Source of the DNA: Winogradskyella vincentii
Lineage (GTDB): Bacteria; Bacteroidota; Bacteroidia; Flavobacteriales; Flavobacteriaceae
Direction: 5' to 3'
Assembly (NCBI RefSeq): GCF_020166345.1
Contig: NZ_JAIUJS010000002.1
Span: forward strand, 434,001-498,000
DNA length: 64,000 bases
The notes beneath the pieces are model-generated. The model was not told the DNA's origin. It ran no database searches and saw only the letters and a list, made by a program, of their open reading frames with translations. Positions within the stretch are counted from its first letter, which is position 1; every line of letters starts with the position of its first letter. The translations under genes and the position numbers were made by a program. Of the stretch, positions 1 through 64,000 are shown one piece after another.

Positions 1-1516
1 CTTGATCAATTATACTCTCTCCTTTATGTTCTGCGAGAATTTTATCTAAAATAGAGATTGCTTTATCTGTTTTATTTTGAAATGTATAGAGGTCTGCCTT
101 TGCATATAGTTTCAAAGCTGTTCTAGTACTATCTTCATATTTGTTGTCAGAAATGAGAAGTTTAAGATCTAAAGCATCGTTAGCAATTAATTGAGAAGTA
201 GATGATTTGAGTATTTTAAGCTGTGATTCTGCCCAGTCAAAATCACCTTTATAATAACTTGTTTTAGCAACCTTGAATCGTGCCTCTTGAGAGATAGTAC
301 TGTTCTTTAAATTGGCCTGAATTTGAGAATAAAATATCAGTGCCTCGTTAAACTTTTCTTGTAAAACGAGTATATCAGCAAGCAATAATTTTACGGTAGC
401 TTCCTGGAAGTCACTTATGTTCAATTTCATACTCTTTCTGAGAAATTTTGTCGCAGCGTCAGTATCTTTTTGATAAAATGCCAGAAATTCACCATAAGCT
501 AATTGAAGTGATAATGTTAACTCAGAAAGCCCAAATATTTGAAATAATTCCTTGTACTTTTCTTCAATCCGATCTAGAGATTTTTTATCCGCATTTTTAG
601 AATCTATTTGTAGAATGTACTGATGTGCTGTAAGAGCTGTACTTGGGTCTAAAGTAGTTTTTAATATGTAGTTAAAAATATCCTTTGCTGTGTCATTATC
701 ACTATCGTTAAGTGCAGTGATAGCTAGTTCTATAATACGATCTAAACTTTCAGGATTTCGTTTATATAAAGCTTTTTCCTGTATAAAGGATTTAGCATAG
801 GCTTTCTCTTGTACATATAGCCAACTTAGCATTTCATACCAATATGGACTAGGGTTTTGTTGTAATTTTTTTAGGAGTTGACGTCTTAAAAAAACATTAT
901 TTTCATTGTCCTTGTTCTCAGATATAAAATCACTAACAGACCGTTTTATGTTGTTAAGATAATTTGGTTTGTAGTCTATATATTCAATATAGTTTTCAAA
1001 CATCTTTTCTACGTTACCTTGATCTCCATATATTCTGGCGAGTTGAATATTATAGTTTTTATCAGGAGTTAGTTGCTTTGCCTTGTTGTAAATTTTTATT
1101 GCTTCGTCTAAGAGAGAGTGCTCTTCAAATTTTCTTGCAATACTATATATGTAATTTGGTTTTTCGTCTATGTAAGCAATAGCTTCGTCATAAAGTATTT
1201 GTGCTTTGTCCAGACTATCTCTAAGTTGATAATTATAACCTAGTTCTACAATAAGAGTTGGATTTCTTCTTTTAGCTAACCTTTGCACAAGGATGTCTTC
1301 CGCAATATCAAATTGCTCTAGTTGTTGATGCGTATCTACAACTTTAAAAATAAAATTATAACTATATGGTTTTTCTTTAAGTAGGTTTTGGTAAATGATT
1401 AAGGCTTTTTTAAACTCTCCTTTTTTATAATAGCTGTCTGCTAGAATTTCATTGTTTTGAGCATTCCCAAAATGAACTCCTATAAGTAATATTAATGTTA
1501 AAAGGACTTTGCGCAT
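1..1516 (-). CDS. Secreted TPR-repeat protein (3' end outside window)
   Basis: A tetratricopeptide-repeat protein of the cell envelope. The 5' end lies in the window and the reading frame runs open off the left edge, so 505 codons are visible without a stop. The ATG at 1516 gives a basic start, a hydrophobic core and a signal-peptidase site near residue 19/20 (GNA-Q), which fixes the start. The remainder is almost wholly helical, with repeated helix pairs of the type A..IY..L (for example residues about 24-60 and 110-150), as expected for TPRs that bind other proteins. No catalytic motif is visible. A hairpin terminator about 60 bp upstream separates it from serS, so it should have its own promoter. 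TPR-protein is a safe call; partner and process are unknown. Confidence 0.85.
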   Translation of the reverse strand, partial: MRKVLLTLILLIGVHFGNAQNNEILADSYYKKGEFKKALIIYQNLLKEKPYSYNFIFKVVDTHQQLEQFDIAEDILVQRLAKRRNPTLIVELGYNYQLRDSLDKAQILYDEAIAYIDEKPNYIYSIARKFEEHSLLDEAIKIYNKAKQLTPDKNYNIQLARIYGDQGNVEKMFENYIEYIDYKPNYLNNIKRSVSDFISENKDNENNVFLRRQLLKKLQQNPSPYWYEMLSWLYVQEKAYAKSFIQEKALYKRNPESLDRIIELAITALNDSDNDTAKDIFNYILKTTLDPSTALTAHQYILQIDSKNADKKSLDRIEEKYKELFQIFGLSELTLSLQLAYGEFLAFYQKDTDAATKFLRKSMKLNISDFQEATVKLLLADILVLQEKFNEALIFYSQIQANLKNSTISQEARFKVAKTSYYKGDFDWAESQLKILKSSTSQLIANDALDLKLLISDNKYEDSTRTALKLYAKADLYTFQNKTDKAISILDKILAEHKGESIIDQ

Positions 1517-1574
1517 GCCAATCTTTTTGTAAATATAACAAATGGCTAAACCAGATATTGTAAATGTTATGATA

Positions 1575-1607
1575 AAAAAATGCCTAAACTTAACGTTTAG
1601 GCATTTT
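1575..1607. terminator. Rho-independent terminator, readable on both strands
   Basis: A perfect 9-bp stem (TGCCTAAAC / GTTTAGGCA, 1581-1589 and 1595-1603) with a 5-nt loop is flanked by an A-run on the left and TTTT on the right. It therefore works on either strand. On the minus strand it would end transcription coming from serS and the small ORF before the TPR gene. Confidence 0.8.
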
Positions 1608-1709
1608 GACCAGCAAAATAAATGTGCTATTAATCATTATTCGTTATTAAATATGATTCAGTTACTTTGTCTTGGTTTCTTAAGTATTATTTTATTAATA
1701 ATTTAAGTA

Positions 1710-1778
1710 TTACAACAAAACTTTGCTTACCATAACAACTAAAGTCGCGAGTAAAACCAGTCGTTTTATATTTTTCAT
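1710..1778 (-). CDS. Possible 22-residue hydrophobic peptide
   Basis: A short ORF starting at ATG 1778 and ending at TAA 1710. It encodes a positively charged N-terminus (MKNIKRL) followed by an uninterrupted hydrophobic stretch and a lone Lys near the C-terminus, the layout of a single-pass membrane peptide or a bare signal anchor. It lies downstream of serS on the same strand, with the hairpin terminator about 100 bp further on, so it would sit inside a transcript. No clear ribosome-binding site is visible and 22 codons can occur by chance, so this is only a candidate. Confidence 0.3.
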   Translation of the reverse strand: MKNIKRLVLLATLVVMVSKVLL

Positions 1779-1908
1779 TTCTAGGTCAGTTATCGATTTG
1801 GATTACTAACTTGACGAAAATAAATAAAAAAAACGAAGAAATACACAAAAATTCGATTAAAAACACATTTTTTTAACACTACATGCCTTTCAGAAGATGT
1901 TTTTCGTG

Positions 1909-3180
1909 CTATGAAATAATATCGAAACCTGTGTAGGGTACTAGTACTTCTGGGATTTTAATACCATTTTCTGTCTGACAATTTTCTAAGATTCCAGCCA
2001 AAACTCTAGGTAGTGCCAATGAACTTCCATTTAATGTATGGCATAATTCATTTTTACCTTCATTGTTTTTAAAGCGTAATTTTAGTCGATTGGCCTGGAA
2101 AGTTTCAAAATTTGAAACAGAAGAAATTTCTAACCAGCGATCTTGAGCAGTAGAGAAAACTTCAAAATCATAAGTAAGGGCTGAGGTAAATCCTAAATCA
2201 CCACCACAAAGACGTAATATTCTATAAGGTAATTTTAATTCTTTCAAAATGCCCTTAACATGTTCTACCATACCGTCTAGTGCATTGTAAGAATTATTAG
2301 GGTGCTCCACTCTAAGAATCTCTACTTTATCAAATTGATGCAAACGGTTAAGACCTCTAACATGTGCACCATAACTGCCAGCTTCTCTCCTAAAGCAAGG
2401 CGTATAACCAGTAACACTTATAGGTAGGTCACTCTCAGTTAATATTGTATTTCTGAAGATGTTTGTTGCAGGAACTTCAGCCGTAGGGATCAAATATAAA
2501 TTATCTGCAGTTACATGATACATTTGCCCCTCTTTATCCGGTAATTGACCTGTGCCAAATCCTGAAGCTTCATTTACTAAATGTGGCACTTGGTATTCAG
2601 TATATCCAGCTTCAGTATTCCTATCTAAGAAATAAGTAATTAGTGCACGCTGTAATTTTGCACCTTTACCTTTATATACAGGGAAACCGGCACCAGTAAT
2701 TTTATTACCAAGCTCAAAATCAATAATGTCGTATTTCTTTGCTAGTTCCCAGTGTGGTAACGCACCATCAAATAATGTAGGTATATCACCTTCTCTATAC
2801 ACTTCTTCATTATCTTCATCTGTATTACCAGAAGGAACAATAATGTTAGGAACATTTGGTATAGTATAAAGTAAGTTGTTGAGAGCTTCAACTTTAGCAT
2901 TTAATTCTTGTTCAAGCTCTTTGGTATCTTCCTTTAATTGCGTTGTCTTCTCTTTTAAAACATTTGCTTTCTGTACCTCACCAGATTTGAATAAAATTCC
3001 TATTTCTTTTGATATGCTATTAGATTCTGCTTTAACATTATCTAATTTAGTTTGTAAAGCTCGTCGTTCTTCATCAAATAAAATGGCATTATTAACCATC
3101 TCTGAAGCATCAATATTTCGTTTTTGCAATCGATTTATTATGTCTTCTTTATGAGCTCTTAAAAATGCAACTTGTAACAT
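1909..3180 (-). CDS. serS: Seryl-tRNA synthetase
   Basis: Charges tRNA-Ser with serine in the cytoplasm. The 423-residue length is normal for bacterial SerRS. The N-terminal region (about 35-105) is a long charged helical hairpin, the tRNA-binding coiled coil of this family. The class II catalytic core follows, with motif 2 around 262-285 (TPCFRREAGSYG) and motif 3 at about 381-402 (TLNGSSLALPR). The start at 3180 gives the standard SerRS opening (MLQ...LR...). The upstream HTTM gene on the same strand is 90 bp away, so co-transcription from ribF is possible but not shown. Confidence 0.98.
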   Translation of the reverse strand: MLQVAFLRAHKEDIINRLQKRNIDASEMVNNAILFDEERRALQTKLDNVKAESNSISKEIGILFKSGEVQKANVLKEKTTQLKEDTKELEQELNAKVEALNNLLYTIPNVPNIIVPSGNTDEDNEEVYREGDIPTLFDGALPHWELAKKYDIIDFELGNKITGAGFPVYKGKGAKLQRALITYFLDRNTEAGYTEYQVPHLVNEASGFGTGQLPDKEGQMYHVTADNLYLIPTAEVPATNIFRNTILTESDLPISVTGYTPCFRREAGSYGAHVRGLNRLHQFDKVEILRVEHPNNSYNALDGMVEHVKGILKELKLPYRILRLCGGDLGFTSALTYDFEVFSTAQDRWLEISSVSNFETFQANRLKLRFKNNEGKNELCHTLNGSSLALPRVLAGILENCQTENGIKIPEVLVPYTGFDIIS

Positions 3181-3270
3181 ATCTGTAACTTTGAAATTAT
3201 GCCATTGGGAAGGCTAAAAAATGAAAGACAAATGTAATAAGAATTTAACCAGATAAAAACAAAACCGACC

Positions 3271-4578
3271 CTATTTTGAGGGCATAATCCAATCATGATG
3301 TTTGAAGTGATACCATTGTTCTTTCGCCAAATCTATATTTGGATCTATGAGAAGTTTTGAAGGTTGATTATTTACTCTAATATAGGTTCTTGCATATACT
3401 TCAACAGTTTTACCTTTTTTAGCAAAATCTTCCTTGAGAATTTGAGCAAACTGCCAGATAATATCAGGTTTTGTGCTAGCTCCATTCATCTGTTTTTTAG
3501 TCAAATAGTCTTCTAATTTAATTGGCCATATTTCTTTGGTCTCAGAATCAATAACTTTATAGCTGGCTTTACCACTTTTAGCACGCAACATCATTCGCCA
3601 TGATAATCTATGACCTTCTTCTGTCCAAAGTACATCATCCTGAAAAAAATGATGTCTTAATGGCAATGCAAGATGGATTAAAAAATAGATTATAAAGACA
3701 CTGATTATTGCCTTACCGTATTTTGGCACAGGGACTTCATTTTCTATATAAAGAGGTTTTTTCTTTAAAAACAGAGCTCTAATTGTTTCTGGGCTAAAAA
3801 AGAATAAACTAAAGGCTAAGGACAGATAAGGAAATATGCCAATTTGAAAAACAATTGAATTGAACAGATGAAAAAATATAGAAGCGAAAAAAGCAATTCG
3901 TCTTGTTGGTTTAAATAATAATAATGGAATTATGAGACCATCGAACAAAATACCTCCATATGCTATGAAGTAGTGTATTGGTTTCTGTTGAAGCAGTACT
4001 CCAATAACCGGATAATTAGCTTTACCTCGCATGAGTAATTCAATTACAGACGTGTCTAACCAATCAGGGTAAAGTTTTGCGATAGAAGCATAAGTGTACA
4101 GTATAAAAAGTTGAATTACAAAGACCCATTTACACCAACTAGGCATGGAAATTTGTTTAATGGATGGTTTCAATTTAGCATCTATTGAAGCATAACGATG
4201 TGCTGGTAAAAAAACCATGAGAAAACTCAATATAAATAATAAATAATAGTGATTGTTGTAAGCTGATTTTTGCATTAAATATGTTGCCGTCCACATAATA
4301 GCAAACATTAGCATACTAAATCTATATTTATAACCAACCATTATTAACAGGCCAAAAAGACCCATTATTATATAATAAGCATACATCCAATTACCAGGTA
4401 GTGGTTGCAACCATTCGAAGCCAATAAATGAAAACGTAAAATCGGGTTCAATTAAGGTGCGTTTTACCCATCCTGTAAAAACGGCACCTACAGATTCCAG
4501 GAAACACAATAATCCAAATACAATGCGAAAAACTACAAGTCCAGAATTATCAATATGCTTAAATAAAAACTTATTCAT
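3271..4578 (-). CDS. HTTM-domain integral membrane protein (gamma-carboxylase-like)
   Basis: A 435-residue polytopic membrane protein of the HTTM (horizontally transferred transmembrane) family, whose animal member is the vitamin K-dependent gamma-glutamyl carboxylase. The N-terminal portion (about 1-300) has many hydrophobic helices including the family-typical opening (residues 12-30, SGLVVFRIVFGLL). It is followed by a hydrophilic C-terminal domain (about 310-435) rich in Trp, His and Lys. Whether the bacterial protein carboxylates anything is unknown. Its ATG lies 8 bp inside the 3' end of ribF, which indicates translational coupling; serS follows. Family membership is likely, function open. 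Confidence 0.85.
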   Translation of the reverse strand: MNKFLFKHIDNSGLVVFRIVFGLLCFLESVGAVFTGWVKRTLIEPDFTFSFIGFEWLQPLPGNWMYAYYIIMGLFGLLIMVGYKYRFSMLMFAIMWTATYLMQKSAYNNHYYLLFILSFLMVFLPAHRYASIDAKLKPSIKQISMPSWCKWVFVIQLFILYTYASIAKLYPDWLDTSVIELLMRGKANYPVIGVLLQQKPIHYFIAYGGILFDGLIIPLLLFKPTRRIAFFASIFFHLFNSIVFQIGIFPYLSLAFSLFFFSPETIRALFLKKKPLYIENEVPVPKYGKAIISVFIIYFLIHLALPLRHHFFQDDVLWTEEGHRLSWRMMLRAKSGKASYKVIDSETKEIWPIKLEDYLTKKQMNGASTKPDIIWQFAQILKEDFAKKGKTVEVYARTYIRVNNQPSKLLIDPNIDLAKEQWYHFKHHDWIMPSK

Positions 4579-5479
4579 TCATTTTTTCAATGTATTCTAG
4601 GGCACTTTTTCTGTCTTCTCTTAATTGAGATTTGAGGGCTTCAAGATTTTTGAACTTCTGTTCGTTTCGCAGTCGTTTTAAAAATTCGATTTTTAATTTC
4701 TGATTATACAAATCCTCGTTATAATCAAAGAAATGAACTTCTATAGATCTTCCTTTATCACTAATTGTTGGGTTAGTACCAATATTCATCATCCCAAATA
4801 CAATCCTATTATCTAATTGACATTGTACCACATATACGCCATCTTTTGGTATAAGTTTATACGATTCTTTGATTTGAATATTTGCGGTAGGGAAATCCAA
4901 TTTGCGTCCTAAGCCCTTACCTTTTACAACCAGACCAGTTACAAAATAATTATAGCCTAAATAACTATTAGACAAGGACACATTACCTTCATTTAGTGCA
5001 TTTCTAATTTTAGTAGAACTGACCGTAACATCCTTAATATCTTGGGCCGAAATTTCTTTAATTTCAAAATTGTATGTTTTTGCATATTCCTTTAGATCTT
5101 CAATATTGGCACTTCTGTTTTTCCCAAAATGATGATCATACCCTACAACTATATATTTTGTATTTAATTCATCAATTAAAATGTCCTTTACATATTCTTC
5201 GGCAGAAAGGTTGGCAAATTCTTTAGTAAATTCTTTTACAATGACCTCTGCTATACCATAAGATTTTAAAATATCAATTCGTTCATCAATTGTATTCAGT
5301 AATTTGATAGAATCGTCTTTTTGAAGCACCATTCTAGGATGTGGGAACAAGGTTAAGACAATAGGTGTAAAGCCTCGTTTTTCAGCAAGCTTAACTACTT
5401 TGTTTAAGATTTTTTGGTGCCCAATATGAATACCATCAAAAGTGCCTATTGTTGTTACTTTTCCTGTTGTTACAGTCAA
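4571..5479 (-). CDS. ribF: Bifunctional riboflavin kinase / FAD synthetase
   Basis: Makes FMN from riboflavin and FAD from FMN. The N-terminal nucleotidyltransferase domain shows GTFDGIHIGH (residues 12-21, HxGH signature) and SSTKIR (154-159). The C-terminal flavokinase domain begins with GKGLGRKLDFPTAN (187-200). The total of 302 residues is normal for RibF. No ATG exists in frame between the next upstream stop (TAG, 5567-5569) and the HxGH motif, so the start is taken as TTG at 5479, which leaves 11 residues before GTFDG. The true start could be another non-ATG codon a little further up. The gene faces away from the protease at 5581 and overlaps the HTTM gene by 8 bp. Confidence 0.93.
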   Translation of the reverse strand: MTVTTGKVTTIGTFDGIHIGHQKILNKVVKLAEKRGFTPIVLTLFPHPRMVLQKDDSIKLLNTIDERIDILKSYGIAEVIVKEFTKEFANLSAEEYVKDILIDELNTKYIVVGYDHHFGKNRSANIEDLKEYAKTYNFEIKEISAQDIKDVTVSSTKIRNALNEGNVSLSNSYLGYNYFVTGLVVKGKGLGRKLDFPTANIQIKESYKLIPKDGVYVVQCQLDNRIVFGMMNIGTNPTISDKGRSIEVHFFDYNEDLYNQKLKIEFLKRLRNEQKFKNLEALKSQLREDRKSALEYIEKMNE

Positions 5480-5580
5480 TCTATATAAATTATGAGGTTT
5501 AGAATTTTTCGGATATTCTAATAATCGTTTGTTTAAAAAATAATAAATTCGAGAAAATTTAATTTTCTACACAAACACTT

Positions 5581-8292
5581 ATGAAAACAAAGCTACATTT
5601 TGTTTTGTCATTATCCATGTTTTTATGTGTATTTTCAGTTTTGGCCCAACAAAGTTATTGGGAAGAAACCAAAGAAACAGAATTTATCAATGACGACAAG
5701 CCCCAACTCAATCAAGAAAACTATCAAACATTTAGTTTAAACCTTGAAGAATTAAAGAGCCAATTGGCAAATGCTCCTTTACGAAGTGCAAATAATACAC
5801 AATCTCCAACAATTGTTCAATTGCCTATTGCAAGCGGTAAGCTTGAACGATTCACAATTGTAGAATCACCTGTATTATCAGAAGAGTTATCACAATTATA
5901 TCCTGAAATTAGAACCTATTTGGGTTTTAGCATAGAAAACCCAGGTACAAGAGCACGATTTAGTGTTACACCTCAAGGGTTGCAGACTATGATTTCTAGT
6001 CCTGATATGCCAACCAGTTTTACAGTACCCTTTTCGCGTACGGATAGTTCGAAATATGTTAATTATACACAAGATGTAAGAAAGGAAAAAAATAAAGATT
6101 TTGATTGTACAACTCTGGACGAATTTTTCGCTATTGATATAGGCAATTTAACCAATAGAGATGCAAATGATCAGACCTTAAGAACCTTTAGAATTGCAAT
6201 TTCAACAACTGCAGAATATACTGGGTTTTGGGATGATGGAAATGCAGGCAATGGAGATGCAGCTCAAGATGCCTTGGCGCAAGTAGTATCTACCTTAAAT
6301 CGAACGAATGAAGTATTTGAAGTTGATATGGCAGTTACTTTCAATTTAGTAACAGGTACCGAAATTATTTTCACCAATCCGGCAACAGACCCTTACAATG
6401 GTAATTTTAATAGCGAATTGCAAAATACATTAACCAATGTTGTTGGAGAGGCCAATTATGATGTTGGCCACTTGTTTCATTTTGGTGGTAACAATGGTAA
6501 TGCTGGTTGTATAGGATGTGTTTGTGTAGATGGTGCAAAAGGATCAGGATTTTCTTCGCATTCGTTTTTAGATAATGATGGTGGGCCGTATATGTCAGAT
6601 TTTTTTGATATTGATTATGTACCGCATGAAATCGGACATCAAATGGGAGCAAATCATACATGGTCGTTCAGTAGTGAAGGCACAGGTGTTAATGCAGAAC
6701 CAGGCAGTGGAACCACCATTATGGGTTATGCTGGGATTACTGGACCAAATGATATACAAGACCATTCAGACCCATACTTTCATTATTTTAGTATACTGCA
6801 AATACTCAATAATTTACAGTCTAGAACATGTTGGGTCGGAACTGCAATAGGCAATAATCCTCCAGTTGCAAATGCAGGCAATAACTTTACAATACCTATT
6901 GGGACAGCATTTGTTTTGAAAGGAGATGCTACAGACTCTGATACAGGTGATGTTCTTACCTACACATGGGAACAAATAGACAATGGCGTAACAACAACAA
7001 GTGATTTTGGACCTGATAAATTCTCTGGAGCTTTATGGAGGTCTAGGCCACCTAGCACATCGCCAGATCGTTACATGCCAATTATTGAGCGCGTAATTTC
7101 TGGTCAATTAACTGAACAATTTCCAGTTGAAACAGTAGATAATACATCATGGGAAACTGTATCTAACGTGTCAAGAACCTTAAATTTTGCATTAACTGTT
7201 AGGGATAGAAGTGAAGCTAATGGCACTGGCCAATCACCACAAAGTGATTTTGACACTATGATGATAACAGTAGATAATAATGCTGGACCTTTTACAGTGA
7301 CCTCGCAGACTACCAATGAAATGTGGGATGTAGGAACTAACCAAAATATAACTTGGGATGTTGCTGGTACAGACTCAGGTGCTGTAAATACATCTACAGT
7401 AAATATATTGCTCTCTTTAGATGGTGGATTTACCTACCCAATAAATTTGGCTTCAGACACACCAAATGATGGTACTCAAATCATAGTCGTACCAAGTTTG
7501 GGCGCAGACGTAACTAATGCCAGAGTTAAAGTTGAAGGGAACAATAATATTTTTTATGCAATTAATTCAACTGACTTTACCATTCGAATTGTTGATGATA
7601 TTGATGGTGATGGTATTCTTAATTCATTAGATAATTGTCCAGAAATCGCAAATGCAGATCAGGCAGATTTGGATAACGATGGAATTGGTGATGTCTGTGA
7701 TGATGATATTGATGGTGATGGAGTCTTAAACACAGAAGACAATTGTGCAGATGTTGCAAACCCTAGTCAAGGTGATGCTGATAACGATGGCATTGGAGAC
7801 GAGTGCGATGAAGATTCTGATAATGATGGTATTTTGAACACTGCTGATAACTGCCCACTTGTACCTAATGTAGATCAATTAGATAATGATATGGATGGTA
7901 TTGGTGATGCGTGTGATGACGATGACGATAATGATTCAGTGTTAGATACAGAAGATAATTGTCCGTTCGACTTTAATCCTGATCAATTAGATGTTAATAA
8001 TAATGGAATAGGAGATGCTTGTGACAGTATGATTGTCTATGATGTACTTACACCAAATGGTGATGGAATTAACGATACCTGGACTATCATAAATGCAGAT
8101 AGATACCCTAGTGCTATTATTAAGGTGTTTAACAGATGGGGAAAAGACGTGTTTAGCACCGTTGGTTATAATAACGATTGGAATGGAACGTATAGTGGTA
8201 ATACCCTACCAACAGGTTCTTATTATTATCAGGTAGATCAAAATGGAGATGGGACAGTGATTTTAACAGGATGGATTTACTTATCATTTTAA
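5581..8292 (+). CDS. Secreted metzincin metalloprotease with TSP3 repeats and T9SS type B sorting domain
   Basis: A 903-residue secreted zinc protease. A signal peptide ends near residue 22 (VLA-QQ). The peptidase domain (about 195-420) holds the metzincin zinc site [11 protein letters not shown] (H349, E350, H353, H359) and a Met-turn at M381 (TIMGY). Ig/cadherin-like segments follow (about 425-670), then Asp-rich calcium-binding thrombospondin type 3 repeats (about 671-817, repeated DxDxDGI..DNCP units). Residues about 820-903 are a gliding-motility-associated C-terminal domain, opening TPNGDGIND, the type B signal for the type IX secretion system. A PorP/SprF-family gene follows immediately, the usual partner of type B cargo. 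The substrate is unknown. Confidence 0.93.
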
Positions 8293-8312
8293 GAGCAATT
8301 AATTTGAAGACA

Positions 8313-9212
8313 ATGAAATTTTACAAATATATTTTAATAATACTTGCAGTTTTTTCAATTAAGTTAATTCAAGCCCAGCAAGAACCAAATTATATGTTGT
8401 ATAGGTATACAATGAATGTGATAAACCCAGCTAATGCTGGCGCAGACGAAAGTGATCATCTAACAACAAATTATAGAAAACAATGGGTTAATATTGAAGG
8501 TGCACCTGAAACACAAAGTTTCTTTTATTCAAGAAAAATGAATGATAAAATTGGTCTTGGTTTGTCCTTGGTAAGTGACAAAGTTTTTGTTGAAAGCCAG
8601 ACAAGTTTTAATATAGATTTTTCATATAATCTTCAACTCTCTCGATGGTTGAATTTGTATCTTGGATTAAAGGCAGGAGGAAGTACTTATGATGTAGATA
8701 AAGGAGGTCTAGATAATTATGGCGTTCAAGATGATCCGGTTTTGGGAAATATTGACAGTGGGTTTAGACCAAATTTTGGTGCAGGTGCTTATTTAGTTCA
8801 TCACAAGTATTATATATCACTTTCTGTGCCTCGAATCTTATCCAGTAAACGCATAGATGAGGAGGAAGGAAGAATAACTCAGGCAACTCAAGAAGCCCAT
8901 ATTTATTTGTCAGGTGGTTACAATTTTACCATAAGCGATAATACGGAATTTAGGCCATCAACCATGATAAGATATGTAGGTGGCTCACCTATATCCGTAG
9001 ACTTGACTGGTGCGTTTAGGTTTAATGATAGATTTGAAGTGGGAGTTGCATACCGTACAGATGCTGCATTTGGTGGATTATTGATGGTAAATGCCTTAGA
9101 TTGGTTAGATGTCGGTTATGCTTATGAAAGTTCAACAAGAAGTGAAATCACAGATAATAGCAGCGGTATACATGAGCTATTCCTTAGATTTAAATTTAAA
9201 TCGAGGGAATAA
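8313..9212 (+). CDS. PorP/SprF family type IX secretion outer-membrane protein
   Basis: An outer-membrane beta-barrel protein of the PorP/SprF family, which helps specific type B cargo through or onto the type IX secretion machine. The 299 residues start with a signal peptide ending near residue 22 (IQAQQ). The family opening follows (YMLYRYTMNVINPANAG), then alternating strands up to a C-terminal Phe-rich strand (LFLRFKFKSRE). The ATG at 8313 is chosen because an upstream in-frame ATG (8271) lies inside the protease gene and would bury the signal peptide. The gene sits 20 bp after the type B protease and is probably dedicated to it. Confidence 0.92.
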   Translation: MKFYKYILIILAVFSIKLIQAQQEPNYMLYRYTMNVINPANAGADESDHLTTNYRKQWVNIEGAPETQSFFYSRKMNDKIGLGLSLVSDKVFVESQTSFNIDFSYNLQLSRWLNLYLGLKAGGSTYDVDKGGLDNYGVQDDPVLGNIDSGFRPNFGAGAYLVHHKYYISLSVPRILSSKRIDEEEGRITQATQEAHIYLSGGYNFTISDNTEFRPSTMIRYVGGSPISVDLTGAFRFNDRFEVGVAYRTDAAFGGLLMVNALDWLDVGYAYESSTRSEITDNSSGIHELFLRFKFKSRE

Positions 9213-9213
9213 T

Positions 9214-9846
9214 TTATTTCCCATTATATTCATTCATGGTATTATTAACCCCAGCTAGGACAAATGATTTTATTAGTTCTACGGAAATGTTTAATCGTTC
9301 GTCAAGTTTAGACTCTTCTTCTTCATTCCATTCTCCCAATACATAATCAACTTGTCGGCCTTTGCTGAAACTATCACTTATTCCAAATCTAAATCTATTG
9401 TATTTGGTGGTCTGTAGTTTATCTTGTAAATCTTTTAATCCATTATGTCCACCATCGCTTCCTTTGGTTTTTAACCTAAGAGTACCAAAAGGAAGATTTA
9501 AATCATCAGTAACGACAAGTAAATTTTGCATGGGTATTTTTTCCTTTGTTAGCCAATATTTAACAGCCTTACCACTAAGGTTCATATAAGTACTTGGTTT
9601 TAAAAAGTAAATTGTACGGCCTTTAAGCTTAAAAGTGGTTATATCACCAAGCTTTACAGTTTCGAAAGACAAACTTTCTTTTTTTGCAAAAAAGTCCAAT
9701 ATTTTAAATCCAATATTGTGTCTTGTATTGGCATATTTATCACCAATGTTACCGAGACCAACGATTAAGTACTTTTTCATTGTTTCAACTTCATTTTTTT
9801 CAATTTCCTTACTAAAACCAAGCCAAATTTTTATTTTCTCCCACAT
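9214..9846 (-). CDS. pth: Peptidyl-tRNA hydrolase
   Basis: Recycles peptidyl-tRNAs dropped by the ribosome. The conserved core begins at M23 (ATG 9780): GLGN, then NTRHNIGF with the catalytic His, YMNLSG, the TDDLNLP Asp and GGHNGL, all in order. The core alone is 188 residues, the normal Pth length. The ATG at 9846 adds a 22-residue Trp/Lys-rich amphipathic stretch; I choose it because similar extensions seem common in flavobacterial Pth and the frame is open, but 9780 is a real alternative. The frame stays open further into rplY, but a terminator hairpin lies between, so that longer version is not credible. It converges with the PorP/SprF gene. Confidence 0.93.
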   Translation of the reverse strand: MWEKIKIWLGFSKEIEKNEVETMKKYLIVGLGNIGDKYANTRHNIGFKILDFFAKKESLSFETVKLGDITTFKLKGRTIYFLKPSTYMNLSGKAVKYWLTKEKIPMQNLLVVTDDLNLPFGTLRLKTKGSDGGHNGLKDLQDKLQTTKYNRFRFGISDSFSKGRQVDYVLGEWNEEEESKLDERLNISVELIKSFVLAGVNNTMNEYNGK

Positions 9847-9869
9847 GTAGTTGTATTTGTGCAAAAATA

Positions 9870-9898
9870 AAAAAGCATTCTCATAAAGAATGCTTTTT
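9870..9898. terminator. Rho-independent terminator after rplY
   Basis: A hairpin with a 7-bp perfect core (GCATTCT / AGAATGC, 9875-9881 and 9887-9893) is extended by A-T pairs and flanked by A- and T-runs. On the minus strand it follows the rplY stop by about 20 bp and precedes pth, which marks the end of the prs-rplY unit or a partial read-through point. Confidence 0.8.
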
Positions 9899-9919
9899 AA
9901 ATATCTAGTAAAGTAAAAA

Positions 9920-10570
9920 CTACTCTTGAGCTTCAGCTGCAGGAGCTTCAGTTGCTGGTGCATCTGTAGTTGCTCCTTCTTCAGCAGTTCCTTCTTCTTC
10001 TTCCTCTTCCTCATCAACAACAGCCAATCTACTACGTCTAACCTGACAAACAACTGTGTTGTCTGGGTGTAATAATTTATAATCGTCGTTTTTCAGTTCG
10101 TGGATATATAATTTACTTCCAATTTTTAATGGCGTAATGTCTATTTCGATAAAATCAGGTAATTTAGAAGGTATAGCCTTAATCCTTAATTTACGGTAAG
10201 GTCTTCTTAAGTTACCTCCATTTAAAACACCTTTAGAAGTCCCCACTGTTTTCACAGGAATTTCCATAGTGATTTCTTTGTTTTCGAAGATCTGATAGAA
10301 ATCTACGTGTAGAATTCTGTCAGTTACTGGGTGAAATTGAATGTCTTGCATAACAGCATTAAACGATTCACCGCCATCTAGAGCAATCACAACAGTATGC
10401 GCATCTGGAGTATACACTAACTTTGAGAAAGCCAATTCTGGTGCAGAGAAATGCAATGGCTTGTCTCCTCCGTATACTACGCAAGGAACCTGACCAGCAT
10501 TACGTAAGGCTTTTGTTGACTTTTTGCCTACGCTTTCTCTTTGAGATCCATTAATTGTAATTGATTTCAT
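9920..10570 (-). CDS. rplY: 50S ribosomal protein L25/general stress protein Ctc
   Basis: Binds 5S rRNA in the large ribosomal subunit. The 216 residues form the long CTC type: an N-terminal L25 domain (about 1-95, opening with [21 protein letters not shown]) and a C-terminal TL5/CTC beta domain (about 100-180). A very acidic, Ala-rich low-complexity tail (about 185-216, with a run of seven Glu) follows, usual in Bacteroidota. The start at 10570 matches the family. It lies 154 bp downstream of prs in the same direction. Confidence 0.95.
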
Positions 10571-10619
10571 TTTTTGAAATTGTTTGTTATTATTAATAAT
10601 TTCCCTTAAAAAAGGGGTG

Positions 10620-10627
10620 CAAATTTA
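10620..10627 (-). promoter_or_regulatory. Candidate -7 box for rplY
   Basis: TAAATTTG on the minus strand matches the Bacteroidota -7 consensus TAnnTTTG exactly and lies about 50 bp before the rplY ATG. No convincing -33 TTTG is seen at the usual 19-nt spacing, so this is tentative. It would let rplY be transcribed apart from prs. Confidence 0.35.
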
Positions 10628-10724
10628 AGAATATATTGTTGAAATACTAGTGATTACCTCATTTTTTTGAGATAATTGAGCCGTGTTTAATAGGCAAATG
10701 ATAATTGGTAATCTTTAAATCTGC

Positions 10725-11663
10725 TTAGAGTACAAATTTATTACTGATAGATTGATTATTATGAACGTTATTCATTACCTCTGCAAACAGGTTAGCACAA
10801 GTTAAAACCCTCAACTTTTTACTTTCATTTCTTAAAGGTATAGAATCGGTAACAATAAGTTCTTCAAGAGCTGAATTTTCTAGCCTTTCATAGGCACTAC
10901 CAGATAAAATAGGATGCGTACAGATTGCTCTTACACTCAATGCACCTCGCTCCATCATAAGATCTGCAGCCTTGGTTAATGTACCAGCAGTATCAACCAT
11001 ATCATCTACCAGTACTACATTTTTTCCTGTAACGTCACCTATTAATTCCATATGGGAAATAACGTTTGCCTTAGCACGTTGTTTATAACAAATTACTACA
11101 TCACTTTGTAATGCTTTTGAATAGGTATAAGCTCGTTTTGAACCTCCCATATCAGGAGATGCGATGGTTAAGTTATCTAAATTTAAACTTCTTAGATATG
11201 GCAAGAATATAGTCGATGCAAATAAGTGATCCACCGGTTTTTCAAAAAACCCTTGTATTTGGTCTGCATGCAAGTCCATGGTTATGATTCGAGTTGCCCC
11301 AGCGGCCTCTAACATTTTAGCAACCAATTTGGCTGCAATTGGTACTCTAGGTTTATCTTTTCTATCTTGTCTTGCCCAACCGAAATATGGCATAACTGCA
11401 GTAATATGTCTTGCTGATGCACGTTTCGCTGCATCAATCATCAATAACATTTCCATTAAATTTTCAGGGCCTGGATGTGTAGAACCAATGATAAATATTC
11501 GAGTTCCCCTAATTGATTCCTCATAAGAAGGTTGAAATTCGCCATCGCTATAAGTTGAGGTAATTACGTTACCTAATTTAACACCGTAGGCTTTTGCAAT
11601 TTCTTCTGCAAGATATCTACTTTGTGAGCATGTAAAAATTTTGGCTTCGGTTGCGAATGGCAT
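10725..11663 (-). CDS. prs: Ribose-phosphate pyrophosphokinase
   Basis: Transfers pyrophosphate from ATP to ribose 5-phosphate to make PRPP for nucleotide, His and Trp synthesis. The 312 residues are the standard class I length. Visible signatures are the flexible-loop region YFGWARQDRKDKPR (93-106), DLHADQIQGFF (130-140) and the PRPP-binding loop VVLVDDMVDTAGTLT (216-230). The start at 11663 gives the expected short N-terminus before KIFTCSQS. It precedes rplY on the same strand, a common pairing in this phylum. Confidence 0.97.
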   Translation of the reverse strand: MPFATEAKIFTCSQSRYLAEEIAKAYGVKLGNVITSTYSDGEFQPSYEESIRGTRIFIIGSTHPGPENLMEMLLMIDAAKRASARHITAVMPYFGWARQDRKDKPRVPIAAKLVAKMLEAAGATRIITMDLHADQIQGFFEKPVDHLFASTIFLPYLRSLNLDNLTIASPDMGGSKRAYTYSKALQSDVVICYKQRAKANVISHMELIGDVTGKNVVLVDDMVDTAGTLTKAADLMMERGALSVRAICTHPILSGSAYERLENSALEELIVTDSIPLRNESKKLRVLTCANLFAEVMNNVHNNQSISNKFVL

Positions 11664-11763
11664 ATCAAAAGAGTAATAAAAGGGTTAATTAATAAGGGTT
11701 TTTTAGCAAAGCCCAAATTTAGGAAAATAATTTACTGGTTGGAGTATAAAACAAGGGCTTTTT

Positions 11764-11795
11764 TGTTGACTCCGAAGAAATATTTTCTATTTTTG
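11764..11795 (+). promoter_or_regulatory. Promoter of tRNA-Leu
   Basis: A complete Bacteroidota-type promoter: a TTG-containing -33 element (TTGTTGAC, TTG at 11766-11768), a 19-nt spacer, and TATTTTTG at 11788-11795, matching TAnnTTTG. Transcription would start near 11802, a few bases before the mature tRNA 5' end at 11808. Confidence 0.65.
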
Positions 11796-11807
11796 CTGTC
11801 CTGTTTT

Positions 11808-11889
11808 GCTCAAGTGGCGGAATTGGTAGACGCGCTGGATTCAAAATCCAGTTCCTTCGGGAGTGTGGGTTCGATTCCCACCTTGAGTA
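11808..11889 (+). tRNA. tRNA-Leu (anticodon CAA)
   Basis: An 82-nt class II tRNA. The acceptor stem GCTCAAG / CTTGAGT (11808-11814 with 11882-11888, first pair G-U) closes the molecule, with discriminator A at 11889. The anticodon stem CTGGA/TCCAG encloses the loop TTCAAAA, so the anticodon is CAA (11842-11844) and reads UUG. There is a variable arm and a T-arm with GTTCGATTC. The 3' CCA is not encoded and must be added. The gene stands alone between prs and metF. Confidence 0.97.
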
Positions 11890-11892
11890 CAT

Positions 11893-11923
11893 AAAAGCTT
11901 CAAGTTTTACTTGAGGCTTTTTT
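11893..11923. terminator. Terminator shared by tRNA-Leu and metF
   Basis: A hairpin AAAGCTTCAAG / CTTGAGGCTTT with one G-U type mismatch and a 5-nt loop, with A- and T-runs on the outer sides. It sits just after the tRNA and within a few bases of the metF stop, so it serves both converging transcripts. Confidence 0.75.
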
Positions 11924-11925
11924 AA

Positions 11926-12882
11926 TTAAAAAACTGCTGAAGCTACCGCTTTGATATTGTCACTTTTTCCCATGGAATAATAGTGTAATACTGGGATGCC
12001 AGCTCTTTGAAGCTCTTTTGATTGTTCTATGCACCACTCAATACCAACTTGTCTGACTTCCTTGTTGTCTTTACATCTAACAATGTCTATGATAAGTGCT
12101 TCAGGTAAATCAACATGGAAACGATGCGGAATTAAATTTAATTGCTTTTTAGTTGAAATTGGTTTTAACCCAGGTATTATAGGCACCGTTATGCCTTCTT
12201 TGCGACATTTTTGGACAAAATCAAAATACTTTTTGTTGTCAAAAAACATTTGTGTTACAATATAAGTGGCTCCTTTTTTTATCTTCTTTTTTAAGAAATG
12301 AATATCACTATCTAAACTTGGAGCTTCCATATGCTTTTCAGGATATGCGCCAACACCAATGCAAAAGTTTGTTGAAGTAGTATTTTGAAGTTCGTCGTCT
12401 AAATACTTTCCAGAATTTAAATTTGAAATTTGAGAAACTAATTCACTTGCATAGGCATGCCCTTCCTTTTCGGGTTTAAAGTAGGTTTCACTTTTAACGG
12501 CATCGCCTCGCAATGCCATGACATTATCGATATCTAAAAAATCTAAATCGACCAAAAAGTTTTCCGTGTCCTCTTTTGTGAAGCCGCCACATAAAATATG
12601 AGGAATGGCATCAACACCATATTTATTTTGAATTGCGGCGCAAATACCAACTGTACCAGGTCGTTTCTTAACGATTTGCTTTTTAAGTAAACCATTCTCA
12701 ACTTCTTTATATACATATTCCTCTCTATGATAAGTGACATCAATAAAAGGTGGTTTAAACTCCATTAAAGGATCAATATTGTCAAAGATGGATTGTATAT
12801 GTTGTCCTTTTAAAGGTGGTAATATTTCAAATGAAAATTGTGTTTTACCGTTAGCGTTTTTTATATGTTCTGTTACTTTCAT
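11926..12882 (-). CDS. metF: Methylenetetrahydrofolate reductase
   Basis: Reduces 5,10-methylene-THF to 5-methyl-THF, the methyl donor for methionine synthase, using FAD. The product is 318 residues, near the usual bacterial length. Family features include FSFEILPP (residues 17-24), the TYHREEY-type segment after FIDVTY, NVMALRGD, and TQMFFDN further on. The ATG at 12882 gives a normal N-terminus (MKVTEHIKNANG); an in-frame ATG at 12894 would add four residues and deepen the overlap with metH. It is the last gene of the SAM-riboswitch operon. Confidence 0.96.
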   Translation of the reverse strand: MKVTEHIKNANGKTQFSFEILPPLKGQHIQSIFDNIDPLMEFKPPFIDVTYHREEYVYKEVENGLLKKQIVKKRPGTVGICAAIQNKYGVDAIPHILCGGFTKEDTENFLVDLDFLDIDNVMALRGDAVKSETYFKPEKEGHAYASELVSQISNLNSGKYLDDELQNTTSTNFCIGVGAYPEKHMEAPSLDSDIHFLKKKIKKGATYIVTQMFFDNKKYFDFVQKCRKEGITVPIIPGLKPISTKKQLNLIPHRFHVDLPEALIIDIVRCKDNKEVRQVGIEWCIEQSKELQRAGIPVLHYYSMGKSDNIKAVASAVF

Positions 12883-12883
12883 A

Positions 12884-15565
12884 TTAATTAGCAATGTTTG
12901 GGTTTAACCATTTTTTGGCTTCTTCTATTGTTATCCCTCTACGCTTACTATAATCTTCAACTTGATCATGGGTTATTTTTCCTAACCCAAAATATTTAGC
13001 TTCTGGATTAGCAAAGTAATAACCACTGACACTCGCAGCTGGCCACATCGCAAGACTATCTGTAAGTTTTACACCAATGTTTTCTTCGACATTTAATAGT
13101 TTCCAAATGGTATTTTTTTCTAAATGATCTGGGCAGGCAGGATATCCTGGCGCCGGACGAATCCCCTTATAATTTTCTTTAATTAGTTCTTCGTTTGATA
13201 GGTTTTCATTCTCTGCGTAATTCCAATGATTGGTTCTTACTTCTTTATGCAAATATTCTGCAAAGGCTTCAGCTAAACGATCTGCCAATGCTTTAATCAT
13301 TATAGAATTATAATCATCGTGTTCTGCTTCGAACTTAGTAGCCAGTTCGTCCGTACCAAACCCTGTACTAACGCAAAAGCAACCTATATAATCTGCTTCA
13401 TTTGAGGCTTTAGGTACAATAAAATCAGCTAGTGCTATGTTAGGTTTTCCTTCTGATTTTTTTGATTGCTGACGTAGGGTTAAAAACGTATCCAAAACAT
13501 TTCCCGATGCGTCTTTAATTTCTATATCGTCGCCATTAACTGAATTAGCCTCAAACAACCCAAATATGGCTTTTGCTTTTAAAAGTTTTTCATCAAAGAT
13601 TCGCTTTAGTAATACTTGGGCATCAGCAAACAATTCAGTGGCTTGTTTACCTACGATTTTATCTTCTAAAATATCCGGAAATTTTCCATGTAAATCCCAA
13701 CTTCTAAAAAATGGTGACCAATCGATAAAATCTTTAAGTTTTGTAATATCGAAATCTTTGATGACCTGAATTCCCAAGGACTTTGGTTTTACGATTTCAG
13801 TAGTTTCCCAATTGACTTTAAACTTATTATTTCGAGCTTCTTCAATTGATAAATAGGATTTCTTCTTTCCACGTTTTAAGAATTGTTCTCTAAACAAATC
13901 ATATTCTTCACGAATTTGATTTTTATAGATTTTATTATCCTTTTGAAGCAGATTTCCTACTACAGTAACAGCTCGTGAAGCATCATTAATGTGCACAACA
14001 GTATTGCTATAATTTGGTGCAATTTTTACTGCTGAATGCGCTCTAGAGGTTGTTGCTCCGCCTATAATTAGAGGAATGTCTAATTGTTCTTTTTCTAAGG
14101 CCTTAGAAACATAAACCATCTCATCTAGCGAAGGTGTTATTAATCCACTTAAACCTATAATGTCGACATTCTCTTTTTTTGCTGTTTCTATTATCTTTTC
14201 TGGAGGCACCATAACCCCAAGATCAATTATCTCATAATTATTACAACCCAAAACCACACTTACTATATTCTTACCAATATCATGTACATCTCCTTTTACG
14301 GTTGCCATTAATATGCGACCTGCAAACTCTTGTTTTCCATCTTTTTCAGCTTCAATAAAAGGTTGTAAATAGGCCACTGCTTTTTTCATTACTCTTGCTG
14401 ATTTTACCACTTGAGGCAAAAACATTTTACCGCTTCCAAAGAGGTCTCCTACTACATTCATTCCAATCATTAAATGCCCTTCAATAACTTCAATTGGTTT
14501 GTTAGATTGTAATCTGGCTTCTTCAACGTCTTCAATAATAAATGTATCAATGCCTTTAACCAAAGCATGTGTAATCCTATCCTGCAAGGAGTCATTTCTC
14601 CATTCTTGCACAGTGTTTTCCTGTTCTTTTTTTTGTCCCTTAACTGATTCAGCAAAATCTAATAGGCGTTCAGTGGCATCGTTACGTCTATCAAATAAAA
14701 CATCTTCAACTCGCTCTAATAAGTCTTTGTCAATTTCGTCATAAACTTCAAGCATTGTTGGGTTAACGATACCTAGGTTCATTCCATTTTTTATGGCATT
14801 AAATAAAAATGAAGAATGCATAGCTTCTCTAACAACATTGTTTCCTCTAAAAGAAAACGAAACATTGCTTACGCCACCTGAAACATTAGCATAAGGTAAG
14901 TTCTCTCTAATCCATTTAGTTGCTTCGAAGAAATCGAGTGCATTTCTACGATGCTCCTCCATACCTGTTGCTACAGGAAAAATATTTGGATCGAAAATTA
15001 TGTCTTGTGGAGGGAAATTTACTTCATTGACGAGAATATCATAAGAACGTTTACAAATCTCTATTCGTCTATTATAATTGTCTGCCTGGCCAGTTTCATC
15101 GAATGCCATAACAATGACTGCTGCTCCGTAACGTTTAATGAGTTTTGCTTGTCTTTTGAATTCGTCTTCTCCTTCCTTTAGACTTATTGAATTTACAACA
15201 CATTTTCCTTGTACAACTTGTAATCCAGCTTCAATGATTTCCCACTTAGAGCTATCAATCATAATTGGGATTCGAGAAATATCAGGTTCTGATGCGATCA
15301 AATTTAAAAAAGTAGTCATGGCATAGACACCATCTAACATCCCTTCATCCATATTTACATCTAGAATTTGAGCTCCACCTTCTACTTGATGTCTTGCCAC
15401 CTCTAACGCTTCATTATATTTTTCCTCTTTTATTAGCCGAAGAAATTTTCGAGATCCAGTAACATTGGTTCTTTCTCCGACGTTAATGAAGTTGCTTTCT
15501 GGAGTAACAACTAATGGTTCTAGTCCAGATAAGGTTAAATATTTTTTACAGTCACTATCTGCCAT
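12884..15565 (-). CDS. metH: Cobalamin-dependent methionine synthase, C-terminal three modules
   Basis: Carries the methyl-THF, cobalamin and reactivation modules of MetH in 893 residues. The pterin-binding domain occupies about 1-300 ([13 protein letters not shown], 26-38). The helical cap lies at about 320-410. The B12 domain has the DxHxxG motif at D426-G431 (GDVHDIGKN, His428 as cobalt ligand). The C-terminal AdoMet-binding activation domain ends with [12 protein letters not shown] at about 803-814. The homocysteine-binding module is encoded by the preceding gene, whose stop overlaps this start at base 15565. The module boundary falls exactly at the gene break and both parts have complete motifs, so this is a split enzyme, not a frameshift. 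Confidence 0.97.
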
Positions 15566-16566
15566 TATACTAATTCTTCAATTAATCTTGGTTTATAGTT
15601 ATTGGCAACCTCTGCAATTGCTTTAATATGATCAGGACTTGTACCACAGCATCCTCCAATGATATTAACAAGACCATCTTTGAGGTAGTCTTCAATATAG
15701 CCTTGCATCTGTTTAGGTGATTCATCATATTCTCCAAAGGCATTCGGTAAACCAGCGTTGGGATGAGCAGATGTATAAAACTCTGTTTCATTGGATAAGC
15801 GTTGTAAATAAGGCTTTAATTGTTCTGCACCCAATGCGCAGTTAAAACCAACACTTAATAATGGAACATGTGATATTGAAGTTAAAAATGCTTCTACGGT
15901 TTGACCTGATAAAGTTCTGCCTGAAGCATCAGTTATTGTTCCAGAAACCATTATTGGGATATTAATATTTCGTTCTTCTTTCACTTCTTCAATAGCAAAC
16001 AAAGCAGCTTTGGCGTTTAATGTATCGAAAATGGTTTCTACTAAAAGTAAATCTACACCTCCATCAATCAAGGCTTCGACTTGTTGCTTATAAGCAATTC
16101 GTAATTCATTAAATGTAATGGCTCTATATTCTGGGCGGTTAACATCTGGTGATAAACTTGCTGTTTTGTTTGTTGGCCCAATGCTACCGGCTACAAATCG
16201 TGGTTTTTCAGGGTTATCATTGGTAAATTTATCAGCGACTTCTTTTGCAATTTTAGCAGATTCATAATTCAGTTCGTAGACTAGATCTTCCATATCATAG
16301 TCTGCCATCGCTATGGTGGTACCTGAAAAAGTGTTAGTTTCTACAATATCTGCACCAGCTTCAAAATACTTTGCGTGAACTTCTGTTATAGCTTTGGGCT
16401 GTGTAAGTGAAAGTAAATCATTATTACCTTTTAAAGGCGTTGGGTAGTCCTTGAAACGTTCTCCTCTAAAGTCTTTCTCAGAGAAATTATATTGCTGAAG
16501 CATGGTTCCCATGGCGCCATCAAGGACTAAAATTCGCTTTTGGATTTCTGTTTGGATGTTATACAT
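15565..16566 (-). CDS. Homocysteine S-methyltransferase module of split MetH
   Basis: The zinc-dependent homocysteine-binding module that completes methionine synthase with the following gene. The 333 residues open with [12 protein letters not shown] (13-24). The three zinc cysteines are visible: C243 (VGFNCALG) and C306/C307 ([10 protein letters not shown]). The TIM-barrel length matches the first domain of MetH. The stop overlaps the start of the cobalamin subunit by one base, and metZ lies 7 bp upstream, so expression is tightly coupled. The start at 16566 ([11 protein letters not shown]) is the only sensible ATG before the domain. Confidence 0.95.
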
Positions 16567-16573
16567 AATCTAT

Positions 16574-17743
16574 TTATTGTTCTAATGCTTGACTTAAATC
16601 GTTGATAATATCTTCTACGTGCTCTAATCCTACAGAAACTCGAACCAAACCACCTGTTATCCCTGTTTGTAAACGGTCTTCCTCAGATAGTTTAGCATGT
16701 GTTGTTGATGCAGGATGTGTTACTATACTTCTGGTGTCACCTAAATTGGCTGAAAGCGATAATAACTTTATTGAATTAAGAAATCGTCTTCCAGCATCCA
16801 CTCCTCCTTTTACCTCAAAAGCAACGACATTGCCTCCAAGCTTCATTTGTTGTTTGGCTAATTCAAATTGTGGATGCGATTTTAAAAAAGGATATTTTAC
16901 AAAATTGACATTACTGTGGGATTCTAAAAATGTGGCCACTTTTAACGCGTTTTCACAGTGTTTTTCTACTCTCACTGGTAAAGTCTCTAAACTTTTGGAC
17001 AGAATCCAAGCGTTAAATGGAGATAAAGCTGGACCAGTATTTCTTGCGAAGAGATAAATTTTTTGAATTAATTCTGCTGAGCCTACTGTTACTCCTCCTA
17101 AAACCCTGCCTTGACCGTCTATTAATTTTGTTGCTGAATGAATTACCAAATCAGCACCATATTTTATTGGCTGCTGTAAATAAGGTGTTGCGAAACAATT
17201 ATCGACGATAAAAATGAGATTGTGATTTTTTGCAATCTGAGCCAAACGTTTTAAATCCAATATATCTACTGCTGGGTTTGTTGGGCTTTCAGCATATATC
17301 ACTTTAGTATTTGGTTGAATTAGATGTTCAATTTTATCTACTTCATCTATTTTGAAATAGGTAGTTGAGATATTCCATTTTGGAAGAATATTATCGAAAA
17401 ATGTTTGTGTTGAACCAAATATACTTTGTGATGAAACTATATGATCATCAGAATTTAATAGTGCTGCGAATGTTGAGAAAACCGCTGACATTCCAGAAGC
17501 AAATGCATAACCTTGCTCTGCACCTTCCATTTTACATATTTTTTCAACAAATTCTGAGTTGTTAGGGTTAGAGTATCTACTATAAATATTTCGTTCTTTC
17601 TCATCAGCAAAAGATGCTCGCATATCTTCTGCATCTTCAAAAACATAACTAGATGTTAGATACAATGGATTAGAGTGTTCTAAAAATTGAGAACGATCTA
17701 TTTGAGTCCGGATGGCTTCAGTTTCTATATGCTTAGCGCTCAT
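16574..17743 (-). CDS. metZ: O-succinyl/acetylhomoserine sulfhydrylase (Cys/Met metabolism PLP enzyme)
   Basis: A PLP enzyme of the cystathionine gamma-synthase fold, 389 residues. The PLP lysine is K206 in VIHSATKLIDGQGRVLGG, and the upstream YSRYSNPNN and FASGMSA motifs bind the cofactor phosphate. Position at the head of a methionine operon and similarity to MetZ-type enzymes suggest that it makes homocysteine directly from an activated homoserine and sulfide. Whether succinyl or acetyl is the leaving group cannot be read from sequence. The SAM-I riboswitch lies about 110 bp upstream, and AAAGGA sits just before the start. Confidence 0.9.
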   Translation of the reverse strand: MSAKHIETEAIRTQIDRSQFLEHSNPLYLTSSYVFEDAEDMRASFADEKERNIYSRYSNPNNSEFVEKICKMEGAEQGYAFASGMSAVFSTFAALLNSDDHIVSSQSIFGSTQTFFDNILPKWNISTTYFKIDEVDKIEHLIQPNTKVIYAESPTNPAVDILDLKRLAQIAKNHNLIFIVDNCFATPYLQQPIKYGADLVIHSATKLIDGQGRVLGGVTVGSAELIQKIYLFARNTGPALSPFNAWILSKSLETLPVRVEKHCENALKVATFLESHSNVNFVKYPFLKSHPQFELAKQQMKLGGNVVAFEVKGGVDAGRRFLNSIKLLSLSANLGDTRSIVTHPASTTHAKLSEEDRLQTGITGGLVRVSVGLEHVEDIINDLSQALEQ

Positions 17744-17851
17744 TTTTCAATCCTTTAAATAATTAAGTCAAGGTCAAATGCCACTTAATAGTGTACTTAA
17801 TCGAAAAATGTTATAAAGAATATGGTAATTACAGCTAAGTAATTAGGCTTG

Positions 17852-17974
17852 TGTTATCTATCCGGATTAGCAAAAAATGACTTGCGTTTCCAAGTAGAAT
17901 TTAGCACCTTCTTAGTAAGTCTAAGGGTTGCTAAGGCTTCAATGGGTCTAATCCCTCCACCTTTCTTAATAACA
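17852..17974 (-). promoter_or_regulatory. SAM-I riboswitch (S-box) controlling the met operon
   Basis: On the minus strand, the S-box core reads AAGAAAGGTGGAGGGA, then ATTGAAGCCTTAGCAACC, a kink-turn and internal stems, and a closing TGCTAATCC. The P1 helix forms between TGTTATT (17974-17968) and GATAACA (17858-17852). This matches the conserved S-box sequence and architecture, which binds S-adenosylmethionine and shuts off methionine genes. A -7-like TAACTTAC at 17987-17980 would place the transcript start at the first base of P1. It controls metZ, the homocysteine methyltransferase, metH and metF. Confidence 0.93.
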
Positions 17975-18079
17975 TTTCAGTAAGTTATTTGAACTTTGAA
18001 GAGCAATATTCGAAAACAATTAAGGAATTACCAAATTTTATTCACTTTATTTTATAAATGAAGTATTTTATTAATATTG

Positions 18080-18087
18080 TAACTTTG
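18080..18087 (+). promoter_or_regulatory. Candidate -7 box for the HupE/UreJ gene
   Basis: TAACTTTG fits TAnnTTTG and lies 22 bp before the ATG. No good -33 partner is seen 19 nt upstream, so the call is tentative. Confidence 0.35.
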
Positions 18088-18109
18088 ACCTATCCCAAAC
18101 GAAATAATT

Positions 18110-18700
18110 ATGTTAGAAAATTTTTGGTTTAATGTTCAGTATGGCATTAATCATGTACTTGACCCAAATGGCTACGACCATGTACTTTTTTTAATGGTTT
18201 TAGCTGTTCCTTATGTTTTTAAAGATTGGAAACGCGTTTTAATTCTCGTTTCTATGTTTACTTTAGGCCATACCTTGTCCTTGGTTTTGGCGGCTTATGG
18301 TGTAGTGAGCGTAAACGGAAAGTTGGTTGAATTCTTAATACCAGTTACCATTTTAATTGCTGCTCTTTATAATGTCTTCACTGCTGGAAAAAAAGAAAAG
18401 TCTAGCAAATTAAGTTTGTTATTTTTTGCCACCTTATTTTTTGGTCTAATTCACGGACTGGGCTTCGCAAGGGAATTTAAAATGTTTGCAGGTCAGTCTG
18501 AAAACAAATTAGAGCTTTTAATAGAATTTGCTCTTGGTATTGAAATCGCCCAGATAATAATAGTTTTTGTCGTTTTATTTTTAGGTTTCCTGTTTCAGAC
18601 CATTTTTAGGTTTTCAAAAAGAGACTGGGTTATGGTATTATCTGCTGTTGTAGTTGGTTTGGTAATTCCAATGATTCTTGGCAGTGATCTATTGAACTAG
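18110..18700 (+). CDS. HupE/UreJ family membrane protein
   Basis: A 196-residue membrane protein with about six hydrophobic helices. It has the conserved His/Asp pattern of HupE/UreJ proteins: GINHVLDPNGYDHVLF (H15, D18, D23, H24), TLGHTLSL (H54) and GLIHGLGFA in the middle. Relatives near hydrogenase or urease genes are thought to move nickel or other divalent metals, but no hydrogenase or urease gene is visible here, so the metal is unknown. It is transcribed alone, divergently from the met operon. Confidence 0.88.
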   Translation: MLENFWFNVQYGINHVLDPNGYDHVLFLMVLAVPYVFKDWKRVLILVSMFTLGHTLSLVLAAYGVVSVNGKLVEFLIPVTILIAALYNVFTAGKKEKSSKLSLLFFATLFFGLIHGLGFAREFKMFAGQSENKLELLIEFALGIEIAQIIIVFVVLFLGFLFQTIFRFSKRDWVMVLSAVVVGLVIPMILGSDLLN

Positions 18701-18779
18701 CACTCAAAGTTTGGTAAAACTTTAACTCCTAGCACATTGTTTTTAAAATAGTATACTTTTATCTTCGTTATTAACATTG

Positions 18780-18787
18780 TACGTTTG
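18780..18787 (+). promoter_or_regulatory. Candidate -7 box for the dCMP deaminase gene
   Basis: TACGTTTG matches TAnnTTTG 17 bp before the ATG at 18805; a T-rich stretch lies at the -33 distance. Confidence 0.35.
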
Positions 18788-18804
18788 TGCAATAAAAATC
18801 ATTA

Positions 18805-19236
18805 ATGTCAAAAACAAAACAGAGACGGTACGACAAAGCTTATTTGCGAATTGCAAAGGAATGGGGAAAGTTATCCCATTGTGAGCGAAAGCAGGTTGGT
18901 GCTATTATAGTTAAGGATAGAATGATTATCTCTGATGGGTACAATGGTACACCAACTGGTTTTGAAAATTATTGTGAAGATGATGAAGGATATACCAAGT
19001 GGTATGTTTTGCATGCAGAGGCCAACGCGATATTAAAAGTGGCTTCATCAACGCAGTCTTGTAAAGGGGCAACATTATATATAACGCTTTCGCCTTGCAA
19101 AGAATGTAGCAAGCTTATTCATCAAGCTGGTATTGTTAGAGTGGTTTATCATCAAGGCTATAAAGATGATTCAGGATTACAATTCTTGAAAAAAGCAGGA
19201 GTAGAATTAGAGTTTATAGGTGACTTAGAAGCATAA
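18805..19236 (+). CDS. dCMP deaminase family protein
   Basis: A zinc-dependent deaminase of 143 residues, most like deoxycytidylate deaminase, which makes dUMP for thymidylate synthesis. The zinc site and catalytic acid are HAE (H70, E72) and PCKEC (C98, C101). The N-terminal KRDYAYLRIA-like opening and length fit the dCMP (ComEB-type) group better than cytidine deaminases. Its stop overlaps the start of the S41 protease (TAATG), so the two are translationally coupled. Confidence 0.92.
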   Translation: MSKTKQRRYDKAYLRIAKEWGKLSHCERKQVGAIIVKDRMIISDGYNGTPTGFENYCEDDEGYTKWYVLHAEANAILKVASSTQSCKGATLYITLSPCKECSKLIHQAGIVRVVYHQGYKDDSGLQFLKKAGVELEFIGDLEA

Positions 19237-20843
19237 TGTCAACAAAGAATAAATACATACCGTTAATAATTGGTGTTGCTATAGCAACAGGTGTAGTCAT
19301 TGGAGGAAAATTAAACTTCACGGATACTTCAGACCGACTTTTTACTACCAATAGCAAAAAGGACAAGCTTAATCGATTGATAGATTACATTGACTACGAG
19401 TATGTTGATGATATTAATACCGATAGTATAGTTGATGTCACTGTCAATGGAATTTTAGATAATCTAGATCCACATTCCACCTATATACCTGAAAAAGATT
19501 TACAAAGAATTACTGAAAATATGAAGGGTGATTTTGTTGGGATAGGAATTAATTTTTATGCCTACAATGATACCATAGCCGTAGTAAAACCAACAGAAGG
19601 AGGTCCAAGTGAAAAAGCGGGTATACTTAGTGGAGACAGGATCTTAATGGCAGATGGCGATACAATATATGGTCGTACCATTACCAATGAAATAATTACA
19701 AATAAACTTAAAGGAGATAAGGATACAAATGTAAGACTAACCGTTTTTCGCAAGGGCGAAAAAGACTTATTAGAGTTTGACATCCAAAGAAAGGATATAC
19801 CAATTAAGAGCGTTGATGCATCTTATATGCTAACCGATGAGTTAGGTTATATAAAAATTAATCGTTTTGCTGAGTCAACCTATAAGGAATTTAAAAAAGG
19901 ATTGGATGAGCTTCAAGACCAAGGTGCAACCAAGTTAGTATTAGACCTAAGAGATAATCCTGGAGGGTTTTTGGGCATTGCAGAACAAATTGCCGATGAG
20001 TTTTTGGAAGATAAAAAACTCATAGTTTATACTCGAGATAAAAAAGGTAGGGAAGAAAGAACCTATGCGTCAAAACGTGGTGATTTTGAAAACAATGAAA
20101 TCTATATTTTAATTAATGAGAATTCAGCTTCAGCCAGTGAAGTTATTGCTGGTGCTTTACAAGATAATGATAAAGGCATAATCGTTGGGCGACGTTCTTA
20201 TGGAAAAGGATTGGTTCAGAGAGAAATGGCCCTTGGAGATGGTAGTGCAGTGAGATTAACAGTTTCTAGATATTATACACCAACCGGTCGCTCTATACAG
20301 CGCCCATATGAAAATGGACAAAACCAAACCTATTTCAGGGATTATTTTAAAAGACTAAGAACTGGTGAGCTTGCAGATTCGGATAATATTAAAGTTGATG
20401 ATTCATTAAAATTTACAACTCCAAAAGGTAAAGTTGTTTATGGAGGTGGAGGTATAATTCCAGATATTTTTGTCCCTGTTGATACTGCATTTGATAATGA
20501 AATGATCAATTATATGCGTCGTAGAGGTTTATTTGGATTTTTTGTTTTTGAAGAATTAGATAAGGATCGAAGTAAATATCAAGATTTAACTAAATATGAT
20601 TTCATTAATAATTTTGAAGTAAGCGATGAAATGGCCTTACGCTTTAAGGACTATGTTAACTTTAAAGAAGATTCAAACGTTACTTTTGTTGCATATAGAG
20701 ACGAAATAAAACGACTCATCAAAGCTACTTTGGCACGTCAATTATTTGATGATAACGCTTATGACGAAGTGATTAATAGAGATGATAAAATGGTGCAGGA
20801 AGTAATTCTATTAAGTACTGAATATCCTAATTTTAGACAGTAA
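19236..20843 (+). CDS. S41 family carboxy-terminal processing protease
   Basis: A periplasmic, membrane-anchored CtpA-type protease of 535 residues that cleaves C-terminal tails. An N-terminal hydrophobic segment (8-23) is a signal anchor. The PDZ domain spans about 85-185. The protease core has the Ser in SASASE (S299) and the Lys in SYGKGLVQ (K324), 25 residues apart as in the Ser-Lys dyad of this family. A C-terminal helical part (about 440-535) follows. Gene order with dCMP deaminase is coupled (1-bp overlap), and its 3' end overlaps the convergent flavoprotein gene by 11 bp. Confidence 0.95.
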   Translation: MSTKNKYIPLIIGVAIATGVVIGGKLNFTDTSDRLFTTNSKKDKLNRLIDYIDYEYVDDINTDSIVDVTVNGILDNLDPHSTYIPEKDLQRITENMKGDFVGIGINFYAYNDTIAVVKPTEGGPSEKAGILSGDRILMADGDTIYGRTITNEIITNKLKGDKDTNVRLTVFRKGEKDLLEFDIQRKDIPIKSVDASYMLTDELGYIKINRFAESTYKEFKKGLDELQDQGATKLVLDLRDNPGGFLGIAEQIADEFLEDKKLIVYTRDKKGREERTYASKRGDFENNEIYILINENSASASEVIAGALQDNDKGIIVGRRSYGKGLVQREMALGDGSAVRLTVSRYYTPTGRSIQRPYENGQNQTYFRDYFKRLRTGELADSDNIKVDDSLKFTTPKGKVVYGGGGIIPDIFVPVDTAFDNEMINYMRRRGLFGFFVFEELDKDRSKYQDLTKYDFINNFEVSDEMALRFKDYVNFKEDSNVTFVAYRDEIKRLIKATLARQLFDDNAYDEVINRDDKMVQEVILLSTEYPNFRQ

Positions 20844-21444
20844 CCTTATCGTGTACTTTGGTATGCTTTCCGTCATTCCAGAGTGTTAATATGTCTGTTG
20901 CTACTTGTGCTCCACTGCCACAAGCAATTGAAAACTGGCTACGCCAACCAGCTAATGTACCAGCCACATATAAATTATCCTTGACTTTATGATCTTTATT
21001 ATTAAGCCAAATCCTATTTTTCTCTGTATTCGCTCTTGGATGTGGCTCAATGTAATCTTCAAGTCCTTTAATAGTAATTAAACTTGTGTATCCAACTGTA
21101 ACCACCACAAGCTTTGAATTATATGAAGTTTTATTGGTATTTATTTTAAAACCCTGATCAGTTTCTTCTATTGAAGTCACCTTTTCATTGTCAATTTGTA
21201 TAACATGTGGGTAGTTAGATTTTAATTGCGCCTTCCCTTGTTTTAATATGTCACTTCCCAGAGTGCCTTGCTGTAACCCAAGTACATTATTAAATAACGC
21301 ATTTTGTAAATGAGAAGTTTTTTGATGTGCAACAATTCCAATTTTTTTGTCAATTGCGAATGGTTTGTTTTTGGCAGATCCCAATACCAGTGCACACGAC
21401 ATACCTGCCGCACCAGCTCCAACAATCAATACGTCAAAACTCAT
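20833..21444 (-). CDS. Small NAD(P)/FAD-dependent oxidoreductase
   Basis: A 203-residue flavoprotein with an N-terminal FAD-binding GxGxxG (G9-G14, DVLIVGAGAAGMS). A C-terminal segment, NLYVAGTLAGWRSQFSIACGSGAQVA, resembles the second FAD-binding part of thioredoxin-reductase-like proteins. The separate NAD(P) domain and the CxxC of thioredoxin reductase are absent, so it is a minimal FAD protein. Length and both ends look intact, so I do not regard it as truncated. It overlaps the 67-residue gene upstream by 4 bp and the protease gene downstream by 11 bp. The substrate is unknown. Confidence 0.85.
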   Translation of the reverse strand: MSFDVLIVGAGAAGMSCALVLGSAKNKPFAIDKKIGIVAHQKTSHLQNALFNNVLGLQQGTLGSDILKQGKAQLKSNYPHVIQIDNEKVTSIEETDQGFKINTNKTSYNSKLVVVTVGYTSLITIKGLEDYIEPHPRANTEKNRIWLNNKDHKVKDNLYVAGTLAGWRSQFSIACGSGAQVATDILTLWNDGKHTKVHDKVTV

Positions 21445-21644
21445 TTTCGCTTTTTTTGAAGTGCCTCAATTTTTTTTGATATGCGTAAAATTTGAAGTAA
21501 TATCACTGCACATAACCCAGCAATAATAGTCAATATAGCAATGTAACTGTCTCCTTCAAAGGGTGCGTCTAAATTAATTTTAGTAGCATTAAAAATGATT
21601 ATTGCTACAGCGAAAACGGTTAGTATTAAGGTAAATACCTTCAT
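21441..21644 (-). CDS. Small two-helix membrane protein, unknown function
   Basis: A 67-residue protein with two hydrophobic helices (about 2-20 and 33-52), separated by a short acidic loop, and a basic C-terminal helix (RISKKIEALQKKRK). I do not recognise the family. Its stop overlaps the start of the flavoprotein gene (ATGA) and MarC lies 16 bp upstream, so it is the middle gene of a three-gene unit. The overlap and compact spacing support it as a real gene. Confidence 0.75.
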   Translation of the reverse strand: MKVFTLILTVFAVAIIIFNATKINLDAPFEGDSYIAILTIIAGLCAVILLQILRISKKIEALQKKRK

Positions 21645-21660
21645 AAATTATGCAATTAGG

Positions 21661-22242
21661 TTAAACAAATAAGACTTTAATATTTGTTGCGAATAGCTTC
21701 ACGGCAATTGCAAGCAAAATTACACCAAAAACTTTTCTTATTATGTTAATTCCGTTAGTGCCTATTAATCGTTCTATTTTAGCTGAGGTTTTAAGAACTA
21801 TATATATAAATATAACATTGCAAATTACGGCAACAATTATATTTTGAATCTCAAATTCTGCACGCAAGGACAATAAGGTTGTAAGACTTCCAGGGCCAGC
21901 AATAAGTGGAAATGCCAACGGGAAAACAGAAGCTGTCAATGCATTATGCTCTTCATCTTTATATAGCGTAATACCTAAAACCATTTCTAGTGCAATAAAA
22001 AAGATTACCAAAGCACCAGCTACTGCAAAAGAATTTACATCTACTCCAATTACACTTAAAAGGCTTTTCCCTAAGAATAAAAATACAATCATTATTACAC
22101 CAGCAATTAGCGAAGCTTTTTCACTTTGAATATGCCCAACCTTTTTGCGCAAGTCAATAATTATAGGAATATTGCCAATAATATCTATTACAGCAAATAA
22201 CACCATAAAGGCAGTGATTATTTCTTTAAAATTAAGTTGCAT
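21661..22242 (-). CDS. MarC family integral membrane protein
   Basis: A 193-residue inner-membrane protein with about six hydrophobic helices, matching MarC/YhgN proteins: FKEIITAFMVLFAVIDIIGNIPI at the start, the AFPLIAGPGSLTTLLSL motif near the middle and a final hydrophobic helix. The role of MarC proteins is unsettled; the old link to multiple antibiotic resistance has not held up. It heads the unit MarC - 67-residue protein - flavoprotein. Confidence 0.92.
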   Translation of the reverse strand: MQLNFKEIITAFMVLFAVIDIIGNIPIIIDLRKKVGHIQSEKASLIAGVIMIVFLFLGKSLLSVIGVDVNSFAVAGALVIFFIALEMVLGITLYKDEEHNALTASVFPLAFPLIAGPGSLTTLLSLRAEFEIQNIIVAVICNVIFIYIVLKTSAKIERLIGTNGINIIRKVFGVILLAIAVKLFATNIKVLFV

Positions 22243-22319
22243 GTCTTAGTTTTTAAATTTCGCCGCAAAGGTGCGATTTAATTACAGATTTACAATATGA
22301 AATAACAGTAAAGTTTATT

Positions 22320-22327
22320 TATTTTTG
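22320..22327 (+). promoter_or_regulatory. -7 box 4 nt before the DUF3109 ATG
   Basis: TATTTTTG matches TAnnTTTG and is followed after only four bases by the ATG at 22332, so the mRNA would be leaderless or nearly so. The same arrangement occurs at dxs and the polyprenyl synthetase gene. The -33 position has no clear TTTG. Confidence 0.45.
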
Positions 22328-22331
22328 CCCT

Positions 22332-22904
22332 ATGTTTCAATTGGGAAAAGCAATAGTTTCAGAAGAAATAATTGAGAACGATTTTGTCTGTAATCTTTCA
22401 GCGTGCAAAGGTGCTTGTTGTATAGCTGGCGATGCTGGTGCTCCGTTAGATAAAAATGAAGTAAAGATCCTTGAAGATATCTACCCAAAGGTTAAACCCT
22501 TTTTGAGAAAAGAAGGTATAGACGCTATTGAAACACAAGGAAAATCAATTATTACAGAGTTTGGTGATTATGAAACACCTTTGATTGATGGTGAAGATTG
22601 TGCTTATGTCGTCTTTGATGATAATAAAACAGCTATGTGTGGTATAGAGGTAGCATATAATCAAGGTGCAATCGATTGGAAAAAACCAGTGTCTTGCCAT
22701 CTCTATCCCATAAGAACAAGAGAGTATTCAGAATTTACAGCGGTGAATTATGATAGATGGGAAATCTGCGACGATGCTTGTTCATTGGGTAAGGAATTGC
22801 AGGTTCCTATTTACAAATTTGTTAAAGAGGCATTAATTAGAAAATTTGGTAAGGATTGGTATGAGAAATTGGAAAAAATTGCTTCTGAAAAAAACGAAAA
22901 ATGA
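22332..22904 (+). CDS. DUF3109 family cysteine-rich protein
   Basis: A 190-residue cytoplasmic protein of the DUF3109 family, common in Bacteroidota. It is Cys-rich: CNLSACKGACC near residues 20-31, then GEDCAYV, TAMCGIE, VSCHLYPIR and WEICDDACS. Spaced like this, the cysteines could bind zinc or an iron-sulfur cluster, as proposed for the related YkgJ-type proteins, but no activity is known. The start gives the family N-terminus (MFQLGKAIVSEEI). It stands alone, between the divergent MarC unit and the nrd leader. Confidence 0.9.
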   Translation: MFQLGKAIVSEEIIENDFVCNLSACKGACCIAGDAGAPLDKNEVKILEDIYPKVKPFLRKEGIDAIETQGKSIITEFGDYETPLIDGEDCAYVVFDDNKTAMCGIEVAYNQGAIDWKKPVSCHLYPIRTREYSEFTAVNYDRWEICDDACSLGKELQVPIYKFVKEALIRKFGKDWYEKLEKIASEKNEK

Positions 22905-23383
22905 TTTTTGTTTAAGTTTTTAACTCTAAACCTTGTTCAATCTTTCTTTGGTATTCTCGAATCTTTAAGTGCCTTTAAACATATACCCTAGCTTAATATT
23001 TAACAGGATAATACTTACAATATATAATTGAACAAAATTTTTATATATTACTGATAGTCAGTTATTTATATCAAAAAATTAAAAATTCCTTTGTTTATGG
23101 GCATTCTTAAAGTTTGTTAAAAACTTGTTGACAACGTTTATTAGTTTGTCTTTTAATTTTAAAGACAATTCTCAATCTTTGTTAAGGGTTAAGTAAAAAA
23201 TGGATTTTAATAGCGGTTTTTTGAGCCTAAAATCAAAAGATCTCTGTTTTTGAAAATTTCAGACCCCATTTGTCCCTCATTTAGGGAAATATTAAACACA
23301 TTTTACGGCATTTGCTAATTGAATTAGGGATAATTATGAATTTATTCCGCAGGTCTTTTAGCCTCAAAATTTAAGAACAAACT
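22905..23383 (+). other. Long leader upstream of nrdB with several dyads
   Basis: 479 bp with no convincing gene on either strand. It contains three inverted repeats in a row: AAGTTT-GTTAA-AAACTT (23110-23126), GTTG-A-CAAC (23127-23135) and TTGTCTTT-TAATTTT-AAAGACAA (23146-23168). The ATG of nrdB follows at 23384. The dyads could be operator sites or leader hairpins for the ribonucleotide reductase operon; none matches a regulator I can name with confidence. Confidence 0.5.
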
Positions 23384-24673
23384 ATGGAAACCAAACAACT
23401 GGAAATCAAGGAAATTATCAAAAGAGATTATGAAACAAGTCCGTTTGTATTAAATAAAATTTCCAATGCTATTGAAAAAGCAATGATGTCTGTTGGTAAT
23501 GGCACTAAACAAGACGCTAATGAAATTTCTATAAATGTGTTACAAGCATTATTAGAAAGAAAGAGAAACGATTATAAGTATGTACCAACGGTTGAAGAAG
23601 TACAAGATCTGGTTGAAGACAAACTAATGGATAGCGCTTTCCATGATGTTGCAAAAGCGTACATATTATATAGAGACGAACAAGCAAGAAATAGAAAGAC
23701 TAATATTTTTGAAAAACGTATAAATTTAAAGCCATATGAGTATCCTGCATTAAACGATTATGTTGATGCCATTAGACATTCATATTGGATTCATTCTGAG
23801 TTTAATTTCACTAGCGATATCCAAGACTTTAAAACTAGACTTACTATAGTAGAGCAAAATGCCATTAAAAACACAATGTTGGCTATTTCTCAAATTGAGG
23901 TAGCAGTTAAATCGTTTTGGGGCGATATATACCACAAAATGCCTAAACCAGAAATAGGATCTGTGGGAGCAACATTTGCTGAGAGTGAGGTACGCCATCA
24001 TGACGCCTATTCTCATTTATTAGAAATACTCGGTCTTAATAACGAGTTTAAAAGATTAAAGAAGAATCCTGTAATAATGCGTCGTGTACATTATTTAGAG
24101 ACTGCATTAAAGAATGCTAAAAGTGAGGATAATAAAGAATATGCAGAATCAATTTTATTGTTTTCACTCTTTATAGAACACGTGTCTCTATTCTCGCAGT
24201 TCTTAATCATTATGGCTTTTAATAAACATAAGAATATGCTAAAAGGTATTTCTAATGTTGTTGAAGCTACCTCTAAAGAGGAGCAAATTCATGGTGATTT
24301 TGGTATAGATATTATCAAAATTATTAAGGATGAGAATCCAACTTGGTTCGGTGAAGAATATAACACTATTGTAAGGGTAATGTGCGAAGAAGCTTTTGAT
24401 TCTGAAAGTAGAATCATCGATTGGATATTTGAAGCAGGAGAATTAGACTTCCTTCCAAAGAATGTAATAAATGAATTTATAAAGAACAGATTTAATAATT
24501 CTCTTCAAAGCATAGGAATTGATAAAGTGTTCGATATCGATGAGACCTTACTAGAACAAACCGAATGGTTTGATGATGAAATCATTGGTACTAAACACGG
24601 AGACTTCTTTGTGAAACGCTCTATCAATTATAGCAAAAGAACTAAAAGTATAACAAGCGACGACTTATTTTAA
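23384..24673 (+). CDS. nrdB: Ribonucleotide reductase small subunit with N-terminal ATP-cone
   Basis: The radical-generating subunit of class I ribonucleotide reductase. At 429 residues it is about 90 longer than usual because residues about 5-100 form an ATP-cone, the nucleotide-sensing domain normally found on NrdA. Metal ligands can be read as E172, E202, H205 and, later, E265, E300 and H303. Y209 sits seven residues after E202, at the position of the radical tyrosine. This layout matches the flavobacterial NrdB type studied in Leeuwenhoekiella blandensis and Flavobacterium johnsoniae, which uses a dimanganese cofactor. nrdA follows after 3 bp. Confidence 0.97.
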   Translation: METKQLEIKEIIKRDYETSPFVLNKISNAIEKAMMSVGNGTKQDANEISINVLQALLERKRNDYKYVPTVEEVQDLVEDKLMDSAFHDVAKAYILYRDEQARNRKTNIFEKRINLKPYEYPALNDYVDAIRHSYWIHSEFNFTSDIQDFKTRLTIVEQNAIKNTMLAISQIEVAVKSFWGDIYHKMPKPEIGSVGATFAESEVRHHDAYSHLLEILGLNNEFKRLKKNPVIMRRVHYLETALKNAKSEDNKEYAESILLFSLFIEHVSLFSQFLIIMAFNKHKNMLKGISNVVEATSKEEQIHGDFGIDIIKIIKDENPTWFGEEYNTIVRVMCEEAFDSESRIIDWIFEAGELDFLPKNVINEFIKNRFNNSLQSIGIDKVFDIDETLLEQTEWFDDEIIGTKHGDFFVKRSINYSKRTKSITSDDLF

Positions 24674-24676
24674 ACC

Positions 24677-26476
24677 ATGAACGACAAAACTAACTTAGAA
24701 CTGGAGAACAACGTAGCAAACCCTCAAACTACAACAACCTCACCTCACGATGAATTAATTAAAGCCAGAAAAGAAGCCATAAAAGAGGCTAAATCTGAGC
24801 CCGAAATAAAATGGTTAACAGAACATAGCCGTCAATTTTTATCATCGGGATATTTAACAGAAGGTACTACACCTGAAGCAAGAATTAGAGAAATAGCTGA
24901 TAATGCAGAAAGAATTTTAAAAATTGATGGTTTTGCAGATAAGTTTTACGGCTATATGGCTGAAGGCTTTTATTCCCTAGCATCACCAGTGTGGTCTAAT
25001 TTTGGTAAAAAGCGAGGTTTACCTATCAGTTGTTTTGGGTCTCATATTTCTGATGACATGGGAGATATTCTCTACACGCAATCAGAAGTTGGTATGATGT
25101 CTAAGCTAGGAGGAGGTACTTCAGGTTACTTTGGTAAACTTCGTCATAGAGGAGCACCAGTAAAAAACAACGGAGAGTCATCTGGTGCGGTTCACATTAT
25201 GCAACTTTTTGAAAAAATGGTTGATGTTGTTAGCCAAGGATCTGTACGTCGCGGTCGTTTTTCCCCATACCTACCAATTGAACATAATGATATACACGAA
25301 TTTTTAGAAATCGGTACCGAAGGTAATCCTATACAAGAGTTAACACATGGTGTTACTGTTAGTAATCAATGGATGCAAGAAATGATCGATGGAGACACTG
25401 ACAAAAGAGCTATTTGGGCTAAAGTATTACAGAGAAGAGGTGAAATAGGTTATCCGTACATTTTCTTCAGAGATAATGCAAACAATAATGCACCTAAGGT
25501 TTATCAAGAAAATAAGCATGAAATCTACGCAAGTAACTTGTGTTCAGAAATTATGCTACCAACAAATGATAGATGGTCTTTTGTATGCGTATTATCTTCT
25601 ATTAACTTATTACATTACGATAAGTGGAAAAATACAGATGCTGTTGAAACAATGATCTACTTCTTAGATGCTGTTTTAGAAGAATTTGTAACAAAGCTTG
25701 AAGTTTATAGAGATTCACCAGATCGTGATGACCAGCAGACGTTCATGTTTATGGAGAAGGCCTATAATTTCGCTAGAGAAAATAGAGCTTTAGGAATGGG
25801 AGCTTTAGGATGGCATTCATTGTTACAATCAAAAATGTTACCATTTGACAGTCAGGAAGCATTTAATCTTAACAGTGAAATTTTTAAAACAATTAAAGAT
25901 AAATCAGTTAAGGCTTCAGAAGAGTTAGCGAAATTATTTGGCGAACCAGAAGTATTAAAAGGCAAAGGAAGACGTAATGCTACTTTAAATGCTGTTGCAC
26001 CTACAACATCATCTGCATTTATCTTAGGTCAGGTATCTCAGGGTATTGAGCCAATTTGGTCTAATTGCTATGTTAAGGATATTGCGAAAATAAAGACTAC
26101 AATTAAAAACCCTTATCTAGTTGCGCTGTTAGAAGAAAAAGGGATGAACACAAGTGATGTTTGGAGAAGTATCCGTGATTATGATGGATCAGTTCAACAT
26201 TTAGAAGGACTAACAGATCTTGAAAAGGATGTTTTTAAAACCTATTCTGAAATAGACCAAATGACACTTATTTATCAGGCGGCAAACAGACAAAATCATA
26301 TTGATCAGGGGCAGTCATTAAATATTATGGTACACCCAGATATGCCTGTTAAGGATATCAATAAGATTTATGTTACTGCATGGCAGTTAGGTGTTAAATC
26401 CTTGTATTACCAGCACAGTATGAATGCAGCACAGAAGTTTAAGCAAAAGAAAGAATGTACGAGCTGTGAAGGGTAA
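24677..26476 (+). CDS. nrdA: Ribonucleotide reductase large subunit lacking an ATP-cone
   Basis: The catalytic subunit, reducing ribonucleotides to deoxyribonucleotides. Active-site residues are all visible: C119 (PISCFGS), N287/C289/E291 (NLCSEIML) and C304 (FVCVLSS). The C-terminal shuttle pair is C594/C597 in the final ECTSCEG. At 599 residues it is much shorter than E. coli NrdA and has no N-terminal ATP-cone; residues 1-45 are a charged tail. Overall activity control must therefore rest on the cone in NrdB. It is co-transcribed with nrdB and ends at a strong terminator. Confidence 0.97.
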   Translation: MNDKTNLELENNVANPQTTTTSPHDELIKARKEAIKEAKSEPEIKWLTEHSRQFLSSGYLTEGTTPEARIREIADNAERILKIDGFADKFYGYMAEGFYSLASPVWSNFGKKRGLPISCFGSHISDDMGDILYTQSEVGMMSKLGGGTSGYFGKLRHRGAPVKNNGESSGAVHIMQLFEKMVDVVSQGSVRRGRFSPYLPIEHNDIHEFLEIGTEGNPIQELTHGVTVSNQWMQEMIDGDTDKRAIWAKVLQRRGEIGYPYIFFRDNANNNAPKVYQENKHEIYASNLCSEIMLPTNDRWSFVCVLSSINLLHYDKWKNTDAVETMIYFLDAVLEEFVTKLEVYRDSPDRDDQQTFMFMEKAYNFARENRALGMGALGWHSLLQSKMLPFDSQEAFNLNSEIFKTIKDKSVKASEELAKLFGEPEVLKGKGRRNATLNAVAPTTSSAFILGQVSQGIEPIWSNCYVKDIAKIKTTIKNPYLVALLEEKGMNTSDVWRSIRDYDGSVQHLEGLTDLEKDVFKTYSEIDQMTLIYQAANRQNHIDQGQSLNIMVHPDMPVKDINKIYVTAWQLGVKSLYYQHSMNAAQKFKQKKECTSCEG

Positions 26477-26502
26477 ATTAAAAATTGATAAACCTGAATA
26501 AT

Positions 26503-26534
26503 AAAAAGCACCTCTAATAAAGAGGTGCTTTTTT
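26503..26534. terminator. Bidirectional terminator between nrdA and the DUF6503 gene
   Basis: A perfect 8-bp GC-rich core (GCACCTCT / AGAGGTGC) with an AATAA loop, extended by A-T pairs on both sides so that both converging transcripts see a T-run. Confidence 0.9.
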
Positions 26535-27252
26535 AGTTATTTATTAAAGTATCTGTACCTAAATATTTATCATCTTTATTATAATACCAAGCTCTAATTT
26601 TTGGCATTTTAATATCATTTACAGTAGCTTCTTCAGATAACAGAATATATTCTCCAGAATCAAATTTTACTTTTCCATTTTTATCGGTTTTATAGAACTG
26701 ATATATTTCCATTGCATAGGTCCTTGGGTTAAAATAGAAATACCAAACATCACTTCCAACACTTTCATCATAAGAAACTTTTAAAACTAAATAGTCCTTA
26801 CCCTTAAAAGATTTCTTTTCAACAGTATTGTCGAGATTGGTTCCAGGATCTTTTAGTTTCATGGGTAAACCGTATAAATAGGTGTAGTAGTTTTTATAAA
26901 GTTCTGCTCTTTCGCAGCTGAGGTTTTTATCTTTTGCTTGTATACTATCTAATACTTTACCATTATACTTCATTTTACAGATGCCTTTGTCAATACTATA
27001 GAATGTTGTCACCGTATCACGATGAGCATTTACACTAAAAAATTCTTGTTGTAGATTTATTTTAATCTCACTTGTACGATCTGAATTATTTGGTGTTGTC
27101 ATTACAACTGTAAAATCTCCTTTAAAAGTGCTCCACTTATTATTTGGATCATGATATTTAATAGCATTATCTAATATTTGATTGGCCATTAATTCTTGAG
27201 AATAAACCAGTGTAGTTAAAAAAAATACTGAGGCAAAAACTAAATATTTCAT
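26533..27252 (-). CDS. DUF6503 family secreted protein
   Basis: A 239-residue periplasmic or secreted protein with a signal peptide (cleavage near residue 19, VYS-QE). The mature part is mostly beta, with a LolA-like run of strands (FKGDFTVVM..., LVLKVSYDE, DVWYFYFNPRTYAMEIYQFYK), which fits the flavobacterial DUF6503 group. No catalytic residues are evident. Its stop codon overlaps the edge of the nrdA terminator, and the OmpA gene transcribes toward it from upstream but has its own terminator, so this gene likely has its own promoter. Function unknown. Confidence 0.8.
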   Translation of the reverse strand: MKYLVFASVFFLTTLVYSQELMANQILDNAIKYHDPNNKWSTFKGDFTVVMTTPNNSDRTSEIKINLQQEFFSVNAHRDTVTTFYSIDKGICKMKYNGKVLDSIQAKDKNLSCERAELYKNYYTYLYGLPMKLKDPGTNLDNTVEKKSFKGKDYLVLKVSYDESVGSDVWYFYFNPRTYAMEIYQFYKTDKNGKVKFDSGEYILLSEEATVNDIKMPKIRAWYYNKDDKYLGTDTLINN

Positions 27253-27291
27253 GTTTAAATCATTGATTTGAATTTACAATATATGAAATAA

Positions 27292-27330
27292 AAAAAGCAC
27301 CCAATGCCGAACTGTACGGGAGGGTGCTTC
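27292..27330 (-). terminator. Rho-independent terminator after the OmpA gene
   Basis: On the minus strand, an 8-bp stem AAGCACCC / GGGTGCTT (27322-27329 with 27295-27302) with a 19-nt loop is followed by a long T-run. It lies about 30 bp after the OmpA-family stop. Confidence 0.75.
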
Positions 27331-27358
27331 TGTTTAATTGCCTTTTCAGGTCAATAGA

Positions 27359-28210
27359 TTAGTTTGCTTCCATCATAGCAAAAAACTTGTCAATATTTGG
27401 CATTAAAATAATACGTGTTCTTCTGTTTTTAGAGCGATTTTCTCTAGAGTCGTTTGCCACTAATGGCTGGTAACTACTACGACCAGATGCTATAAGTTGC
27501 TCTGGATTTACATTGTATTTGTTTTGTAATCTTCTTACCACAGATGTAGCTCTAAGTACACTTAAATCCCAGTTGTCTGCAATTTTATCTGTATTAATTG
27601 TTCTAGAATCTGTATGGCCTTCTACCATAACATCTATGCTTTCTTCTGAGTTAATAACATCGGCCAATTTCTCTAAAATTCCGTTGGCCTTACTGCTTAA
27701 TCTGTAACTACCAGTGTTAAATAACATCTTGTCTGAAATAGAAATCATTACTACAGTCTCATTAATATTAACTGCAATGTCCTCATCTTCATCAAGGTTT
27801 GAAGTATCCATTGATTTTTCAAGATTATATTGAACGGCTAAATTCATAGAATCTTTTAAGGTTTTAGCATTGGCCAATTTTGCTTGATCAACATTTTCTA
27901 ATGTTGCCAGCATTTTACGTTTAGCTTCATTAGAAATTACAGAGCCGTCTGCATTAACATCTAGCTTTATATCGTTTTCTATTGTAAGGCCCTCAACATC
28001 TTCATTTAGAGAATTAATCTTCGCATTATAGTCATCAACTCTTGCTTGGATTTTTGCGAATTTTGTTTCAAGGTCTTCCTTAGCCACCTTTGTTTTGGTA
28101 AGTTCACTTTTAATTTCGCCGTTTTCTTGTTCTAGTGCTAAATACTTCTTTTTAGAAACACAAGAACTTAAAAGAAGCATAGTTACTAATAGGATTGAAA
28201 TTTTTTTCAT
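27359..28210 (-). CDS. OmpA family peptidoglycan-associated lipoprotein
   Basis: An outer-membrane lipoprotein of 283 residues that ties the envelope to peptidoglycan. The lipobox LLSSC places the lipidated Cys at 17. A heptad-rich coiled coil spans about 22-80. The C-terminal OmpA-like domain (about 150-275) has VEGHTDS, LSVLRATSVVRRL and ASGRSSYQP followed by NRRTRI, the diaminopimelate-binding pattern. This arrangement is common in Flavobacteriia. It is a single-gene unit with its own terminator. Confidence 0.92.
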   Translation of the reverse strand: MKKISILLVTMLLLSSCVSKKKYLALEQENGEIKSELTKTKVAKEDLETKFAKIQARVDDYNAKINSLNEDVEGLTIENDIKLDVNADGSVISNEAKRKMLATLENVDQAKLANAKTLKDSMNLAVQYNLEKSMDTSNLDEDEDIAVNINETVVMISISDKMLFNTGSYRLSSKANGILEKLADVINSEESIDVMVEGHTDSRTINTDKIADNWDLSVLRATSVVRRLQNKYNVNPEQLIASGRSSYQPLVANDSRENRSKNRRTRIILMPNIDKFFAMMEAN

Positions 28211-28344
28211 GTTTGGTTTTGGTTTAATATTTAATTTAAATACATATACGACGAAACTGTAAAAAAAGACGTTGAAAAGAAAATAAAATTCATATTTTTC
28301 ATTTTATAAATTTTTCACATTATTTTAATCTGTAGTTAAAAGTT

Positions 28345-30084
28345 ATGGAATACGGTTTTACAGATATATTACAACTATTGGGTTCCTTAGGTGTATTCCT
28401 ATTTGGAATGAAGGTTATGAGTGATGCCCTTTTATTATTGGCAGGTAATAAGATGCGTTCAATACTGGCCAGAATGACCTCGAATAGGGTACTTGGTATA
28501 GGAACAGGGTTTTTAATTACTTCTGTTATACAATCTTCTTCAGCTACCACATTAATGGTAGTGAGTTTTGCCAATGCTGGACTTTTAACCTTGGTAGAGT
28601 CTATAGGAGTTATTATGGGTGCAAACATTGGAACCACAATAACAGCATGGCTTATCACAATTTTAGGGTTTAAGGTAAGCATGAGTGCAATTGCTTTACC
28701 TTTAGTTGGGTTTGGATTTGCCTTTACTTTTCTTAAAAAAGAAAAACTTAAAAACCTTGGTAGTTTTATTATTGGTTTTGCATTGCTTTTTATAGGGCTT
28801 CAATTTTTAAAAGAAGCTATGCCAGATATTAAGAATAATCCAGAATTACTGGCTTTTCTTTCACAGTATACAGATTTAGGATATTTATCCATTTTATTGT
28901 TCTTGTTAATTGGAACTTTACTAACCGTGGTAATACAATCCTCTAGTGCAACAATGGCATTAACTTTAATAATGACCGCACAGGGTTGGATACCTTTTGA
29001 ATTAGCGGCAGCTATGGTTTTAGGTGAAAACGTTGGCACAACAATTACGGCAAACTTAGCAGCTATTATAGGAAATTATAAGGCCAAGCAAACTGCAAGA
29101 GCCCACTTGATTTTTAATCTATTAGGTGTGGTATGGATGCTTATTTTATTTTATCCCTTTTTAAAGATGGTGAGCTGGTTAGCCATGTATTTGGGCTCAG
29201 AATCACCATATGTTAGTGCAGCAGCTATACCTGTATCCATATCATTATTTCATACCACTTTTAATATTGCCAATACATTTTTATTGGTTTGGTTTGTTAA
29301 GCCAATAGCAAAAATTGTTGAAAGAATGGTACCTGAAAAGGAAATGGTAGAAAAAGAAATAGATCAGCCTAAATTTTTATCAAAGGATGTTTTAAAATAC
29401 CCTGAGACGGCTATTGAGGCAATAACAAGAGAGTCAAAATATTTGTATAAAAATGCCATTTTTGAAATAGTATCCCATGCGTTAAACATTCATAGAACTG
29501 ACATAAAATCGGACCTGAAGGTTAAAAAGGTTATTAAAAAGTCTAATATTCTTTTTGATACAAATGTTAGAGAACTCTATACTACAAAAGTTAAGAAAAT
29601 TTATGGAGAGATCATTAGTTATGCAACTAAAGCTCAGAGTAAATTGAAATTAAATGAAGTTCAAAATAAACAGTTGTTAGAATTGAAGGTCGCAAATAGA
29701 GAAATGGTAGAAATCTTAAGGGATGTCCGTGAGTTAAGCAAAAATGTGGACTTTTATTTAAATTCAGATAATAAGTACATAAAGAAAGAATACGATAAGA
29801 TTAGGAATAAGGTGGTTAAAGTATTACGCACAATCCACCTATTTAGAACAGAAAAAGAAAATGAGGTTTATCATGGAAAATTAGTTAAACTAAGAAAGGA
29901 GGCTAAGGCTAATATTCATTCTAACAATATTAAAATTGATGAGTTAATAAGGAATGATTTAATAACTGTAGATATGGCCTCTTCTCTGTTCAATGATTAT
30001 GATAATGTAAATGATATGATTGACAAACTAATTGAGGTTGCAGATTTACTTTATGGTAAGAGAGATTCTATTTTGAACAATTAA
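28345..30084 (+). CDS. Na+/phosphate cotransporter with PhoU-like C-terminus
   Basis: A sodium-coupled phosphate symporter of the NptA/PNaS family, 579 residues. The duplicated core carries two QSSSAT signatures (about 63-68 and 198-203), each followed by a matching GANIGTTIT / GENVGTTIT motif (92-100 and 227-235). After the membrane part (to about 320) comes a helical cytoplasmic PhoU-like domain (about 350-560). The start at 28345 gives a normal N-terminus. A chromate transporter gene follows after 15 bp and is likely co-transcribed. Confidence 0.93.
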   Translation: MEYGFTDILQLLGSLGVFLFGMKVMSDALLLLAGNKMRSILARMTSNRVLGIGTGFLITSVIQSSSATTLMVVSFANAGLLTLVESIGVIMGANIGTTITAWLITILGFKVSMSAIALPLVGFGFAFTFLKKEKLKNLGSFIIGFALLFIGLQFLKEAMPDIKNNPELLAFLSQYTDLGYLSILLFLLIGTLLTVVIQSSSATMALTLIMTAQGWIPFELAAAMVLGENVGTTITANLAAIIGNYKAKQTARAHLIFNLLGVVWMLILFYPFLKMVSWLAMYLGSESPYVSAAAIPVSISLFHTTFNIANTFLLVWFVKPIAKIVERMVPEKEMVEKEIDQPKFLSKDVLKYPETAIEAITRESKYLYKNAIFEIVSHALNIHRTDIKSDLKVKKVIKKSNILFDTNVRELYTTKVKKIYGEIISYATKAQSKLKLNEVQNKQLLELKVANREMVEILRDVRELSKNVDFYLNSDNKYIKKEYDKIRNKVVKVLRTIHLFRTEKENEVYHGKLVKLRKEAKANIHSNNIKIDELIRNDLITVDMASSLFNDYDNVNDMIDKLIEVADLLYGKRDSILNN

Positions 30085-30099
30085 TATTTTAGGCTTTTT

Positions 30100-31227
30100 A
30101 TGAACGAGAAGTTGATCGAAGTGGCCAAGGTTTTTTTTAAACTTGGTTGCTTTGCTTTTGGTGGTCCTGCCGCACATATTGCAATGATGGAAGATGAGAT
30201 CATTGAAAAACGAAAGTGGATGACTCGAGACTATTTTCTAGATCTAATTGGCACAACAAATTTAATCCCAGGACCAAACTCAACTGAAATGACCATGCAT
30301 TGTGGTTATGAGAGGGCTGGTAAGGCTGGCTTGTTCGTTGCAGGCATTTCATTTATTCTACCAGCTACTGTCATTACAGCGTTTCTTGCATATTTATATG
30401 TAAAATACGGGCAACTTCCAGAAATTGAACCATTTATATACGGCATAAAACCCGCCGTATTAGCCATTATTGCTGGCGCAATTTTAAAACTTGGAAAAAA
30501 GGCAGTAAAAGGTATTGAACTTATTATACTTGGGATTATTGTTTTGATTGTCAGTCTTCTCGGAGTGAATGAAGTATTGGCACTACTATCTGCAGGTGTA
30601 TTAGGCATGGTCTATTTTTATTTGAAGTCTAAAACGGTTTCTACATTAAATACTATCTCCCCTGTCTTAGTGTTACTGGGTATTAATACTGCTGTTGCAA
30701 AGGTTTCAACGGTTAAGTTATTTTTAATTTTTCTAAAAGTAGGCGCAATACTTTATGGTAGTGGATATGTACTTTTTGCATATTTGGATGCTGAATTGGT
30801 AACAAGAGGTCTTCTGACAAGAGCTGAACTTATTGACGCTATAGCAATTGGACAATTTACTCCAGGACCTGTGTTGTCAACATCTACCTTTATAGGGTAT
30901 CAACTTTCAGGATTTACAGGAGCCTTAGTAGCCACAACAGGTATTTTTCTGCCGTCGTTTTTATTTGTACTTATTTTGAACCCGTTTATTCCAAGAATGC
31001 GTAATTCAAAAATATTACGATATTTTTTAGACTCAGTTAATGTTGCAGCAGTTGCTGTAATGTTAGCAGTATTAATTGTTATGGGTCAAGAAACATTAAT
31101 TGAATGGCAAAGTATAGCAATCGCATTAGTTGCTGTAGTACTAACATTTAAAACAAAAGTAAGCACTATTTGGACGATTGTTATTGGTGCAATATTAGGT
31201 TTCTTACTATTATCCTTATCAAAATAA
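30100..31227 (+). CDS. chrA: Chromate efflux transporter (CHR family)
   Basis: A long-chain CHR protein of 375 residues with two homologous halves. The first half has LGCFAFGGPAAHIAMMEDE (about 14-32) and NLIPGPNSTEM; the second has KVGAILYGSGYVLFAYLD and IGQFTPGPVLSTSTFIG. These are the hallmark GGP and PGP motifs. About ten hydrophobic helices are visible. Members export chromate using the proton motive force, but many genomes carry them without chromate exposure, so the physiological anion could differ. It follows the Na/Pi gene by 15 bp and ends at a strong terminator. Confidence 0.9.
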   Translation: MNEKLIEVAKVFFKLGCFAFGGPAAHIAMMEDEIIEKRKWMTRDYFLDLIGTTNLIPGPNSTEMTMHCGYERAGKAGLFVAGISFILPATVITAFLAYLYVKYGQLPEIEPFIYGIKPAVLAIIAGAILKLGKKAVKGIELIILGIIVLIVSLLGVNEVLALLSAGVLGMVYFYLKSKTVSTLNTISPVLVLLGINTAVAKVSTVKLFLIFLKVGAILYGSGYVLFAYLDAELVTRGLLTRAELIDAIAIGQFTPGPVLSTSTFIGYQLSGFTGALVATTGIFLPSFLFVLILNPFIPRMRNSKILRYFLDSVNVAAVAVMLAVLIVMGQETLIEWQSIAIALVAVVLTFKTKVSTIWTIVIGAILGFLLLSLSK

Positions 31228-31258
31228 AAAAGCCATCACTGTTTAGATGATGGCTTTA
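31225..31258. terminator. Bidirectional terminator between chrA and the PiT gene
   Basis: An AGCCATCA / TGATGGCT stem with a 9-nt loop, an A-run on the left and TTT on the right, placed between two converging genes. Confidence 0.8.
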
Positions 31259-31278
31259 TATAAATTTGATTAATAGAT

Positions 31279-33588
31279 TTATTCTTCTGCTTCAGGTTTT
31301 TCACCACCCTCTACAACTTCATCAACAACGTCAATTGTTGCTGGCTCTACTGAACTATCAAAAGAGTTATGATACTCTTCCAATAAGTTCATTGTAGATT
31401 TAATTAAATCTTTTGTTTCTAATAAAACACTAAAATAAAGTGTTGTATTTTTTGGGCTAGATTCTTCCGTTCTTGTACGCTTAACTTGTTCTTTAATTTT
31501 ACTCTTTACAAGTTTATAAACTTCAGTCCTTTCATCTAAAATCGCTCCTATTTGTTCAAACGATTCAGATTTAAAAGCTTTACGCGTGTCTTCGAATAGA
31601 ATTTCTAGTTTGTCATCGATTTCCTTTAACTCTTTAATCTGACTGAACTTAAGTTTCTTATGATTATTATTAATATGCTTATGGCTCACTTTAGCAATAT
31701 ATTCCAATGACTGTGTCATATCTTGAAGATAGCCTAGAATATTAATATAAAAATCACTTGCACCTACACTAGACTCATCTAGATTTTTAATAAAATAGAA
31801 AACATTATCACGTAAATCATCAACTTCATCTGATAGTTTTATGACCTGTTTTTTACTCTTTTTGAGCAAGTCTAAATCCTGTTTAGCAAGTCCTACAATA
31901 GCATTAGAGTAGATTCTATTTGTACGTTTTACAACATTAGCCATGTTGTTAGCACTTTCAAGGATTACACCTTGTAATGAACTACTTTCAGCTTTCTTTA
32001 AACTATCCTCAGCAATTACTTTAGTAGACTTTTTCTTATGAGAAGTATAGTTTCTGTACAATAAGATTACAGTTAATAATAATAATATTGGGATGATTAC
32101 TTTTGGATTCCAATTGATTAAATATACTACTGTACCGGCTGCGATAAATGCACCAATAGCAGTACCAAACCAACCACCAATAACATTTAATACACCTGCA
32201 ACTCTATATACAGCACTTTCTCTACCCCAAGCGCGGTCTGCAAGAGACGTACCCATTGCTACCATAAACGTAACGTAAGTCGTAGATAGAGGTAATTTCA
32301 TTGAAGTAGCAATTGCAATTAATACACCAGCAACCATTAGATTAACAGAAGCTCTAATCATATCAAATGCTGGTGCATCGATACTTTGATCTTTTGTTAA
32401 AGTAAAGTTAGGTTTATCAAAACTTTTACCAATTCGATTTTGAATTGACGTTGGTACGATTACACTAAAGTAGTTTGACAATTGAGTAGTTCCTTTTACT
32501 ATCGATCTAGATAATCTATTAGGTTCAAACTTTTCGTGAGTTTCACCTTGGCGTGATAAACTAATTTCTGTTTCGGCAACTGTTTTGGCCTTTTTAGAAA
32601 ACCATAAAGTAAGTACCATTATAGCACCTGCAATGAATAATAGTAATGGCTCAGCAGGAACCTTTTTATCTAATACATCCATTGACATAGTTACATCCAT
32701 ACCTCCAGCAACCCAAGCTTCATAAGAGTGATATGCAGCCATTGGTACACCGATAAAGTTTACTAAATCATTACCAGAAAATGCTAATGCCAATCCAAAT
32801 GTACCTATGGCGATAACAACTAATAACACTGTTTTTTTAGTTATGCTTTCAAAGATGTATGAGAAAACGGTCCAGAAGACAAAACTACCTGCAATGATAT
32901 AAATTTCATTTCCTTCTAAAATTGATTTTAAATCTTTGTAATAAGGTGTTCCTTTAAGACCTTTTAGGAAAATAAAATAAGTAATAGCTGTTAATGCTAC
33001 ACCACCAAAAATCGCACCGAAATTTTTAACTTTTTTCTCGTAATTAAAGGTGAAAATTAATCTAGAAACCCATTGTACAATGGCACCAACAGTAAAAGCT
33101 ATTACTACAGATAACAATATACCAGAAATAATTTCAATAGCTTTTGTAGTGTTTATATATGTTGCCAAATCCGAAAATGATTGAGTTTCAGAATGACTAA
33201 TTTTTATCAATGACATTACAACTGCAGCTCCCAATAAATTAAAAACTATTGAAACCGTTGTAGATGTCGGTAATCCGAGAGTATTAAAGAAGTCCAGCAA
33301 TAATATGTCGGTAATCATAACCGCCATAAAAATGAGCATGATTTCCCCAAATTCAAATTGGGCTGGCACGAAAATCCCCTTACGTGCTACTTCCATCATA
33401 CCACTAGAAAAGACGGCCCCAATAAAAATACCCAAACTGGCGACTATCATTATTGTTCTTAAGGATATTGCCTTTGATCCAATAGCAGAATTTAAGAAAT
33501 TAATAGCATCATTACTTACACCTACTACGATGTCAGCAACAGCCAAAACTGTTATTGCTATTAACATTAATAAATAAATATTGTCCAT
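31279..33588 (-). CDS. PiT family inorganic phosphate transporter with cytoplasmic PhoU/DUF47-like tail
   Basis: A low-affinity, cation-coupled phosphate permease of 769 residues. The PiT repeats are visible as VSNDAINFLNSAIGSKA (25-41) and, in the second half, LPLSTTYVTFMVAMGTSLAD with RVAGVLNVIGGWFGTA. GNDLVNFIGVPM provides the middle motif. Membrane segments run to about 510. Residues about 535-750 are a long charged helical region resembling a DUF47/PhoU regulator fused to the transporter, ending in an acidic tail. The phosphate-type porin gene lies 79 bp upstream in the same direction, suggesting a porin-permease unit. Confidence 0.93.
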   Translation of the reverse strand: MDNIYLLMLIAITVLAVADIVVGVSNDAINFLNSAIGSKAISLRTIMIVASLGIFIGAVFSSGMMEVARKGIFVPAQFEFGEIMLIFMAVMITDILLLDFFNTLGLPTSTTVSIVFNLLGAAVVMSLIKISHSETQSFSDLATYINTTKAIEIISGILLSVVIAFTVGAIVQWVSRLIFTFNYEKKVKNFGAIFGGVALTAITYFIFLKGLKGTPYYKDLKSILEGNEIYIIAGSFVFWTVFSYIFESITKKTVLLVVIAIGTFGLALAFSGNDLVNFIGVPMAAYHSYEAWVAGGMDVTMSMDVLDKKVPAEPLLLFIAGAIMVLTLWFSKKAKTVAETEISLSRQGETHEKFEPNRLSRSIVKGTTQLSNYFSVIVPTSIQNRIGKSFDKPNFTLTKDQSIDAPAFDMIRASVNLMVAGVLIAIATSMKLPLSTTYVTFMVAMGTSLADRAWGRESAVYRVAGVLNVIGGWFGTAIGAFIAAGTVVYLINWNPKVIIPILLLLTVILLYRNYTSHKKKSTKVIAEDSLKKAESSSLQGVILESANNMANVVKRTNRIYSNAIVGLAKQDLDLLKKSKKQVIKLSDEVDDLRDNVFYFIKNLDESSVGASDFYINILGYLQDMTQSLEYIAKVSHKHINNNHKKLKFSQIKELKEIDDKLEILFEDTRKAFKSESFEQIGAILDERTEVYKLVKSKIKEQVKRTRTEESSPKNTTLYFSVLLETKDLIKSTMNLLEEYHNSFDSSVEPATIDVVDEVVEGGEKPEAEE

Positions 33589-33667
33589 AATTTTTTAGTT
33601 AGAATAAGTTTGCAAATATCTATAATCTAATTCAGCTTAGTGTTACCTAATTGTTATTTTTAAATAA

Positions 33668-34870
33668 TTAGAAGTGGAAGTCAAAACCTAATCTGAAGGT
33701 GATGTTATCTTCGTTCCCGTCAACTGTAGTATAGCTAAGATCAGATTGAATTTTCAATTTATGTCCTACTATAAATTTATTAAAACCTAAAGTGTATTGT
33801 CTTTCCGGATCTCTATTTGTTACAGATTCATAATCTGTGCTTGTATAACGTCCTGCAATTTCATAGTTGTTTTTAAACAAATAACCGGCTTGTAGGTTAA
33901 GAGCATTACCTGTTAGTACGATATCACCAGTAGGTGTTCCATCAACGTCAGTGGCAATTTCATCATCAGCAGTTCTCTTGGCGTATTCTCCCATAAAAGA
34001 GAATCCTTTGTATTTAAACATAGCATCAGCAAATACAGTAGTTTGGTCAGTCTGATATAATGAACCATCACTTTTAAGCATGTAATCGCCAGCAAAACCT
34101 CTTTCTCTTACAGCGTCTTCGTTAAAGTTATAAGTTACACCTACCATTAGTTTTGGTTTTTCTTCACGCTTTAAATCTGATTGACTATAATCTCCTTTTG
34201 ATTTAAAAGTTCCAAACGGTAAAAATTCTAAACGAGCGGTATATTGAAGTCCTCCCTCGTTACCCTCAGTAACATTACGACCCTCTCCTTGAGAAACAGA
34301 AAACTTTTCACGCATTAAAAAGTCACCACCTAAATTGGTTTTGTGTCTAAGTTGAATTCCTAAATCACGGTCAATGTTAAATCTACTATTGAGTAATGAA
34401 CGATCAATTAACTGCAAATTACCAGAAGATACAACACGCTCAACATTTCCAGGTAATTTTGTCTGTCCTGCCCATAGTTCCCAGTTTCCAGTAAAATTCC
34501 ATTTTAAAACGGCATCTAATATATATCTCGGAGTATTTCTGTTAAACTGATTGGCGCCTGAAATATCTCGATTAGATAAGCCAAGCTCTATTTTGTAAAC
34601 AAGTTTTTTGCTATATGCGAAACCATCAAATTTAAGACGTGCTCTTCGAACGATAAAATTGTGCTCTGGGCTACCAAACTGGTCACCAGTATAGTCCCAA
34701 GACGATACAGAACGAACCTGAAAACGAGGTGCAAATTTAATACTAAAAGAACTGTCTTTTGCAGTAAAGTTAATTAGTCCCTTTCCAAAACTCGTATCGC
34801 TGATTTCTTGAGCTTGAATAGTTAGAGAAATAAAAGCAAATATTGCTAGTAAGCTAAATTTAAATTTCAT
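33668..34870 (-). CDS. OprO/OprP-type phosphate-selective porin
   Basis: A 400-residue outer-membrane beta-barrel with a signal peptide (cleavage near residue 20, IQAQE). It has the porin-family opening (FTAKDSSFSIKFAPRFQVRS) and strands throughout (FIVRRARLKFDGFAYSKK, KIELGLSN, LWAGQTKLPGN), and ends on the aromatic C-terminal strand RLGFDFHF needed for barrel assembly. Family members related to OprO/OprP pass anions such as phosphate; the adjacent PiT permease supports phosphate here. A 7-4-7 direct repeat like a Pho box lies about 40 bp before its start. Confidence 0.9.
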   Translation of the reverse strand: MKFKFSLLAIFAFISLTIQAQEISDTSFGKGLINFTAKDSSFSIKFAPRFQVRSVSSWDYTGDQFGSPEHNFIVRRARLKFDGFAYSKKLVYKIELGLSNRDISGANQFNRNTPRYILDAVLKWNFTGNWELWAGQTKLPGNVERVVSSGNLQLIDRSLLNSRFNIDRDLGIQLRHKTNLGGDFLMREKFSVSQGEGRNVTEGNEGGLQYTARLEFLPFGTFKSKGDYSQSDLKREEKPKLMVGVTYNFNEDAVRERGFAGDYMLKSDGSLYQTDQTTVFADAMFKYKGFSFMGEYAKRTADDEIATDVDGTPTGDIVLTGNALNLQAGYLFKNNYEIAGRYTSTDYESVTNRDPERQYTLGFNKFIVGHKLKIQSDLSYTTVDGNEDNITFRLGFDFHF

Positions 34871-34909
34871 GATAAATTGTAGTTTTTGTCAGCTGCAAAT
34901 AACTAAAAC

Positions 34910-34927
34910 TAATGTTAAGTGAATGTT
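34910..34927 (-). promoter_or_regulatory. Pho-box-like direct repeat upstream of the porin gene
   Basis: On the minus strand, AACATTC-ACTT-AACATTA: two near-identical 7-mers with a 4-nt spacer (11-bp period), the geometry bound by PhoB-type regulators. A third, inverted copy of the core (AACATT on the plus strand, 34933-34938) lies next to it. The sequence differs from the E. coli box, and the regulator in this organism is not visible. Confidence 0.45.
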
Positions 34928-35055
34928 TCCTAAACATTAAACAATTTCACTTTTTAGTTATATTTTATTGTAATTGGCAAATACAGTTCTTGTCTATAAT
35001 TTGATTAGAATTTTAAACTTCAATTTATCTATCTTGCACACTCTAATATTTTACT

Positions 35056-36396
35056 ATGAATTGGGACCAATTACTCTCTCTAAAACGTTTTGGTGATACA
35101 AACAAAAGACTCAGAAAAGAACAAAATGAAGCTCGTTTGGGCTTTGAGGTAGATTATGATAGAATAATATTCTCGTCTGAGTTTAGAAGTCTTCAAGATA
35201 AAACACAAGTTGTTCCTCTTTCTAAAACGGATTTTGTACACACTAGATTAACTCATAGTCTAGAAGTGAGTGTAGTTGGAAGATCGTTAGGTCGCAAGGT
35301 TGGTCAGTTATTATTAAAAAAACATCCACACTTGGAGACAATACATGGTTACAAGATGAATGATTTTGGAGCCATTGTAGCAGCTGCAGCATTAGCACAT
35401 GATATTGGTAATCCGCCATTTGGGCATTCAGGTGAAAAAGCAATTGGAGCCTATTTTAAAAATGGTGATGGCGCTACGTTTAAATCGTATTTAACAGATA
35501 AGGAATATCAAGATCTATGTGATTTTGAGGGTAATGCAAACGGTTTTAAAATTTTAACTGAAAGTCGTACTGGCAGAAATGGAGGTTTAAGATTGAGCTA
35601 TGCTACTTTAGGAGCTTTTATGAAATACCCAAAAGAATCCCTTCCTAAGAAACCAACATCCCATATTGTAGATAAGAAGTATGGTTTTTTTCAGAGTGAA
35701 AAAGTTATGTTTCAGGAGGTTGCAAATGAACTTGGACTAATAAGCAGAAGTAAGGAACATATTAGTTACAATAGACACCCCTTAGCTTATTTGGTTGAGG
35801 CAGCAGATGATATTTGTTATACAATTATTGATTTTGAGGACGGTATTAATTTAGGTTTGATAGAAGAAGAATATGCTTTGGAATATCTCATTAATCTCGT
35901 AAGAGAAACAATTAATACAAACAAATATAATGATCTTAAATCTAAGGAAGATAGAGTGAGCTATTTGAGAGCTTTGGCAATTGGAAATTTAATTGAAGAG
36001 GCAGCAGATGTATTTATGAAAAATGAAGATCTTATTCTTTCTGGAAAATTTGAATCGGCACTATTGGATGTTTGTAAATATAAAGCCCAGATTGAGGATA
36101 TAATTTCTATTAGTATCAAGAATGTATACCAATCGAAAAATGTTATTGACAAAGAAATTGCTGGATATGAAATATTAAATCAGTTACTAACGACTTTTGG
36201 TAAACTAGCTTTTAACTGCTTTAATAACAAACTTTCAAATTATGATAAATTATTACTTAATACCTTACCTGAAACCATAAAACTGGGTGATGATTCCTTA
36301 TATGATAATTTAATTTCAATTTGTTTATTTATTTCCAAGCTTTCGGATACAAATGCCATGTTATTGTACAAGAAATTGAAAGGAAGTATTGCATAA
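35056..36396 (+). CDS. dgt: Deoxyguanosinetriphosphate triphosphohydrolase-like HD protein
   Basis: Splits dNTPs, typically dGTP, into deoxynucleoside and triphosphate, adjusting nucleotide pools. HD-domain metal ligands are H67 (LTHSLEVS) and H115/D116 (LAHDIGNPPFGHSGE), with a downstream Asp in VEAADDICY. The 446 residues and the N-terminal RLRKEQNEAR...FSSEFRSLQDKTQV motif fit the dGTPase family. It faces away from the porin gene. It probably shares a transcript with the 56-residue peptide gene 82 bp downstream. Confidence 0.95.
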   Translation: MNWDQLLSLKRFGDTNKRLRKEQNEARLGFEVDYDRIIFSSEFRSLQDKTQVVPLSKTDFVHTRLTHSLEVSVVGRSLGRKVGQLLLKKHPHLETIHGYKMNDFGAIVAAAALAHDIGNPPFGHSGEKAIGAYFKNGDGATFKSYLTDKEYQDLCDFEGNANGFKILTESRTGRNGGLRLSYATLGAFMKYPKESLPKKPTSHIVDKKYGFFQSEKVMFQEVANELGLISRSKEHISYNRHPLAYLVEAADDICYTIIDFEDGINLGLIEEEYALEYLINLVRETINTNKYNDLKSKEDRVSYLRALAIGNLIEEAADVFMKNEDLILSGKFESALLDVCKYKAQIEDIISISIKNVYQSKNVIDKEIAGYEILNQLLTTFGKLAFNCFNNKLSNYDKLLLNTLPETIKLGDDSLYDNLISICLFISKLSDTNAMLLYKKLKGSIA

Positions 36397-36478
36397 TAAT
36401 GCATTTCATCGATTATATTTGTTTTTTATCGCTATATAGTCTTACTTTAGATCATTATTAGCTCCAAATAACCTACTT

Positions 36479-36649
36479 ATGCGAAATAATATTCTTGGTG
36501 GACTTGTCATCTTCATGGTTGTTGTGACATGCCTTATTATGATAGACGATATTTCAAAACCGAAGGAAATAGACAATCAACAAATTAAGTCTGAGGTTGA
36601 GAAAGTGGAACAGCAGAACAATTTAGCCGTTATCGATAATCAATCTTAA
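36479..36649 (+). CDS. 56-residue single-pass membrane peptide
   Basis: A short ORF from ATG 36479 to TAA 36649. It encodes a short polar start, one hydrophobic helix (about 6-22, LGGLVIFMVVVTCLIMI), an Asp-Asp boundary and a charged, Gln/Glu-rich tail (KSEVEKVEQQ). This is a typical small type II or signal-anchor membrane protein. The last 27 bp overlap the 3' end of dxs on the other strand. It lies 82 bp after dgt on the same strand. No family is recognised; the clean membrane-plus-tail organisation is the main support. Confidence 0.55.
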   Translation: MRNNILGGLVIFMVVVTCLIMIDDISKPKEIDNQQIKSEVEKVEQQNNLAVIDNQS

Positions 36650-38407
36650 GTTATCAATTTCACGTTTTATACTTGCTACATCTAAATGTTGTGATAGTTG
36701 CAATTGTGAAACGGTTCCGTGTTCAACAAATTCATCTTTAATACCTAATAACTTTATTGGTTTTTTATAGTTGTTTTTATTGGCAAAATCCAGCACTGAA
36801 CTGCCAAAACCACCTATTATTGTACCATCTTCAATTGTAACAACACCTGTATATTCTTTGAAGATTTTATGAAGTAATTTTTCATCTATTGGTTTAACAA
36901 ATTGCATATCGTAATGCCCAATTTCATCTGAGAATTTACATTCAGAAATTGCCAACTCAACATTTTTTGCCATTGTGCCAATAGAAAGTACGGCAATTGA
37001 TTTTCCTTTTTTTAAACAAACGCCTTTACCAATTTCAACTGATTTAAATGGTTTTTTCCAATCTTTAATATGAGCTCGACCTCTTGGATAACGTATAGCG
37101 ATAGGAAAGTCAATACCCAATTGTACAGTGTACATAATATTGCGTAATGCAATAGGATCTCTAGGTGCGAAAATCACAAGATTAGGAATACAATTTAGAT
37201 AGGCTAAATCAAAAACTCCGTGATGCGTTGCTCCATCTTCTCCAACTAATCCTGCTCTGTCCAAGCAAAAAATTACAGGAAGGTTTTGAAGTGCTACATC
37301 ATGAATTATTTGATCGTACGCACGTTGCAAAAAAGTAGAATAAATATTGCAAAACGGAATTAACCCTTGAGTTGCCATTCCAGCCGCCAATGTTACCGCA
37401 TGCTGTTCTGCTATACCAACATCAAATGCCCTATCTGGTATTGCATCCATCATATATTTTAAAGAACTTCCAGTAGGCATTGCAGGTGTAATACCAATTA
37501 TATTTTTGTTTTTTAATGCTAGCTCTAGTATTGTTTCTCCAAATACATCTTGATATTTGGGAGGGTTGTTGTTATTAATGTTTTTTACAAGCTCTCCAGT
37601 TTCAGCATTAAATTTTCCAGGTGCATGATATTTAACCTGGTCTTGTTCTGCTTGTTTTAATCCCTTTCCTTTAGTAGTAATAATATGCAATAACTTTGGG
37701 CCATTGACAGATTTAAGACGTTCTAATTCTGAAATTAGTAAGGGTAAATTATGACCATCTATGGGTCCGGAATAATCAAAGTTTAGAGCTTCAAATATAT
37801 TGTCTTGTTTTTGTGTCCCCTTTTTTACGTTTGTAAGGTATTGTTTTAGCGCTCCAACACTAGGATCAATACCTATGGCATTATCGTTAAGAATTACGAG
37901 CAAATTTGCATTTGTAACACCTGCATGATTTAAGCCTTCAAAGGCCATACCACTTGCAATTGAAGCATCACCAATAACTGCTATATGGTGTCTATTTTCA
38001 TTTTTTAATTGAGAAGCAATAGCCATTCCAAGTGCTGCGGAAATTGATGTTGATGAATGACCTACACCAAAGGTGTCAAATTCACTTTCAGAACGATTTG
38101 GAAATCCACTTAGTCCTTCTAATTGTCTGTTAGTATGAAATACATTTTTTCTGCCAGTTAAAATTTTATGGCCATATGCTTGGTGACCAACATCCCAAAT
38201 CAATAAATCATTTGGTGTTTTATAAACATAATGTAGTGCTATAGTTAACTCTACAACACCTAAACTTGCCCCTAAATGACCTTCTTTTGTAGCTACTATA
38301 TCAATAATAAATTGCCTTAATTCCTTGCTTAAGGCAGTTAAATCTTCAATTTTCAAATTGCGTAAATCTGCAGGTGAATTAATTTGATTTAGTAGTCCAT
38401 TGCTCAT
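36623..38407 (-). CDS. dxs: 1-deoxy-D-xylulose-5-phosphate synthase
   Basis: First enzyme of the MEP isoprenoid pathway, condensing pyruvate and glyceraldehyde 3-phosphate with thiamine diphosphate. The 594 residues are slightly short for DXS but complete. The opening DLRNLKIEDLTALSKELRQFI, GHLGASLGVVELTIALHY, GDASIASGMAFEGLNHAG (ThDP-Mg binding with the later NDN), DVGIAEQHAVTLAAGMA and DRAGLVGEDGATHHG are all present. The -7 box TATTTTTG lies four bases before the ATG, implying a leaderless message. The 3' end overlaps the 56-residue ORF. Confidence 0.97.
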   Translation of the reverse strand: MSNGLLNQINSPADLRNLKIEDLTALSKELRQFIIDIVATKEGHLGASLGVVELTIALHYVYKTPNDLLIWDVGHQAYGHKILTGRKNVFHTNRQLEGLSGFPNRSESEFDTFGVGHSSTSISAALGMAIASQLKNENRHHIAVIGDASIASGMAFEGLNHAGVTNANLLVILNDNAIGIDPSVGALKQYLTNVKKGTQKQDNIFEALNFDYSGPIDGHNLPLLISELERLKSVNGPKLLHIITTKGKGLKQAEQDQVKYHAPGKFNAETGELVKNINNNNPPKYQDVFGETILELALKNKNIIGITPAMPTGSSLKYMMDAIPDRAFDVGIAEQHAVTLAAGMATQGLIPFCNIYSTFLQRAYDQIIHDVALQNLPVIFCLDRAGLVGEDGATHHGVFDLAYLNCIPNLVIFAPRDPIALRNIMYTVQLGIDFPIAIRYPRGRAHIKDWKKPFKSVEIGKGVCLKKGKSIAVLSIGTMAKNVELAISECKFSDEIGHYDMQFVKPIDEKLLHKIFKEYTGVVTIEDGTIIGGFGSSVLDFANKNNYKKPIKLLGIKDEFVEHGTVSQLQLSQHLDVASIKREIDNLRLIIDNG

Positions 38408-38411
38408 ACAG

Positions 38412-38437
38412 CAAAAATACGAGAATTAGTTTGTCAA
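38412..38437 (-). promoter_or_regulatory. Promoter of dxs with -7 box 4 nt before the ATG
   Basis: On the minus strand, TATTTTTG (38419-38412) matches TAnnTTTG, and TTGAC lies 15 nt further upstream (38437-38433). The ATG follows after CTGT, so transcription would begin at or within a few bases of the start codon. Confidence 0.5.
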
Positions 38438-38615
38438 TTAAAAATGAATAGAACACGCTTATTTTTTATACAGTCCGGTTGTTCCTTGTTGTATTTACGA
38501 TATTCACAACATCAGACACCCTGGTTTTAGAATTCCTCAATATTTTGTTATTTTCGTAAAAAAAATTGCGGAGGCTATAATTATAAGTCTCACATAATCC
38601 CTAATTAACAAAAAG

Positions 38616-41249
38616 ATGAAAAAGAACTACATTGTTTTTGCATGGCTTGTTGCGCTATTATTTTCAGGAAATTTAGTTACTGCACAGAACACTTTGGAAG
38701 CGTCACAATTCGGAACTTTAATTTTAGATTACTTAAAGGAGAACAAAGACCAATACAACTTACAAAATGAGGATTTAGAAAATATTATTGTAAGAGATTC
38801 TTATACCGATGATGCTGGTGTAAGCTATATATACTTAAATCAAACATATCAAGGAATAGAAATCTTTAATGCTATTTCAACAGTTGTAGTTAAAGACAAT
38901 AAAGTGTTTTACTATGCCAATAGATTTACTGATGATATTGTAAATCGCGTAAATACAACTAATGCAACGTTTTCACCTGAGGAATCTATAATTGCAATGG
39001 CAAATCATTTTCAATTATCTAATCCGGTAGGCTTAACACAGCTAGAAAAAAGAGGTAACTCTTATCTTTTCTCAAATGCTGGTATCTCTCAACGAGATAT
39101 CACTATAGAACTTGTTTATTCACAGCAAGATCGAGAATTAAAGTTAGCTTGGGATATTGTAGTATATGCCAACGATAGTTCGCATTGGTATAGTGTGAGA
39201 TTAGATGCAACCAACAATGAGGTTTTAGATGTGAACGATTTTCTTTTAACCTGTACTTTTGAGAAAGATCATACACATAATACTCCGAGTGAAGAACTTA
39301 ATTTTTATAATGAAATGGTTTCTCCTTCCTCGGTTTTGGTAGATGGTGCTAGTTATAATGTATTTGCACTACCTGCTGAAAGTCCAAATCATGGTCCAAG
39401 ACAATTAGTTGTAAATCCAGCAGATCCTGTCGCTTCACCATTTGGATGGCACGATGAAGATGGCTTAGTTGGTGCAGAGCATACCACAACTCGAGGAAAT
39501 AATGTTTTTGCACAAGAAGATAGAGATGGTCAAGTGTTTACAAATGGATTTATGCCAGACGGAACATCTACCTTAACCTTTGATTTCCCTTTAGATATGA
39601 ACCAACCTGCAGAAGGATATGAAGCTGCATCGGTTACGAATTTGTTTTACATGAACAATATGATGCATGATATCTGGTATCATCATGGTTTTGATGAGAG
39701 AGCAGGTAACTTTCAATCAAACAACTATGGCAATCCTGGTCTTCAAAGAGATGAGGTTGTTGCAGATGCGCAAGATGGAAGTGGTATTAATAATGCAACA
39801 TTCGGTACACCACCAGACGGACAAAATCCTACCATGACTATGTTTATGTGGGCACCAGTAGGACCTTTAGATGATCCACTTGAAGTACAAAATGGAATAG
39901 CAGCTGGTAACTATTCTGGTGTTGAAGCTGGTTTTGGTGGACCATTATCAACTACGCCAATAACAACTCAATTGGCATTAGCAATTGATTTGTCACCTGA
40001 TGTATTAGATGCTTGTAACGCAATAACTAATTCATCATTTTTAAATGGAAAAATAGCGGTAATTAGAAGAGGAGATTGTGAATTTGGTGTTAAAGTGTTA
40101 GCAGCTCAAAATGCAGGAGCCGTAGCTGTTATTATGGTAAATAATGTAGCTGGTGACCCTATTGTAATGGGTCCAGGAGCACAAGGTGCATCTGTTACAA
40201 TTCCTTCTATTATGGTTACACAAGCAGATGGAGAAGCCATTATATCCTCATTAGAAAATAATAGCCAAACCATCAATGCTACTTTAGTTAATAACGGACC
40301 ATTTCAAATAGATGGCGATTTTGATAATGGTATTATAGCACATGAGTACGGTCATGGAATTTCTAATAGAACTACTGGAGGACCATCAACCACTAGTTGT
40401 TTGTTTAATGCTGAACAGATGGGTGAGGGTTGGTCTGATTGGTTCGGACTAATGGTTTCAATGTATGATACTGATACTGCTGCAGAGGCAAGAGGAATAG
40501 GAACGTTTGCTGTTAGCCAACCTACTACTGGTCTAGGGATTCGTCCAAGACGATACAGTCCTGATTTTACAATTAATGAGCTAACTTATGCTGCTACCAA
40601 TAATACAAGTATAAGTCAACCACATGGTATTGGTTCTGTTTGGGCAACAGTTTTATGGGATCTTACTTGGGCCTACATTGATAAATATGGATTTGACTCA
40701 GACCTTATTGACGGTGATGGAGGGAACAATAAAATTATGGATCTTGTAATACAAGGTCTTAAGATGCAACCTTGTAGCCCTGGATTTGTTGATGGTAGAG
40801 ATGCACTTTTAGCAGCTGACACATTGCTAACGGGCGGATTAGATCAATGTACTATTTGGGAAGTGTTTGCTGCAAGAGGATTAGGATTTAATGCAGCGCA
40901 AGGAGATCCGGATATAAGATTAGACCAAGTTGAAGATTTTTCAATGCCACCAAGTGATGATCCTTCTTTAGACAATTGTTCTGATTTATTGAGTATTAAT
41001 GAGTTCTCAAAAGATAGATTTAAAGTTTACCCTAATCCAACGCAAACCGAATTAACGATAAATACTACTGAAAGTTTAGGAAATGTCTCAATTAGCTTAA
41101 TTGACGTTAATGGTAGAGTGGTGTTGAATTTGGAAAAGGATTTATTGGGTACTGTTACTTTAGACACCTCTAACCTTAAAACTGGTTTATATATTCTTAA
41201 TATTAAAGGAGACTCAATTAATTTCAACGAAAAGATAATTAAGAACTAA
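38616..41249 (+). CDS. Secreted M36 (fungalysin-type) metalloprotease with T9SS type A sorting domain
   Basis: A secreted zinc protease of 877 residues. A signal peptide ends near residue 23 (VTAQN). An N-terminal FTP/propeptide region (about 25-210) precedes the M36 catalytic domain, with the zinc site HEYGHGISNR (H576, E577, H580) and the nearby GEGWSDWFGLM glutamate. A protease-associated (PA) domain is inserted before the active site (about 432-555, with DACNAI...CEFGVKV cysteines). The last 75 or so residues (FKVYPNPTQTELTIN ... LNIKGDSINFNEKIIKN) form a type A signal for the type IX secretion system. It is a single gene or is co-transcribed with tadA, 13 bp downstream. Confidence 0.94.
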   Translation: MKKNYIVFAWLVALLFSGNLVTAQNTLEASQFGTLILDYLKENKDQYNLQNEDLENIIVRDSYTDDAGVSYIYLNQTYQGIEIFNAISTVVVKDNKVFYYANRFTDDIVNRVNTTNATFSPEESIIAMANHFQLSNPVGLTQLEKRGNSYLFSNAGISQRDITIELVYSQQDRELKLAWDIVVYANDSSHWYSVRLDATNNEVLDVNDFLLTCTFEKDHTHNTPSEELNFYNEMVSPSSVLVDGASYNVFALPAESPNHGPRQLVVNPADPVASPFGWHDEDGLVGAEHTTTRGNNVFAQEDRDGQVFTNGFMPDGTSTLTFDFPLDMNQPAEGYEAASVTNLFYMNNMMHDIWYHHGFDERAGNFQSNNYGNPGLQRDEVVADAQDGSGINNATFGTPPDGQNPTMTMFMWAPVGPLDDPLEVQNGIAAGNYSGVEAGFGGPLSTTPITTQLALAIDLSPDVLDACNAITNSSFLNGKIAVIRRGDCEFGVKVLAAQNAGAVAVIMVNNVAGDPIVMGPGAQGASVTIPSIMVTQADGEAIISSLENNSQTINATLVNNGPFQIDGDFDNGIIAHEYGHGISNRTTGGPSTTSCLFNAEQMGEGWSDWFGLMVSMYDTDTAAEARGIGTFAVSQPTTGLGIRPRRYSPDFTINELTYAATNNTSISQPHGIGSVWATVLWDLTWAYIDKYGFDSDLIDGDGGNNKIMDLVIQGLKMQPCSPGFVDGRDALLAADTLLTGGLDQCTIWEVFAARGLGFNAAQGDPDIRLDQVEDFSMPPSDDPSLDNCSDLLSINEFSKDRFKVYPNPTQTELTINTTESLGNVSISLIDVNGRVVLNLEKDLLGTVTLDTSNLKTGLYILNIKGDSINFNEKIIKN

Positions 41250-41262
41250 TTATCTTTAGATT

Positions 41263-41712
41263 ATGATTAATCCTTATGACGATACTTACTTTATGAAAAA
41301 AGCCCTTCAGGAAGCTGAAGAGGCTTTTGATAAAGGTGAGGTTCCCGTAGGAGCAATAATTGTTGTTAAGGATAGAATAATTGCACGATCACATAATCTT
41401 ACAGAACTATTAAATGATGTAACTGCACATGCAGAAATGCAAGCTATTACCTCAGCGTCTAATTTTCTAGGAGGTAAATATCTAGTAGGTTGCACGCTTT
41501 ACGTGACCTTAGAACCCTGTCAAATGTGTGCTGGTGCATTATACTGGAGCCAAATTTCTAAAGTAGTTTATGCAGCGACTGATGAAAAAAGAGGGTTTAA
41601 GGCGTTAGGTGCGAAACTTCATCCAAAGACCAAAGTGATTGGTGGAATACTCGAAGAAGAGGCGTCAGACTTAATGAAGCGATTTTTTATCGAGAAGAGA
41701 AATTTGAACTAA
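41263..41712 (+). CDS. tadA: tRNA-specific adenosine deaminase / nucleoside deaminase
   Basis: Deaminates the wobble adenosine of tRNA-Arg(ACG) to inosine. The 149 residues contain the zinc and catalytic motif HAEMQAI (H56, E58) and PCQMC (C86, C89). The N-terminal MKKALQEAEEAFDKGEVPVGAIIV opening is typical of TadA. A related guanine deaminase is the main alternative, but the TadA-type EPCQMCAGALYWSQI argues for tRNA editing. It lies 13 bp after the M36 gene and ends at a hairpin. Confidence 0.92.
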   Translation: MINPYDDTYFMKKALQEAEEAFDKGEVPVGAIIVVKDRIIARSHNLTELLNDVTAHAEMQAITSASNFLGGKYLVGCTLYVTLEPCQMCAGALYWSQISKVVYAATDEKRGFKALGAKLHPKTKVIGGILEEEASDLMKRFFIEKRNLN

Positions 41713-41745
41713 AAAAAACGCCCAACCATTGGTTGAGCGTTGAAA
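41712..41745. terminator. Terminator between tadA and the cold-shock gene
   Basis: The hairpin AACGCCCAACC / GGTTGAGCGTT (one C-A mismatch) is preceded by a run of eight A, so it is best as a terminator for the minus-strand cold-shock gene and could also serve tadA. Confidence 0.65.
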
Positions 41746-41762
41746 CTGTAATAAAGTATATC

Positions 41763-41954
41763 TTAAAGAATGCTTACGTTTGCAGCAACCATTCCTTTTC
41801 TTCCTTCTTCTTCTGTGTACTCTACATTATCGCCTTCGCGTAATTCAACACCATTAAGGTTTGATACGTGTACGAAAATGTCTTTTCCTGTTTCGTCGTT
41901 TGTAATGAATCCAAATCCTTTTGAATCATTGAAAAATTTAACTGTTCCAGTCAT
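41763..41954 (-). CDS. Cold-shock domain protein
   Basis: A 63-residue CSD protein, an RNA/ssDNA chaperone. RNP1 is KGFGFI (12-17) and RNP2 is DIFVHV (25-30); the rest is the five-strand OB fold with an acidic middle (EYTEEEGRKG). It is a single-gene unit; on the minus strand TACCTTTG (41987-41980), a good -7 box, lies 26 bp before the ATG. Confidence 0.97.
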   Translation of the reverse strand: MTGTVKFFNDSKGFGFITNDETGKDIFVHVSNLNGVELREGDNVEYTEEEGRKGMVAANVSIL

Positions 41955-41979
41955 TATAAAATAAATAAAAATTAAAGCA

Positions 41980-41987
41980 CAAAGGTA
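41980..41987 (-). promoter_or_regulatory. Candidate -7 box of the cold-shock gene
   Basis: TACCTTTG matches TAnnTTTG exactly and would give a leader of about 20 nt. No clear -33 element is seen. Confidence 0.4.
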
Positions 41988-42133
41988 ATGTATAAACTAA
42001 TGCTTCTAGTTAATAAATCGTTTTATTTTAATTTATTGAAAATTAATGAGTTTTAAGTAGTGACAAAAAATAAATGTTAATTTATTGATTTTAAAGATGT
42101 TAACCTTGTTCTAAAAGTTGAGAAAAGATATAT

Positions 42134-42379
42134 TTAATACTTATTAATTTTTTGATTTTCTCTCATTTTATCAAGATTTTCTTTTGTTAACATGTAATCT
42201 TTCATGCTTTTACCCTTCCAACGATAATAAGAGAATAGGGGGAATACAATAAAGAAAATACCAATTACACCAAAACCAATTAACTTTTGCGAATAGTCTA
42301 ACTCCAACAGAAAACCACAAATAATACTGGTTATGGAGGCAATGAGAGTTAGAAACGTTATGATTTTTATCAACTTCAT
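42134..42379 (-). CDS. Small two-helix membrane protein coupled to the ClC gene
   Basis: An 81-residue protein with two hydrophobic helices (about 3-24 and 32-52) and a basic, helical cytoplasmic tail (KGKSMKDYMLTKENLDKMRENQ). I do not recognise a named family. Its ATG overlaps the stop of the ClC gene (ATGA), so the two are translated together, and it might be an accessory protein of that channel; this is inference from position only. Confidence 0.75.
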   Translation of the reverse strand: MKLIKIITFLTLIASITSIICGFLLELDYSQKLIGFGVIGIFFIVFPLFSYYRWKGKSMKDYMLTKENLDKMRENQKINKY

Positions 42380-44157
42380 GATGTGAAATTAATTAATTCG
42401 CGTCGATAAGCCGTTAACAATTTGGATTTAGAAACAAAACCATAGTATTTATTATCCTTTATAACTGGCAAATTCCAGGCGCCAGAATTTTGAAATTTTT
42501 TCATTACAACTTCCATGGAGTCATTTTCAAAATGTATGTACTCAGGAGGCTTATGCATAAAGGTTTCAACTGTAGTGGAGTTGTATAACGTTTGATCAAA
42601 CATTACAGTTCTTATATTGTCTAATAATATTATACCCACAAAATTATTTTCTTCATCAGTAACGGGGAAAAGATTTCTATTAGATTTAGAAACACCATTT
42701 TTCAGCATTTCACCTAAGCTCATCTCTGGGTGCAGTTGAATAAAATCTTTTTCAATCACTGACTCTAATTTCATCAAGGTAAGTACGCTTTTATCCTTGT
42801 CTTGGGTGAGTAGAGCGCCTTTTTCGAGTAGTTCTTTGGTATAAATAGTATGATCAAGACCATTTTTGTTTATTATAAAAGACATAGAAGCAGTAATCAT
42901 GAGTGGTATGAACAATTCATATCCACCTGTAATTTCAGCAATTAAAAATATGGCTGTAAGAGGCGCATGAAGAACACCAGCAATTAATCCGGCCATTCCA
43001 ATTAATGTAAAGTTGGCTTCCGAAACTGAAAAACCTAGTCCACAATTATTTATCACTTTGGCGACAACATTTCCTAATGCACTACCCATTACAAGTGTAG
43101 GGATTATAATTCCACCTGTTCCACCTGCAGCAAAAGTAGTTGTCATTGCAATAGCCTTGAATATTGTAATTCCGAAGAGTAATCCAATTACGATCCAAAT
43201 GTTATCCATATAGTCATTAAATGGATTACTACCTAATGCTTTAATATCGTTACCTAATAATAAATCATTTATAAAACCAAATCCTTCACCATATAAAGGA
43301 GGAATAAAAAATAGCATTACACCAATTGCTAATCCACCAATTATAAGTTTTCGTTTTGCCGATTTAAGTCTGTTGAATAAAGATGAGATTCCAAAGTACA
43401 TTTTTGAAAAATATATAGACGCAATACCAGTCCCTATTCCCAATATAATATAGAATAAGGTGTCTTTTATTATAAATTTTTCAGTGACATTAAAGTCAAA
43501 AAGTACACTATCTCCAAGAAAAAAATAAGATGTTATTACCGAGGAAACAGATGCAATTAACAATGGTAATAACGAAGCAAATGTTAAGTCTAGACTAAAT
43601 ATTTCTATTGCAAAAATGATGGCTGCAATAGGTGATTTAAAAATTGACGCAATTGCTCCAGCTGAGGCACATCCTATCAATAAGCTTCTTGTTTTTCTAT
43701 CAATGTGCAGCAAACGGCTCAGATTAGAACTCATTGCTGATGCAGACGCAATTGCCGGACCAAGTAATCCTACTGAACCTCCAAATCCAACTGTAAGTGG
43801 AGCAGTTACTAATGGTAAATAGATATTCCTTTTATTAATAATTCCGTCTCTTTTAGACAATGAAAATAGAATAGATGGAATTGCATGTTCACTTGGTTTT
43901 TTCGAAATGTACTTTACAAAGAGATACACTAGCAATAATCCTATAATCGGTAGAATGAAGTAAATACTATTTTCAGAAAGAATAATTCCCTTTTGAAAAA
44001 TTGACTCTATTGCAAAAGTTACATTCTTAATAAAAACAGAAATGATACCTGCGAGTAAACCAATCACTAAACTCAATAAGAAAATGAAGTTCTTCTCGGA
44101 AATATGTTTGTATCTCCAAATGTGAATCCGTTTAAATATTGTTGACTTTACTGGCAT
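42376..44157 (-). CDS. ClC family chloride channel/transporter with CBS domains, gating Glu replaced
   Basis: A 593-residue ClC protein: membrane core (about 20-440) and two C-terminal CBS domains (about 460-590) that may sense nucleotides. The core motifs are GGSVGLLGPA (127-135), SPIAAIIFAIEIF (175-187) and GGTGGIIIPTL. In the first, the usual gating glutamate of G-x-E-G-P is Leu132. In the third helix motif, the proton-glutamate position of E. coli ClcA appears as Ile186, after a conserved E185. Both changes argue against an H+/Cl- exchanger and for passive conduction, or another ion. It is coupled to the 81-residue gene by a 4-bp overlap and separated from aspS by a terminator. Confidence 0.93.
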   Translation of the reverse strand: MPVKSTIFKRIHIWRYKHISEKNFIFLLSLVIGLLAGIISVFIKNVTFAIESIFQKGIILSENSIYFILPIIGLLLVYLFVKYISKKPSEHAIPSILFSLSKRDGIINKRNIYLPLVTAPLTVGFGGSVGLLGPAIASASAMSSNLSRLLHIDRKTRSLLIGCASAGAIASIFKSPIAAIIFAIEIFSLDLTFASLLPLLIASVSSVITSYFFLGDSVLFDFNVTEKFIIKDTLFYIILGIGTGIASIYFSKMYFGISSLFNRLKSAKRKLIIGGLAIGVMLFFIPPLYGEGFGFINDLLLGNDIKALGSNPFNDYMDNIWIVIGLLFGITIFKAIAMTTTFAAGGTGGIIIPTLVMGSALGNVVAKVINNCGLGFSVSEANFTLIGMAGLIAGVLHAPLTAIFLIAEITGGYELFIPLMITASMSFIINKNGLDHTIYTKELLEKGALLTQDKDKSVLTLMKLESVIEKDFIQLHPEMSLGEMLKNGVSKSNRNLFPVTDEENNFVGIILLDNIRTVMFDQTLYNSTTVETFMHKPPEYIHFENDSMEVVMKKFQNSGAWNLPVIKDNKYYGFVSKSKLLTAYRRELINFTS

Positions 44158-44171
44158 TATTTATCTAATTA

Positions 44172-44199
44172 AAAAACCCTGCACTTAGCAGGATTTTTT
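44172..44199 (-). terminator. Terminator after aspS
   Basis: On the minus strand, TCCTGC-TAAGT-GCAGGG forms a short GC-rich hairpin followed by six T residues, placed 2 bp after the aspS stop. Confidence 0.8.
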
Positions 44200-44201
44200 A
44201 G

Positions 44202-45956
44202 TTATGACTTTAAATTAAGTTTCAAATTCAATTCATCTAGTTGATCCTCATCGATTGGTGCCGGAGCATCAATCATTACATCTCTCCCTGAATTATTTTT
44301 AGGGAAAGCAATAAAATCTCTAATGGTTTCTTGTCCACCTAAAATTGCAACTAGTCGGTCAAGACCAAAAGCAATACCACCATGTGGCGGTGCACCATAC
44401 TCAAATGCGTCGATAAGGAAACCAAATTGAGCTCTAGCTTCTTCTTCAGAGAATCCAAGATGCTTAAGCATAATTGCTTGAGTAGGTTTATCATGAATTC
44501 TTATAGAACCACCTCCAATTTCATTTCCATTGAGTACCAAATCGTATGCATTTGCTTTTACTTCACCAGGTTTAGTATCTAACAATTCTAATTGACCTGG
44601 TTTTGGTGATGTAAATGGATGGTGCATTGCATGGTAACGTTCTGTCTCCTCATCCCATTCCAAAAGTGGGAAATCCATAACCCAAAGTGGTGCAAATTCA
44701 TCTGCCTTACGTAATCCTAATCGTTCAGCTAATTCCATCCTTAGGGCACTAAGTTGTGCTCTAACTTTATTGGTTTCACCAGATAAAACACATATTAAAT
44801 CGCCTTTATTTGCACCCGTAACTTCAGCCCATTTAGCCAAATCGTCTTGGTCATAGAATTTATCTACAGAAGACTTATACGTACCATCTTCATTGCATCG
44901 GCAATATACCATACCTAAAGCACCAATTTGAGGTCGCTTTACCCAATCTATGAGTTTGTCAATTTCTTTTCTTGTATAACTATTTCCGCCTGGCACTGCT
45001 ATACCTACTACTAATTCTGCTGAATTGAAAACATTAAAATCTTTATGCTGTGCTACTTCATTTAGTTCACCAAACTCCATCCCGAATCTAATGTCTGGTT
45101 TGTCATTTCCATAAAGACGCATGGCATCATCATAAAGCATTCTTGGGAATTTCTCAACCTCAACTCCATTGATTTCTTTTATGAGATGGCGCGTTAAGCC
45201 TTCAAATGTATTTAGGATATCTTCTTGTTCTACAAATGCCATTTCACAGTCTATCTGTGTAAATTCTGGTTGTCTATCAGCCCTTAAATCTTCATCTCTA
45301 AAACACTTTACAATCTGAAAGTATTTATCCATACCGCCAACCATAAGCAATTGCTTAAAGGTCTGTGGCGATTGTGGTAATGCATAAAATTGACCTTCAT
45401 TCATACGAGATGGTACAACAAAATCTCTAGCACCTTCTGGTGTAGATTTTATTAAATAGGGTGTTTCAACCTCAATAAATCCTTCACCAGACAAATAATT
45501 CCTTACAGCCTGTGCCACCTTATGTCTAAAGATTAAACTCTCTTTAACAGGATTACGACGAATATCTAGATATCGATATTTCATGCGTAAATCATCTCCA
45601 CCATCAGTGTTGTCTTCAATTGTGAATGGAGGTACTAATGATGTGTTGAGAATATTTAATTCTGAGACTAAAACTTCAATATCTCCAGTAGGAATATTTG
45701 GGTTTTTTGAAGCACGTTCTACGACAGTACCTTTTGCTTGAACAACAAATTCACGACCCAGTTTTTGAGCCTTTTCCATTATATCCTTCGAAGTACGTTC
45801 TTCATCAAAATAAAGCTGTGTAATACCGTATCGATCTCTTAGATCAATATAAATCATAAACCCTTTGTCTCTTACACCTTGTACCCAACCAGCTAGAGTA
45901 ACTTCTGTATTGCTATGTGCAGCTCTTAACTCGCCACATGAATGCGTTCTATACAT
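44202..45956 (-). CDS. aspS: Aspartyl-tRNA synthetase
   Basis: Charges tRNA-Asp. The 584 residues match the bacterial-type enzyme: N-terminal OB anticodon-binding domain (about 1-105, [24 protein letters not shown]). Class II motif 2 is [18 protein letters not shown], followed by a GAD insertion domain (about 290-420). Motif 3 lies near the C-terminus ([16 protein letters not shown]). Without a genome-wide view one cannot say whether it is discriminating or also charges tRNA-Asn. Transcription likely starts from a TAAATTTG box about 20 bp upstream. Confidence 0.98.
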
Positions 45957-46007
45957 AATGAAAATTTAATCCTGCAAATTTAATCAACTTCAGAAGATAA
46001 ATAAATA

Positions 46008-46036
46008 AAAGCCTCAACAATTGTTGAGGCTTTTGG
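46008..46036. terminator. Bidirectional terminator after the RND efflux gene
   Basis: A near-perfect palindrome AGCCTCAAC-AATT-GTTGAGGCT with A-run and T-run flanks, about 20 bp after the RND stop on the minus strand. Confidence 0.88.
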
Positions 46037-46056
46037 CTATTAATCAATGCACTTAT

Positions 46057-49000
46057 TTACTCCAGTGCGGGAGTTTGTTCAGTATTTGATTCTAATTCTA
46101 TAGATGAGCTTCCAAATTTCCTCCTAAGCCACATTTTAAATCTCATAGATAAGTAGAATAAAACTGGCACTACGATTAACGTTAAGAAGGTCGCTATGAA
46201 TAGGCCATATATTACAGTCCAAGCTAATGGCCCCCAAAATATAACATTATCACCACCAAAATATATATTGGCATCTAGCTCACTCATTAAGGTGAAAAAG
46301 TTAATGTTAAGCCCTATGGCAAGAGGTATAAGCCCTAAAATTGTAGTAATAGCAGTTAGAATTACGGGTCTCAACCTAGCTTTACCTGCTTTAATGATTT
46401 GCTTTAATAATTCATCATTAGTTAGATATTCTGAGATATCTAAATCTAATTCATTCTTTTTTCGATCTATAAGCAATTGAGCATAATCTAGTAGTACAAC
46501 ACCATTATTTACTACAATACCAGCCAATGAAATAATACCCATCATGGTCATTAAAATGACGAAGGATGCACCAGTAATAACTATTCCACCAAATACACCA
46601 ATTAAACTTAGGGAAATCGCAATCATTATGATGGCAGGTTTAGATATTGAGTTAAACTGGAAAATTAGAATTAGAAAAATTAAGAATAAACCAGCGAAAA
46701 ACGCACTCATTAAAAATGCTTGTTCTTTATTTTGTTCTTCAATTTGTCCAGTAAAATCAATCTTTATATTTGGTGGTAATTCTTCAAAATTTTTCATTTC
46801 ATTTTGAATTTGATTTACCACAGCGCCAGCATCTACGTAACCTGGTGCTAGGGCTGAGTATACCGTTACTACACGTTTAGTATCCCTATGTTTTATTGCA
46901 CTAAATCCTGAATTGTTATTTTGATTGGCAACTGACGAAACAGGAATTTCTTTAACTTGGCCAGAGGCCATATCTCTAAAAATTATTTTCTGATTAAAAA
47001 GTGCGCTTTTGTTATACCTTAAATCTTCATTAAAACGAACATAGATATCATAATCTTCACCATCCTCTTTATAAATACCAGCTTTAGCACCAAATAGAGA
47101 ATTACGTAACTGCTGACCAACTTGACCGGAACTAACTCCTAGCTCACCAGCTTTTTCTCTATCAACAACAACTTGCATTGCTGGTTTATCTTTATTAACA
47201 TCAATTTTAAGTTCATCGATGGCATCGATGTTTTTTGAGTTAATGAAATTGCGCATTCGTTCGGCGATAGCAATTAATTCATCATAGTCATCACCTTCAA
47301 TTTCAATATTTATTGGAGGTCCAATAGGAGGTCCATTAGCATCCTTTTCAACTGAAATTAAAACACCTGGATAAATTCCAGTTAGTGATTCTTGCACTTT
47401 CTGACGAAGGGCCTCACTATCTTTACCTTTTCGGAATTTGTATTCTCTCATTGAGGCAGTAATCTTTCCTTTATGGGGCATTTCAGCAGAAGATCCACCA
47501 TCTGTCATGGGGTTTCCTGCACCTTCACCAACCTGAGAAACGGCACTTTCTACCATGAAATTACTACCATCTGCAATAAATTCAGAATCATTTAATATAC
47601 CATATACCTTAGTTTCTATTTCACTAGTAATCTTATTGGTTTTTTCAATATCAGTACCTTCAGGATATTCTATGTAGACAACAATTTGATTCGGTTTGTT
47701 GTCAGGGAAAAATTCAATTTTTGTTCTTTGCATCCCAACAGAAATTCCAAAACTTATAAATGCAATAAAGAATAATAAAACACTTCCTATCGCTATCATT
47801 TGAGGTTTCCATCCTTTTAGGGAACCAGTTAAAACATTTTCATAAGCATTTTCTAGGCGTGTTAATACTTTAGTCTGAAATGCATTGGCCGCACTTCTTA
47901 AAAATAATCTGTAAATCCAAAGTAGAATAGCAGTAACAATCATTAAGGTTCCTAAACCTCTATATGTACCACCAAAGATTACTATCAGCGCACCAATACC
48001 TACAAGAATTGCTGATATTTTCATAATTTGTTTCAGTGGCATTTCCTTATCTTCAGTAGTCATAAACTGAGATACTAAAACGGAATTAAAGAAAATAGCT
48101 ACAACCAATGAAGATCCTAATACAACACCTAGTGTTTTGGGGAAATAAACCATGAATTGACCCATTAAACCTGGCCATAGACCTAATGGAATAAATGCGG
48201 CCACAGTTGTTGCTGTTGATATTATTATAGGGAATGCTATTTCACTAATACCTTTTTTAGCAGCTTCAAGTCGAGACAAACCTTCTTCGTCCATTAGACG
48301 GTATACATTTTCTACTAAAACTATACCATTATCCACCAACATACCAAGGCCCATAATGAGCCCAAATAAAATCATTGTGTTCATGGTAAACCCTAATGCA
48401 CTGAGTATTGTTAGAGACATAAACATTGACATTGGTATTGCAAAACCAACGAACAAAGCATTCTTGAACCCTAAGAAGAACATCAAAACTGTAACCACCA
48501 GGATAATACCAAAGATGATATTGTTCACCAAGTCGTCAACTTGTCCTATTGTTTTTGAAGATTGATCATTTGTAGTTGTAACTCTAAGATCTAATGGAAA
48601 AACCTCTGCTTTAGCCTTTTTTACAATGTCTTCAATCTTCTCAGCGGCGGCGACCATATTCTTACCTGAACGCTTTTTTACGTCTAGCATTACAACTGCC
48701 TCACCCTTGTTTGAAATGGGATTAAACTCTCTTGCATAAGTTGTTTTATCCTTTGGTCTAAACGCAATAGTAGCTATGTCTTTGAGATATATTGGGTTGT
48801 TGTTTTCAGACTTAACTACAAAATTTTCAAGTTCTTCAGGAGAGTCAATTTCACCAATAATTCTAATGGTTCTGCGTTGTCCGCTTGTAATAAAATTACC
48901 TGCAGACATAGTCATATTTCCATTGCTTATTGCACCAGTAACATCATTGAAACTTACCTTAGATGCCATCATTTTATACACATCTACAGCAACTTCAACT

Positions 49001-49602
49001 TCTTTTTCTTGTGCACCTCTTATATCAACTTGCTTAATTTCTGGCAAGTCCTCAATCTCATCTTCTAAATATTCTCCAAACTCTTTTAATCGTTCTACGG
49101 GATAGTCTCCTGAAATATTGATGTTTAGAATAGGCATTTCTTCAGACATACTCAATTCAAAGACATTTGGTTCTACTTTGGCACCATTAAAAGTTGGCCA
49201 ATCTTCACCAGACGTTTCACTATCAATTTCATCTTTAACCTTTTGCTTGGCTTCCTCAACACTTAGATCTTCATCAAATTCTACTATTACCATTGAGTAA
49301 TCTTCTTGGGAATTGGAAGTGATTTCTACAACGTTGCTGACATTCTTTAATTTATCTTCTAACGGATCAGTTATTAGTTTCTCTATATCCTCTGCTGTGT
49401 TTCCTGGAAAAAGTGAACTTATATAAATCTTGGTCTCTTTAATTTCTGGAAAACTTTCTCTAGGCATTGAAAAATATGCTGAAGCTCCTAGAAATAGGAT
49501 TAGTATAATAGCCACATACATTGTGGTCTTATTACTAATGGCCCAAGAGGATAAGCCGAATTCCTTATCAACTACTTTTTTTGTTTTCTTTTTGTTGGCC
49601 AT
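46057..49602 (-). CDS. RND multidrug efflux permease (HAE-1 type)
   Basis: Inner-membrane, proton-driven pump of 1181 residues, longer than the usual ~1040 because of an extra hydrophobic stretch and linker after the first membrane half (about 510-570). Twelve-helix RND topology is visible with two large periplasmic loops. The proton-relay Asp lies in GLGMLVDNGIVLVENV. The motif FPGNTAEDIEKLITDPLEDKLKNV marks the first porter domain. Substrates are unknown. It is the last gene of the tetR - TolC - adaptor - permease operon; the adaptor lies 5 bp upstream. Confidence 0.95.
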   Translation of the reverse strand: MANKKKTKKVVDKEFGLSSWAISNKTTMYVAIILILFLGASAYFSMPRESFPEIKETKIYISSLFPGNTAEDIEKLITDPLEDKLKNVSNVVEITSNSQEDYSMVIVEFDEDLSVEEAKQKVKDEIDSETSGEDWPTFNGAKVEPNVFELSMSEEMPILNINISGDYPVERLKEFGEYLEDEIEDLPEIKQVDIRGAQEKEVEVAVDVYKMMASKVSFNDVTGAISNGNMTMSAGNFITSGQRRTIRIIGEIDSPEELENFVVKSENNNPIYLKDIATIAFRPKDKTTYAREFNPISNKGEAVVMLDVKKRSGKNMVAAAEKIEDIVKKAKAEVFPLDLRVTTTNDQSSKTIGQVDDLVNNIIFGIILVVTVLMFFLGFKNALFVGFAIPMSMFMSLTILSALGFTMNTMILFGLIMGLGMLVDNGIVLVENVYRLMDEEGLSRLEAAKKGISEIAFPIIISTATTVAAFIPLGLWPGLMGQFMVYFPKTLGVVLGSSLVVAIFFNSVLVSQFMTTEDKEMPLKQIMKISAILVGIGALIVIFGGTYRGLGTLMIVTAILLWIYRLFLRSAANAFQTKVLTRLENAYENVLTGSLKGWKPQMIAIGSVLLFFIAFISFGISVGMQRTKIEFFPDNKPNQIVVYIEYPEGTDIEKTNKITSEIETKVYGILNDSEFIADGSNFMVESAVSQVGEGAGNPMTDGGSSAEMPHKGKITASMREYKFRKGKDSEALRQKVQESLTGIYPGVLISVEKDANGPPIGPPINIEIEGDDYDELIAIAERMRNFINSKNIDAIDELKIDVNKDKPAMQVVVDREKAGELGVSSGQVGQQLRNSLFGAKAGIYKEDGEDYDIYVRFNEDLRYNKSALFNQKIIFRDMASGQVKEIPVSSVANQNNNSGFSAIKHRDTKRVVTVYSALAPGYVDAGAVVNQIQNEMKNFEELPPNIKIDFTGQIEEQNKEQAFLMSAFFAGLFLIFLILIFQFNSISKPAIIMIAISLSLIGVFGGIVITGASFVILMTMMGIISLAGIVVNNGVVLLDYAQLLIDRKKNELDLDISEYLTNDELLKQIIKAGKARLRPVILTAITTILGLIPLAIGLNINFFTLMSELDANIYFGGDNVIFWGPLAWTVIYGLFIATFLTLIVVPVLFYLSMRFKMWLRRKFGSSSIELESNTEQTPALE

Positions 49603-49607
49603 TGATG

Positions 49608-50774
49608 TTAATTTTTAATCTTAACAGTTTGTTTGTTTTTTACACTTCTTGCTCCTTCTACAATGAGTTCGTCATTTTCGTTAAGCCCTGATAAAACTTC
49701 AATTTTATCTCCTTGAGTTTTACCAGTTGTAATAACTACTTGATTGGCTACAGCTTTATTCTCTACCTTTTCTTTTAATACATATACATATTGTTCTCCA
49801 GAAGCATTTTCAGATATAATACTTTGAGGAATTAAAATAGCCTTATCACTTGTGTAATCATTAATTTTCAATCTTGCAGTAAGGTTCGGTTTTATAGTTT
49901 TGTTTTTATTAGGCACGGCTATTTCTACCTTAAAAGTCCTGTTTGCAGGATTGATAAAATTACCTGTTTGTCTTATCGAAGATTTTAAAGTTTTTCCTAA
50001 AACAGGAAACATAACTTCAACTTCTTTACCATCAACGATACTGGTGATATAACTTTCTGGGACATCAGTTTGTATGTACATGTCATCTAGATTAACAATT
50101 CTAATCAATTGTGTCTGTCCTGCTGCCACTACATTACCCTGTTCTGTAATAACATCATCCACAACTCCAGTAAATGGTGCTCTTACATTAGATTTTGCTA
50201 ATTGTTGTTTTAATTGATTAACAGATTCAACAGCGCTTTCGTATGTAGATTTTGCCTGTAGATATTGTATTTCACTTCCAATTTTCTGGTCCCATAATCT
50301 ACTTTGTCTGTCGAAAGTGGTTTTAGCTAAATCTGCTTGAATTTGAAGGGAAGCTATTTGTTGACTTAAGCCTCCATCATCAATTTTAGCTAATAATTGC
50401 CCTTTAACAACTCTATCGCCTTCTTTCACATAAACCTTTGTTAATATCCCTGGCATTTCTGGGGTAATCACAACATTTTTCTTTGTTTCTACACTACCTT
50501 GAAGCTCTAAATAGTGCTTAAATTCTTCAGCTTTTGTTGTGATTGTAGTAATTAGTGGGATGTTTCTATCTGGGCTTAATTCCTTAAGTTGCTCATCTAA
50601 TTGCTTTATTTTTTGAGCAATAATTAGTTGCTCATTTACCAATTCATCTTTCTTTGTCTGAATGGTTTTAATATCTTTTGTTGCCACTATATCTTCAATG
50701 CTCTGTTCTTTGTGTCCGCTAGAACAGGCCAAGACTAGTGAGCTGATTATTATAATGTTTAGTATTTTTTTCAT
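49608..50774 (-). CDS. RND efflux periplasmic adaptor (membrane fusion lipoprotein)
   Basis: Links the RND pump to the TolC channel. The 388 residues begin with a lipoprotein signal (LVLACSSG, Cys17). A coiled-coil pair surrounds the lipoyl half-motifs (GSVETKKNVVITPEMPGILTKVYVKEGDRVVKGQLLAKID and VRAPFTGVVDDVITEQGNVV). The beta-barrel and membrane-proximal domains follow. An unusual N-terminal charged helix (about 20-65) precedes the first lipoyl half. It is placed between TolC and the permease with short gaps. Confidence 0.95.
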   Translation of the reverse strand: MKKILNIIIISSLVLACSSGHKEQSIEDIVATKDIKTIQTKKDELVNEQLIIAQKIKQLDEQLKELSPDRNIPLITTITTKAEEFKHYLELQGSVETKKNVVITPEMPGILTKVYVKEGDRVVKGQLLAKIDDGGLSQQIASLQIQADLAKTTFDRQSRLWDQKIGSEIQYLQAKSTYESAVESVNQLKQQLAKSNVRAPFTGVVDDVITEQGNVVAAGQTQLIRIVNLDDMYIQTDVPESYITSIVDGKEVEVMFPVLGKTLKSSIRQTGNFINPANRTFKVEIAVPNKNKTIKPNLTARLKINDYTSDKAILIPQSIISENASGEQYVYVLKEKVENKAVANQVVITTGKTQGDKIEVLSGLNENDELIVEGARSVKNKQTVKIKN

Positions 50775-50783
50775 GATGAATTT

Positions 50784-52127
50784 TTAGTATTTGCTCGGTG
50801 TGTTTGTTATCGTTTCTAATTCTGCTTTAGCATTTATTACATCTAGCATAGTTTGAAGCAATTGTTGCTGCGCACTATAAAGTTGAGTTTGTGCTTGTCT
50901 TAATTCAAAACTTGATCCAATGCCCTCAAAGAACTTGGTCTCATTTTTTTGAGCGATACGCTCAGCTAAATCTAAGTTTCTCTTTTTATTAAAATAGTCT
51001 TCTGTTGCAAACTGGTATTTGCTTTTTGCAGTTGCTATTTGAAGTTTAAGGAGTTGTTCAACCTCCGTAAGGTCATCCTTGGCTTTTTCTAAATTAATTT
51101 TTGCCCTTTGTGTAGCGGCACCTCGCATTCCCGAACTGAAAATGGGAATGTCTAGATTTAAACCTAATAATGAAAAACCGAACCACTCTGTATTGTTGTC
51201 TAGAAACACAAAGTCATCTGCGAATGTATTGTACCCTCCATTTATAAAACCACTTAACCTTGGCAATGCTTTACTTTGTTCAAGCTTTACTAGTAGCTCT
51301 TTAGATCTTTTGTCGTTGTCTGCAATTTGATAGTCAAGTGTCACAGTAACATCACTTTCTGCATTAATTGTTTCATTAGCTAAATTTTGGAAAGCCAATG
51401 ATTCTAAGGTATCTGTAAGTTCTAAGGGAGCACTATATTCTATACCTAAAGTAATGTTGAGCATTTGATATGCAATTACTTCTAATCGCTTTAGATTGTC
51501 ATAATCACTTTGAAGGTTAGAAAGTGTTATCTGAAGTTGTTCAACACTTTCTTGTTCCTCAAGACCGTTTTCGTAAATCTTGGTTGTCTCATCTAAATTA
51601 TCTTGAATAACAGAAATATTTTTCTCTATTATTTTAACGCCTTCAATTGACACAAGAACATTTCCATAGGCATTAATTACAGCTTCCCTAACTTCTAAAT
51701 CTGTTTTGGCTTTTGCATTTTTAGAAATTTCTAAAAAAACCTTTGTAGACTGCAATCCTACAATATAAGATCCATCAAATATCAGTTGATTTAATGTTGC
51801 TGTTGCTGTAGCATTTTGTTTTGTACCAAAGATTACTTCTGCAAATTCTCCAGGATTGCCACCAAAGAATTCAGCAGGTATTACTGAGACCTGTTGTTTT
51901 AAGAAGTTTTGATAATTAATACTTGCATCGAGTTGAGGTAATCCGGTAGCAATGGTTTCCCATTTCTGTTTTTCGGCAACTTCAATATCTCTGGTAGCAT
52001 TTTTTGCCGTTCTATTGTTTTCTAAAGCATAATCAATAGCTTCTTGTAAGCTTAGTCTTTCAGGATATTCCTGACTAAAGCCTAAACTAAATAGCAATAA
52101 AAATATTAGTATTGATAAATGTTTCAT
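50784..52127 (-). CDS. TolC family outer-membrane efflux protein
   Basis: Outer-membrane exit duct of the efflux system, 447 residues, with a signal peptide (cleavage near residue 18, GFS-QE). The two OEP repeats are recognisable as long helices with LSLQEAIDYALENNRTAKNA near the N-terminus and the LLKLQIATAKSKYQFATEDYFNKKRNLDLAERI region in the second half. It starts 7 bp after tetR and is co-transcribed with it. Confidence 0.94.
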   Translation of the reverse strand: MKHLSILIFLLLFSLGFSQEYPERLSLQEAIDYALENNRTAKNATRDIEVAEKQKWETIATGLPQLDASINYQNFLKQQVSVIPAEFFGGNPGEFAEVIFGTKQNATATATLNQLIFDGSYIVGLQSTKVFLEISKNAKAKTDLEVREAVINAYGNVLVSIEGVKIIEKNISVIQDNLDETTKIYENGLEEQESVEQLQITLSNLQSDYDNLKRLEVIAYQMLNITLGIEYSAPLELTDTLESLAFQNLANETINAESDVTVTLDYQIADNDKRSKELLVKLEQSKALPRLSGFINGGYNTFADDFVFLDNNTEWFGFSLLGLNLDIPIFSSGMRGAATQRAKINLEKAKDDLTEVEQLLKLQIATAKSKYQFATEDYFNKKRNLDLAERIAQKNETKFFEGIGSSFELRQAQTQLYSAQQQLLQTMLDVINAKAELETITNTPSKY

Positions 52128-52134
52128 TCTAATT

Positions 52135-52740
52135 TTATGATTGATTTTTAGTAATAAACGTATTTAAAATTGTAAATCCTTTTTCGGTAACAATTGCTCT
52201 TAGATGGTACTCCAAGAAGTTTTCAATTAAATATTCCATCGAGAATTTGTTGCGCGGAAATATAGCTTCATCCTTAATACCTGTCATACCGTTAAAGTAG
52301 AGCCTTGCAATAAAGTCAACATCAATATTTGGCCTAAACAATTTTGTTTCAATTCCTTTTGTAAGACTTTCGGAAACGGATTCGTGCATTTTTTCAAATT
52401 GTCTTGTTTTTAATGCATCGTGAATGTTTGGGTAATATTTCTTTAATTGAAATATTGGTGAAGCTTGTTCATTTTTTAAATGTTGCATCACAAACATTTT
52501 TATATCGTACAGCTCTTCAATTGGGTTGTTTGCATCTAAACAAATACAATCTATCCCGTCGCATATATTTTCAAATAGTGTAAATGTTACTGCCTCTACC
52601 AGTTTGGTTTTATTGTTAAAATGCACATAAATGGTTTTTTTGGATATACCCAAAGCATTGGCTATATCGTCCATTGTTACACTTTTAAAACCTAGGGTCA
52701 GAAATAATTCTGAAGCCTTATGTATAATTTTTTCTCTCAT
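52135..52740 (-). CDS. TetR family regulator of the efflux operon
   Basis: A 201-residue transcriptional repressor. The N-terminal HTH (about 5-50) has the family pattern ASELFLTLGFKSVTMDDIANALGISKKTIYVHFNNKTKLVEAV. The C-terminal ligand-binding domain is not recognisable by substrate. It is the first gene of its own efflux operon, and a perfect inverted repeat centred on the -33 box just upstream is its probable operator, so the operon should be autorepressed and induced by a pump substrate. Confidence 0.94.
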   Translation of the reverse strand: MREKIIHKASELFLTLGFKSVTMDDIANALGISKKTIYVHFNNKTKLVEAVTFTLFENICDGIDCICLDANNPIEELYDIKMFVMQHLKNEQASPIFQLKKYYPNIHDALKTRQFEKMHESVSESLTKGIETKLFRPNIDVDFIARLYFNGMTGIKDEAIFPRNKFSMEYLIENFLEYHLRAIVTEKGFTILNTFITKNQS

Positions 52741-52751
52741 AATTGAATTGG

Positions 52752-52782
52752 CAAATTTAGGCTAGGAAACTTTAAAAACAAA
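52752..52782 (-). promoter_or_regulatory. Promoter of the tetR efflux operon
   Basis: On the minus strand, TTTG (52782-52779), a 19-nt spacer and TAAATTTG (52759-52752) make an exact Bacteroidota promoter, ending 11 bp before the tetR ATG. Confidence 0.7.
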
Positions 52783-52792
52783 AAAAGTTTCC
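52765..52792. promoter_or_regulatory. Probable TetR operator (perfect inverted repeat)
   Basis: GGAAACTTT (52765-52773) and AAAGTTTCC (52784-52792) form a perfect 9-bp dyad around a 10-nt A-rich spacer. The -33 box of the tetR promoter lies in its centre, so a dimer bound here would block RNA polymerase. It is also about 70 bp upstream of the divergent polyprenyl synthetase gene. Confidence 0.7.
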
Positions 52793-52849
52793 AAAGTTTT
52801 AATAATAATTTAACATCGTTAACATTAGCTTAAACCATGATGAAAGTTT

Positions 52850-52857
52850 TATTTTTG
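52850..52857 (+). promoter_or_regulatory. -7 box 4 nt before the polyprenyl synthetase ATG
   Basis: TATTTTTG followed by CGTT and the ATG at 52862, the same spacing as at dxs and the DUF3109 gene; the transcript should be leaderless or nearly so. The -33 region lacks a clear TTTG. Confidence 0.45.
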
Positions 52858-52861
52858 CGTT

Positions 52862-53836
52862 ATGCAAAAGATTGAATCCTACCAGAAATTATTCATTGAT
52901 TATTTAAATAAATATGCTGTTGACAAAGAGCCGAACAACCTCTATGAGCCAATAAACTATATTCTTAAACTTGGCGGAAAACGTCTTAGACCAGTCCTAA
53001 CTCTAATGACTGCAGAAGTATTTGGTACTGAAGCTAATTTGGCATTAGATGCCGCATTATCTGTTGAGGTATTTCATAATTTTTCATTAATTCATGATGA
53101 TATAATGGATGATGCACCTTTGAGAAGAGGAAAGCAAACGGTTCATGAAAAGTGGGATTTAAACACTGGAATTTTGTCTGGTGATGCTATGTTGATATTG
53201 GCCTATCAATTATTTGAGAATTACGAGTCTCAAAAATTTCAATCCCTTGCAAAACTATTCAGTAAAACGGCTCTTGAGGTTTGTGAAGGGCAACAATATG
53301 ATATCGATTTTGAAACGAGAAACGACGTAACTATTCCTGAATACTTAAAAATGATTGAGTATAAGACAGCTGTTTTGGTTGGTGCTGCGATGAAAATGGG
53401 GGCTATTGTAGCTGGAGCGTCTCAAACGGATCAGCAATCTATTTATGATTTTGGAAGGTATTTGGGTATTGCATTTCAATTACAGGATGATTATTTGGAT
53501 GCTTTTGGTAATCCGGAAACATTTGGGAAGCAGGTTGGTGGTGATATTCTTGAAAACAAGAAAACGTATTTATATCTAAAAACACTAGAATTAGGTTCTG
53601 ATTTACATCAAGACTTATTATTAAAAACTATTAATAATGATGAGATCTCAGATGACCTTAAAGTAAAATCTATTAAAGATTTATTCACTGATTCAGGTGC
53701 TTCTAGTGCTACCCAAGAAGCGGTCAGAGAATTTACGGATGAGGCATTCAAGGTACTTGAAACTCTAAATATTTCTGAAGACAAAAAACAAGTGTTGCAA
53801 TTGTTTGGTGAACAACTATTGAATAGACGTGTTTAA
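52862..53836 (+). CDS. Polyprenyl diphosphate synthase
   Basis: A trans-prenyltransferase of 324 residues that elongates allylic diphosphates, most likely for menaquinone side chains (octaprenyl/heptaprenyl class). The first Asp-rich motif is HDDIMDDAPLRRG (D79, D80, D83, D84) and the second is QDDYLDAFG (D209, D210, D213). GGKRLRP (38-44) binds the isopentenyl diphosphate. Chain length cannot be read with certainty. Its stop overlaps the start of the 115-residue gene (TAATG). Confidence 0.95.
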   Translation: MQKIESYQKLFIDYLNKYAVDKEPNNLYEPINYILKLGGKRLRPVLTLMTAEVFGTEANLALDAALSVEVFHNFSLIHDDIMDDAPLRRGKQTVHEKWDLNTGILSGDAMLILAYQLFENYESQKFQSLAKLFSKTALEVCEGQQYDIDFETRNDVTIPEYLKMIEYKTAVLVGAAMKMGAIVAGASQTDQQSIYDFGRYLGIAFQLQDDYLDAFGNPETFGKQVGGDILENKKTYLYLKTLELGSDLHQDLLLKTINNDEISDDLKVKSIKDLFTDSGASSATQEAVREFTDEAFKVLETLNISEDKKQVLQLFGEQLLNRRV

Positions 53837-54183
53837 TGAGTCTACCGAAAACATTTGATGATTTAATTGAAGAGGCTGAGGCATTAAAACTTTACAAGAA
53901 ATTAATTATTCAGCTCAATAAAGACTTACTGCTGGCCAATATAGATTTAGAGTTTAATATAGATACTTTGCCAACTAGTTTAAAGTTGTTATTACAAGAA
54001 ACGGTTTATCATCTCATACAAAACAAGTTTTCAGATTATTTAAATCTGCTATACCAAGTAGACGTTTCTGAGAATAAAATACGTCAACTAGATACTGAAG
54101 ATATCGTAAACCTATCTGAAAATGTTACTTTTTTAATTCTTCAAAGAGAATGGCAGAAAGTATGGTATAGAGCTAAAAGTTAG
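53836..54183 (+). CDS. Conserved-looking 115-residue protein coupled to polyprenyl synthase
   Basis: A small, helical, slightly acidic cytoplasmic protein without membrane segments or a recognised domain. Its ATG overlaps the stop of the polyprenyl synthetase gene, so translation is coupled, and its last 4 bp overlap the stop of the convergent cytochrome gene. The coupling suggests a link with the synthase, but no function can be assigned. It looks real by its frame use and overlap. Confidence 0.75.
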   Translation: MSLPKTFDDLIEEAEALKLYKKLIIQLNKDLLLANIDLEFNIDTLPTSLKLLLQETVYHLIQNKFSDYLNLLYQVDVSENKIRQLDTEDIVNLSENVTFLILQREWQKVWYRAKS

Positions 54184-54647
54184 AGAGTTCTAAAATATTC
54201 TAATATTGCTCTAGCTTCGTCCTTAGTTACATTTTGACTTACCATTGGAGAACCGTTGTATTCTGCTAAAAGATCTTTAGCCAATGGATCTTCTTTAACC
54301 ATTTTTTCTGGGTTTAATATCATATTCATTACCCATTCTGGTGATCTACGCTCTAAAATTCCTTTTGGAGCTGGCCCAATGAATTTTTTATCAACCATAT
54401 GGCAGGCAATACATAATTTGCCATATATTTCCTCGCCCGTTTTGGCTAATTCTTCATCAACTACTAACGGTAAATCTACAGATGTTATGGATCCAACACC
54501 TTTGTTTTTTAAATCTACACGTTCTGACGCTGGCACCTTCTCGGCATCAGATTTGCCATAACTAACACCATTAGATTTTTTACTTTCACCGCAAGTAAAA
54601 ACAGTTATACAAACGGAAAGACATAAGAGTTTAATTAAATACTTCAT
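54180..54647 (-). CDS. Monohaem c-type cytochrome lipoprotein, likely nos-associated
   Basis: A 155-residue lipoprotein (lipobox VFTC, Cys19) with one haem c site CIACH (C79, C82, H83) and a probable axial Met135 (GSPMVS). A low-complexity charged linker lies between lipid anchor and haem domain. Its place next to the nitrous oxide reductase locus suggests that it passes electrons to NosZ, as clade II systems use small c cytochromes. A terminator upstream separates it from the TonB-receptor gene, so it has its own promoter. Direct evidence of the electron route is lacking. Confidence 0.85.
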   Translation of the reverse strand: MKYLIKLLCLSVCITVFTCGESKKSNGVSYGKSDAEKVPASERVDLKNKGVGSITSVDLPLVVDEELAKTGEEIYGKLCIACHMVDKKFIGPAPKGILERRSPEWVMNMILNPEKMVKEDPLAKDLLAEYNGSPMVSQNVTKDEARAILEYFRTL

Positions 54648-54690
54648 AAAGAATTAAAATTTTAAGCAAGCACAAGTTAAAATTAATTAT

Positions 54691-54735
54691 AAAAAAAGTT
54701 GTGTCAAATTTTATAATTTAAAATTCAACACAACC
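54691..54735 (-). terminator. Terminator after the TonB-receptor gene
   Basis: On the minus strand a long hairpin (outer stem GTTGTGT / ACACAAC, 54734-54728 with 54704-54698, inner AATTTTA / TAAAATT) is followed by seven T residues. It ends the nos-copper operon before the cytochrome gene. Confidence 0.85.
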
Positions 54736-54765
54736 TTTATAATTGTTGTTTTTTAAATACAGATT

Positions 54766-57033
54766 TTAAAACATAAAGTTTACTGATACATACGCATTTC
54801 TGCCAGGTGCATAAATTGCGAGATTTTCACCTCTAACAGATCTGCTTAAATGTTCATAGTAGTATTCATCAAATAGATTATTAATTCCGCCCGTTAGTTT
54901 GCCAGATTTTGAAAATTGATAGGCAACTCTAAAATCTAACTTTGAAAACGCAGGTGTCTCCGTTTCACCAAATTCTGATGAAATACGAGATTGCTCTAAA
55001 ACGTATCTAAAAGTTAGTTCAGGGAATAATTTTCCTTTGAGGTAATTTCCCGATAGCGTATATCTAAAATCTAAAGGTGCAATTTCAGGTAAGGGCTCAT
55101 CGCGCTCTAGGTCTTCAGCATAGGTGTAGGCTATTCCTGCTTGGTGTTCAAGATTTTCAAGTATTTCTTGTTGCCAATTAATTTCAAAACCTGTTTTAAA
55201 GGCATCTTTTATATTAGTAAATCGTCTCACACCAGGACTCATAGGTAATCTTGGTGTAAGATTTGGGTCAATGTAAGATGAAATAAAATCCTGAAGGTAT
55301 CCTGCAAACAAATCTACATTTACAATTGTAGTTTTATCTTGCCAATTGAATGTAATATCTATCTGATTATTTATCTCTGGATTTAGTTGTGGATTACCAA
55401 CTAGTTCATATGGATCTTGTCCGACTGGAAAATAATTTATATACCTTTCTGTAAGACCTCCACTGCGTTGTGCTCTTGCAACCCATAGTCCTAACGAAGC
55501 ATTTGTACCTAATTTTCTTGTTAAGCCAAAACTAAAGCTAGGGTTAAATTGTGTAATATTGGTAGCGTCATTAACCTCTTCAAATTCTTCGGCAAGATTA
55601 TTTATTTCTCCACTGTTAAATTCTAATCTAGAAGATAATACGGCCTTTGTTTTATTGATGTTGAACTGATATTCTGCAAAAAGACTTGTTTTTGTAATAT
55701 TACTATTTAACCACACATTATCACTAATAGTGTTTCCAGCATTTGGACCCATAAGAAACTCTCGATCTCTAGTTCCGTCTGCACCTTCTTTTCTAAAATC
55801 TGCTCCAGCAAATAGTTTTGAATTGTCAAAATACCAAATACCTTCAGATCTCCCTCCAAAGTTATAAGTTGTTGCATTTGTTTGAGCGTTAAGCATTCTA
55901 GGATCTAGTGGTTTCATTAAATTATCCATTAAATGATCAACAAAGGATGCAAAAGCGGTGGTATTCAAAGAGCTTAAATGTTTTTTATTAAAAGATACAT
56001 CATGTCTTAAATTAAATAGCCACGTATCATCCTTTCTTAAATCCATTGGTAAGGCTGCAAAATCAGCATCTCTAGCAATATTATAAACAGCTGATAATCT
56101 TAGTTGCTGAGTTTCGTTTAATTTAATTCCTAAATTAGTTCCGAAACTTCCTCGATTAAAACCTGCGACAACCTCATCATCGTTGCCTGTTGTGTAATTC
56201 TCACCTTGAGACCAAGAACTAAAAAATGTGACATCATGTGTTTTGCCACTAAGGCCAACAAGCCCTTCATTTCTTAAGATATTTCCATTTCCGTCATAAC
56301 CACTAGACACTCTTCCATAGATGTCATTTTTTTCTGTGAAATTTAATGGTTCAGGAATAAAATTTATTGTAGCGCCAAATCCAGTGCCATATCTTAGAAC
56401 ATATGGTCCTTTGAGAATTTCTATGCGATTTAACATATTTGGAGCCATTTGACTTGTCGGTGGATCCATTCGGTTAGGACAGGCCGCAGTTGCACTTTGA
56501 GCACCATTTAGTACTACATTAAGCTGATCATATTTATAGCCTCTAAAAACAGGGTCAAATCCATAAGCACCTCCTTTTACGATACTATTTATTGATGGAT
56601 TTTTGTTGAGTATAGCAGCGGCATCATGTGCTAGTTGATCCCTGTATTCTAATTCTACATCCTCACTTGGGTTTTTCTTAGATCTTAAAGAAATTACAGT
56701 AACTGGTTGAAGATTTATAGATACAGGCGCCTTGTAAATTGTTTTTTCAGATTTTAGATTAAGTACTTCGGCATCATCCAACGACCATTCACTATAGTTG
56801 ATATGAGACAGGTATAAGGTTTGCCCTTTTTCATAATTAAAACTGAAATTACCTTTGTTGTCAGTTATACCATTCTGGTTACTATATTTAAAAGTTGCAC
56901 CTACAATTGGCGATGAATTTGTAATGTCAAGAAGTTGTACATCTATTTTATTTTGTGCATAAGTTGCAATAGATAAAAATACAAGCATAAGGGTCATGAC
57001 AGCCCTATTAAGTAATGTGTTTTGTAAATACAT
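54766..57033 (-). CDS. TonB-dependent receptor, OprC/NosA-like copper importer
   Basis: An outer-membrane TonB-dependent receptor of 755 residues. After a signal peptide (to about 26) comes a carboxypeptidase-regulatory-like domain (about 28-110), then a plug domain (about 125-230) and a 22-strand barrel ending on an aromatic strand (NAYVSVNFMF). The plug contains C185-P-N-R-M189 (ACPNRMDPPTS), and the barrel contains H367-L-M369 (FVDHLMDN). This is the CxxxM...HxM copper-binding set described for OprC of Pseudomonas aeruginosa, a relative of NosA needed for NosZ copper in P. stutzeri. Location behind nosY supports the same role. It is the last gene of the presumed operon. Confidence 0.9.
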   Translation of the reverse strand: MYLQNTLLNRAVMTLMLVFLSIATYAQNKIDVQLLDITNSSPIVGATFKYSNQNGITDNKGNFSFNYEKGQTLYLSHINYSEWSLDDAEVLNLKSEKTIYKAPVSINLQPVTVISLRSKKNPSEDVELEYRDQLAHDAAAILNKNPSINSIVKGGAYGFDPVFRGYKYDQLNVVLNGAQSATAACPNRMDPPTSQMAPNMLNRIEILKGPYVLRYGTGFGATINFIPEPLNFTEKNDIYGRVSSGYDGNGNILRNEGLVGLSGKTHDVTFFSSWSQGENYTTGNDDEVVAGFNRGSFGTNLGIKLNETQQLRLSAVYNIARDADFAALPMDLRKDDTWLFNLRHDVSFNKKHLSSLNTTAFASFVDHLMDNLMKPLDPRMLNAQTNATTYNFGGRSEGIWYFDNSKLFAGADFRKEGADGTRDREFLMGPNAGNTISDNVWLNSNITKTSLFAEYQFNINKTKAVLSSRLEFNSGEINNLAEEFEEVNDATNITQFNPSFSFGLTRKLGTNASLGLWVARAQRSGGLTERYINYFPVGQDPYELVGNPQLNPEINNQIDITFNWQDKTTIVNVDLFAGYLQDFISSYIDPNLTPRLPMSPGVRRFTNIKDAFKTGFEINWQQEILENLEHQAGIAYTYAEDLERDEPLPEIAPLDFRYTLSGNYLKGKLFPELTFRYVLEQSRISSEFGETETPAFSKLDFRVAYQFSKSGKLTGGINNLFDEYYYEHLSRSVRGENLAIYAPGRNAYVSVNFMF

Positions 57034-57114
57034 AACTACTTTTTTGTTGATTTATGTCATAAGTGAAAGCTCCGAATTGAATTAAAATTTCTATTCGGTT
57101 ATTAAAAAGATATG

Positions 57115-57513
57115 TTATGCAAATGCCTTAGGAGGATGTAAAATTTTACGAATAATTTCAAGTGGTATTACGTCTTGATGATGAATGAATTTATTCTTTG
57201 TGTAATCAATGAAGTAATTTTTTGAAATTATGGAAGATTCTTTTTTGGTAAGAATAAAATATGATAATTCTATTCTGTTTTTAATTTGTAAAGGTTGGTT
57301 TTCCCCTTGGTTATTTGCTTCTTTTAATTGTTTGTTTAATTGGCATTTACCGTTACAACCTTTTTGTTCTTCTTTTTGAATACAAAGAGTTTTGGCAATT
57401 AAGTCTTGATTGATCACAAAATCAGTAACAACAACAATAGTATTGATGTTATTGGCCATTAAAACTAAAGTTAATATTAGCGCTGTGGCTTTATGAATAA
57501 ACCGGATTAGCAT
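57115..57513 (-). CDS. Small CNGKC-motif membrane protein of the copper module
   Basis: A 132-residue protein with one N-terminal hydrophobic helix (about 10-33). A periplasmic segment follows with three cysteines, C44 and the pair in CNGKC (C53, C57), leading into LNKQLKEA. It ends on HPPKAFA, with a His pair (H111, H112) shortly before. The family appears to recur beside Bacteroidota TonB receptors, but no function has been assigned to my knowledge. The Cys/His layout could hold Cu(I) or form a disulphide. It lies 81 bp before the TonB receptor and just after an FNR-like dyad. Confidence 0.75.
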   Translation of the reverse strand: MLIRFIHKATALILTLVLMANNINTIVVVTDFVINQDLIAKTLCIQKEEQKGCNGKCQLNKQLKEANNQGENQPLQIKNRIELSYFILTKKESSIISKNYFIDYTKNKFIHHQDVIPLEIIRKILHPPKAFA

Positions 57514-57547
57514 GGCGCTAATTTCGGACTAAATTGTCTTAAATAAC

Positions 57548-57561
57548 CTGATATTTATCAG
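57548..57561. promoter_or_regulatory. FNR/CRP-like dyad upstream of the CNGKC gene
   Basis: CTGATA-TT-TATCAG is a perfect palindrome containing TGAT-N4-ATCA, the core of FNR/CRP-family sites. It lies 35 bp before the CNGKC ATG, in the 53-bp gap after the lipoprotein gene. Such a site would allow anaerobic or nitrogen-oxide control of the copper genes, but an 8-bp core can also arise by chance in AT-rich DNA. Confidence 0.4.
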
Positions 57562-57566
57562 TTGAT

Positions 57567-57986
57567 TTAAGTTTTGAAGTAATTAAAATAAGTTGATACT
57601 AGTGACTTCAGGTGGTTGATTTTAGAATTAAGATTATCAGTGTTTTCAGTATCCTTTATTTCGGATATTTTTTCTAGAATAGGGACTAATACAATATGTA
57701 ATTGATCATGTGCTATGCCTTTCATATCACAACTCTTAATAATATAGCTGGTTTCATTAGAAAGTGCATTACCTAATACTTTACCATCAAGTTTTGGGAT
57801 ATTGTTAAGTATAGAATCTATCCGAGTCATACCTACATGTGTCTCTTCATTTGCAACCCATTTTTCGTTGTTGTTGAGTGTTAATCCTTCTAATTTTATT
57901 GGTTGCGAATCAGCACTTTTACTTTCGTTTATACAACCAAGAGCAAAGATGAGAAAAAGGGCAAATAATAAATGTTTTGAATTCAT
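57567..57986 (-). CDS. Putative metal-binding lipoprotein next to nosY
   Basis: A 139-residue lipoprotein (lipobox FALGC, Cys18). The mature part is helical and shows possible metal ligands in two places: KWVANEETHVGM (H50, M53) and SCDMKGIAHDQLH (C86, M88, H93, H97). I recall the motif pattern (K-W...H..M, then C.M.G.AHD.LH) from other flavobacterial lipoproteins of unknown function. Position 30 bp after nosY suggests a periplasmic copper carrier or sensor; this is inference. No enzymatic motif is visible. Confidence 0.75.
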   Translation of the reverse strand: MNSKHLLFALFLIFALGCINESKSADSQPIKLEGLTLNNNEKWVANEETHVGMTRIDSILNNIPKLDGKVLGNALSNETSYIIKSCDMKGIAHDQLHIVLVPILEKISEIKDTENTDNLNSKINHLKSLVSTYFNYFKT

Positions 57987-58016
57987 AATATAGTATAGTT
58001 TAAAGCTAATAATTAA

Positions 58017-58808
58017 TTAAAAATCCTTTTTCCTAGACTTAAATACTATTCTAAAAACTGGCAATATTACCCAAACCAATAACATTACAAATGAAATAAT
58101 GAGCCCGAAACTTGTACCAAAGAACTGTTTAAAAACGGCTCCGGTATATCCTAATAAGGCAGATATATCTAGCTTTAATAGTATAAGTGTTCTTGATAAA
58201 TCAATTGGGTTGAGCATAGTGCCAATGAGTGACACCTTATCTAAAGGATAATCTTCAAAAATTATAAGTGACATTAAAAAAAGGCCATCATAGATAATGG
58301 CTAGAAATAACCACATGAGGATAGCATAACCAAAACCTTTAATTTTATTTTCATGGGATAGTGCTATATTAAATGCCAATGCACTAAAAATAAAGGTTAA
58401 GAATACACCAACTATTAACAATAATGAGAAGTCCCAAATAGCACTAGACTTAAATAATCCATATGCAATAAATGGTAGGCCTAAACCGATAATTAAACTC
58501 ATGGATAAGGAAATTGCAACTCCTAGATATTGCCCTAGAAATATTGAGGAACGTTTTAAGGGTTGTGCTAACAAAAGCTCCGTAAACTCTTTGGAATTAT
58601 AATAGTACATAACCCCAAATATGGTGCCTATTAATGGTACTAAAACGATAATAACATTCATTAAGGTTATGACGGCTTTTGATAAGTCGTTATTAAGAAA
58701 TAGAAGTACTATACCTAAGAGTAAATAGAAGCCTAAGTATACATAGCTCCAGCTACTGCGCATTAAGTCGTAAAAACTATATTTTAAAATTTTAAGCATG
58801 GTTTTCAA
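58017..58808 (-). CDS. nosY: NosY-type ABC transporter permease
   Basis: Membrane subunit of the NosFY ABC transporter, needed with NosD to build the copper-sulfide CuZ centre of NosZ. The 263 residues show about six hydrophobic helices and the ABC-2-type segment YYNSKEFTELLLAQPLKRSSIFLGQYLG. Its start overlaps the end of nosF by 17 bp. The assignment rests on this nos context. Confidence 0.9.
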   Translation of the reverse strand: MKTMLKILKYSFYDLMRSSWSYVYLGFYLLLGIVLLFLNNDLSKAVITLMNVIIVLVPLIGTIFGVMYYYNSKEFTELLLAQPLKRSSIFLGQYLGVAISLSMSLIIGLGLPFIAYGLFKSSAIWDFSLLLIVGVFLTFIFSALAFNIALSHENKIKGFGYAILMWLFLAIIYDGLFLMSLIIFEDYPLDKVSLIGTMLNPIDLSRTLILLKLDISALLGYTGAVFKQFFGTSFGLIISFVMLLVWVILPVFRIVFKSRKKDF

Positions 58809-59499
58809 TTAATATGTTAGCAATGGCATGCTCAAAATCTTTTTCTTTTGTTTTTTCTTGGAGAGCTTTGATGCTTCCTCTGAAATAAATTTTCCCTTCT
58901 AGTATAAATACAATTTCATCCGCCACTTCTTCAACAAAACTCATAATATGAGAAGTTATTAAAATGGCTTTTCCTTTTTGTTTTTCGGTAGCAATAAGTT
59001 CCTTTAAGCGTATTAATGAGATCGGGTCTAAACCTGTTGTAGGCTCATCTAAAATTATAATTGGACTGTCAAACATAAAGGTGAGAACTATATTTACTTT
59101 TTGTTTAGTGCCACCTGATAATGTTCCTAGTTTTTTGTTTAAAAATGGTTCAAGTTTAAAGGTTTCAATTAGCATTTGATCTTTATCCGTTGCACCCCTT
59201 AGATCCTTAATCATTTTTATTAACTCAATAACTTTTAGGTTGCTTGGGAAATTAGCAATTTGAGGCATGTAATCTATTTTATGCCTGTAATCGGAGCTCT
59301 TTTTTATGTCAGAATCAAATACTTTGATGCTTCCTTTGTTAGGGATTACCATACCTAAGATGGATTTGATAATTGTGGTCTTACCAGAGCCGTTTGGCCC
59401 TAGTACGGCGAATATCCCACCTTTATTAATATTGAGGTCTACACCATTTAGAACATTGTTTTTGCTAAACGACTTATGTAAATCTTTAATCTCTACCAT
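58792..59499 (-). CDS. nosF: NosF-type ABC transporter ATPase
   Basis: ATPase of the NosDFY complex, 235 residues. Walker A is GPNGSGKTT (34-42), the signature is LSGGTKQK, and Walker B is IIILDEPTTGLDP, followed by the switch His in LITSH. The substrate is thought to be a sulfur species for CuZ assembly. It overlaps nosD by 7 bp and nosY by 17 bp. Confidence 0.95.
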   Translation of the reverse strand: MVEIKDLHKSFSKNNVLNGVDLNINKGGIFAVLGPNGSGKTTIIKSILGMVIPNKGSIKVFDSDIKKSSDYRHKIDYMPQIANFPSNLKVIELIKMIKDLRGATDKDQMLIETFKLEPFLNKKLGTLSGGTKQKVNIVLTFMFDSPIIILDEPTTGLDPISLIRLKELIATEKQKGKAILITSHIMSFVEEVADEIVFILEGKIYFRGSIKALQEKTKEKDFEHAIANILIENHA

Positions 59500-60734
59500 T
59501 CTACTTGGGTCATTAACGGTTGGTTGTCTATAAGGTTTTCTGGTGTAAAGACAGGGGAAACTTTTTCAGAAAAATCAATAATGTCTATAAATAAACTCCT
59601 TAATAGAACAATACTTTCAGGTGTGCGATTTACCAAGTATGAAAACAATTTCACGGGTCTATATGGTGTGTCGCCAATATTATCTTTGTTCAAATCATAA
59701 CCTGTATAGTTGCTCCAATAATTATTTTCAAATTTGTTGCTATTTAATTTACCAGAATATGATAAATCGAAGGAATTGTAAAGAAAGTTATTTCTGGAGT
59801 ATATATTATCATAACATGCACCATGAACTTTTATGGCATATCCATTGTTTTTAAAGGTATTTTCAAAATAAGTGATACGGTTTGTGCCGTCTGCATTAAT
59901 TCCTATCGTATTATCTTCAAAAACGTTGTGCTTTAATTCGGCATCGTTGATTTCTTTGAGAAGAATCCCATATGAAGCAGTTCCCCAGTTTCTCTTAAAT
60001 GTATTATTAAACATCTTGATACGTTTAGAAAACATTACGGCTACACCAGCACCATTAGCCTCAAAAATGTTCTTCTCATAAGTATTGTCATTAGAAAACA
60101 TAAAATGTAGACCATAGCGCATGTTTTCTGTAGAGTAGTTGTTGGCTATATAACTACTATTACCAAATTCTAAATAGATACCATCACGCATTCTGCGAAC
60201 ATCATTGTTAGTGATTTTTACATTTTCGCAGTGCCATAAATGAATGGCATTACCCGAATCTGCTTCAGCTTTTCCTTGACCAGAAATAATATTGTTTTTA
60301 ACTATTCCATCTTTAGATTTTTGAATTAAAAACCCAAAAAAGGCATTATCTACTGTGATATTTTCGATAACAAAGTCGTAAGATTTAAACAACAAAATAC
60401 CAGCATATTCTTTAGTGTAACTTATTTTGATATTCTTAATTGTAAGATTTTTTATTACGATGTCAGTAGCTTCTACAGAAAAGCCATAGCCATTGTTTTC
60501 AGTATCGATTATCGTTCCATTTTCACCAGAAATATGAAGTGATTTTTTATATATGACAATGTTAGACTCATTGTAAATACCTGCTTTAATAAAAATCTTA
60601 TCTCCACTTTCAGAGCTATCTACTGCAGTTTGAATAGAGTTAAAATCACAACCTGCTTCACATACTGTTTTGGTTTCTGCAGTTGCGAAGTAGGTAGTGA
60701 TGATAAATATTATAATACTAAAACGTATTTTCAT
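59493..60734 (-). CDS. nosD: Nitrous oxide reductase maturation protein NosD
   Basis: Periplasmic right-handed beta-helix protein of 413 residues, the partner of the NosFY transporter in CuZ assembly. A signal peptide ends near residue 18 (FATAE). The following PbH1-type repeats are clear (repeated N..I..N/D..I pattern, for example IVIKNLTIKNIKI and VKITNNDVRRMRDGIYLEFGNSSYIANNY). The C-terminal GYDLNKDNIGDTPYRP segment is typical of NosD. It lies 9 bp after nosL and overlaps nosF. Confidence 0.95.
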   Translation of the reverse strand: MKIRFSIIIFIITTYFATAETKTVCEAGCDFNSIQTAVDSSESGDKIFIKAGIYNESNIVIYKKSLHISGENGTIIDTENNGYGFSVEATDIVIKNLTIKNIKISYTKEYAGILLFKSYDFVIENITVDNAFFGFLIQKSKDGIVKNNIISGQGKAEADSGNAIHLWHCENVKITNNDVRRMRDGIYLEFGNSSYIANNYSTENMRYGLHFMFSNDNTYEKNIFEANGAGVAVMFSKRIKMFNNTFKRNWGTASYGILLKEINDAELKHNVFEDNTIGINADGTNRITYFENTFKNNGYAIKVHGACYDNIYSRNNFLYNSFDLSYSGKLNSNKFENNYWSNYTGYDLNKDNIGDTPYRPVKLFSYLVNRTPESIVLLRSLFIDIIDFSEKVSPVFTPENLIDNQPLMTQVEW

Positions 60735-60743
60735 GGTACTCCG

Positions 60744-61172
60744 CTAATTGAGTTTTTTAAAAATACCATCCCAGTCGTAGAATTCAGCGGATGAACTATT
60801 TATTAGCTCCTTAACGTTACTTTTTGTTGCAAAACCAGTCAAGTTTGCACCCATAGGACTTGAAATTTCCTCACATATAACATAGTTAGCTGTTTTGGCA
60901 TTTGTCATAGTACCAGGAGCATTATAATCTGTAATTAGGAGATTGCTTTTGGATATTAAATTTTGCTTGTCGTCTAAAAAACGAATCATACATTCAATAG
61001 CGTCAAACTTGTACTGTTTACCTTTATCCGTCACCATTTGAGCAGCATGTGTTTTAGTAACAATTGTCATTTGGCAGTAATTACACATATCACTACCGTA
61101 ATTTATAGGTTGTGGATTAGTACTACAACTGAGAATTACAAGAAATAATATAATAAGCCACAAACGCTTCAT
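60744..61172 (-). CDS. nosL: NosL copper chaperone lipoprotein
   Basis: An outer-membrane/periplasmic lipoprotein of 142 residues (lipobox VILSC, Cys16) that delivers Cu(I) to NosZ. The copper-site region is SDMCNYCQMTI with M29, C30, C33 and M35, matching the NosL Cys/Met motif. The typical FDAIECMIRFL segment follows. It overlaps the preceding NosB-like gene by 4 bp (ATGA). Confidence 0.93.
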   Translation of the reverse strand: MKRLWLIILFLVILSCSTNPQPINYGSDMCNYCQMTIVTKTHAAQMVTDKGKQYKFDAIECMIRFLDDKQNLISKSNLLITDYNAPGTMTNAKTANYVICEEISSPMGANLTGFATKSNVKELINSSSAEFYDWDGIFKKLN

Positions 61173-61786
61173 GCCTGATTAGTTTTTCTTTTTTTATTGC
61201 CTACAATATAAGCTATAAATGTTAAGAACATACCAAATCCCATCATATAGGCACCTGTATGTGGATACGAGTGGGCGACAAAATTTAAGATGTGCTTAGT
61301 GCCAAACAATGGTGGTTTATAACTCAAAGGATTACCATCTGCGTCAGTCATTTTCATTATCGCTTTAGGATCGAGGTTTGTACCATAATCTACCATCCAG
61401 GCATTAAAATCGTACATACCTAAAATACCTAAAACACACATTATTATTAACCAAGTTAAAAACCAGTTTGGTGATATACCTTTGAACAAACCTAATAAGC
61501 CAATAAAAATTCCTAAGAGCGCCATTCCTCCAACTACTTTTGGAAATACGCTAAACTCCCACATTTCTTCTGGTTTTGGTAATTTCCGCATACCAATGTA
61601 ATGGTTAAGTCCATCGATATTTTGTAAATCGTGTTTTTCTTTTCCTTGAAGACCATCAAGATGGATATTCATTCCTATACCACTTGGATATTGAGGTGCT
61701 TCAAGACTAATACTCCATAATGGGAATATAAATAAACCCAATAGAAGTGCTGAGCCAACAATCATAATAATACTTGCTGATTTCAT
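61169..61786 (-). CDS. NosB-like nos-cluster membrane protein
   Basis: A 205-residue protein with about four hydrophobic helices (near 5-27, 82-101, 108-125 and 178-198). It also has a Met/His-rich periplasmic region (GIGMNIHLDGLQGKEKHDLQ and HYIGMRKL). It sits between nosZ and nosL, the position of the polytopic NosB protein found only in clade II nos clusters, whose function is unknown. Similarity at sequence level cannot be judged here. The Met/His content fits a role near copper. It is coupled to nosL by a 4-bp overlap. Confidence 0.8.
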   Translation of the reverse strand: MKSASIIMIVGSALLLGLFIFPLWSISLEAPQYPSGIGMNIHLDGLQGKEKHDLQNIDGLNHYIGMRKLPKPEEMWEFSVFPKVVGGMALLGIFIGLLGLFKGISPNWFLTWLIIMCVLGILGMYDFNAWMVDYGTNLDPKAIMKMTDADGNPLSYKPPLFGTKHILNFVAHSYPHTGAYMMGFGMFLTFIAYIVGNKKRKTNQA

Positions 61787-61875
61787 TTTATTGTATTTTA
61801 AAAGATAAAAAGGGCGAGCTTGTCACTCGCCCTATGAGTTAAATAACATCTAAACACTAAAACTATTTAACCCTT

Positions 61876-63828
61876 TTATTCATCTAACGTATATTTTAGG
61901 GGAACATTAGAATTTTTCCCAGATACTCGTACATATCCTTGCATCTCTTGGTGTAGTGCAGAACAGAAATCCGTACAATAGAATGGCCATACTCCTTCAC
62001 GTTTTGGTTCCCAAACTATAGATTTGGTTTGTCCTGGCATCACTAAAATTTCGGATGTATTGGCGCCAATTATTGAGAATCCATGAGGTACATCAAAATC
62101 TTGCTCTAGGTTAGTAATATGGAAGTAAACTTTATCACCGACTTTGATTCCTTCAATATTATCAGGTGCAAAGTGGCTTCTAATGGTTGTCATATTAATA
62201 TGAACCTCGTTTCCATTTCGAGTAACTTTAGCTTCTGCTTCACTCTTAGCTGCATATGGATGTTCATTTTCAGAAAGCTCATAATATTTTTTACTCTTAT
62301 CCTTAATAACATCTGCGCGTATACCTGCTGCATAGTGAGGTTCACCATGAGTTGGGAAATCAGATAATAATTCCATCTTATCTCCTGAGATATCATACAA
62401 TTGTGCAGAGTGCTCTAGTTCTGGACCAGTTGGTAAATAACGGTCTTTAGTTATTTTGTTCATAGCCACTAAGTACTTGCCAAATGGCTTACGAGAGTTA
62501 CCACCTGGTATCATTAGGTGACCAACTGAATAAAACGTTGGTTGTCTGTCTAATACTTCAAAAGTTTCTAAACTCCACTTAACAACTTCAGAAGAAATAA
62601 AGAATGTAGTATATGCATTACCCTGGCCATCAAACTCAGTATGTAGAGGTCCTAAACCAGGTTGAGTTACGACACCTGCAAGCGTATTTTCATAAGACAA
62701 TACTGGGATACCGTAAGAATCATCCACAAAATCTTTGTTTTCAATAGCTGTTATCATTTTATCAAAATCATAAACACTTAAATCTGTAGATAATTTACCG
62801 CTACCAATAATAAATTGACCTGAAGGATCAACATCACAGCCATGAGGCGACTTAGGTATCGGGATATAAAAAACTGCACCTTCAACTTCTCTCGGATCTA
62901 CCATAGTGACACCTTCTTTCATGGTAGAAGTAGCCATATGTGTTTTATCATCATATACATTATGAGCATAAGTTCCAGGTGCTTTTTTACCACCACCGTT
63001 TTTAACGTAGTCAACAATTTTTTTCCAGTTTACTGCAGCAACATAATCTTTGTCATTTTGTGATGCATTAACTTCCATCAAAGTGTTTGCTTCTTCGGTA
63101 TTATAACTTGTAAAGAAGAACCAACCATGAGATTTATTTCTGCCAGGATGTGCTAAGTCATAATTGAAACCTGGCATATTTAACTGAAACTCTAAGTTCA
63201 TTCTACCGTTTTCTGCTATACTAACAAAAGAAAGAGGTCCTTTAAATTCTCCTTTCATGTCACTAATTGGCATATCCCGTTGAGGATTTGGCACTGCGAA
63301 ACGTGTACCTGCTACAATGTATTCTGTGTTTTCAGTAACGAATGAAGAAGCGTGGTTACCAGCACTATTTGGTAACTCAATTATTTCCTCAGTTTCAAAT
63401 GTTGCTAAACTTACACGAGCAATACGTGGCGTGTTGTTTTCATTTATAAAAATCCAACGGCCATCCAATTCACCGTTTGTTTGCGAAATATCAGGATGGT
63501 GAGCGTCTCCCCAAGGCACAAAACCAAAAGATGTATTTAACATCGCTTTGGTTTCTTCAGAATAGCCATATCCTGAGGTTGGGAATTGCGAGAATACAGG
63601 AATTTCCTTAAGCATACGTCCACTAGGTAGACCAGCTACAGTAATATTACCACTATAACCTCCTGAGAAGAAAGCATAGTACTCATCATGTTCACCCGGC
63701 GCAACATAAACTTTTTCAGCCTTGCTCGAAGACATAGCGCCAGAATTACTATTGCTATTGTTATTACCACAATTTGTCATAAAGATAAGTGCAGCAATAC
63801 CCAATACATATTTACCTATTTTGTTCAT
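61876..63828 (-). CDS. nosZ: Nitrous oxide reductase, Sec-type clade II
   Basis: Reduces N2O to N2 in the periplasm. The 650 residues begin with a Sec signal without twin Arg, marking clade II. The signal ends at Cys20 (FMTNC) before a Gly/Asn/Ser linker, so the protein is probably lipid-anchored. CuZ histidines include H110/H111 (WGDAHHPDIS), H159 (SAGNHAS) and those in AHNVYDD, PKSPHGCD, GLGPLHTEF and LEHSAQLY. The CuA site is CTDFCSALHQEM (C618, C622, H626, M629) near the C-terminus. It is preceded by the fasciclin gene by 27 bp and followed by the NosB-like gene by 89 bp. Confidence 0.98.
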   Translation of the reverse strand: MNKIGKYVLGIAALIFMTNCGNNNSNSNSGAMSSSKAEKVYVAPGEHDEYYAFFSGGYSGNITVAGLPSGRMLKEIPVFSQFPTSGYGYSEETKAMLNTSFGFVPWGDAHHPDISQTNGELDGRWIFINENNTPRIARVSLATFETEEIIELPNSAGNHASSFVTENTEYIVAGTRFAVPNPQRDMPISDMKGEFKGPLSFVSIAENGRMNLEFQLNMPGFNYDLAHPGRNKSHGWFFFTSYNTEEANTLMEVNASQNDKDYVAAVNWKKIVDYVKNGGGKKAPGTYAHNVYDDKTHMATSTMKEGVTMVDPREVEGAVFYIPIPKSPHGCDVDPSGQFIIGSGKLSTDLSVYDFDKMITAIENKDFVDDSYGIPVLSYENTLAGVVTQPGLGPLHTEFDGQGNAYTTFFISSEVVKWSLETFEVLDRQPTFYSVGHLMIPGGNSRKPFGKYLVAMNKITKDRYLPTGPELEHSAQLYDISGDKMELLSDFPTHGEPHYAAGIRADVIKDKSKKYYELSENEHPYAAKSEAEAKVTRNGNEVHINMTTIRSHFAPDNIEGIKVGDKVYFHITNLEQDFDVPHGFSIIGANTSEILVMPGQTKSIVWEPKREGVWPFYCTDFCSALHQEMQGYVRVSGKNSNVPLKYTLDE

Positions 63829-63855
63829 ATAATTTTATTTTAAATAGTTGATTTT

Positions 63856-64000
63856 TTAATCTTTCGGTAGAATGACATCTTCGGTAACATGTACCCAGCC
63901 ATTACTTACATTTACAGTTCCTAATATTTTGACACCATCCACAAAAAGCTCACCATCTTTTTCGGTAACTTCTAAATACTTCCCTGATGCCATATATAGT
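63856..64000 (-). CDS. Fasciclin-domain protein (5' part outside window)
   Basis: Only the last 48 codons are in the window. They read as the end of a fasciclin (FAS1) domain: VDGVKILGTVNVSNGWVHV, then a strand leading to VILPKD and a TAA stop. The G.V..SNG.VHV..VLLP pattern is the conserved H2 block of FAS1. FAS1 proteins are usually secreted adhesion or ligand-binding modules. It is 27 bp before nosZ in the same direction, so very likely co-transcribed; a role in N2O reduction is not established. Confidence 0.85.
   Translation of the reverse strand, partial: LYMASGKYLEVTEKDGELFVDGVKILGTVNVSNGWVHVTEDVILPKD

Follow-up and report, generated by a model that had tools for sequence, protein, structure and literature searches.

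Nitrous oxide is consumed biologically by NosZ, a copper-dependent enzyme. Bacteroidota that reduce N2O with a clade II enzyme are widespread. Several outer-membrane copper receptors have been described elsewhere. OprC of Pseudomonas aeruginosa (structure 6fok) binds copper through residues C143, M147, H323 and M325 (PMC8610252). NosA of Pseudomonas stutzeri, also an OprC-type receptor, has been proposed as the copper supplier for NosZ, and its part in maturing that enzyme is disputed (PMC8610252, PMC7558416). CrtA and BfrG likewise tie TonB-dependent copper uptake to respiratory copper enzymes; unlike OprC, they import chelated Cu(II) and form a separate sequence cluster (PMC12914433).

Within the Flavobacteriaceae, the nearest precedent is G2EC70 of Bizionia argentinensis, an OprC-like protein with the CxxxM and HxM motifs that is listed as a copper uptake protein (PMC11213822). 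Its gene lies near nosL, judging by locus tags BZARG_1494 and BZARG_1501; the accessible part of that source mentions no link to nos, no partner gene and no promoter. Two papers on Flavobacteriaceae nos clusters (PMC7477175, PMC9697520) do not mention a receptor, and nothing in the open-licence literature was found to describe OprC-like receptors within nos loci of the Bacteroidota. The original prediction had called such an importer not widely described. This stands for nos loci of the Bacteroidota, but an OprC-like receptor with the two motifs had already been noted in B. argentinensis.

The window (the whole 64,000-nucleotide stretch of Winogradskyella vincentii DNA analysed here) contains a nos locus on its minus strand, read in the following order:

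61876-63828, minus strand: nosZ, Sec-dependent clade II nitrous-oxide reductase (TIGR04246, 910.5 bits; cut-off 625)
61811-61833, minus strand: terminator-like hairpin directly 3' of nosZ
61169-61786, minus strand: 205-aa membrane protein, found in nearly all nos clusters compared
60744-61172, minus strand: nosL, copper chaperone (PF05573, 48.3 bits)
59493-60734, minus strand: nosD (TIGR04247, 412.6 bits)
58792-59499, minus strand: nosF, ABC ATPase
58017-58808, minus strand: nosY-type ABC permease (ABC2_membrane_5, 23.1 bits, just below cut-off; named from its place and its relatives)
57567-57986, minus strand: 139-aa lipoprotein with conserved C-x-M...HDQLH
57115-57513, minus strand: S132, 132 aa; its N-terminus is hydrophobic, and its three cysteines stand in LC-x8-CNGKC
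54766-57033, minus strand: OprC-like TonB-dependent copper receptor, 755 aa, with the plug at about 131-218 and the barrel from about 237
54180-54647, minus strand: cytochrome c, co-directional and downstream of the receptor, and still beside the receptor in Winogradskyella alexanderae

With a TIGR04246 NosZ accompanied by nosL, nosD, nosF and nosY, this is a clade II (Sec-dependent) cluster. The plus strand of 54766-57033 is full of stops, and the receptor reading frame sits on the minus strand behind nosY, with the nos genes upstream on the same strand, as predicted. It had also been taken for the last gene of the run; the cytochrome c gene follows it on that strand. Whereas NosA is proteobacterial, this receptor belongs to a Bacteroidota clade II locus and is accompanied by S132.

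The remaining genes of the locus merit brief comment. The 205-aa membrane protein is probably the NosB-like "hypothetical protein" of PMC9697520. The 139-aa lipoprotein, a possible copper carrier, belongs to a family (another member is L272:15143-15565) that matches no Pfam family; it follows nosY in some of the clusters that have a receptor, is less frequent elsewhere, and usually lies between nosY and S132. The strong hairpin at 61811-61833 separates nosZ from the 205-aa gene, and may set nosZ expression apart from that of the maturation genes. A single transcript from nosZ to the receptor is therefore not assured; this idea is weakened also by the Crp/Fnr-type site that the receptor and S132 have of their own and by their nos-free arrangement in W. 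alexanderae (both below). Upstream of nosZ and outside the window lie a cytochrome c gene, a fasciclin-domain lipoprotein gene between it and nosZ (L252:1860-2441; PF02469, 86.6 bits), and, just past the window end, a divergent Rrf2-family regulator gene (L252:3069-3497; PF02082, 93 bits), which has in common with the nos operon an intergenic region holding a Crp/Fnr-type dyad. Most Flavobacteriaceae nos clusters have genes of about 190 aa at the position of the fasciclin lipoprotein, and 143-aa genes occupy the Rrf2 position in most nos clusters examined.

Four elements of the receptor bear on its likeness to OprC:

56731-56949, minus strand: N-terminal beta domain, residues 29-101 (a sub-threshold carboxypeptidase-regulatory-like score plus the structural model)
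56467-56481, minus strand: C185-P-N-R-M189, the half of the putative copper site that the plug contributes (C143/M147 in OprC)
56044-56046, minus strand: M330, at the alignment position of Met286 in OprC's methionine track
55927-55935, minus strand: H367-L-M369, the half of the putative copper site that the barrel contributes (H323/M325 in OprC), on model strand 353-370

Both receptor domains (PF07715 and PF00593) score above the Pfam cut-off, and the best PDB match by phmmer is OprC (6fok, E 1.9e-35), at about 22% identity. In that alignment ACPNRMD falls on OprC ACPNRMD and DHLMDN on OprC DHIMDN, both without gaps. C185, in ACPNRMD within AACPNRMDPPTS, is the sole cysteine, and H367-L-M369, in FVDHLMDN, the sole HxM, so that the CxxxM and HxM patterns each match once in the whole protein. 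The predicted OprC ligand set is thus present, aligned on C143, M147, H323 and M325. The top NCBIfam model is the TonB-copper equivalog TIGR01778; the score of 221.6 bits misses its cut-off of 472.45, so the protein is filed as an OprC-like Bacteroidota relative and not as an equivalog of OprC or NosA. Its own genome encodes this one OprC-like receptor along with about 25 other plug-domain proteins, and its closest named relative is from W. alexanderae (80% identity).

Relatives were gathered with sequence patterns outside the ligand motif (KGGNYGFD and PVFRGFKY), which avoids circularity. C185, M189, D190, H367 and M369 are invariant in all 69 aligned receptors of the window type, and the four ligand positions read CMHM in 148 of 148 distinct OprC-like receptors, down to 20-25% identity. 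This invariance argues that the four residues are not there by chance. M330 is likewise identical in all 148, and the remaining methionine-track positions of OprC are mostly lost or variable. All relatives beside nosZ keep the four residues; a different ligand site in the nosZ-adjacent receptors of about 25% identity was considered and rejected on the same grounds.

An AlphaFold2 model built from the 69-sequence alignment (mean pLDDT 83.8, pTM 0.78) has the plug-and-barrel fold, preceded by a beta domain of residues 29-101. In a Foldseek comparison with the PDB, OprC chains take every rank from 1 to 28 (TM-score by target 0.83-0.88), and haem and zinc receptors come next. Fold and ligand alignment both bear out the proposed kinship with OprC, and together they suggest that C185, M189, H367 and M369 would converge at one site. 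The receptor thus resembles OprC in fold, in the places of CxxxM and HxM, and in Met286; it differs in its low identity, its extra N-terminal domain and the absence of most methionine-track positions. That extra domain had been predicted to be carboxypeptidase-regulatory-like. A separate domain is indeed modelled there, but the family assignment falls short of the Pfam threshold (CarbopepD_reg_2, 16.2 bits; cut-off 32.2).

These data also bear on the substrate. It is hardly credible that the four residues are a functionless family signature in a receptor for haem, a siderophore or zinc: the haem model TIGR01785 and siderophore models do match weakly, but OprC is the best match in both sequence and structure, and even receptors of 20-25% identity keep every ligand. 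Import of complexed copper, bound to a peptide or other metallophore, or of another soft metal such as silver, in place of free copper ions is easier to imagine though still improbable. CrtA and MbnT are TonB-dependent transporters for chelated copper (PMC12914433), and the extracellular loops and most methionine-track positions of the present receptor are unlike those of OprC. Against this, the full OprC ligand set is invariant, and no metallophore biosynthesis genes are conspicuous among the neighbours, as far as these are annotated.

The receptor gene has a constant companion. All 30 receptors in the first test have S132 upstream, as do 18 of 19 further ones and those in nearly all named loci; it usually adjoins the receptor or is separated from it by a YtkA-like lipoprotein. 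Most members have a hydrophobic N-terminus and the cysteine pattern C-x(8-9)-C-x-G-x-C; no Pfam or NCBIfam family matches S132. OprC-like receptors on Pandoraea and Serratia plasmids likewise have a small-protein gene directly upstream, at the place of S132, which encodes a DUF2946 protein. Homology between the two is not detectable (an S132 profile scored at best -2.7 bits against two DUF2946 proteins), and the candidate assignment of S132 to that family was rejected; position is all they have in common.

How closely is this pair tied to N2O reduction? In a sample of 250 Flavobacteriaceae genomes, 121 had a match to nosZ (five partial and three divergent among them) and 98 an OprC-like receptor, for which the scores leave an empty gap between 567 and 164 bits. 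The receptor was present in 79 of the 121 nosZ genomes versus 19 of the 129 others (Fisher p 7e-17, with no phylogenetic correction), and 28 receptors lay within 12 kb of nosZ, where random placement predicts 0.8. The remaining 42 nosZ genomes yielded no OprC-like receptor, and a Cellulophaga metagenome-assembled genome and genome G190 had a receptor without a full nosZ. One congener (G158) has neither gene, which fits joint absence.

Comparison of the neighbourhoods of 100 loci revealed two receptor types. Most nos-linked receptors are of a 665-690-aa type (ACTDKMD, THxMDD), found behind nosY or upstream of nosZ and accompanied, in downstream clusters, by a YtkA-like lipoprotein of about 281 aa. 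They have the ligand set of the window receptor, its S132 partner, its promoter and its place behind nosY, but only 20-25% identity to it, and they lack the N-terminal domain. The window type is the rarer one in the Flavobacteriaceae sample. Among 80 named loci of this type, nearly all from the Bacteroidota, 11 have nos genes and 69 have none in the DNA examined (some contigs being short). The nos-linked hosts include Winogradskyella, Croceivirga, Flagellimonas and one genome each of the Microscillaceae, Chitinophagaceae and Saprospiraceae, so a search for the same receptor beside nosZ in other Bacteroidota, as originally proposed, does find it; in Croceivirga and Flagellimonas it lies upstream of nosZ, and one Microscillaceae cluster (L209) has both types behind nosY. 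About 70% of the nos clusters examined have no adjacent receptor. Linkage to nosZ is thus well above expectation, but the receptor is not specific to nos loci.

A FastTree phylogeny of 125 receptors places the 665-aa type in a separate clade (sampled from nos-linked members only) and nos-linked receptors in several clades, with eight changes between the linked and unlinked states; several branches are long and the deep joins uncertain. At least two receptor types joined nos clusters separately, and the link of the receptor to N2O reduction is real, not exclusive. Two clusters show signs of receptor loss: behind nosY, the receptor gene of G130 is broken by a stop (L085:5758-7758), and that of G121 is reduced to a 90-aa remnant (L131:11357-11629).

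Winogradskyella alexanderae shows how freely the pair can be exchanged. Its S132 and window-type receptor genes have the same flanking genes as in the window, but the intervening nos block of about 7.9 kb is missing. Loss of nos was considered and rejected after a genome search located the cluster on another contig, with a NosZ 90% identical to that of the window and with the 139-aa-type lipoprotein, S132, the YtkA-like lipoprotein and a 665-aa receptor. Hence one or the other receptor type may close a nos cluster within a single genus, and the window-type cassette can also exist by itself.

Such arrangements also fit a general importer that serves the whole cell, including cbb3 oxidase and other cuproproteins, with NosZ independent of it and adjacency to nosZ due to common low-oxygen control or hitch-hiking. 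The receptor-S132 pair stands alone in most genomes and at the syntenic site in W. alexanderae; a separate family of copper receptors, CrtA, serves respiratory oxidases (PMC12914433); and knockout of nosA in one P. stutzeri strain caused no NosZ defect (PMC8610252). This reading nevertheless seems unlikely, given the strong co-occurrence with nosZ, the repeated adjacency involving different receptor types, and the retention by W. alexanderae of a second, nos-adjacent receptor besides the window-type one.

The last line of evidence comes from the promoters. The cassette in the window has a candidate regulatory site of its own:

57549-57560, minus strand: TGATAAATATCA, a Crp/Fnr-type dyad that is part of CTGATAAATATCAG, 47 nt upstream of the S132 start

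The core of this dyad, TGAY-N4-RTCA, resembles a Crp/Fnr-family site. The FNR site itself is TTGAT-N4-ATCAA. The full promoter pattern combines the dyad with a box, TAnnTTTG, 23 nt beyond it. In the window the distance of 47 nt to S132 is the usual one, but the expected -7 box reads GAAATTAG and is degenerate. The dyad alone is common (four occurrences in the 64-kb window against 5.4 expected), so the weight of this site rests on its position and its relatives.

Those relatives are numerous, with the caveat that the motif was picked by eye, post hoc, from Flavobacteriaceae sequences. Of 97 nos clusters, 85 have the dyad ahead of their first nos gene (1.4 expected from shuffled sequences), and it precedes S132 in 26 of 34 nos-linked cassettes (0.5 expected, shuffles) and 32 of 57 unlinked Flavobacteriaceae cassettes (0.8 expected, shuffles). 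In other families, 9 of 53 window-type cassettes have it, and so do 9% of the other genes in these loci that are 200 aa or longer. The exact 23-nt spacing to TAnnTTTG, counted afterwards and thus a more independent check, was found in 71 of the 85 nos operons, 17 of the 26 linked cassettes and 19 of the 32 unlinked ones. No clear signal came from a k-mer and dyad search of the regions upstream of all S132 genes, and scans for sigma-70-type promoters, which found fewer sites than in shuffles, were disregarded. A second dyad at 57048-57059, 15 nt before the receptor start, is probably due to chance; such a dyad was present at 2 of 30 receptors.

A search of the W. vincentii genome with one strict version of the whole promoter gave four occurrences, against none for the control: in the nos/Rrf2 intergenic region, and ahead of ccoNO (cbb3 oxidase), hemN and a gene for an outer-membrane protein. 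Close to ccoNO, at L283:3600-4277, sits a gene for an Fnr-like regulator (these gene names were read from translations by eye). The outer-membrane gene, an unexpected regulon member, encodes a 480-aa protein that looks OmpP1/FadL-like by eye; its promoter is at G000:C3:20752-20795 (L284). The set looks like a low-oxygen regulon of two copper enzymes and, across the family, the copper cassette. That ccoNO is preceded by the same promoter type also suits a general importer.

These results suggest a model in which low oxygen would lead a Crp/Fnr-type activator to turn on the nos operon and the receptor-S132 cassette from like promoters. Between plug and barrel, the C185/M189/H367/M369 site would catch copper, and TonB would drive its release into the periplasm, where NosL and NosDFY may hand it to NosZ; cbb3 oxidase probably would use it too. 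We consider it probable that the locus carries an OprC-like outer-membrane copper importer and its S132 cassette behind clade II nos genes, induced together with them at low oxygen and feeding NosZ and probably cbb3 oxidase. Counting against this reading are the many window-type loci without nos and nos clusters without an adjacent receptor; the nosZ genomes that lack a receptor, and the Cellulophaga assembly and G190, which have the receptor without a full nosZ; the degenerate -7 box; the largely lost methionine track; and the NosA knockout. A more tentative proposal, possible though somewhat less likely than not, is a whole low-oxygen copper-supply regulon of the Flavobacteriaceae, in which Crp/Fnr-type promoters would govern nos, cbb3 oxidase and the exchangeable receptor-S132 cassette. 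In that case S132 would handle or sense copper as a new kind of protein, filling in Bacteroidota the role that DUF2946 proteins have next to OprC in Proteobacteria.

What appears new is a recurrent, exchangeable receptor-S132 cassette in nos loci, with a promoter in common with nos. The cassette singles out an unstudied family of three-cysteine proteins, S132, as a likely part of bacterial copper uptake. The question from the 1980s of whether NosA feeds NosZ can be reopened in a group where receptors and nos clusters have joined several times. If nos loci do contain a dedicated importer under common control, N2O consumption in sediments and seawater would be subject to a specific and testable control, namely copper uptake at the cell surface.
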